Virus record (IMG/VR): IMGVR_UViG_3300046331_000053
Span: 1-41,771 of that record
Length of the DNA: 41,771 bases
Origin: a virus
Direction: 5' to 3' (one strand)
The translations under genes and the position numbers were made by a program. This document shows positions 1-41,771 of the stretch, piece by piece (within the stretch, counting starts at the first letter, position 1; each line of letters starts with the position of its first letter). A model generated the notes under the pieces. The model saw nothing but the letters and a program-made list of their open reading frames with translations, searched no databases and was not told the origin of the DNA.

Positions 1-1495
1 CCAACCTATCGTCATGGACCAAGGCTCCCCTGTCTCTGGTGATACGGGTGAGTTGGTAGAACAGGGAGTACTTGACATCCTTAGCTGTGTCGAAGTCCTT
101 CTGGATCACCCTCTGGTCCACTATGAGCCTATGTGTGGACATCACAGGTTCCAGGGTGTCGATGATACGGGCTTCCTTCTGGGTGGAGTGCTTTACCTCC
201 TCCACAGTGCATGGGTAGATCCTCTGCAGGACAGGCTTGAGGAGCTGGGTGAACATACCATCACCGAAGTTAGCCTCGATGATGATGTACTTGACCTGGT
301 TCCTCTTGGCTGCATAGGCCAGAGCTTCGAGGGTCTCCAGCTCATAGCCTCCGGTAATCCCTCCAGCTTCTGTGAGGAACAGGTTACCGGCCAGAGCTTT
401 CACCACGGCATACCCTGTCTCGTCCTTACCTCGTCCTGAGGGGTCGATGGACATGACAGCCCCGGTGTACTCGGACATATCGTCAGAGTGCCACATGGGT
501 CGGTAGAACCTGTCCCCTGTCAGAGCCACATTCGGGATATCGTTGATGCACAGCTCAGGTGCAGCAGCCCAGGCCAGCTTCAGGTGACCCATGGTAGGGC
601 CTAGATTCTGGATGATCAGGTCTGAGACCTTCAGAGGGTACCTGTCGGCATCACTCAGAGATGTGTCGAGCTGAAACTGCAGGGCAAAGCCAGCCTTACC
701 GTAGGAACTCTTACGTTCCATCAGGTCTGCCTCATCGAATCGACGAGGATCTGTAGGCATCCCAGCGTTATCTGCAGAAGCCTCCAGTGCCCTTGTGATC
801 ATCGGGGCCAGCTTGCCCTGGTACTTGATCACTTGCTGCAACTCTGGGTACAGGGCTGGCCAGATACGGACCTCATAGCCCCTCTCAGGGAGCTGGTTGT
901 ACAGGGACATCTCAGTCTGGGGTGTACCGAGGTACAGGATACGGCCACCAGGCTTCAAGATCGCATCGAATTCCTTGACAGCCTCCGAGAGTTTGTCTCG
1001 CATCATCTGGGTGGAGGAGTTGTTGGGCACCTCCACGTCATCAGCAATCAGGATGTCGGCACGGGAACCAGTGATCTGCCCAGTGATACCCACGGATTTT
1101 ACCGAGGGACTGTGGTCTGGGGTAGCTGGTCCTACATCAAAGGCAATCACAGAGTCCCGCTGGCCATCCTGAGGCTTCAGGTGTTGCAGCATGGGGATCT
1201 CGTTGATCAGCCTCTTGACGAATGTAGAGAAGGCATCAGCTCGTTCCTTGGAGGCCGACACCACCAGGATCTTGAGCTGGGGATTGTTCAGGATCAACCA
1301 GCAGACAAACGCTGAGGTGATCCATGATTTGCCTACCCCTCGAAAGGCTTCGATGACGGATCGTCTGGGTCCGTTCTGTAGGTAATGAGCAATGTCGTAT
1401 TGAACCGGAGTAGGCTCTGGGAGACCAAGGTGTTTCCACACGAGGAACATGAATACCCTGAAGTCTGCCAGGGCGGGATGTTTAGATGGGGTCAT
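1..1495 (-). CDS. terL: Terminase large subunit, T7 gp19-like (3' end cut by window)
   Basis: This is the ATP-driven packaging motor and nuclease that cuts concatemers and fills the prohead. The minus-strand frame stays open from the ATG at 1495 to the left edge, about 498 codons, so the C-terminus is missing. A Walker A loop (AFRGVGKS, residues 50-57) follows an N-terminal segment close to T7 gp19. Further on come stretches typical of gp19: VSASKERADAFS, DVGPATPDHSPSVKS, an acidic Walker-B-like ADILIADDVE and the nuclease-domain motif SIDPSGRGKDETGYAV near residue 345. T7 gp19 is about 586 residues, so roughly 90 are lost. It is the last gene of the late operon, separated from terS by a hairpin region. 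No convincing Shine-Dalgarno precedes the ATG, so the start is the least certain part. Confidence 0.95.
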   Translation of the reverse strand, partial: MTPSKHPALADFRVFMFLVWKHLGLPEPTPVQYDIAHYLQNGPRRSVIEAFRGVGKSWITSAFVCWLILNNPQLKILVVSASKERADAFSTFVKRLINEIPMLQHLKPQDGQRDSVIAFDVGPATPDHSPSVKSVGITGQITGSRADILIADDVEVPNNSSTQMMRDKLSEAVKEFDAILKPGGRILYLGTPQTEMSLYNQLPERGYEVRIWPALYPELQQVIKYQGKLAPMITRALEASADNAGMPTDPRRFDEADLMERKSSYGKAGFALQFQLDTSLSDADRYPLKVSDLIIQNLGPTMGHLKLAWAAAPELCINDIPNVALTGDRFYRPMWHSDDMSEYTGAVMSIDPSGRGKDETGYAVVKALAGNLFLTEAGGITGGYELETLEALAYAAKRNQVKYIIIEANFGDGMFTQLLKPVLQRIYPCTVEEVKHSTQKEARIIDTLEPVMSTHRLIVDQRVIQKDFDTAKDVKYSLFYQLTRITRDRGALVHDDRL

Positions 1496-1530
1496 AGATT
1501 GATTTAAAGGGGGCTAGAAGACGTTTTCCA

Positions 1531-1560
1531 AGGTTACCTAGGGGGTAGGTAGGGTAACCT
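1531..1560 (-). other. Perfect inverted repeat in the terS-terL gap
   Basis: AGGTTACC and GGTAACCT form an 8-bp perfect inverted repeat around a 14-nt spacer, 36 nt upstream of the terL ATG. No T-run follows, so it is not a simple terminator. It could be a processing hairpin or a packaging-related site. Its role is unknown. Confidence 0.4.
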
Positions 1561-1561
1561 C

Positions 1562-1590
1562 AGAAAAAGCCTTAGAGAGCCTCATAGGCC
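1562..1590 (-). terminator. Weak terminator-like stem after terS
   Basis: On the minus strand, just past the terS stop, GCCT/AGGC-type stems are followed by a TTTTT run (AAGGCTTTTTCTG). The stem is short and the fold is ambiguous. If real it would only attenuate transcription into terL, which lies downstream. Confidence 0.35.
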
Positions 1591-1600
1591 CTCAGGTTGT

Positions 1601-1867
1601 TTATTTAGTTTTCCGAAAGGGAACGACAGTGTCATCTTCAAAAACAGGGAGATCCGCAAGGTCTGCCAAGGGCGAACCCTGAGCAGCTATTGCTTCGATC
1701 TTGTTGTCCTTGAGAAACTGTCGGGCCACGTTGAGGATAGCTGCAGGGGGCATGGAGATTCCCGTCTCAGGATCAGTGAAGTCCTGAGACAGGGCATCTT
1801 TCAATACCTCTGCCAGCTTACCGTGAAGACTACCGAGAGCCTTTTCGTCAGCTTTGTTCATGGTCAT
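1601..1867 (-). CDS. terS: Terminase small subunit (gp18-like position)
   Basis: This 88-residue protein has the size of T7 gp18 (89 residues) and sits between the holin-position gene and terL, as gp18 does. The core FTDPETGISMPPAAILNV followed by ARQFLKDNKIEA resembles small DNA-packaging subunits of podoviruses that recognise phage DNA and recruit TerL. The start overlaps the upstream stop as ATGA (ATG at 1867-1865), which suggests translational coupling. A second in-frame ATG lies two codons on. The call rests on motif and position; the family is short and variable. Confidence 0.8.
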   Translation of the reverse strand: MTMNKADEKALGSLHGKLAEVLKDALSQDFTDPETGISMPPAAILNVARQFLKDNKIEAIAAQGSPLADLADLPVFEDDTVVPFRKTK

Positions 1868-2079
1868 AGGAATAATTTAATAGCTTTGTCAATTCCAACA
1901 GACTGAGCGACAACGACAGCCACGGCACCCATGGCCAGATACTTGATCTGAGCTAGGGTCTTCTCGATGCCTGCGAGTGACTTGCGGAGATCCGCTGAGA
2001 TGTCCTGAAGTTTCTTCAGTTCCTCCGCATGGTCGTCCACCTTCAGCTCCAGCTTAATGATGCGATGTTCAAGTTCCAT
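1864..2079 (-). CDS. Putative XhlA-like holin (gp17.5 position)
   Basis: This 71-residue protein has an N-terminal amphipathic coiled coil (residues 1-45, rich in E, K and L), one hydrophobic segment (YLAMGAVAVVVAQSV, about 47-61) and a short tail. That architecture matches XhlA-type membrane lysis proteins. The gene occupies the slot of the T7 holin 17.5, after the tail genes and before terS, with which it overlaps by 4 nt. Its likely role is to permeabilise the inner membrane so the amidase can reach the wall. An inner-membrane spanin-like role is an alternative. A second holin candidate lies at 18500-18925. Confidence 0.6.
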   Translation of the reverse strand: MELEHRIIKLELKVDDHAEELKKLQDISADLRKSLAGIEKTLAQIKYLAMGAVAVVVAQSVGIDKAIKLFL

Positions 2080-2081
2080 GG

Positions 2082-2618
2082 TTATGTCTTGATGATGTAA
2101 TTCAGAATGAGGGTGGGTTGGGTGTTGTTGTGGGCCTGACTTCCACCCGTTGCGAGGGTGCTCATGTAGTAGGCGTTTGCACTTTGTCCTGCTGCACCTG
2201 CAGTTCCAGAACCCGCTGCGTTTGATCCACCCACATATTGATGTGAGTGAGCAGGCATCTGAGACTCGGTCAGGGTGTGGGTCTGGGCACCACCAGCGGC
2301 ACCCAAAGATGCACCGTTGACACCGGAGCCAGCGGTTGTCAGTCGGTTGGCTGCAGTTCCCCCCATGTCGTCTTCACCCGCAGCAACACGGCCACGGAGA
2401 TCGGGCAGAGTGAATGTGGTTGAGCCATCACCTGATCCATAGGTTGTCCCTAGGGCGGTGAAGAGGCGGGAATAGGTTGTCCTGGAGACAGCCTGGCCGA
2501 AGCACAAGAGCCATCCCGTGGGGGCTGAAGATCCTGCATAGGGGAGGACACAGCCTGTGGGGGCCATGCCTCCTACAGCCGAAGCTCCAGCAATAGCGAT
2601 GTTTCGCGCATTACTCAT
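2082..2618 (-). CDS. Tail collar-domain protein (fibre tip or receptor binding)
   Basis: The 178-residue protein contains the phage tail-collar fold. It has an N-terminal PTGCVLPYAGSSAPTGWLLC segment, then YGSGDGSTTFTLPDLRGRV (about residues 60-80) and a C-terminal His-rich TESQMPAHSHQY followed by NNTQPTLILNYIIKT. These are the hallmarks of trimeric short-fibre tips that bind the host surface, often with metal ions on the HxH motif. It follows another tip-like gene (2676-3308) and the long fibre gene, so it is probably part of the adsorption apparatus. It may be an alternative receptor-binding tip. Confidence 0.8.
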   Translation of the reverse strand: MSNARNIAIAGASAVGGMAPTGCVLPYAGSSAPTGWLLCFGQAVSRTTYSRLFTALGTTYGSGDGSTTFTLPDLRGRVAAGEDDMGGTAANRLTTAGSGVNGASLGAAGGAQTHTLTESQMPAHSHQYVGGSNAAGSGTAGAAGQSANAYYMSTLATGGSQAHNNTQPTLILNYIIKT

Positions 2619-2675
2619 ACGTTCCTTTTGAAAAGGCAGGAGCCGAAGCTCCTACCGGATATTACAGAAGCAGCG

Positions 2676-3308
2676 TTATGCTGTGCGCTTCCACATTGCT
2701 ACAGTGATGTAGGGCTGCAGGTTTGCATTGGTTGCACTAGAGCCTTCTGAAGAGATAGTCCCTGAGACTGTGTGGGTGTGTGCCCCCGCAGACGCTGTGG
2801 GAGAGGCATCTCCTGGTTGGTTGTTTGGCCCATCATTACCAGAAATGTAGTCTCCCGAAGTCGCACTATCAGAAACGTGAGGGATAGTATGCTGGTGCTC
2901 CCCTGCGCTGTCGATTGTCCCAGCGAATGTGTGTGCGTGGGTCACAAGAACAGCGTCCTTGCTTCCCCCGGTTTCCTCCAAGGTGTCGAATAAGACATCG
3001 CCGCTGCTGATTCCCACGACCACCCGCCCAGCGCCAAAGGCTATCCAAGTACCAAACCCCAGCAGGGTAGCTGGGTTGGTGGTTGAACCGGCGTTGGTGT
3101 AGATAGAACCCACGGGATAGACGGCAGCAAGGATTGCGGCACGGATGTTCGATAGGTCTTCCTTGGCCAGGGGTGTTCCCCCCGGAGTGGTTGCATCGTG
3201 GACCACCACAGTTTTCTTAGTGGTGTCCACGGTCAACTCGCCAGAAGCCCCAACGAATGTACTGTGTTCAGCCGTAGTACCCCGGCGTAGCTTAAACTCT
3301 TTAGCCAT
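2676..3308 (-). CDS. Tail tip protein: Mtd-N-like domain plus collar-like C-terminal domain
   Basis: The 210-residue protein starts with FKLRRGTTAEHSTFVGASGE, which resembles the N-terminal domain of major-tropism-determinant and related fibre proteins. A central AAVYPVGSIYTNAGSTTNPA and GFGTWIAFGAGRVVVG follow, typical of baseplate or fibre tip proteins. The C-terminal half has HxH clusters (VTHAHTF, EHQHTIPH, GAHTHTVSG) and ends in a conserved NLQPYITVAMWKR. The last two features are usual in receptor-binding tips. It is distinct from the neighbouring collar protein, so the virion seems to carry at least two tip proteins besides the long fibre. Confidence 0.75.
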   Translation of the reverse strand: MAKEFKLRRGTTAEHSTFVGASGELTVDTTKKTVVVHDATTPGGTPLAKEDLSNIRAAILAAVYPVGSIYTNAGSTTNPATLLGFGTWIAFGAGRVVVGISSGDVLFDTLEETGGSKDAVLVTHAHTFAGTIDSAGEHQHTIPHVSDSATSGDYISGNDGPNNQPGDASPTASAGAHTHTVSGTISSEGSSATNANLQPYITVAMWKRTA

Positions 3309-3326
3309 ATAAGGTACAGCTTCCTA

Positions 3327-3626
3327 TTAGGCCGCTACAGAGTTGTTCATGTCTTCCTGAGCCATCACCCAAGCGTAGCACTTAGCAAGGAAGGTATCTC
3401 CTGATTGTGCTTCAACGGCTGTCAAAGGGCAGTGATAGCGGCGAAAATCCACATCACGAGTGTCATCATCAGCAGGCTGAGTAGCGTAACCTGCAACGTC
3501 AATCATGACGCTGTGACGGTTCTGTGTATCACGAGTGCGGCTGATAGCTGCTGTGACAATGCGGAAGTAAGCGCCTGCAAAAGGAACGCCATACTGAGAG
3601 TTTGAGAGGTCGAGTTGAATAGCCAT
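3327..3626 (-). CDS. Small protein between fibre and tip genes, unknown function
   Basis: This 99-residue protein starts MAIQLDLSNSQYGVPFAG and has a soluble, mixed alpha/beta-looking composition with no signal peptide or membrane segment. It is co-directional and tightly spaced with the 1122-residue fibre upstream and the tip protein downstream. It could be a fibre chaperone, an adaptor or a minor structural component. Nothing in the sequence decides between these. Confidence 0.7.
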   Translation of the reverse strand: MAIQLDLSNSQYGVPFAGAYFRIVTAAISRTRDTQNRHSVMIDVAGYATQPADDDTRDVDFRRYHCPLTAVEAQSGDTFLAKCYAWVMAQEDMNNSVAA

Positions 3627-3638
3627 GATTATATTTCC

Positions 3639-6600
3639 TTATGCGTAAGTTACTTCAGATGTTTGGATCGTTCCGACCCATCGAATGTTGGTTGCTGTAA
3701 ACCCAGTAGCGGTGATAGCAAGACCTCCGTTGGTTGTATCTGCTGACAGTGCCAAAGTCCAACCCGGCATGTTACTTATAGCGGTGACTGTGGAAGCAAT
3801 GATAAGCGTTGTGCTTGCAGTTGTTCCTCTTACAATCAAACCTTCCACTTTCCAAGCAGCTGAGATTGTAGAGCCTGACTGTTTTGCAACAACAGTTCCA
3901 CTGAAAGCATAGGCTGAGTCGTTAGGGAGAATGATTTGGTTGATTGCCGTTCCTGCTGATCCTTCTGTAGTTAGTACAACTGCTGTACCGTTTGAGGTAA
4001 GCCTACGAACAACAAAAACACCGTTTTGTGCATCCCCTTGAGCTGAAAACAAACCTGCTGCGTATGCGTATTTCCCTCTAATTCGGGAGGCTGATCCGTT
4101 CCCTAAAGCAAACGCCGTTGCTTCACTGGCTAAAACATTACCCCCGATTGCAAAAGAACCTTGCGCTTGGGCCGCAGCGTTCCCTCCTGTCCAACCTGAT
4201 TGACCAATAGCAACAGCGCCGCTCCAAGCCAATGCGTTCCGTCCCAGCGCTACGCTATCACTTCCGTTAGTGGCTAGTGCGCCTTTTCCTATTGCAATGC
4301 CATCTGCGTTAGAAGACTTTGCCAAACTTCCCATTGTAATGGAGTTAGCACCAGTAGCACCATAAGTACTCGTATTGTTTGCCACAGCAGCCGCAAAAGA
4401 GTCAGTACCAGAAGCGTAAGAGCCTCCAAGGGCCATTGCTCCTGCGCCTGTCACGGCTTGAGAGCCTTGATAGCTAGAATTCTGCCCTATTGCTGCACTA
4501 ACTGCCGCACTTGCATTCGTGCTATACCCCAAAGCAATAGAGGCTTCGCCTCCAGATGACGCACTTAATCCAACAGCGAAACTAAGACTACCAGCAGCGG
4601 ATGGACGTGCGCTAGTCGCAGCCATGTTCTCGGCGTAAAGACGCATTGTCTTCTTATCACCTGTCTGCCAGTTTGCACCATCGCATACTATCTGCATACC
4701 CTCGCCTCGGCGTAGGATTAGCGTTGAACGTCCATCAACAGTCTCTGCGTTGTTTGGGTCAATAGTGATAACATCTGTAGCGGTAGCAGATGTATTCCAA
4801 ATCCAACAATTAAAACCAGCACCCAACGTAGCAGCAGCAGTTAAGGAAACCGTAAACGTACCGGAAGTACAGTTAATGATTTTACCTAAATCACCTGCAA
4901 CAACCGTATAAGCTGCTGTCTTGTTGTTGATGGTTAGAGCACTTGCGCCGCCGCCACTTGGAGTTACCCAGGATGCCTCCCCTACCCCGTTTGTCCCAAT
5001 GACTTGGCCGGAAGTTCCGTCAGTCATCGGCAACAGGTAGGAATTAGAAATCTTTACCCGATCAGAAGAACCACCAAGAGCAATCTGGTTACTCACCGTA
5101 GATGAAGCGTTAGCACCAATAGCAACAGAGTTTGTGCTTGTAGCAGAAGAACCAAACCCTAAAGCTGTAGAGCCATATCCACTTGCAATATTGGCCCGAC
5201 CCAGAGCAATGGAGTAAGATCCAGATGCTTTAGCTTGGTATCCGAACGCTACAGAGTTAGTCCCAGTAACGCCATACGAAGACGATACAGTTCCAATACT
5301 TCCTGCAAGTGAGTCATCGGCGGAAGCATATGATCCACCCAAGGCCATAGCCCCTGTTCCAGTTGTGGCATAACTACCGGAACCAAAAGAGTTATTGCCG
5401 AGTGCTACCGAGTACGGCGACAGGGCAGAAGTACCTGAACCAATAGCTACTGCGTTAGCACCTGTAGCATTCGGAGCCGTAGGGGTCGAAGGGGCTTCAT
5501 CAAACAGTTGGTAGGAAGCACCTCCACCTGAGGGATCAACCCAATCATAATCACTCCCAGACCAGCTCAGGAGTTGTCCGGGGGTTGCTGAGGGTTGGTT
5601 GATGGCGTTATCTACATCAGAATCCGAATAGCCAGGAGCTGGAGCTGCCCAAGTCGTATTGTAGTCAGTCCCATCGATCTTCAATAGGACTTGACCTGCG
5701 GTGCCTCCGGTGGGAAACCCTGCGCCAGTTGCACCAGTTGGTCCCGTAGCGCCTGTAGGACCCTGAGGACCAGTAGCGCCTGTGGCTCCTGTCGGACCAG
5801 TCAAGCCTGTAGGCCCCTGGATGCCTTGAGGACCCTGAGGACCTGTAGCGCCTGCAGAGCCAGCGGGACCCGTAGCTCCTGCAGCGCCCTGTGCGCCGGT
5901 GAACCCACCATAGACCACAACTTCTACAACATCACCGGCGGTAGCACCTACCGACAGGACAATGCTGCTTCCGCTTGTGGCAGTGTAGTCATCCCCACGA
6001 ACCTGCTTCACACCGTTGATGTAGACATTCTCATATCCAACAGCGTAGATGGCTGAGAAGGATGTTTGCCCTGCTGTTGCAGTGAGCGTCGTGTTGGCGT
6101 ACCCAACAATTTGATTCTTGACGGCCAGTGCAGCATCTGCAGCGAGGTTGGCGCTGGTGACACTTGCAGCAGCAGCAGACTGACTGTTCGCCGCCAAGGT
6201 GGCACTCGTAGAAGCCTCAGAAGCCTTTGTGCTGGCCAGTGTTGCACTTGATGCCGCAGCAGCAGCAGAGTTCGCAGCATTCGTGGCGTAGGTCTGCGAG
6301 GCCACAATAGATGCCATGTTACTGGCAACACTCTGCACGGTGGTGATGTTGGTAGCGACTGTGTTTACGGAGCCAACATTGGTGGCCACAGTGTTGACAC
6401 TTGCAATATTGTCTGCAACCGCCACAATCTTACTGGTACCCGAAGCAGGGTTTGTGTCAACAGCTTGAGTAACCAAACCCAAGTCAGTGGCTGTCCCAGT
6501 GACAACTCCGAGATCAGAACCGACGATGGCAATGTCGGCCTTCGCGGAAGCTACGATGTTAACTGCGGGGTACTCATAATCCAAAGTACCTTTAGTTACC

Positions 6601-7007
6601 GCCTCGTCATCCGTAGTGGCAGGGGCCAGGTTACCAAGCCTCTTGAGCTGACCATCCCATCGACCCAGCGAGTCTGTGCGGATGGACTCTTCAACTCCAT
6701 CAGAAGACTCCTGAGAAGTGTAAAGGTTAAACGTGGCGAGAAGGTCGAGGTCTCTCTCAAGAAGTACCGAGCCGTCCGTAAAGTTGACAACCGGAGTATC
6801 TTTAGGGGTAATTCGACGAATCTCGATGATCGACCCTACCGGAGGAGCAACATCAAACTTGATGGTACTAGCGTTCAGAAATGTGTAGCCAGGAACCAAG
6901 ACGGTATTGATACGGATCTTGATGTGGTCCTGGGAAAGGTAAGAAAACGGGAAAGTGTAATCTGTGGTAGAGCCGTTGCCGGTGTACCGAACGTAAGAAT
7001 ACGCCAC
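3639..7007 (-). CDS. Tail fibre, T7 gp17-like N-terminus with collagen-like and YadA-like repeats
   Basis: This 1122-residue fibre is twice the length of T7 gp17 (553). Residues 1-110 ([36 protein letters not shown]) match the virion-attachment domain of gp17-type fibres. An Ala/Thr/Ser-rich coiled region (about 150-300) follows. A collagen-like Gly-X-Y block lies at about 365-430 ([20 protein letters not shown]). Two blocks of YadA-head-like repeats of the SVAIG/SIALG type lie at about 520-650 and 800-960. Trimeric shaft folding is the obvious inference. The C-terminal 160 residues are not a recognised tip. It leads a group with three short adsorption-related genes, and a terminator precedes it. 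Confidence 0.92.
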
Positions 7008-7018
7008 TTAGAAATCTC

Positions 7019-7047
7019 CAAAAAGCCCCTAGGTGTTACCCTAGGGG
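7019..7047 (-). terminator. Rho-independent terminator between gp16-like and fibre genes
   Basis: The minus strand reads CCCCTAG, an 8-nt loop, CTAGGGG and then CTTTTT. This 7-bp perfect stem lies 8 nt past the gp16-like stop and 12 nt before the fibre start. It would separate internal-virion and fibre transcripts or stabilise mRNA ends. The T-run is modest, so it may be leaky. Confidence 0.75.
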
Positions 7048-7054
7048 ATATGAC

Positions 7055-10000
7055 TTAATATGGTCGAGGGGTGTCAAATAGGCCAGCTTTAGACTTTGCC
7101 TTGAGCAGCTCTGTTGAAATATACTTATCTACAACCTTCTGTTCCTGCTGCATGGTCATTGCCATGGCAGCACTCTGAAGTTCGTTGATGACAGCCTGTG
7201 TCTCTTCAACCTTTGCTGCCCTGTACTTGAAGGTACCCTCAGGCAATGGAGCCTTCAGGATTGGGTACAGGACATCTTCTGGTTTCAGGGACTTGTAGTT
7301 CTGCTGCCAGACATCGTAGAGAGTACGCTTGCCGTCAGCCGCCATGATCGTCCGCATGTCAGCATCCCCCATCTCCTTGGCTTTCACCGGAGGCTTGAAG
7401 GTGACACCTGTGACACGAGACAAACGATCCATCTCGGTCAGGATGAACTGCTCTTTCTCGTTCATGCCCTTGGCCCTCTCTTCCACCGAAGCGGTCGAGA
7501 AGACATTCCAAAGAGATCCGGTATCGGACATCTTCCGGGTGTTACCCAGAACGTCATAGGCAAAGGCAGTCTTAGCGGGATCATCGAGGCCAACAGGACG
7601 AAGCAGCTTCTGCTCCACCATCTGCCAGAAGGTTTGAGGGTCACGGATCTGTGGATCATTGTCCCGAGCGATCTTGTGGAGCGTGTTGGGAACCAGCAGG
7701 AAGAGTTTGTCACCCAGAGCCTTGATGAAGGCACTCTCACCCTCTTCAGGGTTGAAGGCCGTCTTCACGAACTTGGCAAAGTTGTCCGCACCTTCTACCA
7801 GGGAAGCATCGCGGATGGCCGAAGCGATCGACATGGAACCCACGGTGACTGCAGCCAACAGGGGCTTGTAAGCCTCCTTGTCCACGAACTCTCCTTGGGC
7901 TTCCCGCAGACGGAGCTGGTCCATCCTGTTCAGGGCGTTGACCATGATCTTCACGGGGGTGGCCAGCGGATCAAAGCCACGGTAGCTCCAGGTGGAACCA
8001 TCGGACATCTTGATCGTGTAAGGCTCAGGCAGCGGACCGTCTGTGCGGTTCTTCTGCTGCTTGTAATCGTCGTAGGCGCCATCCCCTTGGATACGCCCTT
8101 GGGCATACAGAGAGAGGACACCGGAGGCGATCACCAGCGAGGTCATGGCTTCAGCTTGGGCACGGACCTGACGCAGGGAACCATTGGCACCTGCAAGATC
8201 CTTCATGAAGTTAGGAGCCACGAACTGTAGGCCAGGAGTCAGGCGAATACCCTCCTCAAAGACCCGGATCGGTGTTCTAAAGAACAACTGGCCAATGACC
8301 AGCTTGAGCGTTGGGAACTTTTTCATGGCATCTTCATAGGCTTGGGCCGCTTTGGACATGCTTCCCTCACCAGAGAACTTGCGCTTGTACAGAACATCAC
8401 GCAGGAAGTTCAGAGCCTCCTCGTCGTTGCCCTTTCGGAGCGACTGAGGGTCACGCATGGCTTCCCGCTCGACGTACTTGAAGAGATCCTCACCCGTCAG
8501 GCCCAGATTCAGGCCCTTGTTGATGATCGGCTGCACCAATTCGTCACCCGAAGTGGGTTTCATGGACGCATCCAGAGCCTTCTTGGAGGCTTCTGAGATG
8601 AAATCATCCAACGCCTTACCCTTCAGACCCTTCTCAGCCCCCTCCATGGCAGCTTCAGCAGCCGCTTTGCCAGCCACGAACGAGTCGTAGTTGAGCCGGG
8701 AGAGGAATTCGTCGGAGGCATTGAGAATTCGGGGGAAGATACGCCAGGCACCACCCAGTTTCCCGGTCAATGCCATCTCACCTTCGACCAAACGTGTTCC
8801 GTCACGGCTCAGCAAAGCCTGCTCGTACCGGAAACCAGCCTTGGCAGCGTTCAAAGCTGCTCCGAAGGACGACCTCATGGCCGAATAGGAAGCAGCAGCC
8901 TCAGCTCGTGTGGCTTTCTCGAAGGGATTGTTGAGGATCGCCTTCAATCCAGGGATCACCAGCGTCTTCATCCCCGAAGGGATCAAGTTGATGATGATCG
9001 TCTTGATGGAGAACACGTTGGAGATCGCAAACTCGGTCAGCTTGTCCACGAAGGAGGCACCCTTGGGGGCCAGAGCTTCGATCTTTGCGTCCAACTCCCG
9101 GTTCTTCAGGATGGAAGCCTTCATGGCCCCCTCGAGATCCCCGTTGTCCAGAGCCTTCGCGGCCACATCGTCATAGACCGTGGCAATCTTCTGGGCTTCG
9201 GACTGGAGGTTGGCCTTACCGACCATCTCAGCCCACACCTGCTCAGCTTCGAGCTTGGTGATACCCTTCTCGGCCATGATGGACTCCACCGTGACACCCT
9301 TGAGGGCATTCATGGGGTCCTGACGGTCCTGAAGGATCGAGCCAGCCATCGAGCCTGTGGCATCATCGGCCAACTGGGCAGATCCGACACGAGCTTCGAG
9401 GTCCTCGATACGAGCTACAAGTTCCTGCTGACGGATAACTTCAGGTTCGCTCAGGGCTGTCTTTGCATCCAGTGCCATACGCTCCTTGCGTAGGGTAGCC
9501 AGCTCGACAACCACCTCGTTCTTGTAGTTCTGGACAGCCTTATCGACCACCCGGATCTCTTCACGAGACAGGTCACTGCGAGTGCGGAGAGTCTCCAGGA
9601 CAGCCGGGAGATCCTTGGTCTCGACATCACGGAGCTGGGTCACCACCACGTCAGCCTGCTGAGACAACTCTGCCTTGCTCAAGGGGGCTACAGGTTCGTC
9701 GGTCAGGCGGGTTGTGCGCAGACCAGTGTTGGCCTGAGGCACATCGATCTTGGGAGGGGCCTTACCTGCACTTGCAGGCTTTACAGCCCGTTCGTCCAGA
9801 ACAGCAATCTCATCCGAAATCAACTTCATGCCGCCAGTGTCTTTCTGTTTAAAGACGACGACATCATTACCCGCAGCACGGGCCTTATCTAACTCCCTGA
9901 CTTTGATGTCTGCGTATTCACCAGAAATAATATCCCTTGCCGTAATCTCTACGACTACGGGGTTCTTTGGCTCCACCCGCATTTCGTTGATAACTGGAGC

Positions 10001-11611
10001 ATCACCAGCAAGTTTACCAAACCCTTCAGCAGATTGTTTGTCCGAGGTTACCCAGAACACACGACCCTCTTCAGCGATCCCCGATGTCTTCCCTGCGAGG
10101 TCCATGTTGGGCACATCGAATTGAGTGTTGCTACCGTGGTACACAACGCCATCAAGTTCTGGGATACCTGTCTTGGGTACGTCTGCACCCACAGTGGGTA
10201 CGATCTCATCGGCAGGCAGACGGCCATCTTGCTGGCGCTGGATCAGTCCAGCCTCTTCAGCAGGAGACAGGCCAGAAGACGCTTTCACCTCACCTTGGGG
10301 GGTTACCCCTGCCACGTTAGGATCGGGGCTTGCAGAGGCCTTAGGAGCCTCTCCAGGTACCGTTGGGGTATCCACAGCCTTACGGCCCTTGATAACACCC
10401 ACCACCTTGGTCACTGCAGCATCTGCAGCAGTCCCTAGGATCACACCTGCAGTACCAGCGATGGCTGCATCCACACCCACCTTGGAGAGATCAATCTCCT
10501 CACGACGACCTGCGGAGACCTCGATGCCCTGACGGATCGTACTGTCTGCAGCTCCGACCACACCGGACTGGATACCAGCCCCGATACCTGTACGGGCAAG
10601 AGAGTCGAGGACCAGCTTACGGATGCCAGCCTTGGCTGCTTGCTTCCCCGCAAACTTCCCGAGGAAGCCCACACCCAAAGTACCAAGACCCACCAGGTTG
10701 GTAGGATCGGTAGCGATACCTTTGACCGCCCTCCCCGCTCCTTCGAGTGAGAAGTTGGTGTTGTCATAGGTGTCCATCATGAACAGGAAGGCTTCCTTCT
10801 CTTCCTGAGTAGCACTCTGGAGGGAGTAGGCGATCTCTGCCATCGACACGAGGTTGAAGTTGAAGTTGCCTAGGGAGTCCTTGCCCCACTCTGCGAGATC
10901 ATCCTTGGTGCCTTGGAAGGGCTTGCGCTCATAGAAGTTGTACAGCAGCTCCGAAGCACGAAGCCAATCCACATCCTTGTTCAGCGACTGTGGTTCAATA
11001 TCCTTACGCACAGCAGCGAAGTTCTGGTACTGTACCGTGGTAGGGGCACCAAGTTCCTTGGCGACCCACTCAGCACTACGCTTGGGTTGACTGTAGGGGG
11101 AACTAGGCAGAGATGCCCAGATACCTCCCAGCTTACCAACGGCTGCATCGAAGTTGCCGTTACGGATATCTTCGAGGGCACCCTTACGGCGGATTAGCTC
11201 AAGGGCAATCTTGTCTTGGCTGTCCGGGGAGAAGTCTCGCACACCAATCTTGGGGGCGATGTCGTCATAGGTTGTCCCTACGATCTGGTACTTACCTGCG
11301 GCGGTACTGGGACCCTCAGCAGTCCGTAAGCCCACCACGCGAGGGTGAGCACGGAAGTCCGAGAACTTACTGCCACCCACGATGGTGTTGTAATCAGCCC
11401 CCTCAGCTCGTCCGAGGAAGTCCAGGAACTTCTTGACGTTGGCTTCGGGACTGGCCGGGGGTTGAGTGGTGGGAGTCCGAGCTGCAGGAGCAGCTACGGG
11501 ATCGGTATCCCAGGGGTTCTTAGCGGAGGTAACTACCGGATCAGAAGCCCAAGGGGCCTGTGTAGGGGCGACCGGATCGGTGTCCCATGGGTTTCTAGAT
11601 ACTGTTGCCAT
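7055..11611 (-). CDS. Internal virion protein, gp16-like, with lysozyme-like and ADP-ribosyltransferase-like domains
   Basis: This 1518-residue protein occupies the T7 gp16 slot (1318 residues) and would be ejected into the cell to help form the DNA channel. The N-terminus has three Pro/Trp repeats (NPWDTDPVA type). Residues about 60-180 form a muralytic lysozyme-like domain (FLGRAEGADYNTIVGG, EGPSTAAGKYQI), with the Glu after GRA as likely catalytic acid. Residues about 485-610 start VVYHGSNTQFD and contain GRVFWVTSDKQSAEGF; these resemble the ADP-ribosyltransferase-like domains of phage polyvalent proteins. The DNA over this part is visibly less GC-rich than its flanks. A long helical region of the gp16 type follows to the end. 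The start overlaps the upstream stop as TAATG. Confidence 0.9.
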   Translation of the reverse strand: MATVSRNPWDTDPVAPTQAPWASDPVVTSAKNPWDTDPVAAPAARTPTTQPPASPEANVKKFLDFLGRAEGADYNTIVGGSKFSDFRAHPRVVGLRTAEGPSTAAGKYQIVGTTYDDIAPKIGVRDFSPDSQDKIALELIRRKGALEDIRNGNFDAAVGKLGGIWASLPSSPYSQPKRSAEWVAKELGAPTTVQYQNFAAVRKDIEPQSLNKDVDWLRASELLYNFYERKPFQGTKDDLAEWGKDSLGNFNFNLVSMAEIAYSLQSATQEEKEAFLFMMDTYDNTNFSLEGAGRAVKGIATDPTNLVGLGTLGVGFLGKFAGKQAAKAGIRKLVLDSLARTGIGAGIQSGVVGAADSTIRQGIEVSAGRREEIDLSKVGVDAAIAGTAGVILGTAADAAVTKVVGVIKGRKAVDTPTVPGEAPKASASPDPNVAGVTPQGEVKASSGLSPAEEAGLIQRQQDGRLPADEIVPTVGADVPKTGIPELDGVVYHGSNTQFDVPNMDLAGKTSGIAEEGRVFWVTSDKQSAEGFGKLAGDAPVINEMRVEPKNPVVVEITARDIISGEYADIKVRELDKARAAGNDVVVFKQKDTGGMKLISDEIAVLDERAVKPASAGKAPPKIDVPQANTGLRTTRLTDEPVAPLSKAELSQQADVVVTQLRDVETKDLPAVLETLRTRSDLSREEIRVVDKAVQNYKNEVVVELATLRKERMALDAKTALSEPEVIRQQELVARIEDLEARVGSAQLADDATGSMAGSILQDRQDPMNALKGVTVESIMAEKGITKLEAEQVWAEMVGKANLQSEAQKIATVYDDVAAKALDNGDLEGAMKASILKNRELDAKIEALAPKGASFVDKLTEFAISNVFSIKTIIINLIPSGMKTLVIPGLKAILNNPFEKATRAEAAASYSAMRSSFGAALNAAKAGFRYEQALLSRDGTRLVEGEMALTGKLGGAWRIFPRILNASDEFLSRLNYDSFVAGKAAAEAAMEGAEKGLKGKALDDFISEASKKALDASMKPTSGDELVQPIINKGLNLGLTGEDLFKYVEREAMRDPQSLRKGNDEEALNFLRDVLYKRKFSGEGSMSKAAQAYEDAMKKFPTLKLVIGQLFFRTPIRVFEEGIRLTPGLQFVAPNFMKDLAGANGSLRQVRAQAEAMTSLVIASGVLSLYAQGRIQGDGAYDDYKQQKNRTDGPLPEPYTIKMSDGSTWSYRGFDPLATPVKIMVNALNRMDQLRLREAQGEFVDKEAYKPLLAAVTVGSMSIASAIRDASLVEGADNFAKFVKTAFNPEEGESAFIKALGDKLFLLVPNTLHKIARDNDPQIRDPQTFWQMVEQKLLRPVGLDDPAKTAFAYDVLGNTRKMSDTGSLWNVFSTASVEERAKGMNEKEQFILTEMDRLSRVTGVTFKPPVKAKEMGDADMRTIMAADGKRTLYDVWQQNYKSLKPEDVLYPILKAPLPEGTFKYRAAKVEETQAVINELQSAAMAMTMQQEQKVVDKYISTELLKAKSKAGLFDTPRPY

Positions 11612-13281
11612 TATTGCTTAACTTTGGTTTGCCCATCAGGGGTGACATAGGTCGTTCCCGCTTTCAGGGCGTTGTACTCAGCAGCATCCTTGATACGGAC
11701 AGGAGCTGTAGATCGAGCAGGGGCAGCTTGAGGAGCTGGAGCTGGGGGCGTAGGGCCACCACGGACAGGAGCAGCCTGAGCAGGACCTGAAGGTGCTGCA
11801 CTGGTGCCCATACGGGTCAGCTCTTCGATCAGGCGTTCAGCCTTCTCGGTCTCGACACGGATGATGTCCTGCTTGGCCTTACCTGTGGGCCACTGCTTGT
11901 TGTCCTCGAAGTAAGCCGTGAAGGAACTCTCCAGACCCTGCTGGAACACCTGCATGGCCTGAGCACGGAGGTTACCCCCGGTGATCAACGACTGGATCTT
12001 GGCATTGGTGGACCCTTCGAGAACCTTCAGACGGGCATCGATACGGGTAGACATTGCACTCTGGACACCCTCGTCCTTCAGCAGGATCATGCCTTCCATC
12101 AACTTAGGGACATCCGCGATCAGCGCCTGCTTCTCTTTGGGGTTCATCGCAGGGTTGGCCATGATCTGGTCAATCACCTGGTTCTGATTCATCGTCCCTA
12201 CTGTGGAGCCGTTGAGGATCGTGGTGCGAATCTTGGTGGCATTGGAGATACTCTGGACATCGGGAAGACGGCCAGCGTCCTTGAGTTGCATCGCATAGTT
12301 GAAAGCCTCAGGATCGCCACGGTAGGCGCTGGGATCAACCTGCTCACCCTTGGCAACCTTGCCGATCATGTCAACCTTGGAACCACGAGTAGCATCTTCA
12401 CGGGCACTCTGTTCGAGGAACCGAGCGTCACGGACCTTACCAATACGGATCTGCTGGATCTGTAGCTCTGCCTGCTTCAGGTTCTTCTTGTACTCATCGT
12501 TCAGGAAGACCGTGGGGACCTTGGCGAGAAGGGCAGGATTGTCCTCAGCATATGCCTTGGCAATCACGGTATCCACGACCAGCTTCTTACGCTCAGCGTT
12601 GTTCAGTGAGGACGAGGAGGCCCACTTCTTATCGACTTCAGTAAGGTCACCACCAGCAGCCAGAACCTGGCCAACCTCATTGGTGAAAGCCTCGCCCTGT
12701 ACCTTGGTGTGGTACGTAGCAGTATCTCGCTGCCAGCCATTCTCCCAGCCACGGAGTTCCTGATCGATGCCCTTGATGACACCTGAAGAGTAGAACTCGT
12801 TGTCCTTGGCCAAGCCTCCAACGATCTCATCCCGTTTCTTCTTGAGGAAGGCGTTACGAGCGTTCGTATCCAGACGCAGGGTGTCGTCCTTGTTGATCTC
12901 GTCGATCACACTGTTGATCTGCTTGCGGCCAAAGTCCAAACCAATGGACTCAGCGACACGGGCAGCAACCACGGGGACAGTCTCTGGGAACTTCTCTTTG
13001 ACCTGTGCAGCCGTTACCGCACCCTCTTTGTTGTCACGCTGGAACTGCTCCTTGTAGGAATCGACCTTCATGTTCTGAAGGAGAGTATCCTGAGCTTTCT
13101 TGCGTTCATAATCTTGATTGAATTGATCCAGGACAGGCTGTGCTTTACCGAGGGCCTCAGCCAACTGGAAAGCTGAACTTGCACGAGGGTCAAATCTCGC
13201 CTGTTCTGTAGCAATGTTAGGGGCTGCTGTAGTTTGCAGTGCCTCAGCACGGGGATCGTATCCCACTTGAACTCGCGCCAT
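11611..13281 (-). CDS. Internal virion protein, gp15-like
   Basis: This 556-residue, highly helical and charged protein lies between the gp14-like and gp16-like genes, which is the slot of T7 gp15 (747 residues). The N-terminus (MARVQVGYDPRAEALQTTAA, then SAFQLAEALGKAQPVLDQF) is of the gp15 type. The C-terminus carries a Pro/Ala-rich linker (GPAQAAPVRGGPTPPAPAPQ) and a short terminal domain. In T7 gp15 joins gp14 and gp16 in the ejected periplasmic channel. The assignment rests on position and N-terminal similarity. It is shorter than the T7 protein. Confidence 0.85.
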   Translation of the reverse strand: MARVQVGYDPRAEALQTTAAPNIATEQARFDPRASSAFQLAEALGKAQPVLDQFNQDYERKKAQDTLLQNMKVDSYKEQFQRDNKEGAVTAAQVKEKFPETVPVVAARVAESIGLDFGRKQINSVIDEINKDDTLRLDTNARNAFLKKKRDEIVGGLAKDNEFYSSGVIKGIDQELRGWENGWQRDTATYHTKVQGEAFTNEVGQVLAAGGDLTEVDKKWASSSSLNNAERKKLVVDTVIAKAYAEDNPALLAKVPTVFLNDEYKKNLKQAELQIQQIRIGKVRDARFLEQSAREDATRGSKVDMIGKVAKGEQVDPSAYRGDPEAFNYAMQLKDAGRLPDVQSISNATKIRTTILNGSTVGTMNQNQVIDQIMANPAMNPKEKQALIADVPKLMEGMILLKDEGVQSAMSTRIDARLKVLEGSTNAKIQSLITGGNLRAQAMQVFQQGLESSFTAYFEDNKQWPTGKAKQDIIRVETEKAERLIEELTRMGTSAAPSGPAQAAPVRGGPTPPAPAPQAAPARSTAPVRIKDAAEYNALKAGTTYVTPDGQTKVKQ

Positions 13282-13290
13282 GAATATTCC

Positions 13291-13812
13291 TTAAGTAGTA
13301 GACGGTGGCTTGTTGTTGTAGCCGTTGTAGACAGCGCTTCCAATACGGAGTGCTGCACCGAAGTAATCCGGCATTGCGGGGGTCTTCAGACTGTTGATCT
13401 GGCTGGCCGCATTGATATCCACGTTCTCTCGCTGGTTAGCGATAGCCATGGAGCTGTTGTCGTAGTTCGTGACGACAGACGAGTTGAAGCGGTTCTGCTT
13501 GGTACCGAGGTCAGCCATCAGAGCGTCTACAGACAACCCTGAAATCCCATTCTCTCCAGCAGACACCGTGGCAGTGGACTGAGCAGCCCGTGCAGCCATG
13601 TTGTTCTGTTCAAGCTGCTGAGATCCAGCCTCTCGCTCCTGCTGCTGCATGAGGTTGGTCTGGTTCAGGTTGGCAGCTCGTGCCCTCATCGTATTCTCAT
13701 ACTGACGTTGGTTCGTCGCTGACTGAGCCGAAGCCGCTTGGCTCTGGGCAGAGACAGACGCTACCGTGGAGGCTACAGAGGCGATGGCCAATATTGTGGT
13801 TGGTTCGCACAT
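13291..13812 (-). CDS. Internal virion protein, gp14-like
   Basis: The 173-residue protein starts MCEPTTILAIASVASTVASV, the hydrophobic Ala/Ser/Val N-terminus typical of gp14. In T7, gp14 is ejected first and forms the outer-membrane pore. A Gln/Asn-rich coiled region (residues 20-95) and SGLSVDALMADLGTKQNRFN follow, which is also usual for the family. T7 gp14 has 196 residues. It lies between the gp13-like and gp15-like genes with short gaps, as in T7. Confidence 0.9.
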   Translation of the reverse strand: MCEPTTILAIASVASTVASVSAQSQAASAQSATNQRQYENTMRARAANLNQTNLMQQQEREAGSQQLEQNNMAARAAQSTATVSAGENGISGLSVDALMADLGTKQNRFNSSVVTNYDNSSMAIANQRENVDINAASQINSLKTPAMPDYFGAALRIGSAVYNGYNNKPPSTT

Positions 13813-13813
13813 A

Positions 13814-14260
13814 TTAAATTACCTTAATGAATTCGTGATATAGCTCCCCATCGGGACCCATAGGGATTGCTGGCTTGATCTCAAAGCCAAGCCATTGGAG
13901 CCACTTGATGTGGACCACGTTCTTTGACCAGGCCACGTTATACAGCGAGGTATAGCCTTGGGACATCTCCTGGACATACTCCCGGCACTCCCTGAGGAAG
14001 GGCTTGGAGATGTCTGAGAGAAGATCTGAGGCCAGCATCCATGGGATACCCATGCCCCCCTTGGTGCCCCCTACTCCAAACATGCAGACTACCTTGCCAT
14101 CCAGAAGGACAGCCTTGTTGTAGTCACACACCTCCAGAGCATCTTCGAGAGCTTCCATGGGGAGCTTACGGGCTAGGTGCCAGATCTCATCCTTGTCCTC
14201 TTGACGCATGGTCACTGACAACTCAGCGATATCCTTGCGAAGAGGAGGACGGATAGTAAT
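13814..14260 (-). CDS. gp13-like protein, probable ATT start
   Basis: This is the homologue of T7 gp13, an assembly or internal virion protein with an acetyltransferase-like fold. The recognisable protein begins ITIRPPLRKDIAELSV, which lines up with the MTIRPT-type start of the family. The codon at that point is ATT (14260-14258), one base after the stop of the tail tube gene, with AAGG upstream. The open frame extends to an ATG at 14386, but the 42 extra codons lie in a shifted frame of the tail tube gene, read as a Ser/Ala shadow, and have no family resemblance. The next in-frame ATG would delete the first strand. ATT is therefore the best start (148 residues). Confidence 0.8.
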   Translation of the reverse strand: MTIRPPLRKDIAELSVTMRQEDKDEIWHLARKLPMEALEDALEVCDYNKAVLLDGKVVCMFGVGGTKGGMGIPWMLASDLLSDISKPFLRECREYVQEMSQGYTSLYNVAWSKNVVHIKWLQWLGFEIKPAIPMGPDGELYHEFIKVI

Positions 14261-14261
14261 G

Positions 14262-16652
14262 TTAGATGGCCTTGCTTCTCTTGACGTAGAAGCCTTCCCA
14301 GTCTGCACTGAGGAATGAGCTTGGGAGTGGACTGTCATTTTCAAGAGTAATGTTGGTACCAATGTTCTGGCTGACAATAGGGACAATGAATCGTCCCTCG
14401 CTGATGTTGTAGGTACCTATCGTTCCAGAGACCTGTCCAAGGACTTTCCCTGAGAAAACGTAGTTGTAGGTATCCCGTCCTGACGGGGTGACCTTTACCT
14501 TGAAGTAGCCTGACTCGTCATAGTTGACCGCAATCTTGCGGAGCTGGAGACGACCCTCAGTGTCAGCCTTCTGCCCTCCACTTTGGGTGGCAACACGGAC
14601 TGTCACTGTAGAGAGCTGGTAGCTGAAGGTGTACTTGCGGCCAAAAGTGTAGGTGCCACCTGTGATGTTGCCTGCAACCTTGGCGTTGGTGCCATCCCAA
14701 ATCACATCAAGAACCTCTCCCGGCTTAAGCGTGGGGTGGGTTCTAATGACGATCTGGTAGCTACCAATGTTGGGGGTGTACCCCAAGTTGGTTAGGTTCA
14801 CCGTGGTGTACCCAGAGCCATAGGACATATCGCCTGCGACCAGTTGAACCTTGCGATCCAGGTGGACCGTGTAGGGTTCGCTGGGGCCTATGTCCCCCAA
14901 GGAAACAGTGGCCTTCTCCAAGAAAACACCATCAGCCCTGTTGATCACCAGGTACATGTCGGAGCCAATGAAGTCCACGTTCAGGATCGTAGAGTCAGAC
15001 CCATAGGTCCACTTGGACCACGAACTCTGCAGCTTCTCGTTTGAATTAAAGAAGTACTTGTAGATGTACAGGGTCGACGGGTCTGCAGTGGACAATGCCA
15101 CCAAGATATCCTCGTTGACAGCTACAGCAATCTTGTAGATGCTCGAAGCGATGTACTGAGGGATGTGAGCTGTGATGTCAATCGCATCGTTGGCCTGATT
15201 GTTCAGATCCGTGAAGTACTCTCGGAACGAGGAGTGGCTTCCCTTGTCCACAGAAAAGTAGACGTTCTTTCCGATACCTACGGGCTTCGCAATGATGTTG
15301 CAGGGGAACTCAGTGGCCACCTTCACACCAATGGACTTGGGAGACAGGAGATCACCCTGATCAATCAGGAACTGAGTCTGCTCAGAGAACAGCAAGAGCT
15401 GCTTGTTGAAGGGCACAGCGTGTTTGAGGGTCGCAACCTTTGTGTGGCTGGCATTGACATCAATGGGGTCACTGTCCAGCAATTGGGTCACAGTGGTCCG
15501 TGTGAAGTTGAAATACTCACCAGCCTCAGAGAAGATGATGGCTTCATCCGAGAGAAGGCCCAAACGGTTTCTGTAAAAGAACACGTCCGAAATGGTGCGG
15601 CCAATGAAGGATGGCAGTGGGTTTGAATCGTTGTCCCCGACAAGCCTGTTCTTGTAGGTTGCTTGTTTGAATGTGAAGGTGCCGTTCGATTCCCTTACAA
15701 GAATATGCGGCATTGTTCCAGCGTTCATTCCCAAGGAGATCCCTGGGGCCGCTGTTTCCTTCCAAACGCCAACACCAGTTGATCCGGTGGAGGATTCAAA
15801 CTTGACGTAATAGCTGTCAAAAGGGCTGGTTGCAGTTTCACCAGCTCCCGTACCTGTGACTTCTACAAGGAAGCCATTTATGCCTGGGTTCTGCGGGAGG
15901 TCAGCGAACTTCTGCAGGGTCTTCTTTATTCCAACCATGCCACCATTGTTGAAACCGTCTTCAGTTCCCAAGGTGAAGTCAGCATTGGTACGGATGATGT
16001 AGATCGTTGAACCCGATACGGAGATCCCCCAGCCTCCAGAGTTAAATCCGTTCGCAACAAGGTTGCCACCCAGACTGGCCGCAATGAAATCCGTAGAGAT
16101 CTGGGAAGTGTGGGCCGGGAGGGAACCATCCGGGGTTGTGAAAGAGGCCGACACAATCCCATCAATGATGATCTTGTAGGTCTTGCCGTAGTTACCCGCC
16201 TTGACGTTCACAATGGCTTCATAGGGTCGTGTTGGAGTTGTGCTACCCGAAGCAGTCACAGCAATAGACTTGTTCACAAAGAACGTGTAGTCAGCCACAG
16301 TCACAGCAGAGAAGGCTGTGGAGGGCGTTGCAGTACTCAGGTAGCCCTTACCATTTGGAAACGCTACGGTCTTCTCCACGCCGTTGATATCATAGACCTT
16401 CAGATCACCGTTGGTCAGTACTGTAATATATCGTTCTGCTGCGTCACGGTTGATCGTGTGGATGAAGCAGTTACCCAGAGGAGTGCTCTGGATCTTCTTG
16501 AGGTGTTTGGTTGGTGGCCGCTTCTTCAACCCCTGAGAGACAGTGGAAAGACCATTCTCTTGGACTTCGCCCTGAGAGTTCAGTCGAAGAGTATAGGGTT
16601 GCTGCGAGACACCGTTGACAAAGTTGGGGATTGAGGAAGAGATCAGGGCCAT
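14262..16652 (-). CDS. Tail tubular protein B, gp12-like
   Basis: This 796-residue protein matches T7 gp12 (794 residues) in length and in its N-terminus (MALISSSIPNFVNGVSQQPY, then QGLKKRPPTKHLKKI). It forms the nozzle of the short tail. Further family-like stretches include VFFYRNRLGLLSDEAIIFSE, a region where tail tube proteins are conserved, and KHAVPFNKQLLLFSEQTQF. It lies between the gp11-like gene and the gp13-like gene with gaps of a few bases. Confidence 0.95.
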   Translation of the reverse strand: MALISSSIPNFVNGVSQQPYTLRLNSQGEVQENGLSTVSQGLKKRPPTKHLKKIQSTPLGNCFIHTINRDAAERYITVLTNGDLKVYDINGVEKTVAFPNGKGYLSTATPSTAFSAVTVADYTFFVNKSIAVTASGSTTPTRPYEAIVNVKAGNYGKTYKIIIDGIVSASFTTPDGSLPAHTSQISTDFIAASLGGNLVANGFNSGGWGISVSGSTIYIIRTNADFTLGTEDGFNNGGMVGIKKTLQKFADLPQNPGINGFLVEVTGTGAGETATSPFDSYYVKFESSTGSTGVGVWKETAAPGISLGMNAGTMPHILVRESNGTFTFKQATYKNRLVGDNDSNPLPSFIGRTISDVFFYRNRLGLLSDEAIIFSEAGEYFNFTRTTVTQLLDSDPIDVNASHTKVATLKHAVPFNKQLLLFSEQTQFLIDQGDLLSPKSIGVKVATEFPCNIIAKPVGIGKNVYFSVDKGSHSSFREYFTDLNNQANDAIDITAHIPQYIASSIYKIAVAVNEDILVALSTADPSTLYIYKYFFNSNEKLQSSWSKWTYGSDSTILNVDFIGSDMYLVINRADGVFLEKATVSLGDIGPSEPYTVHLDRKVQLVAGDMSYGSGYTTVNLTNLGYTPNIGSYQIVIRTHPTLKPGEVLDVIWDGTNAKVAGNITGGTYTFGRKYTFSYQLSTVTVRVATQSGGQKADTEGRLQLRKIAVNYDESGYFKVKVTPSGRDTYNYVFSGKVLGQVSGTIGTYNISEGRFIVPIVSQNIGTNITLENDSPLPSSFLSADWEGFYVKRSKAI

Positions 16653-16655
16653 AGT

Positions 16656-17240
16656 TTAGCGATCAATAGTCCGCATCACTGAGTAATTCCCAGTGAGGAT
16701 GTTGTAGTCTGCAGTCTTCGATTCGTAACGGCGCATCGAGCGCAATGCCCGTGCCTCGTCCTTCTCAGTGAAACTGCCAAGGGTGTCAGAACCTACCACC
16801 CGCTGCTGGAATACCCTGGCAGAACGGACGGAGATGTAGTGACGAGCTGCCTGAGGCAACTCATTGAATTCCAAAAGGATCGTCAGGTCTGCCTTAAGAG
16901 TCTTCTGGAACACGAATGTCTTGTTCTTGCGGTCGTAGAGACGGTTCCCGCGAATGGCAACATCAAGGCCAGTAGAGTCGTACTCTGAGGTATCGACTTC
17001 GATGGCGTTGCCAGGAATATAAATGAACCCGTTTGTATCGGGTGTAAGGACGAACTCATAGTCCGTGTTGAAATGCCAGCCCTCTTCCTGAACCTGAACA
17101 GAGACTTCAGACAGGATTGCACGAGCGGTGACAGCATCCACAACGCCAGTAGCGGCATCGAGGGAGTTGATTGGGGATTCGCCAATCGTACCAAGCATGA
17201 TGTTAATCGCATCAAGCTCTGAGGTCATAGAAAGAGCCAT
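16656..17240 (-). CDS. Tail tubular protein A, gp11-like
   Basis: From the ATG at 17240 the protein has 194 residues, against 196 in T7 gp11. It starts MALSMTSELDAINIMLGTIG, a clear gp11-type N-terminus, and later reads QEEGWHFNTDYEF. It forms the adaptor ring between portal and nozzle. The frame is open 36 nt further upstream, but that part reads through the terminator T-run, and the 17240 ATG has an AGG seven bases before it. Confidence 0.95.
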   Translation of the reverse strand: MALSMTSELDAINIMLGTIGESPINSLDAATGVVDAVTARAILSEVSVQVQEEGWHFNTDYEFVLTPDTNGFIYIPGNAIEVDTSEYDSTGLDVAIRGNRLYDRKNKTFVFQKTLKADLTILLEFNELPQAARHYISVRSARVFQQRVVGSDTLGSFTEKDEARALRSMRRYESKTADYNILTGNYSVMRTIDR

Positions 17241-17255
17241 GGTATACCTATAAAT

Positions 17256-17296
17256 AAAAAAAAGGGGGAACCCCAAGTTAATGAGATTCCCCCTTT
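17256..17296 (-). terminator. Strong rho-independent terminator after the capsid gene
   Basis: On the minus strand AAAGGGGGAA pairs with TTCCCCCTTT around a 16-nt loop and runs into TTTTTTTT. It lies between the capsid stop and the gp11-like start, which is the position of the T7 late terminator after gene 10. It would favour capsid mRNA over downstream tail genes. Confidence 0.9.
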
Positions 17297-17310
17297 AGGG
17301 TCAGCCGTGA

Positions 17311-18264
17311 TTAGGCGGTCTTCAGTTCGATAGCGCAAGCAGGACGCAGGACACCATGGCCCATAGCGTACTTAGCGACCATCAGAGTGCCCTGACGGCG
17401 GATGTCGTACTCGGACTCCATTGCCAGATCCAGCAACTTGACGGTACCGACAGCTTCCTTAGTAGCCACGACACCAACGGAGTTAGTGAACGCACCGGCG
17501 TACTTGTTACCAGTACCAGCCTGCACAGTGCCGTTAGCAACGGTAGTGCCGAAAGGAGCGTGGTTAGTCTTGACGATTTCGATGCCAGCAACACGCAGCA
17601 CCTTACCATCGCTGTACACACCAGCACCACCCCAATCCTTGTTCATGATCTTGGTGTTCTGGGCCAACAGGTAGTAAGCAGCAGGAGCCAGGAAGGCAGT
17701 GCGGCCATCGGCAGCAACGTTCTTCTCGTCCAGCTTCTGAGCAGCGGAGAACAGCGAAGCAACCAAGGCTTCACCAGTCGTGTCAGTCAGCATGGTAGCA
17801 GCAGTCACGGAACCACCAGCAGGCTCACCAGTTACGGGAGCAGTGCCACGAGCGGCCAACAGGGCCAACTGGAGCAACTGACGATCCTTAGCGTATGCCA
17901 GGGCACGGCCAATCTCAGTCGAGTAAGGAGCACGAACGTCATAGTGGTTCATGGCCTCATCGATGTTCGACAGGAAGGCGTGAGAGATCAACAGGTCGTC
18001 GATAGTGATGACGATTTCGTTGTGGTTGACGTTCAGGCCGTTGATCTCAGTACCAGGTACATGGTACTCGGCAGAGATGCCAGCCATGATAGGGAACTGA
18101 GCAGACTTGCCAGAGGCAATAGTACGCTCTGCGAAGCGACCAGCCGTAACGGTAGCCTCTTCAAATGCAGTGAGGACTTCACCAGCGAAAACTTTGAGGA
18201 AAAGGGCGCTCTTATCGGCACCCTGGTTTGCGGAACCAGTCCGCGAAACGGTAGCATTAGCCAT
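17311..18264 (-). CDS. Major capsid protein, gp10-like
   Basis: The 317-residue protein begins MANATVSRTGSANQGADKSA and has the HK97-type capsid features of gp10: residues LFLKVFAGEVLTAFEEATVT, then GKSAQFPIMAG and a later KYAGAFTNSVGVVATKEAVG. T7 gp10A has 345 residues. The frame is open 14 codons further upstream, but those codons are low-quality leader and MANA is the family-like start. A 235-nt leader and a strong terminator frame the gene, fitting high independent expression. No slippery site for a minor form was recognised. Confidence 0.95.
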   Translation of the reverse strand: MANATVSRTGSANQGADKSALFLKVFAGEVLTAFEEATVTAGRFAERTIASGKSAQFPIMAGISAEYHVPGTEINGLNVNHNEIVITIDDLLISHAFLSNIDEAMNHYDVRAPYSTEIGRALAYAKDRQLLQLALLAARGTAPVTGEPAGGSVTAATMLTDTTGEALVASLFSAAQKLDEKNVAADGRTAFLAPAAYYLLAQNTKIMNKDWGGAGVYSDGKVLRVAGIEIVKTNHAPFGTTVANGTVQAGTGNKYAGAFTNSVGVVATKEAVGTVKLLDLAMESEYDIRRQGTLMVAKYAMGHGVLRPACAIELKTA

Positions 18265-18499
18265 TATATTAAATCTCGTGTGAGTTGAAGAAAGTTTGTT
18301 GAGCAAACTCCTCGACCCGACACACAGTCACGCAGAGTTATCCCCGCAGGGGCAAAGGTACGTGTTATCAGTTCTAAGAATTGCAATTCCACCGCATAGA
18401 GATGCAGTGCGGAATAACTTCATCGATCACGAGAATAGTGCCCGTCTTTCCGGGCTGTCAGACGCCTTACCGTGGGTCAACGTTCCTAAGGTAGTAGGA
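18265..18499 (-). promoter_or_regulatory. Structured 235-nt leader upstream of the capsid gene
   Basis: No gene of reasonable quality is seen. The stretch holds several hairpins: GCCCG/CGGGC around 18450, CCGCA/TGCGG at 18391-18411, a perfect 12-bp palindrome GAATTGCAATTC at 18378-18389, CCCC/GGGG near 18342-18353 and GTTTG/CAAAC near 18295-18309. The phage promoter motif found elsewhere is not present in recognisable form. In T7 the capsid gene has its own promoter and processing site, so this leader may hold a divergent promoter or RNase III-type site. That is inference. Confidence 0.5.
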
Positions 18500-18925
18500 T
18501 TATTTCGTAGCGCCCTTGAGTTTCTCTATGGTTCTATAACCACCAAGGCCAAGAAGGCCGAAGAGAAGAGTCATCAAGGTATTGAGATCCATGGCAGGCA
18601 TAACTGCCTTGACCTCATAGAGTGTAAGCGTGAACGTAGCGAAGGGCAGGAATACAAACTGGTAGAACAATCCGAATACGCAGATCCATCCTACAGCCGG
18701 TCTCCAGCCTGACTTAAAAATACTGTCAGAGCCAGCTTCGATCTCATTGATCTTCATCTGGCCTGTAGCCAGAGCAGTTTCAGCTTCGAGAACCTTAAGT
18801 TCCCCCGCCTGCTGCAGTTCAAACATCTTCAGCTTGGCTTCTGCAGCCTGCTTAGGATCAGGAAAGATCTTGTCAAAGACCTTACCAGCAATATCGAAGA
18901 GGCCCCCTAGGAGAAGGGGGTTCAT
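18500..18925 (-). CDS. Putative holin of the 3TM (gene-transfer-agent) type
   Basis: The 141-residue protein has an N-terminal amphipathic region (FDIAGKVFDKIFPDPKQAAE), a charged coiled segment (about 30-65) and a C-terminal part with hydrophobic segments (PAVGWICVFGLFYQFVFLPF at about 77-96 and LMTLLFGLLGLGGYRTIEKL near 115-135). SIFKSGWRPAVGW is a signature of the GTA-type 3TM holin superfamily. The position between scaffold and capsid is unusual, since T7 has no membrane protein gene there. It may be the real holin, with the 1864-2079 product as partner or antiholin. Confidence 0.75.
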   Translation of the reverse strand: MNPLLLGGLFDIAGKVFDKIFPDPKQAAEAKLKMFELQQAGELKVLEAETALATGQMKINEIEAGSDSIFKSGWRPAVGWICVFGLFYQFVFLPFATFTLTLYEVKAVMPAMDLNTLMTLLFGLLGLGGYRTIEKLKGATK

Positions 18926-18935
18926 AAATCACCTG

Positions 18936-19724
18936 TTACATTACGTTGGATCGTGCCAGCTTGGCCTGGACCTTTGCACGGAATGCAGGGTCAGCCTTGT
19001 ACTGGGGATCCTTCATGGCAGCAGTCACCTGAGCCGTGGACTCGAAGACATCACCAGCGGAGCCAGCACTCTGGCCACCCAAGAGACGCTTAGGGTCAGA
19101 CCCATTGGCCCTCTCAAACTTGGCTCCCAAGCCCAGAGCAGCCAGCTTGGCCTGATCTGCGTTACCTGAAGAGACTGCAGCATTGTATGCAGCGATCTCC
19201 TGAGGAGTCAGATTGGCCTTGGCCCATGTGGTAATCTCGGAGTACTTCTCGGAGCCACCAACTTCAGTCATGATGTCGGTTTCAAATCGAGCTGCCACAG
19301 CACGTTGACCTTCAATATACTGGTCAACAATCTGGCGGGAATAACCTGCCTTGCTTAGCTTCTCGTAGCTCTCCGCAGACAACTCCCCACTCTGAGCGAA
19401 CTCATTGGAGAAGTCCTGCAAGTCCAAGCCCTTGTCTGCAAGAGCAGCTTCAGGGTCGGCTGGAGGGGTAGCTGCAGGATCTACCGCAGGAGGATCAGCA
19501 GGCTTAGCCTGGCCCAGCTTGGCTTCCAATTCGGAGTATGCCTTGGCCATATCCTCAGGAGACTTAAACTTCTCCGGGAGCCACTGGGGGCGATCCTCAG
19601 GGGGAGTACCTTCAGTTCCCTCGACGGGAGGATTGGAGGCCGCATCGACCTTATCAATCATCTTCTGATCATGATCCGCCGGGGTTACCGGGGGAGTACT
19701 CTGAATAACTACAGTATCAACCAT
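18936..19724 (-). CDS. Scaffolding protein, gp9-like
   Basis: This 262-residue acidic, Ala/Pro/Glu-rich protein follows the portal and precedes the capsid, the gp9 slot. WLPEKFKSPEDMAKAYSELE is the classic capsid-assembly scaffold motif. The C-terminus (MKDPQYKADPAFRAKVQAKL) is also typical: it probably binds the capsid protein. T7 gp9 has 307 residues. The protein is expected to leave the prohead at maturation. Confidence 0.92.
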   Translation of the reverse strand: MVDTVVIQSTPPVTPADHDQKMIDKVDAASNPPVEGTEGTPPEDRPQWLPEKFKSPEDMAKAYSELEAKLGQAKPADPPAVDPAATPPADPEAALADKGLDLQDFSNEFAQSGELSAESYEKLSKAGYSRQIVDQYIEGQRAVAARFETDIMTEVGGSEKYSEITTWAKANLTPQEIAAYNAAVSSGNADQAKLAALGLGAKFERANGSDPKRLLGGQSAGSAGDVFESTAQVTAAMKDPQYKADPAFRAKVQAKLARSNVM

Positions 19725-19734
19725 TGGTTTCCTA

Positions 19735-19917
19735 TTAGTAGTCCGTCAGGATCAAACCATTCGCATAAACACGAATGGACGTTGCCCTTGGATCTACTGT
19801 AAATTTAACTTTTTCTGCACCCGCACCAAAATACTCGATCTTGGGACCCTTAGACTCCTCTGCAGGAGCCTTAGGGGTTTTCTTAGGGGCAGCACTAGCT
19901 GGATTAGCATTAGCCAC
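19735..19917 (-). CDS. Small basic-to-neutral protein between portal and scaffold, unknown
   Basis: This 60-residue protein has an Ala/Pro/Lys-rich N-terminus (MANANPASAAPKKTPKAPAE) and a compact C-terminal part that may form strands (EKVKFTVDPRATSIRVYANG). It overlaps the portal stop by 8 nt and sits 10 nt before the scaffold, so it is surely part of the head operon. It has no T7 counterpart in this slot that I recognise. A head decoration or assembly role is only a guess. Confidence 0.65.
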   Translation of the reverse strand: MANANPASAAPKKTPKAPAEESKGPKIEYFGAGAEKVKFTVDPRATSIRVYANGLILTDY

Positions 19918-21499
19918 CAGGTGCTCCTTGTTCTGCTTGTGCGGTGTCAGCCATGCCTTGTTTCATGAGGGCACCGCCTTGATTGATGAGGTTCGGCATT
20001 GCCTGTTGCATCATCGCCATCTGCTGTGCCTGCTGCTGTTCAGCCTGGAGCTGCTCAGCGGACTTGACCAGACCCTTCATGTCGATACCCAAAGAGGTAC
20101 CCAGACGCTTGAGGGCATCCTCACGGTTGATCTCGGGAGGCAGGTTGGCCATGAGGGCAGCAGCCTGGAAGAAGGCTTGCAACTTGGTCATGTCATTGCC
20201 ACGGCCCAGAGCTTCGATACCAGTCACGATGACGGGCTTGACGGTACCCTTGGGGAGCACCGGCATTTTCTTCTTGCGCTCCATGGAGAACATGATGCGG
20301 TTGACCATTGGGAGCTGCATCTCTTGTGACAGGATCGAGTAGATCCCACCCAGAGCAGCTTCCAGTTCGTTGGCCATGTACCGGATCTCTTCGGCAGTGA
20401 CACGCTCACCATTACGCTGGACTGAGGAGTTCAGCAGGAAGGCGAAGGCAAGGCGTTCCTCAATACGGGTTGCAGTCTCCAGCGCCACACGGAAGTCGTT
20501 AAACTTGTTGAGCTGGAGGACTGTCACGTCCTGATCGTTACCTTCGATGATGGCTCCGTTAGGCGCCTCAGCGATACTCTGTTGGCTGGTGGTCCCGTTG
20601 GGGTTCACCATGAACAGAACCTTGGCTGCGGCGGCAGAGCCTTCCACGATGGACTGAGACAGACCTTCGAGGGACTTCACATCACCCAGATACTCTTCCA
20701 CGTAGGAGCGACCATAGTTCTCTCCGTCCACCTTGGTGAACCGGACGGGAATCCATGGGGACTTGTCCTTCGGATAGGTGCCTTCAGAGCCGGGGACGAC
20801 CTGTCCCTTGATTTCCTGATAGACCTTCCACTTGCCATCTTCGAGATGCACGTGGGTATACAGGTCAACATCCTTCTTGCCGGTGACCTTCTTGTCCTCA
20901 CCCTCAGCATCATGGAACATCGAGCGGATGTCCTTGGGCAGAGCGTCTTCAGCGATGCACTCCTTGACCAGTAGGTCCAACACGTTTCCCATAGGGTCAC
21001 GGCGAACAACATACTTCTCAAGGGGGAACACCCGCATACCGCCCTCATCAGGGAGATACAGCAGGGCGTTGCCGCCTACCAGCAGGTGCTTCATGGCTTC
21101 AAAGCCAGACACCCGGATGGCACCGGATTCGATCTCGGACTGGACGGATCTCTCGATCTTGTTCAGACCCTCCTCAACACTCGCCCTCATGCCTTCCTGT
21201 TGGGTCAACTGCTCCAGAGTGAAATCATCAATCTGGAGACGGAAGAACGGGGAGTTTGGAGGGAGAAGCGCAAGGAGCAGCTTTGAGGCCAAGTTGTTCA
21301 CACCACGGGCACCAATACCCTGATAGGGAGTGTAATACTTCGTGCCGCTTGAATGGCCGCTCGGCGGAATAAGGGTTGGGATTGTATATTTTGAGCAGTC
21401 CCTAGCGCGGTCCAAGAAACTAAGACGGTCATCCGTCGAAAGCCTCTCGTATAGAGCCGCAGCAGTTACCTTCTGCTCGTTGTCGATCTTCTCGTCCAT
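19910..21499 (-). CDS. Portal (head-tail connector), gp8-like
   Basis: The 529-residue protein matches T7 gp8 (536) in length and sequence style. The N-terminal part reads ARDCSKYTIPTLIPPSGHSS and then YYTPYQGIGARGVNNLASKL, followed by LLPPNSPFFRLQIDDF; all are portal signatures of T7-like phages. The C-terminus is Gln/Met-rich (LQAEQQQAQQMAMMQQAMPN), as in many portals whose barrel reaches into the head. It forms the dodecameric DNA gate and binds the terminase. Confidence 0.95.
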   Translation of the reverse strand: MDEKIDNEQKVTAAALYERLSTDDRLSFLDRARDCSKYTIPTLIPPSGHSSGTKYYTPYQGIGARGVNNLASKLLLALLPPNSPFFRLQIDDFTLEQLTQQEGMRASVEEGLNKIERSVQSEIESGAIRVSGFEAMKHLLVGGNALLYLPDEGGMRVFPLEKYVVRRDPMGNVLDLLVKECIAEDALPKDIRSMFHDAEGEDKKVTGKKDVDLYTHVHLEDGKWKVYQEIKGQVVPGSEGTYPKDKSPWIPVRFTKVDGENYGRSYVEEYLGDVKSLEGLSQSIVEGSAAAAKVLFMVNPNGTTSQQSIAEAPNGAIIEGNDQDVTVLQLNKFNDFRVALETATRIEERLAFAFLLNSSVQRNGERVTAEEIRYMANELEAALGGIYSILSQEMQLPMVNRIMFSMERKKKMPVLPKGTVKPVIVTGIEALGRGNDMTKLQAFFQAAALMANLPPEINREDALKRLGTSLGIDMKGLVKSAEQLQAEQQQAQQMAMMQQAMPNLINQGGALMKQGMADTAQAEQGAPGG

Positions 21500-21507
21500 T
21501 GACTTCC

Positions 21508-21720
21508 TTAAGCGGGAATGTTCAAGCCACTACCGGAAGAACCAGTATCGGGCATAGTACGATCAATGCGGAGAGAGCCGCGACCCCGGTTAGCCGATAG
21601 CAGTCCAGCGTCTTTCCGAGAGCTGCCCTCAGCGGGAGCCACAGTAGCCAAAGGGGCTGCTGGAGCTGGGGGTGCCGGTGGTGGAGCTGGAGGCGGAGCT
21701 TTAGGAGATGAGAGGCACAT
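21508..21720 (-). CDS. gp7.3-like small virion or tail assembly protein
   Basis: This 70-residue protein has a Pro/Ala-rich N-terminal half (APPPAPPPAPPAPAAP) and a C-terminal half reading NRGRGSLRIDR and GSGLNIPA. The pattern of a low-complexity N-terminus followed by an RG-S-LR patch and a terminal GxGxNI resembles T7 gp7.3, a tail protein needed for adsorption. The gene lies directly upstream of the portal, as gene 7.3 does. Short length keeps the confidence moderate. Confidence 0.65.
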   Translation of the reverse strand: MCLSSPKAPPPAPPPAPPAPAAPLATVAPAEGSSRKDAGLLSANRGRGSLRIDRTMPDTGSSGSGLNIPA

Positions 21721-21723
21721 AAT

Positions 21724-21912
21724 TCATTTCTCCAGAATGTTCTGGTTCTGTAAGTTGAAGTGGTGTCGAATGAGTCTAACGACCGAGACCTGCCCAGATT
21801 GGAACCTAATGGCATCCACGGGGTCCTGAAGATCCGGGGATCGATCAGGAAATCTCTTTTCCAACACCTCAAGTAATTCTTTAGAGATCTTAGGGAACTT
21901 TAAGTTATCCAT
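21724..21912 (-). CDS. Small protein heading the structural operon, unknown
   Basis: From the ATG at 21912 it is 62 residues (MDNLKFPKISKELLEVLEKR, then QSGQVSVVRLIRHHFNLQNQ). An upstream TTG would add six residues encoded by the promoter motif itself, so ATG is preferred. It has no membrane segment and looks helical. It is the first gene after the 21.92-kb phage promoter and is spaced 3 nt from the gp7.3-like gene. Function not recognised. Confidence 0.65.
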   Translation of the reverse strand: MDNLKFPKISKELLEVLEKRFPDRSPDLQDPVDAIRFQSGQVSVVRLIRHHFNLQNQNILEK

Positions 21913-21916
21913 AGTC

Positions 21917-21936
21917 TTCCAATTGGGCAACCATTA
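21917..21936 (-). promoter_or_regulatory. Phage RNA polymerase promoter candidate 6 (structural operon)
   Basis: The minus strand reads TAATGGTTGCCCAATTGGAA, 17 of 18 positions of the motif shared by the other sites. It overlaps the phoH stop and lies just before the first structural gene. It is the only clear copy serving the late region. Initiation near GGA would leave a very short leader for the 62-residue gene. Confidence 0.75.
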
Positions 21937-22617
21937 GATGCCTACCTTGTCAAAGGCTTTGACCCACATAGCGCAAATACCAGATCTGACGATGTCATCC
22001 ACGGTAAATTCGATGTGGTCTACAGGCATCTTCTGCTTGCTGATCATGTCGATGATGGTCTTCAGTCCCGAAGTAGACCGAAGATCTGACTGCTTGATGT
22101 CTCCATTAAGTAGTACTTTGGACTCGTCACCAATCCGTGTGAGGAACATCTTCATCTCTGCGGGAGATGTGTTCTGAGCCTCATCCAGAATGACGAAAGC
22201 GTTGTTGAAGGTACGACCACGCATCACCTCAAAGGGGACGATGTCGATCTGTTTCTTCTGCATGGCGATGTTGAAGGCACCCTCCCCCAGACAGGCATGA
22301 AGCACGTCTGTAAAAGGGATGACCCACGGTGCCATCTTCTCCTCCATCGTTCCTGGGAAGAATCCCAGAGACCGACCAGAGGCCACGTTAGGACGGGTCA
22401 GGATGATCTTGTCGATCTTCCCTTGGGAAAACAGGGTGGCGGCATAGGTAGACGCAATAAACGTCTTGCCGGTCCCTGCTGGACCCGTCACGATAACTTG
22501 GTCAGAGGATTTAAGAGCCTGAATGTAGGCTGCTTGCTTTTCGTTCTTTGGGAGAAGGATGATCTGACGACCCTCCCCCTCCTTAGCACGGTACTTCGAT
22601 GTGCGTTTAGTTGCCAT
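21934..22617 (-). CDS. phoH: PhoH-like ATPase
   Basis: From the ATG at 22617 the protein has 227 residues. It contains the Walker A motif GPAGTGKT (45-52), followed by ILTRPNVASGRSLGFFPGTM, and the Walker B FVILDEAQNTSP, all standard for the PhoH family. Many aquatic phages carry phoH; proposed roles in RNA or phosphate-stress metabolism are unproven. The start overlaps the reductase stop as TAATG, and an alternative start at 22647 would lie in the reductase tail. It closes the nucleotide-metabolism block just before the structural operon. Confidence 0.93.
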   Translation of the reverse strand: MATKRTSKYRAKEGEGRQIILLPKNEKQAAYIQALKSSDQVIVTGPAGTGKTFIASTYAATLFSQGKIDKIILTRPNVASGRSLGFFPGTMEEKMAPWVIPFTDVLHACLGEGAFNIAMQKKQIDIVPFEVMRGRTFNNAFVILDEAQNTSPAEMKMFLTRIGDESKVLLNGDIKQSDLRSTSGLKTIIDMISKQKMPVDHIEFTVDDIVRSGICAMWVKAFDKVGI

Positions 22618-24602
22618 TAGCGGATGGGACAAGCCCCTGTTGAACAATCTTCACCTTGGATCTCGTCAAAGCTGTTAGCCCGATCGATCTCCATAGGCGC
22701 TATACGAGAAGCGTATTCGTCAAATACTTCTTTGGTTACCACCTCCTGAGGAAGATACTTGTAGCCAAGGTCCGCAGCCGTCTTTGTGGGATCAGCACGG
22801 AATAGGAAGCTCACACCAACGTAGACGTTCCAGTTCTCCAGCAACCAGTCGATGATCGCAGGGACTTCATCCACAGAGTAGGAGATTGTCGCTGAGACGT
22901 TCTGCTGGCACCAGGATTCCATCAGCATCTTGTAACGCTCAAGCTGGCCAATGGCCGACTCAAGGTTGACTTCGAGTGTCTGCTCACGACCGTTGATTTC
23001 CTTCTGGAACTTGTCGAATGGCACGTCATCCCAGCTCACCGGGAAGGTGATCAGAACAGACTCAGTGTCAGTCGGGTTGTCGAACACACGGTAACCCGCA
23101 GCTCGACACATAGGAACCAGAGGATCATACTTCGAGAAGTTCACGTTGTTGAAGACGTACTTTCCGAGGGGCTTGTGTACCCCCTCAGTAGTATCCATGA
23201 TCTTAGACAGCGTCCCGGAAGGTTTGATGGTGGTAACGTTCTTAGGTCGTGGAGTCCCGAGCTGATCAGCCATCGAATAAGCCCCGGCAGTAGCTGTTCG
23301 CTGCAGTTCCTCGTAGTCGTATGATCCCAAGTCAGGCCGTCGAACGATACCTGTAAGGCCCACTCCACAGAGTCGCAGGAAGTCATTGTTAAGGTGCCAG
23401 GCTTCTTGGAGAATTCCGTCATGAAGATCCACACAGGTTTGTCTGTAGTTTGCACGTGCGGCAATATGGACTGCTCGACGAAGTCCCGAAGAGTCACCTT
23501 TGAATTTTCCAACATCAACCTCCGTCAGGTTACAGAATGATTTGTTACCCAACAGGATCTCTGCACAGGGGTTGCAGCCTTTGAACCATGGAGCACGTTT
23601 GACTGCTGTCTGACCATTGATGAAACCTGGCTCTGAGCCACCGGATTCAACCATCAAGTCAAAGATGTGAGCCAGCTCCTTGCGGCTGGGCTTGGCCCGG
23701 AACAACAGGGAGTTGTTCGACTGAGCACGTTGGATGTTTGAGACCCACCAGTCCTTCTTGGCTACAGCGAACTCTTGCCACTCGTCTTCACCATAGGCGA
23801 ACAGAGCAATTTCCGCAGAGCGTCGAGAGCTGAGTACAGTCCCAAGCCAATTAACAATATCAAGGATGTCAATCCGAGTAAGCAAACTGCCAGCGCGGCG
23901 GTTAAGAATGTGAAAAATTGATTCATATGCTTTGGCGATGGCGGCATCACCTGAAGAGATCCAGCCGTAACCCTTCAGTCGTTCACCAGCAGGACGAATC
24001 TGCGAGAAATCGAGTACAAGTTTACGGGCGGGAAATGAATGAGCGGCCAGCTTACCAATGGACTTGGCCCAGGCTTCTGCGGAATCTCCGACAGTGATGG
24101 TCCAGGTTGCGGTCTCTGGGTCCCAGCTTTCGGAGTTTCCTTGCTGTCCACCTTTGTCAGTCCGGGTAGATTTAATTATTTGGAGTTCTGCAATTGGCTT
24201 AGGGAATCCCGTAAGCTGGCCCACAATAGGAGAGAAGCCAACGCCACAACCCTGAAGTAATAGCCACAGAATATCCACAAGGTCTTGAACGGTTTCAGCA
24301 TTTGTGAATGAGCAGTTAAATTGAGAAGCCTCACGCTTCTTTGCGACGTCGGTACCACCAAGCCACAGGGTGCGGCCAGACATCAGGACCTTGCGCTCCA
24401 GCATGAGGGTGCGGAGTTCTTCCAGTTCCTCTAGGTTGTTATTGTCTGGTGCAGCTCGATTCCATAGCCACGCTTGATGGTTAATCACTCGGTCTACAGT
24501 CTGTTCCCAAGTTTCGAAATTCTTCCCAGTGTCATCGGTGGGGCGGTTGTAAGTGCGGCGTGTAATTAGCTGAGCACGGAGGGATGGATTAGCGGTCGTC
24601 AC
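22617..24602 (-). CDS. nrdJ: Ribonucleotide reductase, class II (B12-dependent, monomeric type)
   Basis: The enzyme reduces ribonucleoside triphosphates to deoxy forms and so feeds phage DNA synthesis. The sequence has FNCSFTNAETV, LLLQGCGVGFSP, the active-site region NPCAEILLGNKSFCNLTEVD, KPSGTLSKIMDTTEGVH and a C-terminal redox pair CSTGAC. These fit the monomeric adenosylcobalamin-dependent class; no small subunit gene is present, which agrees. The frame is open to a TTG at 24659 inside mazG. The GTG at 24602 is preferred: it has AAAGG six bases upstream and gives only a 14-nt overlap (661 residues). Such reductases are frequent in cyanophages and other aquatic podoviruses. Confidence 0.9.
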   Translation of the reverse strand: MTTANPSLRAQLITRRTYNRPTDDTGKNFETWEQTVDRVINHQAWLWNRAAPDNNNLEELEELRTLMLERKVLMSGRTLWLGGTDVAKKREASQFNCSFTNAETVQDLVDILWLLLQGCGVGFSPIVGQLTGFPKPIAELQIIKSTRTDKGGQQGNSESWDPETATWTITVGDSAEAWAKSIGKLAAHSFPARKLVLDFSQIRPAGERLKGYGWISSGDAAIAKAYESIFHILNRRAGSLLTRIDILDIVNWLGTVLSSRRSAEIALFAYGEDEWQEFAVAKKDWWVSNIQRAQSNNSLLFRAKPSRKELAHIFDLMVESGGSEPGFINGQTAVKRAPWFKGCNPCAEILLGNKSFCNLTEVDVGKFKGDSSGLRRAVHIAARANYRQTCVDLHDGILQEAWHLNNDFLRLCGVGLTGIVRRPDLGSYDYEELQRTATAGAYSMADQLGTPRPKNVTTIKPSGTLSKIMDTTEGVHKPLGKYVFNNVNFSKYDPLVPMCRAAGYRVFDNPTDTESVLITFPVSWDDVPFDKFQKEINGREQTLEVNLESAIGQLERYKMLMESWCQQNVSATISYSVDEVPAIIDWLLENWNVYVGVSFLFRADPTKTAADLGYKYLPQEVVTKEVFDEYASRIAPMEIDRANSFDEIQGEDCSTGACPIR

Positions 24603-24903
24603 CTGAGCCTTTAATTGTATTTTTGGATTGGCGTTCTGCCAGTTTATGAATGTTGCCAACTGCTACGTCATGGAGATCCATGCCGTTATCTCGAGCAACT
24701 GCAGCGACATGCCACAGCACGTCACCGAGTTCCTTCTTGAGCTTGGCTCGGTAATCGTCCACGTTGCCACCATCGCGGATCATCTTGGCTTCTAGGGACA
24801 GGACTTCTCCCACCTCCCCTGCCAAGTTCAGCATGGCGTACATCGGGTCAGCCGTGGACAGTCTGAAGGACATGGCCTTCATCTGATATTCGGTAAAGTT
24901 CAT
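24589..24903 (-). CDS. mazG: MazG-like nucleotide pyrophosphohydrolase
   Basis: The 104-residue protein has a single MazG fold: LNLAGEVGEVLSLEAK with the E-x-x-E metal ligands, then KKELGDVLWHVAAVARDNGM with the second ExxD set, and a C-terminal KLAERQ. It hydrolyses (d)NTPs or alarmones to monophosphates. It lies between the DUF3310 gene and the reductase, so a role in nucleotide pool control is natural. The start overlaps the upstream stop as ATGA. Confidence 0.92.
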   Translation of the reverse strand: MNFTEYQMKAMSFRLSTADPMYAMLNLAGEVGEVLSLEAKMIRDGGNVDDYRAKLKKELGDVLWHVAAVARDNGMDLHDVAVGNIHKLAERQSKNTIKGSGDDR

Positions 24904-25247
24904 AGGTTCTCTAGTGAAATCAATAGATCAATGTAGTGCTTGGCCTTCTCAAGATCCTTCTTGCCACCCTTGTCCCGCCAACGGGTTATGTACTTCACCA
25001 CGTTGGCCTCACAGTACGGGAGGTTGTTCTTGGTGATGTACTCGATAGGCTGGATGGCCAGAGACTTGTAATGGTCACCACCAACCTGAACGGACAGTGG
25101 GTCTGGGTCAGTACCTATGGCAGCAATGTAGTCCTTCTGAGCCTTTGACAGCTCGGTGAAGGCTTCATCTTCCTGAGGCGTAACCGGGGGTTCGATCTCA
25201 GGGAATAATGGGCGCTGCCCGAAGAACGCACGAGTCATGGTGTCCAT
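24900..25247 (-). CDS. DUF3310 protein, related to T7 gp1.7
   Basis: The 115-residue protein ends with a complete DUF3310 domain: VQVGGDHYKSLAIQPIEYIT, NNLPYCEANVVKYITRW and GGKKDLEKAKHYIDLLISLE. In T7 the gp1.7 protein contains this domain and acts as a nucleotide kinase. Here only the short domain with a 45-residue acidic N-terminal extension is present, so kinase activity is uncertain. It overlaps the exonuclease stop by 13 nt and the MazG start by 4 nt. Confidence 0.85.
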   Translation of the reverse strand: MDTMTRAFFGQRPLFPEIEPPVTPQEDEAFTELSKAQKDYIAAIGTDPDPLSVQVGGDHYKSLAIQPIEYITKNNLPYCEANVVKYITRWRDKGGKKDLEKAKHYIDLLISLENL

Positions 25248-26014
25248 AAAATTACTTTCTTTAGAACGTCATCGTAATCCTCAGCGCGGAGGATACGAGC
25301 AACACGGGCTTGGACCAGAGCTTCCTCTTCGCCAAACCCAGCCTTGGAGTAAGCAGCAACAACGTACTTCCAGTAGATCTCTTTGAGCTGCTTGGGGTTA
25401 GCCCAAGGGGTGCCCTCATCGAGAGCCTTCTGGAGGATCTTCTCGGCACCCACAGGACCAACTCCAGGACAGCCTGCATATCCATCCGTGGTGTCCCCTG
25501 TGAGGGTCTGGATCATGTGCCACTTATCAGCCTGGTGCTCGGAGATCTCGAAGAACTCATCACGTCCAAAGTTGTAGTGCTTGCCGGGGATCGTCTTCAG
25601 ATCCTTGTCGGTTGTGCAAATGATGAACTCGCGGACGGGATCGAGTTTGCTCTTGGTGGTCGCCCAGATACCCAACACATCATCACCTTCAAGGGTGGGG
25701 ATGGTAATGCAGTTGTACTTCTGTGCGTACTGCCTGATCCACTTGAGGAGCATAGGCTTACGGGTCTCTGCACGGTTACCCTTGTAGGTCGGCAAGACAT
25801 CCTTGCGCCAGTTCGCGGAGTCTGAGAAGGCCAGGAAGAAGTTGGTCGCCTCGACCTTCTCAAGGACCCTGTTCAGGGATGTCTCGAAGGCCAGTGCAGC
25901 CTCTTCCTCAAAGGCGTGAAGGGTCCAAAGCCCCTCACCCCAGTCGGTGGCTTTCTCGCTTACTGCTGCTGCTTGGTAGGCGAGGATGTCGGCATCGATG
26001 AGAGCAACACGCAT
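25235..26014 (-). CDS. 5'-3' exonuclease, T7 gp6-like
   Basis: The 259-residue protein has a FEN/PIN-type nuclease core: VALIDADILAYQAA at the N-terminus, FSDSANWRKDVLPTYKGNR, the acidic LEGDDVLGIWA, CTTDKDLKTI, and the helix-hairpin region GDTTDGYAGCPGVGPVGAEK. It removes RNA primers and degrades host DNA. T7 gp6 has 300 residues. Its start lies within the 3' end of thyX by 55 nt. An internal copy of the phage promoter motif lies about 75 nt before its ATG. Confidence 0.93.
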   Translation of the reverse strand: MRVALIDADILAYQAAAVSEKATDWGEGLWTLHAFEEEAALAFETSLNRVLEKVEATNFFLAFSDSANWRKDVLPTYKGNRAETRKPMLLKWIRQYAQKYNCITIPTLEGDDVLGIWATTKSKLDPVREFIICTTDKDLKTIPGKHYNFGRDEFFEISEHQADKWHMIQTLTGDTTDGYAGCPGVGPVGAEKILQKALDEGTPWANPKQLKEIYWKYVVAAYSKAGFGEEEALVQARVARILRAEDYDDVLKKVILWTP

Positions 26015-26670
26015 GGCTTATCTTTCGGTTCAATGTTCATTAAAAATTCCCACGAAGTCGGAAATACTTCGGCCATGGTATCGGATACCAATTGGGCAAC
26101 CTCACGGGTTTCCTTCTGGGTGTGGGAGTCCAGTCGGAGGGCACACATACGGGACCAGGCGTAGAGGGTTCCGCTCCAGATCCATTCGGTCATGGTGTTC
26201 TGGGGGAGAACCATACGGGCCTGCTCTGCACAGACACCCAGCTTCAGCATGTACTTGTAGGTCTCGAAACATGCAGCAGTAGAGGAACGTGCTGGGTCCG
26301 TTACGATGGCCACACGTTCGTCACTACTACCCTGCTTGACGTTCTCAGCAGCTTTGCGCCACGCCTCTGGGAAGAAGAACTCAGGGTCGTCATTGACATA
26401 TCGGCGGCTCACCTCGTTCCAGCTAAAGCCAACAGTGTGCTTCACGAGCTGACGGGCCACGAAGATCGGGGCCTTGACACGGAAGGATGCTGAGCAATGA
26501 GCGAAGGGGGACCAGTGGTTGTGCTTGGCCAGGTACTTGATGAGTCCCCGGTCAGTCGTGTGGTCAAACTCGTCGTGCTCTTTGGCAAAGCTAACCCGAG
26601 CAGCATTCACAACGGTCAGGTCTGAACCCATGTGGTCCAGAAATTCAACACTCATGTCAGCAATCTTCAT
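25960..26670 (-). CDS. thyX: Flavin-dependent thymidylate synthase
   Basis: The 236-residue protein methylates dUMP with FAD and methylenetetrahydrofolate. It has the N-terminal NAARVSFAK, HNHWSPFAHCSASFRVKAPI, and the signature region RQLVKHTVGFSWNEVSRRYV (residues 73-92). The usual RHRxxS part reads KHTVGFS, one residue longer and without the arginines, while NExSxRY is intact; phage ThyX proteins often vary here. The later QARMVLPQNTMTEWIWSGTL also fits. The Ser/Thr/Gln-rich C-terminal tail is coded over the exonuclease start. It lies with mazG and the reductase in one nucleotide block. Confidence 0.93.
   Translation of the reverse strand: MKIADMSVEFLDHMGSDLTVVNAARVSFAKEHDEFDHTTDRGLIKYLAKHNHWSPFAHCSASFRVKAPIFVARQLVKHTVGFSWNEVSRRYVNDDPEFFFPEAWRKAAENVKQGSSDERVAIVTDPARSSTAACFETYKYMLKLGVCAEQARMVLPQNTMTEWIWSGTLYAWSRMCALRLDSHTQKETREVAQLVSDTMAEVFPTSWEFLMNIEPKDKPCVLLSSMPTSSPTKQQQ
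26088..26103 (-). promoter_or_regulatory. Possible internal phage promoter inside thyX
   Basis: The minus strand has GGTTGCCCAATTGG, identical over 14 bases to promoter candidate 6, in the right orientation and ahead of the exonuclease gene. It is also ordinary coding sequence (E-V-A-Q-L-V), so coincidence is possible. Confidence 0.4.
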
Positions 26671-26671
26671 G

Positions 26672-27073
26672 TTATTCCTCGGTAATATCTTCTGTACTAG
26701 CTGTTGTAATTGCAGCGATGTAATTCGCTACGTGTGGGTTCTCAACGAGAACTGAGGACAGACCTGTGGCCAGTCGGTGGGTGATCATCTCTTCGTCCAC
26801 TTGACCCATCATGATACGCATGTAGTACATGATCATGTGGATGGTCTCGTGCAGGAAGGTGTCCATCTCTTCGACTGGGGTTAGGCTCTCTAGGATTCGG
26901 ATGCGCTGTTCCTTGGCGAAGAAGTCACCAAAGGCATCAGATCCCCAAGGCCCTTCCTCAATAAACTGGACAGAGATGTTGCGGCCCAGGAATACTAGGC
27001 TTTCTGGTCTCCAGACTTTATAGTCAAGAAGTTCCTCGACATCATCTTCCTGCATTTCAATCTCTTCATTCAT
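26672..27073 (-). CDS. HExxH protein, putative zinc metallopeptidase-like
   Basis: The 133-residue acidic protein has a clear HExxH motif (LHETIHMIMYYM, HETIH at 75-79) followed 15 residues later by DEEMITHRLATGL, which could supply the third ligand. Small phage proteins of this kind are loosely related to ImmA/IrrE-type peptidases. The rest (FLGRNISVQFIEEGPWGSDA) is not recognised. It lies between thyX and a small winged-helix-like gene, with a 4-nt overlap to the latter. Substrate and role are unknown; host-factor or repressor cleavage is one option. Confidence 0.7.
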   Translation of the reverse strand: MNEEIEMQEDDVEELLDYKVWRPESLVFLGRNISVQFIEEGPWGSDAFGDFFAKEQRIRILESLTPVEEMDTFLHETIHMIMYYMRIMMGQVDEEMITHRLATGLSSVLVENPHVANYIAAITTASTEDITEE

Positions 27074-27282
27074 AGATATCCTTCTTCACGGAGAAGTCCC
27101 AGACCCTCCTCCGTTATTCGCCATATACGCCCGTACTGGTGTGGGGCTACTTTTGTTGTGATCAAACCTAGAGATGCCAGAGCGGCAATCTCTTGGTCGA
27201 ACTGTCGGGCCATCTCTGACTGGAGAGATAGGCCACTGCGGTAAACCCTGTGAAGGATCTCGTTGGATGTCTTGCGGTTCAT
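27070..27282 (-). CDS. Small winged-helix-like protein
   Basis: From the ATG at 27282, one base past the polymerase stop, it has 70 residues (MNRKTSNEILHRVYRSGLSL, then LASLGLITTKVAPHQYGRIW and RITEEGLGLLREEGYL). The pattern of helices followed by a beta-wing and a final helix looks like a winged-helix DNA-binding domain. Thirty further codons upstream lie inside the polymerase gene and are rejected. It may bind DNA near replication genes. A similar small protein lies at 29108-29308. Confidence 0.6.
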   Translation of the reverse strand: MNRKTSNEILHRVYRSGLSLQSEMARQFDQEIAALASLGLITTKVAPHQYGRIWRITEEGLGLLREEGYL

Positions 27283-27283
27283 A

Positions 27284-29077
27284 TCAATGGGTGTCAGCCC
27301 AGGTCTTGCCGACCTTGGACTCACCTGCAGTTGGGCAGCGGAAAGCGAAGTACTCTCCAGCCTTGAGCACACAGTCCTCAGCTATCTTGCGGACAGCCTC
27401 AGCAATCTCTGGTGTTCTGCAGGCGATCTGTACTTCGTCGTGGGACCATGCACAGTTGGCATAATCACCATCCCAGCCGTGCTTGTAACCTGCAGCTTGG
27501 AGGTGTTCCTCAAGGAGGACCAGCCACTTCTTGCAGATCAAGGCACCGGCACCCTGCAGGAGGGTGTTCAGTGCAGCGTGTGAACTTCTAACGTGAATGT
27601 GCCGCCCATCCAGCCCGACGAGGTAGCCTCGCTTAGCAGCCGATTGGACAGCTTCAACCAGTCGTCCAAGGGCTGGCAACGAGCGAAGAAACTTCTGCTT
27701 GAGCTTCCGTCCCTCACTTGCAGCTCCACCAGTAATGGAGCCAATCTTTGCGTCACCGGCTCCGTAGAGGAATGCATAAATGAAAGTCTTTGCTTGGTTA
27801 CGTGTTGATAGACCAGCAGCCTTTTGGTTCTCCGTGTGGATGTCACCACCCAACAGGATCTCCGCATACTTGCCGCCATCCCATTTGGCCATGAAGTGGG
27901 CCAGACACCTTAGCTCTAGGCCAGAAGCATCTGCCCCCACCAAGACCCAATCATCAGGCACAGTAAAAAGAGCACGGCACTCAGGCCCATAAGGAGAGCC
28001 AGAAGAAGGCACTTGAGAAATATTCGGGTAACTGTGAGTAGCACGTCCAGTGACTGCTCCGTTCGGGTTAATAGATCCATGGATCTTCCCTTTCTTTTCG
28101 CACTTCATCCAGGCTTGGCCACCCTCATTGAGCTGAGAGATGCGCTTCTGGACGAGAAGGTACTCGGTGAGTTGTTTGCAAGGTGGGTAGGTCAGCTTGC
28201 CCAGCACCACTTCATCCACCATGGGCTTGCCACCCTCAGTGAAATCCACAGGCTTCCACCCGTAGAGGGTGATCAAGCGATCTGCGATGTGGTCACGGGA
28301 TGATGGGTTGAACTCCACCATCTTGACCTTGGCGACAGGGACACCCTTCACATAACCACGGGTCTTGTTGTTGACCTTGGGTATGAAGTCAGGCATTTGG
28401 ACTGCCCAAGAACCGAAGTACTCCTTCAGCTCTCTCTCCAGTTCACCCCGGCGTTGCACCAGAGTGGCCAGCAGCTCAGCAGCCTTCTTCATGTCGAAGT
28501 GGAAACCGTTGCGCTCCTGCTTGGCCATGAGCCAGGCCACTTCGTGCTCCAGCTTCAGGGCTTCCTGTGCATAGTCCTTGTCGAGGATCTTCTGGTACAG
28601 AGCTGCAGTGACCTCTACGTCCTGGACGCAGTAGTCGAGCATCTCCTGAGAGAACGTCTCCCAGCCACCCGAGTAGTCACCCTTGTAGTTGCCGAGGCGA
28701 TAGCCCCATGCAGCCAGTGAGTGAGACCCGAAGAGTTTGCCGGGGAGTTTCTCCTGCTTAAGGAGGATGTTGTCTGTGTCCTTGACGTTCGCCCAGATCA
28801 GTCGCGTGGCAACTAGGGTATCGAAGACCCTGTTCTCCACCACCTTGAAGTATGGGTAGAGCTTCTTTATGACGGGGATGTCATACTTGATCACATTGTG
28901 ACCCGCGATGATCTTTCCAGAAATCATCGCGTCACTAAGCTGAGCGATGCCATCCTCAATCTGGTTGCCAGTATAGGTAGCAACGACGTTGTCAGTGGTA
29001 AACTTGATAACCAGGCAGTGGATCTTGGTTACTTCATCCAGCAATCCATCTGTTTCCAAATCGAATATAAGTGCCAC
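27284..29077 (-). CDS. Family A DNA polymerase, T7 gp5-like
   Basis: The 597-residue replicative polymerase has an N-terminal 3'-5' exonuclease (MALIFDLETDGLL with D6 and E8, later DYCVQDVEVTAALY) and the Pol A palm. Motif A is GADASGLELRCLAHF (about 380), motif B NQAKTFIYAFLYGAGDAKIG (about 425-445) and motif C SHDEVQIACR (about 545). T7 gp5 has 704 residues; the difference lies mostly outside the motifs, so the thumb or thioredoxin-binding part may be reduced. It follows the primase-helicase and a small HTH-like gene, in T7 order. Confidence 0.95.
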   Translation of the reverse strand: MALIFDLETDGLLDEVTKIHCLVIKFTTDNVVATYTGNQIEDGIAQLSDAMISGKIIAGHNVIKYDIPVIKKLYPYFKVVENRVFDTLVATRLIWANVKDTDNILLKQEKLPGKLFGSHSLAAWGYRLGNYKGDYSGGWETFSQEMLDYCVQDVEVTAALYQKILDKDYAQEALKLEHEVAWLMAKQERNGFHFDMKKAAELLATLVQRRGELERELKEYFGSWAVQMPDFIPKVNNKTRGYVKGVPVAKVKMVEFNPSSRDHIADRLITLYGWKPVDFTEGGKPMVDEVVLGKLTYPPCKQLTEYLLVQKRISQLNEGGQAWMKCEKKGKIHGSINPNGAVTGRATHSYPNISQVPSSGSPYGPECRALFTVPDDWVLVGADASGLELRCLAHFMAKWDGGKYAEILLGGDIHTENQKAAGLSTRNQAKTFIYAFLYGAGDAKIGSITGGAASEGRKLKQKFLRSLPALGRLVEAVQSAAKRGYLVGLDGRHIHVRSSHAALNTLLQGAGALICKKWLVLLEEHLQAAGYKHGWDGDYANCAWSHDEVQIACRTPEIAEAVRKIAEDCVLKAGEYFAFRCPTAGESKVGKTWADTH

Positions 29078-29107
29078 GCTGTCCCTTTCGACTAGCTGTT
29101 TTAAAAA

Positions 29108-29308
29108 TTACTTCTTCAGGACATACCGAGCGTAACGCTGGCCAGTCACTGGGTGCTTCTTGTGCTGGGTCTGAATGTCAAACCCTTCGTCACGCAACTC
29201 GCTGATACGTTTGGTCAGGGACTGGATCGAGTAGTCGATCAGTGCCTCACGCTGCGAAATGCTGCCTGAGCGATACAAGTGATGAATGATGATGTCGTTC
29301 TGTGTCAT
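29108..29308 (-). CDS. Small helix-turn-helix-like protein
   Basis: The 66-residue protein (MTQNDIIIHHLYRSGSISQR, then IQSLTKRISELRDEGFDIQT and a C-terminal GQRYARYVLKK) looks like a helix-turn-helix domain with a beta-wing, of the type found in many phages near the replication module. It lies between the primase-helicase and the polymerase. It could be a transcription or replication accessory. Its pattern of short helices resembles 27070-27282 only in fold. Confidence 0.65.
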   Translation of the reverse strand: MTQNDIIIHHLYRSGSISQREALIDYSIQSLTKRISELRDEGFDIQTQHKKHPVTGQRYARYVLKK

Positions 29309-29314
29309 GTGTTA

Positions 29315-29407
29315 TCAATGATGAATTACGTTGATGATAAGGACAATGTCTGCAATGGCTGCGAGAAGGACAATGAGGTTAGAACTCGTTGCCAGTCTCG
29401 TCCACAA
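29315..29407 (-). CDS. Possible 30-residue membrane peptide
   Basis: A TTG at 29407 inside the 3' end of the primase-helicase opens a frame of 30 codons reading MWTRLATSSNLIVLLAAIAD and then IVLIINVIHH, a single transmembrane helix with a polar N-terminus. An AGG lies about eight bases upstream of the TTG. The gap between the helicase stop and the next start is otherwise empty. Very short and with a weak start, so it may be chance. Confidence 0.3.
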   Translation of the reverse strand: MWTRLATSSNLIVLLAAIADIVLIINVIHH

Positions 29408-30992
29408 AGTCGCCTGTTGTTTCGGACAGTCGTCCGGTTTCTCTGTCATAGTTCAAGTACCCCGCCTCCCCTGTCTCACCACTAAAGCGGTTCTTCAGGA
29501 TACGCAGAGTTGTCACGTTGGGGTTGTCGCCCTGTTGGTTACGCTCCAAGCCAATGACCATGTCACTGAGCTGGCCAATAGCTGCTGAACCACGGAGCTG
29601 AGACAGTGAAGTCTTGGCCCCCTCCTCATGCCCCTTGCCATCCGAGGGACGCTTCAGGTGTGACACGAGGAACAGTCCTACCCCGGTCTCTTCAACCAGG
29701 GTACGCAGGGAGGTCATCGCGTTGTCGATAAGGCGGCGTTCGTCTCCGTCACCAAGACCGCTAACAACGATAGACAAGTGATCCAGGACAATCCAATTGC
29801 AACCACAACCTCTAGCGAGGAACCGAACTCGAGATACAAGGTTATCGATGTCGCTAGAACCAAAGTGATTGTAAAGATACAAGCGACCAGAACCAACAGT
29901 CTTATCGAAAGACGCTTTAATATCTGCTTCACTTACACCTTCTCTGCTCAGATGGAGCGGTTTGTTTAGTTCAATGCCCATGAGGCCCAGAGCTGTACGC
30001 TTGGGGTTCTCCTCCAGCATGATCATGCCCACGGTCTCACCGGACTTGATGAGGTGGTGGGCGATCTCACGGACGATGGCTGACTTACCTACGCCAGAGC
30101 CTGCAGTCATGGTCACCAGCTCACCCTTCCGGGCACCGTGAGTGATGCTGTTCAGCTTCTCCCATGGGTACGGGATGGAGGGGATGACCTCGTTGGAGGA
30201 CACCTCAGCCCAGAGATCCTCTCCAGCCAGGATACCGTCAGGGCGATAGGCCTTGGCATTCCACATTGCGGAAACGATAGCCTCAGGCTGACCCTTCTGG
30301 AGGCACTCATTGGCATCCTTGAAGGGCAGCGTGGCGATCTTTGCCTTGCCAGGTTCGAAGAGCTGCACACACTCGGCGGCAGCTTCCTTTCCAGGCTCAT
30401 CCATGTCGAACATGAAGATGACTTCTTCGAACTTGTTGAGGTACTCCAGATTTTTGGCAATGGATTTTTTTGCACCACTAGCACCGTTAGGTACAGAGAC
30501 CACAGGCCACTTGTTCCCTTGGACTTGACTGACTGTCATGCAGTCAATCTCGCCTTCGGTGACAATGATCTTCTTGCCTGAGTTCCAGAGCTGTGAGCCG
30601 AAGAGGCACGAGGACTGGCCCTTGGTATCCCCTAGGACCGGGAAGTCCTTACTCGCAGTACGGATCTTTTGGGCAATGAGGGTTCCAGTGGCATCGTAGT
30701 ACGGGGCAATCTGGGCAACACGACCGTTGTATTCGCCTACTTGATACTGGAATTTTCTGCAGGTGTCCTCTCGGATACCTCTCTTGATCAGGTCCTGGTA
30801 GGTACCAGATATCAATCCTCGTTCCTTCTTTACGTTCTGAGTAGGCGTGTCGGAGCATGTGCCATCACCCTTCTTGTGTGTTTGGCAGGCAAAACAGAAT
30901 TGATGTTGGTCGCTATAGAGACTGTTCGCGTCAGACGAACCACAGTTCTCACAAGGTATGTGTCGTAAAAATGTACTTTCGTCTTTGTCCAT
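29379..30992 (-). CDS. Primase-helicase, T7 gp4-like
   Basis: The 537-residue protein has an N-terminal zinc-binding domain (IPCENCGSSDAN, then FCFACQTHK), a TOPRIM-type primase with VTEGEIDCMTVSQ and FMFDMDEPGKEA, and a RecA-like hexameric helicase with Walker A GSGVGKS (near residue 300) and WIVLDHLSIV. T7 gp4A has 566 residues. It unwinds the fork and primes the lagging strand with the gp5-like polymerase. Promoter candidate 5 lies 18 nt upstream of the ATG, and a GAAAGA serves as ribosome site. Confidence 0.95.
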   Translation of the reverse strand: MDKDESTFLRHIPCENCGSSDANSLYSDQHQFCFACQTHKKGDGTCSDTPTQNVKKERGLISGTYQDLIKRGIREDTCRKFQYQVGEYNGRVAQIAPYYDATGTLIAQKIRTASKDFPVLGDTKGQSSCLFGSQLWNSGKKIIVTEGEIDCMTVSQVQGNKWPVVSVPNGASGAKKSIAKNLEYLNKFEEVIFMFDMDEPGKEAAAECVQLFEPGKAKIATLPFKDANECLQKGQPEAIVSAMWNAKAYRPDGILAGEDLWAEVSSNEVIPSIPYPWEKLNSITHGARKGELVTMTAGSGVGKSAIVREIAHHLIKSGETVGMIMLEENPKRTALGLMGIELNKPLHLSREGVSEADIKASFDKTVGSGRLYLYNHFGSSDIDNLVSRVRFLARGCGCNWIVLDHLSIVVSGLGDGDERRLIDNAMTSLRTLVEETGVGLFLVSHLKRPSDGKGHEEGAKTSLSQLRGSAAIGQLSDMVIGLERNQQGDNPNVTTLRILKNRFSGETGEAGYLNYDRETGRLSETTGDFVDETGNEF

Positions 30993-31003
30993 ATGTCTTT
31001 CGG

Positions 31004-31486
31004 TTAGTTGTCCAATTGTGCAACCTTTGCTCGGTAGCGATCCTTTGGTGGCTCAGTAATGGCACGAGCGTGGTCCCAGCCGTGCTTGAACACGCGGTTC
31101 CAGATTGTCCCATAATCAACCACTGACTCTTGTGCCCACTCAAAGAGGGTCTTGGTGACACCACCTACTGTCAGCATCGGAGTGTTCCGCCGATTGAGAA
31201 GCTGCTGCTGTGCTGTAGCCCAGCGGCAGTTCTCTTTGGTGTAATCACCGTTACTGTCTATGCGGTCTAGGGTCGTGCCGTCAGGACGAGCACCCATGTC
31301 CCTGAGAAAGTTCTCAAAGTCATGCCAGTCATCCTGAATGGTAATCCCTCGGGCACCGTAGTCCTCGAAGTTATGGTTGTCCTCGTTAAAGCAGCGGCGC
31401 TTCATGCTTGACCACGAGTTGTACGTGGGGCTCAGCCGTCGAACACCTCCGTACCACGTGTGTCCGTGCTCAAGCGGGGCACCCAT
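31004..31486 (-). CDS. HNH homing-type endonuclease
   Basis: From the ATG at 31486 it has 160 residues. The core SPTYNSWSSMKRRCF, DYGARGITIQDDWHDFENFL, LDRIDSNGDYTKENCRWATA is typical of free-standing phage HNH endonucleases that spread between phages, and a C-terminal DNA-binding tail follows. The start overlaps the amidase stop as TAATG; a start at 31534 would lie in the amidase frame. It sits between the lysozyme and the primase-helicase, and its last codons contain a phage promoter. No intron is visible nearby. Confidence 0.85.
   Translation of the reverse strand: MGAPLEHGHTWYGGVRRLSPTYNSWSSMKRRCFNEDNHNFEDYGARGITIQDDWHDFENFLRDMGARPDGTTLDRIDSNGDYTKENCRWATAQQQLLNRRNTPMLTVGGVTKTLFEWAQESVVDYGTIWNRVFKHGWDHARAITEPPKDRYRAKVAQLDN
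31010..31029 (-). promoter_or_regulatory. Phage RNA polymerase promoter candidate 5
   Basis: The minus strand reads AAAGGTTGCACAATTGGA within the 3' end of the HNH gene, followed by a 24-nt leader with GAAAGA before the primase-helicase ATG. It keeps the shared GGTTGCACAATTGGA core exactly. Confidence 0.8.
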
Positions 31487-31935
31487 TACAGGCCCACTTC
31501 CTTGAGCCAGTCCGCAGTGGAAAAGGACGGGCACGCCTTTTTAACGTTCGGGAAATCCCTGTGACCCTGAATCTTGGCCTTGGGGTATCGGACCTTCAGA
31601 TCCACCAAGAGCTGCTTGAGGCTGTCAAACTGTGCCTTGGTGAAATTGTTCTGAGCCTTGGTGTGATCGTCAGCACTCACGCCACCGACCATGCAGATAC
31701 CCAGGGACACTGAGTTCCAGTCGGCCACATGGGCACCAATCACGCTCTCTTCACGGCCCTCTTCCACGGTACCGTCACGCTTGATGACGTAGTGGTAGCC
31801 AATGCAGGCCCAGCCATTCTTGCGGTGCCACTTGTCGATGTCCGAGGCACCAAAGTTCTGGTTGCCTGTAGCACTGCAGTGGATGGCGATGAAGTCTGTC
31901 TTCTCTCGCTTCTTTGTATTAGCTTTGTATGCCAT
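31486..31935 (-). CDS. N-acetylmuramoyl-L-alanine amidase, T7 lysozyme (gp3.5)-like
   Basis: The 149-residue protein matches T7 lysozyme (151). The zinc ligands are H19, H125 and C135, with Y47 (CIGYHYVIKRDGTVEEGR) and K133 in the catalytic positions. It cleaves peptidoglycan and, in T7, binds the RNA polymerase and inhibits it. The N-terminal tail needed for that in T7 is present but basic (MAYKANTKKREKTDF), so polymerase control is plausible. It lies in the T7 gp3.5 slot, just after endonuclease I. No signal peptide, so export depends on a holin. Confidence 0.95.
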   Translation of the reverse strand: MAYKANTKKREKTDFIAIHCSATGNQNFGASDIDKWHRKNGWACIGYHYVIKRDGTVEEGREESVIGAHVADWNSVSLGICMVGGVSADDHTKAQNNFTKAQFDSLKQLLVDLKVRYPKAKIQGHRDFPNVKKACPSFSTADWLKEVGL

Positions 31936-32377
31936 TGTTCTTTTCCTTCAGCCAGACATCAGGAATCTCCTTGTCTGCGTACTTGAAGTTGTTCTTGTCG
32001 CACCACATGGCGTATGTCGTTGGACTACGCTTACTGATCTTGGTTTTGGAGTTTGAGAATACGAACCTGATGTCGTACTCTGGGTGTTGTTTCTGAACGA
32101 GGAGGTGTTTCTGACGGTCCTCTGTGAGGAAGCGTCCCTTGCTCTCGATGATGATGCCGTTATTCAGTACAAAGTCTGGAGTGTACTTCGCGGGTTTCTC
32201 TGGTTTCACATAGGGGATAACCAGTTCCTCAAAAGAAAACCCCACACCTTTCGATGTGAGGTCTTCTGCGATGCGTTCTTCCAGACCAGATCGGAACCCA
32301 TACTTGAGTCCGACCTGAGCTGTACTGAGGGGCTTTTTAGAAGTCCTTGTCGGACTCTTCTTCTTCAGCAAAGCCAT
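31919..32377 (-). CDS. Endonuclease I (Holliday junction resolvase), T7 gp3-like
   Basis: From the ATG at 32377 the product has 152 residues against 149 for T7 gp3. The core is diagnostic: YGFRSGLEERIAEDL with the catalytic Glu, YTPDFVLNNGIIIESKGRF with the DxExK active site, KHLLVQKQHPEYDIRFVFSN. It resolves branched DNA in phage replication. The first ~20 residues are Lys/Arg-rich (MALLKKKSPTRTSKKP) and lie over the SSB tail (41-nt overlap). Farther upstream codons in the frame duplicate the acidic SSB tail in another frame and are rejected. Confidence 0.95.
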   Translation of the reverse strand: MALLKKKSPTRTSKKPLSTAQVGLKYGFRSGLEERIAEDLTSKGVGFSFEELVIPYVKPEKPAKYTPDFVLNNGIIIESKGRFLTEDRQKHLLVQKQHPEYDIRFVFSNSKTKISKRSPTTYAMWCDKNNFKYADKEIPDVWLKEKNNGIQS

Positions 32378-32951
32378 TCTGTGCAGCGGGGGTATCTTCC
32401 GCTTCGTAACCCTCTTCTTCACCGAAGCCGTAAGCCTCGGAACTTGCGCCACCTGAGAACTCGACCAGATCGATGACCTGGACAGCCTTCAGTCGCAGCG
32501 AGACACCAGCACCAGCGATGGCGGTGTAGTAGGGCACCAGCTCGTAGGCCACCTTGACCTTGGAGCCACCACCAATCTTTGTGTCGGCACCAATGGGCTT
32601 GCCCTTGGCATCGAAGAGAGCTGGGCGCTGCTCGAAGGGGTCGCCCTGCTTGGGAGTGACCTTGGCCTTCAGCTTGAAGCGGACGGTGACCTTGCCCGAG
32701 TCGTCATCGACGGAGTACGGGACATCACCTTCCTTGATCTTCTTGCCGGGGTTGTCCTTCTTGGCCTTGGCCACAGAGGCTTCGAACTGCTCATCCAAAA
32801 AGGTGACGATGTTCTGAGCTGCTGCTCCAGGGATCTCTACAGAGATCTTGTACTCGCCATCAGGATTGAACTTGGTGTCCGGCTTGGTCAAATAGGGATA
32901 CTGGGCAATGCCTGCAGGCGTTGTGTATCGGGGGTTCTTAATTTTACTCAT
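32337..32951 (-). CDS. Single-stranded DNA-binding protein, T7 gp2.5-like
   Basis: The 204-residue protein has an OB-type body (MSKIKNPRYTTPAGIAQYPY, PDGEYKISVEIPG, KVTVRFKLKAKVTPKQGD) and an acidic C-terminal tail (GFGEEEGYEAEDTP to AEEEESDKDF) ending in Phe, as in T7 gp2.5. The tail recruits the polymerase and helicase. T7 gp2.5 has 232 residues. It follows a 37-residue gene after the RNA polymerase. Confidence 0.92.
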   Translation of the reverse strand: MSKIKNPRYTTPAGIAQYPYLTKPDTKFNPDGEYKISVEIPGAAAQNIVTFLDEQFEASVAKAKKDNPGKKIKEGDVPYSVDDDSGKVTVRFKLKAKVTPKQGDPFEQRPALFDAKGKPIGADTKIGGGSKVKVAYELVPYYTAIAGAGVSLRLKAVQVIDLVEFSGGASSEAYGFGEEEGYEAEDTPAAQNGFAEEEESDKDF

Positions 32952-32958
32952 AGAGTCC

Positions 32959-33072
32959 TTAGTTATTGAAGTGGCCTGCGTAGGCCTCTTTCATTTCACG
33001 GATGATCTGGTTGCGCTCTGCTACAGAGTTGGCAATTCGGAAGGTGCCATCAGGCATGATGATCTGAAACAT
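32959..33072 (-). CDS. 37-residue protein between RNA polymerase and SSB
   Basis: This short gene reads MFQIIMPDGTFRIANSVAER and NQIIREMKEAYAGHFNN, with an AAGGA six bases before the ATG, a good ribosome site. It lies in the T7 gene 2 region, but the gene 2 protein is longer (64) and no similarity is visible. The leader from promoter candidate 4 starts about 30 nt upstream. It is probably real, given the ribosome site and snug fit, though its function is unknown. Confidence 0.6.
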   Translation of the reverse strand: MFQIIMPDGTFRIANSVAERNQIIREMKEAYAGHFNN

Positions 33073-33097
33073 GGAGGTTCCTTTTCAAAGTTTGGGT

Positions 33098-33120
33098 ATT
33101 CCAATTGTGCAACCATTGCC
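33098..33120 (-). promoter_or_regulatory. Phage RNA polymerase promoter candidate 4
   Basis: The minus strand reads GCAATGGTTGCACAATTGGA, then ATACCC. About 45 bases including the flanks are near-identical to candidate 1 at 41.07 kb. It lies in the gap after the RNA polymerase gene and would drive the 37-residue gene, SSB, endonuclease I and amidase. Confidence 0.85.
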
Positions 33121-33133
33121 AATTGGTAAACGA

Positions 33134-35647
33134 TTAGGCAAAGCAGTAGCGACTGTTCACCACCTCAGAGAGATCCAGGGTGCCACGCTGAGGCAGGGCC
33201 TCGAGTTTCTCCCGGTTCTTCTCGGAGAGCTGCTGGAGAATCTCATCCCGAAAGGACTCGATCACATCCACGTCTCCGTACATCTCCACGAAGCCCTCTC
33301 GGACGGTGTGGTAGAGCTGCTCGACATCCCCTGCTGTGGTCCCGAATGAGTCGTGGATCATGGCGAAGTTGTCGATGCCTGCCTGCTTGGCCCTCGTCAC
33401 GGTCAGCATCATGTGGGCTGCATCGCAGGAGTGGACAAAGTTGGGGGCGATCCCTGAGGACTGCTTGCGGCGGTCCAGATTGTCCTTGTCCTGGTACATG
33501 GTCAGGTACACCAGCTTCCCGTTGATCGCGGTCTTGACCTTGCGCTTCTCCAGATCGGCATAGGCCTGCATCACGGGGAAGCCCACAGCGGTGGACCAGC
33601 GGACAGGGAGTTCCTCGGATGCTGCCAGAGAGGCGGCACCTTGGAGCCACTTCATGGCCTCACCGGCCTTGACCAGCACCTTGTTCACGGAGACCCAGAT
33701 GGCCTTGGCCATGTACTGAGCAGCCTGATAGCCATCACCCTGGAAGGGGAAGGGCTTGTTCGACTGCTTGGCGGGACGCAGGATGTCCTCCATGAGCTGC
33801 TCCTTGAAGCCGTACTCCTTGGACCCGTAGGCCAGCGTCATGACGGATCGCTTGGTCACCTTGCGGGTGATCCCAAACTCCTTCCACTGGGCAGCGATGG
33901 CCTTGGTGCCGTGCTTGACGTAGGCCACCCCGGCTTCGGTGTGCTTCAGCTCGTCCTCGGTACCATGCACCATATCATGCTCGACCTGCTCCATGACCTT
34001 GTTGGCCACCCGCTGGTAGACATCCGCAGGGAGTTCCTGAGGCACCAGGTTTACAGCGCCACCTCCGACTTCATCTCGGAGCATGGCACTAAAGTGCTGG
34101 ATGCCAGAGCATGAACCGTCCATAGCCACGGGCAACTTTGATACGAACGACTCACCATGCTCGACGAAACCTGCCCACTCGAAACAAAACGCAAGGAATT
34201 GCCAAGGTTTGTCAATTTCAACACTGCCCACTGCTGAGCACCAGCCTCGGTGATTGTACGGATCAGCCGCAATTGCAATAATTTCATCTTCATTATCCTG
34301 TACCCAATTGACACGGTCTTCAAAGCTGGCCTTGTCGTAGCCTGCTACGTTGGCACCGTGGATAGCCAACCATTTCCAACCCTCGGACCCCAGGGGTTTG
34401 CCATTGGCGAACCGCAGGAGGGCCTTCTGAAAGTCTGCACCCTGAGGATTGAGGTGCGGAACTGCGTAGATGCGCCCACGGAAATCCAACTGGTAGGGCA
34501 TGTGGATCTTGCGGAACTTCTCGTAGCGACGAGCGATCCCTAGAGCCATGTTGAAGCCGATCCTGTGGCCCAGCAGGGACAGGTTCTGGACGTGGATCTT
34601 CGCCGCCTTGATCCGGTACTCCCGCTTGGCCTCTTCGTTGGTGTCGATGTCGTGCGGCTTGGTGGGCAATGGGAGACCTTCCCGTGGGGGCAACCCTGCG
34701 ATCTCCGAGCCGGTGGCCCACAGCTCCTCCATGACCTCCAGCACCTGGCTGTTGATCTGCCATGCGGTCCTCTGCAGGGCGTTGATGGCCTCGTAGACGA
34801 TGGGCATGTCGGTGTTCTTCAGCTCGTCCAGGTAGGCCCTGTTCTTGGTCTTGACCATTTTCAAAGGCTTGATGTTGGAGCTGATGTAGCCGCCGTTGAA
34901 GGGGGTGGACCAGTCGCGGGGGATGACCACCATGGGTTCGTAGACGGGGCGCAGGAACTGGGTGACCTCGTTCTTTTTCTCGATCCAGTCGAGGGTCTCA
35001 GGCAGGGCCTTCACGTACTTGATGGACTGGTCCTTATCGACCTTCTGGTGGGTTAGCTCGACAAGACCCACGGACTGGATGCACAGGTCGAGGAGCTTGA
35101 CCCCCACGTGCAGGCGGTCAGTCCGCACCCACCGCTTCCAGCCATCCTCGAGACGATCCGCCTGACGCACGGCGTACATGTGGCGGTAGTGACCTGAGGT
35201 CCGCTTCTTGGCCCCGATGACCAGCTTCTCGTATGCCTTGCGCTCATTCTCCCGAATCAGGCTGAAGCGCAGCTCGTCCTCCACAGCCGACCCTATGGCC
35301 ACTCCGACGAACTGGAGGGTCCTCAGGCTGGAGATGCCCGACAGGACGCTCTTGAGGGTCAGGAAGGCCAGCAAACGGCTGTCTACGTCCTTGACCTTGG
35401 GGTAGGTCGCCGAGCGCACCCCGGCTGATCCTTTGGAGGTCGTTGCTTTCCACTCGTCGATGGCCTTGGAGAGGACCTCCAGGCGGTGGGACAGGATGGT
35501 TGCCCCATAAGAGGTGGACTCCTCACGTCCCGCTCCAATGGCCTTGGAGACATCCCGGAGGTACTTCTCAGCCCCCCTCTGTGTCATCCCCTCTTCCAGT
35601 TGAATCTGGAGGGTCATCAAGTCTTCTTCAAGAGTAAAGTTTTGCAT
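33134..35647 (-). CDS. Single-subunit RNA polymerase, T7 gp1-like
   Basis: The 837-residue polymerase (T7: 883) has all catalytic motifs: DFRGRIYAVPHLNP, motif A MDGSCSGIQHFSAMLRDE (catalytic Asp near 507), motif B TKRSVMTLAYGSKEYGFK (near 605), motif C MIHDSFGT (near 767) and the C-terminal SRYCFA. It should transcribe from the conserved 18-base motif found at seven sites. The ATG at 35647 follows AGGA; a TTG two codons upstream is rejected. The gene is separated from the early operon by a terminator and lies next to a phage promoter copy, so an autogenous loop is likely. Confidence 0.97.
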   Translation of the reverse strand: MQNFTLEEDLMTLQIQLEEGMTQRGAEKYLRDVSKAIGAGREESTSYGATILSHRLEVLSKAIDEWKATTSKGSAGVRSATYPKVKDVDSRLLAFLTLKSVLSGISSLRTLQFVGVAIGSAVEDELRFSLIRENERKAYEKLVIGAKKRTSGHYRHMYAVRQADRLEDGWKRWVRTDRLHVGVKLLDLCIQSVGLVELTHQKVDKDQSIKYVKALPETLDWIEKKNEVTQFLRPVYEPMVVIPRDWSTPFNGGYISSNIKPLKMVKTKNRAYLDELKNTDMPIVYEAINALQRTAWQINSQVLEVMEELWATGSEIAGLPPREGLPLPTKPHDIDTNEEAKREYRIKAAKIHVQNLSLLGHRIGFNMALGIARRYEKFRKIHMPYQLDFRGRIYAVPHLNPQGADFQKALLRFANGKPLGSEGWKWLAIHGANVAGYDKASFEDRVNWVQDNEDEIIAIAADPYNHRGWCSAVGSVEIDKPWQFLAFCFEWAGFVEHGESFVSKLPVAMDGSCSGIQHFSAMLRDEVGGGAVNLVPQELPADVYQRVANKVMEQVEHDMVHGTEDELKHTEAGVAYVKHGTKAIAAQWKEFGITRKVTKRSVMTLAYGSKEYGFKEQLMEDILRPAKQSNKPFPFQGDGYQAAQYMAKAIWVSVNKVLVKAGEAMKWLQGAASLAASEELPVRWSTAVGFPVMQAYADLEKRKVKTAINGKLVYLTMYQDKDNLDRRKQSSGIAPNFVHSCDAAHMMLTVTRAKQAGIDNFAMIHDSFGTTAGDVEQLYHTVREGFVEMYGDVDVIESFRDEILQQLSEKNREKLEALPQRGTLDLSEVVNSRYCFA

Positions 35648-35684
35648 TTCCAAAGGTTCCTGTTGTGGTGGTAACTATAGGTTA

Positions 35685-35702
35685 GTTATACGAGAGTATA
35701 AC
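35685..35702. promoter_or_regulatory. Inverted repeat GTTATAC-GAGA-GTATAAC upstream of the polymerase gene
   Basis: A perfect 7-bp inverted repeat with a 4-nt loop lies about 40 nt before the polymerase ATG. On the minus strand it contains TATACT, a good -10, with a weak -35 (TTCTCT) 18 bases upstream. It may be an operator over a host promoter for the polymerase, or a leader hairpin. Confidence 0.45.
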
Positions 35703-35757
35703 CTAGAGAATGTATCCTAGAGAAGAATCTTTAGATTATCTTCAGATCTCTCTAGTC

Positions 35758-35779
35758 TATCCAATTGTGCAACCATAGA
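35758..35779 (-). promoter_or_regulatory. Phage RNA polymerase promoter candidate 3 (polymerase gene)
   Basis: The minus strand reads CTATGGTTGCACAATTGGAT about 110 nt before the polymerase ATG. It matches the shared core exactly and points at the polymerase gene, implying positive autoregulation. Confidence 0.85.
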
Positions 35780-35810
35780 CGTTCTCTCTCTGTTCGAAAC
35801 AGTTGTCTAG

Positions 35811-35880
35811 GTGCAAGGTGTTGTCACATCCTGTGACACATAAGTTGTCACTTCCTTGTCTCCCTGCAAGGGTTGTCTAT
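35811..35880. repeat. Cluster of GTTGTC(ACA) integrase arm-type sites
   Basis: Within 70 bases lie AGTTGTCTAG, GTTGTCACAT, CTGTGACAC (inverted), AGTTGTCACT and GGTTGTCTAT. The same GTTGTCACA word recurs around both tRNA-Leu fragments further on. Such spaced, short, imperfect repeats beside an att core are typical of tyrosine-integrase arm sites. The identity is inferred. Confidence 0.55.
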
Positions 35881-35913
35881 GAGCAATAGATGTCAGGTGG
35901 CAACTCTTGCGTC

Positions 35914-35949
35914 AAAACGAAAAGAACCCCTTGGTTTACAAGGGGTTCT
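35914..35949 (-). terminator. Rho-independent terminator upstream of the polymerase gene
   Basis: The minus strand has GAACCCCTTG, a 5-nt loop and CAAGGGGTTC, then TTTTCGTTTT. The stem is 10 bp and perfect. It lies between the attP-like site and the polymerase gene and should stop early or cassette transcripts before the polymerase. Confidence 0.88.
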
Positions 35950-35974
35950 CTTCAGGCTTCGTTAGGGAAACTCT

Positions 35975-36027
35975 TGGTGCGGTCGAGAGGACTCGAACCT
36001 CCACGGATCTCTCCACTAGCACCTCAA
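35975..36027 (-). other. attP-like core 1: 3' half of a tRNA-Leu(GAG) gene
   Basis: On the minus strand the sequence runs from the anticodon loop (TTGAGGT) through the 3' anticodon strand (GCTAG), a class II variable arm GGA-GAGA-TCC, a T-arm with TTCGAGT, and an acceptor strand CGACCGC with A and encoded CCA. The 5' half (GCGGTCG acceptor and D-arm) is absent, so this is not a functional tRNA gene but the crossover segment of a tRNA-targeting phage. It shares 30 identical bases at the 3' end and 13 at the anticodon end with core 2; only the variable arm differs. Confidence 0.8.
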
Positions 36028-36049
36028 TCATGTTGAGATGAGCAATATC

Positions 36050-36157
36050 AATCACTTAGGTTGTCACAAGGACTCCAAAATTGACTCGAAATGTCACAGC
36101 TAGAGGCCTGTGACAACTCGATTTTTGGGCCTTCTGAGGGGTCTGAGGTGTGACAAC
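36050..36157. repeat. Arm-type repeat block next to attP-like core 1
   Basis: GGTTGTCACAA (36059), AAATGTCACAGCT (36089), CCTGTGACAACTC (36107) and GTGTGACAAC (36148). The first three recur in the same order and nearly the same spacing beside core 2 (37346, 37375, 37394), while the bases between them differ. That pattern indicates conserved protein-binding sites. Confidence 0.6.
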
Positions 36158-36163
36158 GAATAC

Positions 36164-36619
36164 TTAGCTGGGAATCTGGCCTGGAGAGCTATTCTTCTCC
36201 TCGAGTTTGGCTTCGGCAGCTCGGACGGCTGCGTATGGGGAATAGTCATCCCAATCCATGCAGTCGTCTATTTCCTCATCCGTCAGCCCAACCCATTGCC
36301 GCTGTGCCTGTTTGAAAATTTTTGAGCAGCCCACTTCAGACCGTGGTTCGGTGGAATTTTTCAAACCCTGCTCTGGCTGTGCCAGTCCTCCAGGTCGGTA
36401 GGCAATGTCATCAGGTGTCCACGCATCATGCACTGACGCAGGCAGGGACTCGAACCCCGCACCACTCTCCGTCACCGGAGGCTCTACCCTTGGAGCTACT
36501 GCGTCTAAACCTGCTTGGAACCCGAAAGCGAAACACGCCTCAGGGTCGTCCTTCCACTCTTGACTGAGTCGCTTCCAAGCCTCCTGTCGGAGGCGTTGAG
36601 CTGTGCGGCCATCCATCAT
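36164..36619 (-). CDS. Cassette gene B, unknown; contains an embedded tRNA-like sequence
   Basis: The 151-residue protein (MMDGRTAQRLRQEAWKRLSQ, then a C-terminal WVGLTDEEIDDCMDWDDYSP and AAVRAAEAKLEEKN) is not recognised; the C-terminal style is frequent in small early proteins of betaproteobacterial phages. The middle (AGLDAVAPRVEPPVTESGAG) is encoded by a stretch that reads as a near-tRNA on the same strand. The gene overlaps the preceding gene by 4 nt and ends just before attP-like core 1. It is part of the cassette bounded by the two cores. Confidence 0.6.
   Translation of the reverse strand: MMDGRTAQRLRQEAWKRLSQEWKDDPEACFAFGFQAGLDAVAPRVEPPVTESGAGFESLPASVHDAWTPDDIAYRPGGLAQPEQGLKNSTEPRSEVGCSKIFKQAQRQWVGLTDEEIDDCMDWDDYSPYAAVRAAEAKLEEKNSSPGQIPS
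36435..36505 (-). ncRNA. tRNA-like element with a collapsed anticodon loop
   Basis: The minus strand folds as a tRNA: acceptor GACGCAG/CTGCGTC (7 bp), T8-A9, D-arm GCTC-8 nt-GAGC with GGG in the loop, and T-arm GCGGGG-TTCGAGT-CCCTGC. The anticodon arm is CTCCG-GTGA-CGGAG, with a 4-nt instead of a 7-nt loop, so no readable anticodon remains. No CCA is encoded. It may be a decayed tRNA, a tRNA mimic or a former integration target. It lies entirely inside a protein frame. Confidence 0.45.
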
Positions 36620-37122
36620 GCTGCACCCCCAGTCGCCTTGGCGATGGCTGAGCGAGCCTTTGCACTAGCGGCCCGAAGCGCATCGTCTCGGGCGAACCTC
36701 GCCTCCTGGTCCTTGCGGCCCTTGTATCTGGTGAACTCGTCTGAGCAGCAGATGCAGCCACCCTGATACCCAAGGCCGTGCTTTTCGCAGATCCACCCCC
36801 AAGCCGTCTCTCCTGGCTTTCTCATCTCGCTCTTCGGCCAGACGAAATCGGAGGGATCTCCGTAGGTGGTCATCTCTTGGGCTGCTTGAAGCTCCTTCAG
36901 CACCTCCAGCAGCTCCTGGTTAACCGCATAAAGTCGGCGGAGTTCGACAGATGCGGAAGTGGCGGTCTTGTAGTGCCCCCAATTTGCTGTGGCTTCAGGC
37001 GGGCAGTCACAGTCGTGGGCCACCTTGAGGTGATCAGCAGCATCTTCAATCAGCGCATCAGCCAGTCGAAGCACCTCTGGTTGCTTCTGAAAGCTATGTA
37101 ATTTATCTAGTGACTCGTTCAT
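36616..37122 (-). CDS. Cassette gene A, unknown, with a Cys cluster
   Basis: From the ATG at 37122 the protein has 168 residues (MNESLDKLHSFQKQPEVLRL). A helical first half (LRRLYAVNQELLEVLKELQA) is followed by WGWICEKHGLGYQGGCICCS, which could bind a metal, and an Ala/Arg-rich tail (ALRAASAKARSAIAKATGG). Codons upstream to 37212 would cross the arm sites and are rejected. It is first in the cassette, behind promoter candidate 2. Similar tails are common in phages of Burkholderiales, which is a hint about the host only. Confidence 0.65.
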   Translation of the reverse strand: MNESLDKLHSFQKQPEVLRLADALIEDAADHLKVAHDCDCPPEATANWGHYKTATSASVELRRLYAVNQELLEVLKELQAAQEMTTYGDPSDFVWPKSEMRKPGETAWGWICEKHGLGYQGGCICCSDEFTRYKGRKDQEARFARDDALRAASAKARSAIAKATGGAA

Positions 37123-37156
37123 GATTTGTTCCAAATAAAAGACGTGACTCACCCGT

Positions 37157-37178
37157 GGTGTCACAGGAGTTGTCACAA
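37157..37178. repeat. Arm-type sites on the cassette side of core 2
   Basis: GGTGTCACAG (37157) and GTTGTCACAA (37169) lie in tandem between the start of cassette gene A and promoter candidate 2. With the block at 37346-37406 they flank core 2 on both sides, as arm sites flank an attP core. Confidence 0.5.
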
Positions 37179-37198
37179 AGTTAATGAAGTGGGGCTGT

Positions 37199-37219
37199 GC
37201 CCAAGTGTGCAACCATTAG
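37199..37219 (-). promoter_or_regulatory. Phage RNA polymerase promoter candidate 2 (cassette)
   Basis: The minus strand reads TAATGGTTGCACACTTGGGC. It lies between attP-like core 2 and cassette gene A, so the cassette carries its own lytic promoter. Confidence 0.75.
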
Positions 37220-37259
37220 GGAGCTTGTGACTAAGCTGTTGATTTCACACCACAAATTG

Positions 37260-37314
37260 TGGTGCGGTCGAGAGGACTCGAACCTCCACCCCCTTTCGGG
37301 GACTAGCACCTCAA
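37260..37314 (-). other. attP-like core 2: 3' half of a tRNA-Leu(GAG) gene
   Basis: Same composition as core 1: anticodon loop TTGAGGT, GCTAG, variable arm CCCC-GAAA-GGGG, T-arm with TTCGAGT, acceptor strand CGACCGC, A and CCA, again without the 5' half. It lies just past the integrase stop, the classical attP position. The variable arm is different from core 1 but folds as well, so each core looks derived from a functional tRNA-Leu gene. Confidence 0.8.
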
Positions 37315-37336
37315 GCTGTACTTACCGTGTCTTTCC

Positions 37337-37406
37337 AATCACTCAGGTTGTCACAACATCCCTAAAAGGAGTCCAAATGTCACAGCTCAATGTCCTGTGA
37401 CAACTC
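37337..37406. repeat. Arm-type repeat block between core 2 and integrase
   Basis: AATCACTCA leads into GGTTGTCACAA (37346), then AAATGTCACAGCT (37375) and CCTGTGACAACTC (37394). It is the counterpart of the block beside core 1 and ends 4 nt before the integrase stop. Confidence 0.6.
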
Positions 37407-37410
37407 AGTT

Positions 37411-38448
37411 TCAACAGTTCACAGCCCTCAGGAGAGGAACTGTGGATACTTGCTCAAGGGCTTCACGGCCAATGGCAAGACTGTCAGGTGCGAGGTGGGC
37501 ATACCGCAGTGTGGTGGCGATGTTGGAGTGACCCATCCACTGCTGAACCACGGCTAGGTTGACGCCCCTCTGGACCATCCGAGATGCACACGTATGGCGC
37601 AGCATGTGGATGACGAACTGAGTGTCATCGTCCATCCCGAGGTGGGACTTCAGAGCCAGCCAACGTGCCCTCAGGGTGTGGAACTGGAAGTCGAAGAGCT
37701 TCCTGTTGACAGACCTGCGGGTGAGGATCTCGGACACCCTACGGGTAGCCGGGACAGCCCTCGCCTTGTCACTCTTGGTGGACCCAGCGTGGAGCTGGAC
37801 CATCCCGTTGACGAAGTCGTTGGACACGAGGCCCAGCAGCTCCGACCTACGGAAGCCAGTGTCGATGGCCACCACGATGAAGTCCCTGAGATCGTCCAGA
37901 CCCAACTGGGTGCAGGCGTTCAGGACCCTCAGCTCTTCCTGCTCGGCCATCCACCTGATGCGGTGCTTGCCAGGCTTCCTGCGGGGTAGCTTGGGGACAG
38001 CATTGATCCACCCCTGCTCCGCTGCGGTGTTCAGCATCTTGGAGATGTGGGACACCTTGCGGTTGACCGTAGAGCCTGAGTTGCCCTCATCCTCCCATTC
38101 TTCGATGGCCTCTAGGACCGCTGCGGGAGTGATATCGGTCAGCAGTGTCTGACTCGGGATGGTCCGAAAGACACAATTGATGGTCACCTCGTGGCATTGC
38201 TTGCCCTTGTCGCCCTTCCAATAGAGCCTCCAGGTGAGGTCGTGGGCATCTTGTAGTGTGTAGCCCTTAACTTCCTCTTTTGGAGGGCTTGTAGAGGGTT
38301 TTAGAGGGCTTCCTGAGGCTTTCCAGCGAGTCATTGCCTCAAGTTCAGCGATTTCTGCTTCCTGCTTGGTGTTGTAGGACTGCCGGAACCTATGTCCCTT
38401 GCTTCCCACGCTCACCATCCAAGAGCTTCCCCTTTGGTATATCGGCAT
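37411..38448 (-). CDS. int: Tyrosine integrase
   Basis: This 345-residue recombinase integrates and excises the phage genome. It has an N-terminal arm-binding-like domain (MPIYQRGSSWMVSVGSKGHR), a core-binding SAM-like part (about 60-150) and the catalytic domain with R200 (TGFRRSELLGL), K225, H281-x-x-R284 (HMLRHTCASR), H307 (WMGHSN) and the nucleophile Y316 (TTLRYAHL). All catalytic residues are present. The start has TAGGAG seven bases upstream although it overlaps the regulator gene by 59 nt. A temperate T7-like phage is implied; related cyanopodoviruses and pelagiphages with integrases also use tRNA-Leu. Confidence 0.96.
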   Translation of the reverse strand: MPIYQRGSSWMVSVGSKGHRFRQSYNTKQEAEIAELEAMTRWKASGSPLKPSTSPPKEEVKGYTLQDAHDLTWRLYWKGDKGKQCHEVTINCVFRTIPSQTLLTDITPAAVLEAIEEWEDEGNSGSTVNRKVSHISKMLNTAAEQGWINAVPKLPRRKPGKHRIRWMAEQEELRVLNACTQLGLDDLRDFIVVAIDTGFRRSELLGLVSNDFVNGMVQLHAGSTKSDKARAVPATRRVSEILTRRSVNRKLFDFQFHTLRARWLALKSHLGMDDDTQFVIHMLRHTCASRMVQRGVNLAVVQQWMGHSNIATTLRYAHLAPDSLAIGREALEQVSTVPLLRAVNC

Positions 38449-38767
38449 TTAGATCTCCTACGAGTTTGTTGATGGCAGTTCGACCCTTAGCTGTGAGTCT
38501 GATGATCTTCTTTCGGCGCTCCATAGGGTCTTCAAAGGACTCTATGAGCAGTAGTCCCTCCTCTCTGTGTCTGTTCTGTTTGCCAAGAGCGGCAACATAA
38601 CGGGAGGCAGTGGCTAAGCTAATACCCACTTTGGAGGCTATTTCTGTAAGTGATAACCCATCTTTTGCTTGGGCAATCACCAGAAGGCAGTGAAGTTGCT
38701 GTAGAGGCATCTCTGACTCTATTCTAGCGACCCCTTGTATGAACTTGAGGTATTCCTGAAGTGACAT
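38390..38767 (-). CDS. MarR-like winged-helix regulator
   Basis: The 125-residue protein reads as a single winged helix: MPLQQLHCLLVIAQAKDGLS, LTEIASKVGISLATASRYVA (helix-turn-helix, about 40-59), then a wing with EGLLLIESFEDPMERRKKII and RLTAKGRTAINKLV. The MarR-type layout is clear though short (usual length about 140). It is coupled to the integrase and stands opposite a divergent gene, the position of a lysogeny regulator. Its operator is unknown; palindromes at 40328-40348 and 38807-38822 are candidates. No metal or ligand site is evident. Confidence 0.8.
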   Translation of the reverse strand: MSLQEYLKFIQGVARIESEMPLQQLHCLLVIAQAKDGLSLTEIASKVGISLATASRYVAALGKQNRHREEGLLLIESFEDPMERRKKIIRLTAKGRTAINKLVGDLNADIPKGKLLDGERGKQGT

Positions 38768-38867
38768 TCCCTGACTTCCTCCTTCACGGTTTAGCGCGGG
38801 GAGTGTGAGTCAGGTGCGACTCTATGTCAACGACTGTTTCCAAGTGGCAACTGATTGACTGTTGACA
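38768..38867. promoter_or_regulatory. Divergent regulatory gap between regulator and plus-strand gene
   Basis: The 100-nt gap contains AAGGAGG before the regulator ATG, a consensus -35 TTGACA facing the regulator (38825-38830, poor -10) and a GAGTC-AGGTGC-GACTC inverted repeat at 38807-38822. A TTGACA (38862) faces the plus-strand gene. An autoregulatory switch is plausible but not shown. Confidence 0.4.
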
Positions 38868-39173
38868 ATGGTTAACTTCGAGTCACAGTTACCTGATGAC
38901 AATGTTGTCCTGGAGGTGCAATTGAGGTTACCCGATGCGTTGATAGCGGCTGTCAAAAAGGCAGGCGTTAGAGTTTATTTCGCCAAACGAAATACCACAA
39001 AGGTCTGGAACCAATCGAGGCTTGCAGAGGAACCTTTGAGGTATGGCGGCTGGTACTGGATGAGGACCCAGAGAGGAAGGGTCACGGAGGTTGATGAAGA
39101 TGGACCTTTCAGATCCGAATCAGCAGCCATCCGTGATGCCTTTGTGAAGATGCAGCTTAGACTACAGCAGTAG
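38868..39173 (+). CDS. Only plus-strand gene: small protein of unknown function
   Basis: The 101-residue protein (LPDALIAAVKKAGVRVYFAK, then RYGGWYWMRTQRGRVTEVDE and SESAAIRDAFVKMQLRLQQ) has good coding character, with a soluble alpha/beta look. It is transcribed opposite to everything else and away from the regulator, suggesting lysogenic expression. The ATG at 38868 has no ribosome site; a TTG at 38922 has GGAGG five bases upstream and would give 83 residues beginning with the better-conserved-looking part. Its end overlaps the convergent gene by 17 nt. Function not recognised. Confidence 0.6.
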   Translation: MVNFESQLPDDNVVLEVQLRLPDALIAAVKKAGVRVYFAKRNTTKVWNQSRLAEEPLRYGGWYWMRTQRGRVTEVDEDGPFRSESAAIRDAFVKMQLRLQQ

Positions 39174-39372
39174 CCTTAGGGTTATCCCCCGGACCCTCCT
39201 TCACGACCCTCAGCAGGCCCTTCTCGTCCATCTCTCGGACCATGTTGATGAAGTTGGCCTGGAGGTGCATCGCTACAGAGTCTGCAGGGTGATCGACACA
39301 CCCATTGGCTTGCCACACGAACTTGGTGACCAGACCTGCAGGGCTGTCCTCGATAAAAAAGGCTGTTTTCAT
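39157..39372 (-). CDS. Small early protein, unknown
   Basis: The 71-residue protein (MKTAFFIEDSPAGLVTKFVW, then HLQANFINMVREMDEKGLLR) looks soluble. GGAG lies eight bases before the ATG. It ends the early small-gene group and overlaps the plus-strand gene tail to tail. Confidence 0.65.
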   Translation of the reverse strand: MKTAFFIEDSPAGLVTKFVWQANGCVDHPADSVAMHLQANFINMVREMDEKGLLRVVKEGPGDNPKATAVV

Positions 39373-39427
39373 GTGCTCTTCTCCATTTTTATTTCCTCTA
39401 ATTCATTCTAGAAGTGAAATATTCGAA

Positions 39428-39577
39428 CTATTTTAAGTTCATCCATAGACCAACCTGGGCAAACGCATAGCCTGTCCAGATCATACCGTTTGAGAGTTCG
39501 CCTTTGGACCACTGCAAGACACCCACGATGAGGTATCCGATGCCTGTGGCTCCTACGATGAGGTGTTCTGTGGTCAT
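39428..39577 (-). CDS. Small membrane protein of the early group
   Basis: The 49-residue product (MTTEHLIVGATGIGYLIVGV, then WSKGELSNGMIWTGYAFAQV) has two hydrophobic stretches with a short polar loop. It overlaps the upstream stop as ATGA. A role in superinfection exclusion or membrane takeover is possible, but nothing shows it. Confidence 0.6.
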   Translation of the reverse strand: MTTEHLIVGATGIGYLIVGVLQWSKGELSNGMIWTGYAFAQVGLWMNLK

Positions 39578-39729
39578 TTTAGCTTCCCCTGCAGTGTCTC
39601 AAGGTATTCTCTGGCTGTCGCTGGAGCCACGTTGCAGTGAAAGAACGTGAGGGCTGCTTCAGACAACCGAGGGTCTCGCTTTAGGCCGTGCAGGGCAGCT
39701 CTGAGATAGTAAATCTTGTCTACGTTCAC
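39574..39729 (-). CDS. Small early protein with GTG start, unknown
   Basis: A 51-residue helical protein (MNVDKIYYLRAALHGLKRDP, then HCNVAPATAREYLETLQG) starting with GTG that overlaps the preceding TGA. It is followed by an ATGA overlap. The chain of overlaps shows that the three short genes are translated together. Confidence 0.6.
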   Translation of the reverse strand: MNVDKIYYLRAALHGLKRDPRLSEAALTFFHCNVAPATAREYLETLQGKLK

Positions 39730-39878
39730 AGCAGGGCCTCCTCGTGTTGCTCTCGCTTCTCCTGCTCCAGCTTCTTGATGAGATCAGCCATCTCTTTGCG
39801 CCCTAAGCGAGTGAAGGGCCAGGTGGGCCAAGACCCACGGACAACCTCTTGGGCTGTCAACTTGTCATTCTCGGTCAT
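39726..39878 (-). CDS. Small early protein with basic-acidic C-terminal helix
   Basis: A 50-residue protein (MTENDKLTAQEVVRGSWPTW, then MADLIKKLEQEKREQHEE) whose ATG lies one base after the preceding stop. The C-terminal half is a charged helix or coiled coil. Function unknown. Confidence 0.6.
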   Translation of the reverse strand: MTENDKLTAQEVVRGSWPTWPFTRLGRKEMADLIKKLEQEKREQHEEALL

Positions 39879-39879
39879 T

Positions 39880-40212
39880 TTAGACCCCCTTCGAAACAGC
39901 GATGTAGAGGGCGATCCGTGTCGTAACCGTCAGGTTCTTGCGGTAGTAGCTTTCCTCTTCATTGGTCTTTTCTGCGACCCCCAATGCTGACAGCAAAGTG
40001 TGCGCTTGAGCCAGCTCGTTGTTTGCCTCATTACGGGAGTCTTGGGCATGCGTGAGGCTCAACTCTGCGGACGCCAGTTTCTTTTCCAAGTCAGCAACCT
40101 TCACTGCTTGCTCTTTCCGCAGCTTGTAGAGGGCTGTTACTTCTTCAGTAGTCAGCTCAATGTTCAGGTTTTCCAGCTCTTCGCCCGAAACGGTAATGGT
40201 AATCGTGGTCAT
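39880..40212 (-). CDS. Coiled-coil early protein
   Basis: From the ATG at 40212 (GGAG eight bases upstream) it has 110 residues. An N-terminal MTTITITVSGEELENLNIEL strand region is followed by a long coiled coil (about 25-80, KVADLEKKLASAELSLTHAQ) and a C-terminal YYRKNLTVTTRIALYIAV. Codons further upstream are rejected. It is the first gene behind the 40.33-kb sigma70-like promoter. Confidence 0.65.
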   Translation of the reverse strand: MTTITITVSGEELENLNIELTTEEVTALYKLRKEQAVKVADLEKKLASAELSLTHAQDSRNEANNELAQAHTLLSALGVAEKTNEEESYYRKNLTVTTRIALYIAVSKGV

Positions 40213-40327
40213 GTTGAATCTCCAATGGTACAAACACAGAGACCCCACCGAATGGCAGGGTGCGCCCTATGCTTGTAATCTTGGGGATTGTTAAAGATCA
40301 GCAGACACCAGCCCCGATGAGCTGGGT

Positions 40328-40348
40328 TGTGTGCGACTATAGCACACA
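40328..40348 (-). promoter_or_regulatory. Host-type promoter -10 inside a 7-bp inverted repeat (operator candidate)
   Basis: The minus strand reads TGTGTGC-TATAGTC-GCACACA: perfect 7-bp arms around TATAGT, preceded by TGC as in an extended -10. No good -35 is present. It lies 110-130 nt before the coiled-coil early gene. A repressor bound here would block the early promoter; the MarR-like protein is the obvious candidate. This is inference. Confidence 0.6.
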
Positions 40349-40390
40349 CCAAAAGGCCCTATGCCAGCGACAGCGTAGAAGGCCTTTCAG
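40349..40390 (-). terminator. Terminator-like stem between early gene groups
   Basis: AAAGGCC pairs with GGCCTTT around a long loop (27 nt) and is followed by TTTTGG, directly before the operator-like repeat. The long loop and short T-run make it weak. Confidence 0.45.
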
Positions 40391-40399
40391 TTTGTGGGG

Positions 40400-40597
40400 T
40401 TATTGACCCTGTTTCCAGACTGAATAGTCGTCTGTGTATTCTAGGTACGGGTCACGGTTTTTGCGGCCATGGTTTTGCTGGGTGCGCCCAATGCTAGGCG
40501 GGTTTACGCTGGGCAGCTTCGGGGCCTGTGGGCCATGCCTGAGGGTGCCCCCGTGGGCCTGAGCGAATGCGGCTAGTTGATCCGCTAGCGCGGTCAT
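40400..40597 (-). CDS. Small early protein, unknown
   Basis: A 65-residue protein, Pro/Gln-rich in the middle (MTALADQLAAFAQAHGGTLR, then PSIGRTQQNHGRKNRDPYLE). It overlaps the preceding gene by 4 nt. It may be disordered in part. Confidence 0.6.
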   Translation of the reverse strand: MTALADQLAAFAQAHGGTLRHGPQAPKLPSVNPPSIGRTQQNHGRKNRDPYLEYTDDYSVWKQGQ

Positions 40598-40803
40598 GCT
40601 GACACCTCACGGCGCATATTTGCGGCTAGTGCTGAGGCATACAATCGGGCCTCTGACCATGCAAAATCATATGTATGGTCAAACGTTCGCACGTCATGCC
40701 ATCCCCCTGAGGTGTCGCTAAACCTTTGAACGGTCAGGTCATGGTCAGGCCCTTGGCCATCATAGACAATGCGAACCAATGCTCCAAAATATGTAGGTTT
40801 CAT
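40594..40803 (-). CDS. Small early protein, unknown
   Basis: A 69-residue protein with a strand-rich look (MKPTYFGALVRIVYDGQGPD, then TYDFAWSEARLYASALAANM). It starts 2 nt after the preceding stop and is coupled to the next gene. Confidence 0.6.
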   Translation of the reverse strand: MKPTYFGALVRIVYDGQGPDHDLTVQRFSDTSGGWHDVRTFDHTYDFAWSEARLYASALAANMRREVSA

Positions 40804-40805
40804 GG

Positions 40806-41021
40806 TCAGGCCCCATTCCGGTTCAGTTTTTGGGCGATATCAGAACCCCCAGTTTTGCCTATCCATCCCCGGCCATCCCAGCCATATGACCCACGTTCAA
40901 GGGTAATCTGATTTTCACCCCATGTAAGCTGAATGAAGGTTTCACCCTTTGCCCGTGCATCCCTCACGGCACAATTCAATTGAACAAAGCTGGGTTTCCG
41001 TGCGTATTCACGTTCGAACAT
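40806..41021 (-). CDS. Small early protein, unknown
   Basis: A 71-residue protein (MFEREYARKPSFVQLNCAVR, then GYSWDGRG-like Gly/Trp-rich C-terminus). It is first behind promoter candidate 1 and may be a small nuclease- or host-interacting protein, but no motif is recognised. Confidence 0.6.
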   Translation of the reverse strand: MFEREYARKPSFVQLNCAVRDARAKGETFIQLTWGENQITLERGSYGWDGRGWIGKTGGSDIAQKLNRNGA

Positions 41022-41068
41022 AGTTTTCCCCTATAACCGGGCAAGATGGCCCACGGATACACACTGGG

Positions 41069-41090
41069 TATTCCCAATGTGCAACCATTG
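41069..41090 (-). promoter_or_regulatory. Phage RNA polymerase promoter candidate 1
   Basis: The minus strand reads TCAATGGTTGCACATTGGGA, then ATACCC. One position of the core is changed compared with candidate 4, to which it is otherwise near-identical over about 45 bases, and it heads the group of three small early genes. Confidence 0.75.
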
Positions 41091-41105
41091 ACAATCGGTA
41101 AGGGT

Positions 41106-41771
41106 TCAGGCGGCAAGCATTAGAGGAATGACCCGTTTGTCAGGGTCAACTACAAAGCCGCTCAGGTCAGTCTTAGCGTTACCCTTGGCATAAAGGGCGA
41201 CGACGACACCCTGGGGATCGATATGGCGGATATCGCTATCGTCACCGTCTACACATTCAAGGCCCATGAATGTCGCTGGGATTCCCTCACGCTTACGAAA
41301 CACCACGGCGATACGCATTCCCTCAGCGATGGCCTGATTGACATATTTCTGATAACCCGGCATTCCGCTATATGAAAACGTCAGGTCATAGTTAGAGGGA
41401 ACGCCCTTTCGGTTAGAAATCTTTGTGTAGTCATAGAATTGAATGCCGGGAAATGCGGCCATGACGTTCGCATAGGTGACACCCTTTATAGTCACTGGGA
41501 TGGATTCCCAGCGAATGTCAGAGGTTCCATTCAGGCGAACCAAGGGAACCATTCCAGCATTGTCTGCCTTTGTCGCTAACTTGCTAATGTCTTTCACCAA
41601 TTGGGCCATGAAGGAATCACGCTCAGAGAAAAACCATTGGGCTTTGCTTATGCGGGATTGTTGCACGCTATTGAATGCACCCCGGCCAGCACTATAGAGG
41701 CAAGCATTCTCGCAACCCGCAACCTTTGCCATTGGGCAAGTGTTATGACCTAAGATTGTGCTGGGTGCCAT
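41106..41771 (-). CDS. gp88-domain protein (probably cut at its N-terminus by the window)
   Basis: The 221 residues visible begin APSTILGHNTCPMAKVAGCE and NACLYSAGRGAFNSV, with a Cys cluster and the RISKAQWFFSER stretch typical of the gp88 domain found in many phages. Family members usually have further residues before the APST segment, so the ATG at the very edge is probably internal. The family is uncharacterised; a Cys/metal centre is likely. The stop is followed by promoter candidate 1. Confidence 0.75.
   Translation of the reverse strand: MAPSTILGHNTCPMAKVAGCENACLYSAGRGAFNSVQQSRISKAQWFFSERDSFMAQLVKDISKLATKADNAGMVPLVRLNGTSDIRWESIPVTIKGVTYANVMAAFPGIQFYDYTKISNRKGVPSNYDLTFSYSGMPGYQKYVNQAIAEGMRIAVVFRKREGIPATFMGLECVDGDDSDIRHIDPQGVVVALYAKGNAKTDLSGFVVDPDKRVIPLMLAA

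Follow-up and report, generated by a model that had tools for sequence, protein, structure and literature searches.

The attachment site of a temperate T7-like phage has probably received a small, non-autonomous cassette without an integrase by site-specific recombination within the 13-bp tRNA segment TTGAGGTGCTAGT. The window (the whole stretch of 41,771 nucleotides that was analysed) carries two attP-like cores in the same orientation, 1285 bp apart, between the genes for a tyrosine integrase (int) and the RNA polymerase (RNAP). These two sites appear to be hybrid attPs, formed when an integrase-less element was joined site-specifically to the phage. The first-pass annotation had recognised two attP-like sites around a discrete 1.3-kb cassette, and this is supported, with all boundaries falling inside the core. 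The sites do not look like one site doubled and retained; in each, a native arm appears to be joined to one brought by the cassette. The features of the region are collected in Table 1.

Table 1. Features of the int-RNAP region of the window. Arms are labelled native or cassette-borne according to the reading preferred in the text; arm-word positions are distances from the core.
Feature	Position	Strand	Description
T7-like RNA polymerase (RNAP)	33134..35653	-	downstream of the attachment region
Native RNAP-side arm of core 1	35811..35974	-	terminator hairpin at 35919-35953; words +124 to +148
Core 1	35975..36027	-	3' half of tRNA-Leu(GAG); variable arm GGAGAGATCC, native type (compare GGAGAAATCC in L003)
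Cassette-borne int-side arm of core 1	36028..36157	-	words -128, -88, -71, -41; 87% identical to L005
Cassette gene B	36164..36619	-	151 aa; no family match; C-terminal module common to small phage genes
tRNA-like element inside gene B	36434..36505	-	4-nt loop replaces the anticodon loop
Cassette gene A	36616..37122	-	168 aa; no family match; first ~40 codons common to the L005 cassette
Cassette-borne RNAP-side arm of core 2	37123..37259	-	words +84, +96; no terminator; 97% identical to L005
Phage promoter motif copy	37197..37216	-	ATGGTTGCACACTTGG
Core 2	37260..37314	-	3' half of tRNA-Leu(GAG); variable arm CCCCGAAAGGGG, arriving with the cassette
Native int-side arm of core 2	37315..37411	-	words -88, -70, -41; 96% identical to single-core L004
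Tyrosine integrase (int)	37411..38448	-	full length; catalytic motifs R, HxxR, H, Y conserved
Winged-helix (MarR-like) regulator	38390..38767	-	upstream of int; candidate directionality factor

The window is a 41.8-kb virus record with T7-like gene content, including genes for an RNA polymerase, single-stranded DNA-binding protein, endonuclease I, amidase, primase-helicase, DNA polymerase, head-tail adaptor and terminase. The T7-type RNA polymerase, the adjoining tyrosine integrase and the attachment site together mark it as a temperate T7-like phage. The integrase matches phage integrase families (phrog_1), and its gene is mosaic, with the 5' part closer to the related contig L003 and the 3' part closer to another, L004. 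As in the window, integrase-bearing Autographiviridae have a MarR-like regulator and a tyrosine integrase immediately ahead of the RNA polymerase. One of these, the temperate T7-like phage LUZ100, has a MarR-like regulator, a tyrosine integrase and an attachment region upstream of its RNA polymerase, as well as a tRNA-Leu sequence near int (PMC10134795). The layout also resembles that of Bordetella phage BB8 and Rhizobium phage RHEph21. However, in all three phages the int-RNAP interval is simple and contains no cassette.

Both cores are 3' halves of tRNA-Leu(GAG), each spanning the anticodon loop through to the CCA end. Either core, when joined to a host 5' half, yields a tRNA-Leu(GAG) call in ARAGORN. 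The identity, position and orientation given to the cores at first pass hold. They share one block of 30 identical base pairs (35975-36004 and 37260-37289) and a second of 13 (36015-36027 and 37302-37314). The variable-arm stretch between the two blocks differs (GGATCTCTCC versus CCCCTTTCGGGG), and a short stem is possible in the variable arms of both cores despite this difference. Since either core rebuilds the tRNA, integration of the phage through either one should be possible.

The arm words TGTCAC/GTGACA occur on both sides of each core, and a word scan (one mismatch at most, both strands) confirms this part of the first-pass annotation. The 1.6-kb region contains 16 words of the TTGTCACA type; elsewhere in the window no stretch of that length has more than four. 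The int-side words lie at -88, -70/-71 and -41 from the core, at both sites of the window and at nearly all sites of its relatives. Between the int-side arms of core 1 and core 2 all word bases are identical (18/18), as against 45 of the 76 bases between the words. The claim that the words are kept in order and spacing while the intervening bases have changed is therefore exact for the int side. On the RNAP side, however, the spacing differs. At core 1, and in nearly all single-core phages, words at about +124, +137-138 and +148 lie behind a terminator hairpin, whereas at core 2 a phage promoter motif stands between the core and words at +84 and +96, and there is no hairpin. The different spacing, the lack of a hairpin and the promoter suggest that this arm is part of the cassette and is built differently. 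In the only other two-core phage found (L005), core 2 retains just the outermost of its three int-side words, the other two being lost. This loss and the +84/+96 spacing indicate that one site of the pair may be inactive, and the description of 'two maintained sites' is thus only partly right.

Related phages were gathered by an integrase search and three core-pattern scans. A complete int-RNAP interval is present in 13 related contigs (L003, L004, L006, L007, L008, L009, L011, L012, L014, L016, L019, L074 and L078), and in each it contains one core in ~470 bp, with no room for a cassette. Single-core relatives without the cassette, which the earlier reading had led one to expect, thus exist. 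The seven long records that were scanned whole (six of them 41-43 kb) also carry a single core each. Contigs L098-L101, from a broader core scan, are not relatives and do not carry this integrase. Two cores were found in two phages, the window and L005/L015, and the L005 contig ends 237 bp past core 1. The filled L005 and the empty L003 come from one metagenome (3300042549). The interiors of the two cassettes differ, with two genes in the window and three in L005, and only the gene ends are common to both. The empty relatives, the second filled relative and the position of the boundaries in the core fit gain or loss mediated by the integrase. That near relatives are without the cassette suggests that the phage's own integrase may be able to load and unload small groups of genes.

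Comparison with individual relatives places the boundaries precisely. The window is 93-100% identical to the single-core contig L004 up to core 2 and diverges from it behind core 2. With L003 the order is reversed: the two are unlike before core 1, and 90% identical from core 1 through its RNAP-side arm and the leader up to RNAP. The outer arms on the int side of the window and L005 are 73% identical, and the inner arms 97% and 87%. All of these switches in identity occur at the 13-bp TTGAGGTGCTAGT, which corresponds to the anticodon loop and stem of the tRNA. Removal of the cassette in silico between the two copies of TTGAGGTGCTAGT leaves a 512-bp interval that aligns end to end with those of single-core phages (88% identity to L004 and 86% to L003). 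Excision of the L005 cassette in the same manner gives an interval 92% identical to that of L003. Outer arms as in the single-core relatives, inner arms common to both cassettes and a switch at TTGAGGTGCTAGT point to hybrid attPs.

A hybrid pair of this kind most likely arose by accretion. The cassette would have lain in the host chromosome at tRNA-Leu(GAG), flanked by sites recognised by this family of integrases, and a phage integrating beside it would have produced a tandem at one tRNA gene. The junction within the tandem would be a complete attP, composed of the int-side arm of the phage and the RNAP-side arm of the cassette. Recombination between the outermost sites would then excise phage and cassette together as one circle, which would carry a second complete attP with the int-side arm of the cassette and the RNAP-side arm of the phage. 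In the resulting phage, core 2 would have the native int-side arm and the RNAP-side arm of the cassette, and core 1 the int-side arm of the cassette and the native RNAP-side arm, and these are precisely the combinations observed. A crossover in the anticodon loop should carry the variable arm along with the RNAP-side arm, which also agrees with the sequence. Insertion of a cassette circle directly into attP would be an alternative route to the same product.

If core 1 recombined with core 2, the cassette should be lost and a single-core phage restored. As an account of its history, a cassette controlled by the integrase appears well supported, and excision between the two cores is plausible even today, since the integrase is intact. 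Placed between int and the terminator and preceded by a phage promoter, the cassette genes could be transcribed by the phage polymerase or along with the lysogeny operon.

The main rival to a cassette that the integrase can move is a fossil, which is possible though doubtful: site-specific entry would be old, one site would now be dead and nothing would move, so that the segment amounts to an ordinary insertion of accessory genes. The odd arm spacing at core 2 and the words missing from core 2 of L005 are what such a history would leave behind. However, every arm of the window has word matches, both tRNA halves are intact, and the cargo differs between the two cassettes while their ends are conserved. 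The same spacing and word loss count against the mobile reading, as do the finding of only two filled phages, the early end of the L005 contig and the lack of a cassette copy in 397 genomes of the presumed host family.

Exchange of the flanks around the cassette by homologous recombination between phages, with no part played by Int, seems unlikely. The mosaic integrase gene is in keeping with such exchange, but the identity switches fall in a stretch where only 13-16 bp are shared, which is short for homologous recombination, and they coincide exactly with the expected cut of a tyrosine integrase that uses the tRNA anticodon loop. Tandem duplication of the attachment region within one phage, with later divergence and genes slipping in between, is very unlikely even though the int-side words have the same order and spacing at both sites. 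It does not predict inner arms that agree between the window and L005 together with int-side outer arms that differ between them and resemble those of single-core relatives. The RNAP-side arm of core 2, with its promoter between core and words and no terminator, is also of another make than a duplicate would be.

Two attachment sites serving two different hosts would account for the differing variable arms, and the variable arms of these phages do match different host genera. This is a most improbable reading: on integration the phage itself brings in the stretch that differs, which is not part of the anticodon-loop overlap, and apart from this stretch the two cores, overlap included, have the same sequence. 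An assembly chimera through the shared tRNA repeat is scarcely credible: the record does derive from a metagenome and the core is a repeat common to many phages and hosts, but with differing variable arms only 13-16 bp are common at the junction, below usual assembly overlaps, and the same cassette ends recur between other flanks in a second contig.

The presumed hosts are indicated by the tRNA genes that contain the core. When any variable arm is allowed, the exact core is found in 48 alphaproteobacterial contigs, most of them from Hyphomicrobiales, and all 15 of those checked with ARAGORN are tRNA-Leu(GAG) genes. The variable arm GGAGAAATCC, native in the relatives, matches a Beijerinckiaceae genome (L035), and the variable arm AACTTAACCGTT matches Rhodoblastus and Alsobacter. 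From these matches we infer that the hosts belong to the Beijerinckiaceae/Rhodoblastus/Alsobacter group. No chromosomal copy of the cassette turned up in 397 genomes of the presumed host family. The matches to its DNA there were all short; several involved tRNA-Leu(TAG), and another a C-terminal peptide that is shared. Phage contigs were the only place where the cassette was seen. A plasmid search likewise returned only short matches of the tRNA type. An integrase search detected no close prophage in the 397 family genomes (E <=1e-70) or in 397 genomes of the order (E <=1e-45), and yielded only three integrases, with ~34-36% identity.

Accretion next to ICEs and IMEs is known for cis-mobilizable elements, or CIMEs (PMC5704250); for ssrA islands that lack an integrase it has been proposed (PMC3146451). 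The two-core cassette is this known process in a new setting, a T7-like phage. Like an accreted element, it is an att-bounded segment in tandem with an integrase-bearing element and has two hybrid att sites. It is bounded by two direct cores with arm words on both sides of each, carries no integrase or transfer genes of its own, and adjoins an intact integrase and native arms of the same type. Unlike CIMEs, its carrier is the genome of a T7-like phage, it is 1.3 kb long, with a phage promoter and two or three small phage-like genes, and its movement is a prediction. No case matching the two-core form came up in the papers searched on double or tandem attP sites of natural phages.

The cassette also resembles phage morons in that it adds small genes with their own promoter which are absent from close relatives. 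Morons are not usually bounded by attachment sites, whereas here the boundary is the attachment core itself. As in integron cassettes, variable cargo lies between sites for a tyrosine recombinase, beside the recombinase gene. However, there is no array, the element carries its own promoter, there is no attC-type site, the sites are tRNA-type attPs with arm words, and the integrase matches phrog_1; assignment as an integron cassette was rejected. A phage satellite (PICI or P4-like) was also rejected, as the two cassette genes include no integrase, replication or packaging-interference gene.

There is little room for cargo in T7-like phages. If their integrase does move cassettes in and out at attP, this would be a form of gene gain that leaves the phage intact and does not depend on homologous recombination, and accretion would extend from conjugative islands to this phage group. 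As a tentative extension, the attP of these T7-like phages might be a capture platform, at which integrase-less cassettes are inserted, exchanged and dropped by the phage integrase. In that tentative scheme each cassette would bring its own complete attP, a promoter for the phage RNA polymerase and variable cargo, and the cassettes would form a swappable, population-wide pool, somewhat like that of integrons.

The promoter, two genes and tRNA-like element previously read between the cores are all present. The promoter motif occurs in six copies in the window versus 0.09 expected. The tRNA-like element scores 30.1 bits with the Rfam tRNA model (cut-off 29) and is not called by ARAGORN. Searches of the window's cassette genes against Pfam and PHROGs produced nothing significant, and specifically no integrase or transfer gene; one gene of the L005 cassette belongs to phrog_1273, of unknown function. 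Among viral contigs, gene A and the cassette ends were found in L005/L015 only, and gene B gave matches to its C-terminal module only; the genes that share this module are small phage genes too, and one lies in the L004 early region. The tail WVGLTDEE...EAKLEEKN recurs in several unrelated viral contigs and in that same early region. Because the ends of the cassette genes are modules of other phage genes, the cargo resembles a mosaic of ordinary small phage genes. As a guess, these would be accessory genes that act in the lysogen or early in infection. The AIAKATGGA tail of the cargo is also present in one host-family genome, and the start of gene A is similar to a protein of Acidovorax phage ACF1.

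The variable arm of the attP-borne tRNA differs from phage to phage with its stem pairing preserved (the window and the related phage contigs L003-L019, L074 and L078). Some of its versions match particular host genera exactly, and the arm could be used as a host marker. Another tRNA-like element lies within a cassette gene. Its predicted fold is strong, with a 4-nucleotide loop where the anticodon loop is expected, and its 3' half resembles a host-family tRNA-Leu(TAG). The element may be a relic, either of some other attachment core or of what was once a phage tRNA.

The related two-core contig L005 carries different cargo. One of its three cassette genes is assigned to phrog_1273 (HTPGPW-type), and two of the three end in similar C-terminal tails, KATGGAV and KASGGAV. 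The same tail, as AIAKATGGAA, is found at the end of a small gene in a host-family genome (contig L084), which is adjoined by a tRNA-dihydrouridine-synthase-like gene.

The integrase gene has a mosaic make-up: over the first 500 bp it is closer to L003 (95%), and over the remainder to L004 (97%), both single-core contigs that lack the cassette; homologous exchange is therefore also at work here. The motif ATGGTTGCACAATTGGA is matched six times in the window against 0.09 expected and is probably the promoter of the phage RNA polymerase.

Positions of the features in the window and in related contigs
Feature	Position	Strand	Remarks
L005 cassette genes	L005:7328-8150		n = 3; other than those of the window
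Small gene with AIAKATGGAA tail	L084:1183-1536		host-family genome
Integrase gene	37411-38448		mosaic
Motif ATGGTTGCACAATTGGA	21934, 31027, 33116, 35776, 37216, 41088	-	repeated; 6 matches
tRNA-like element	36434-36505	-	within gene B; scores 30.1 bits with the Rfam tRNA model
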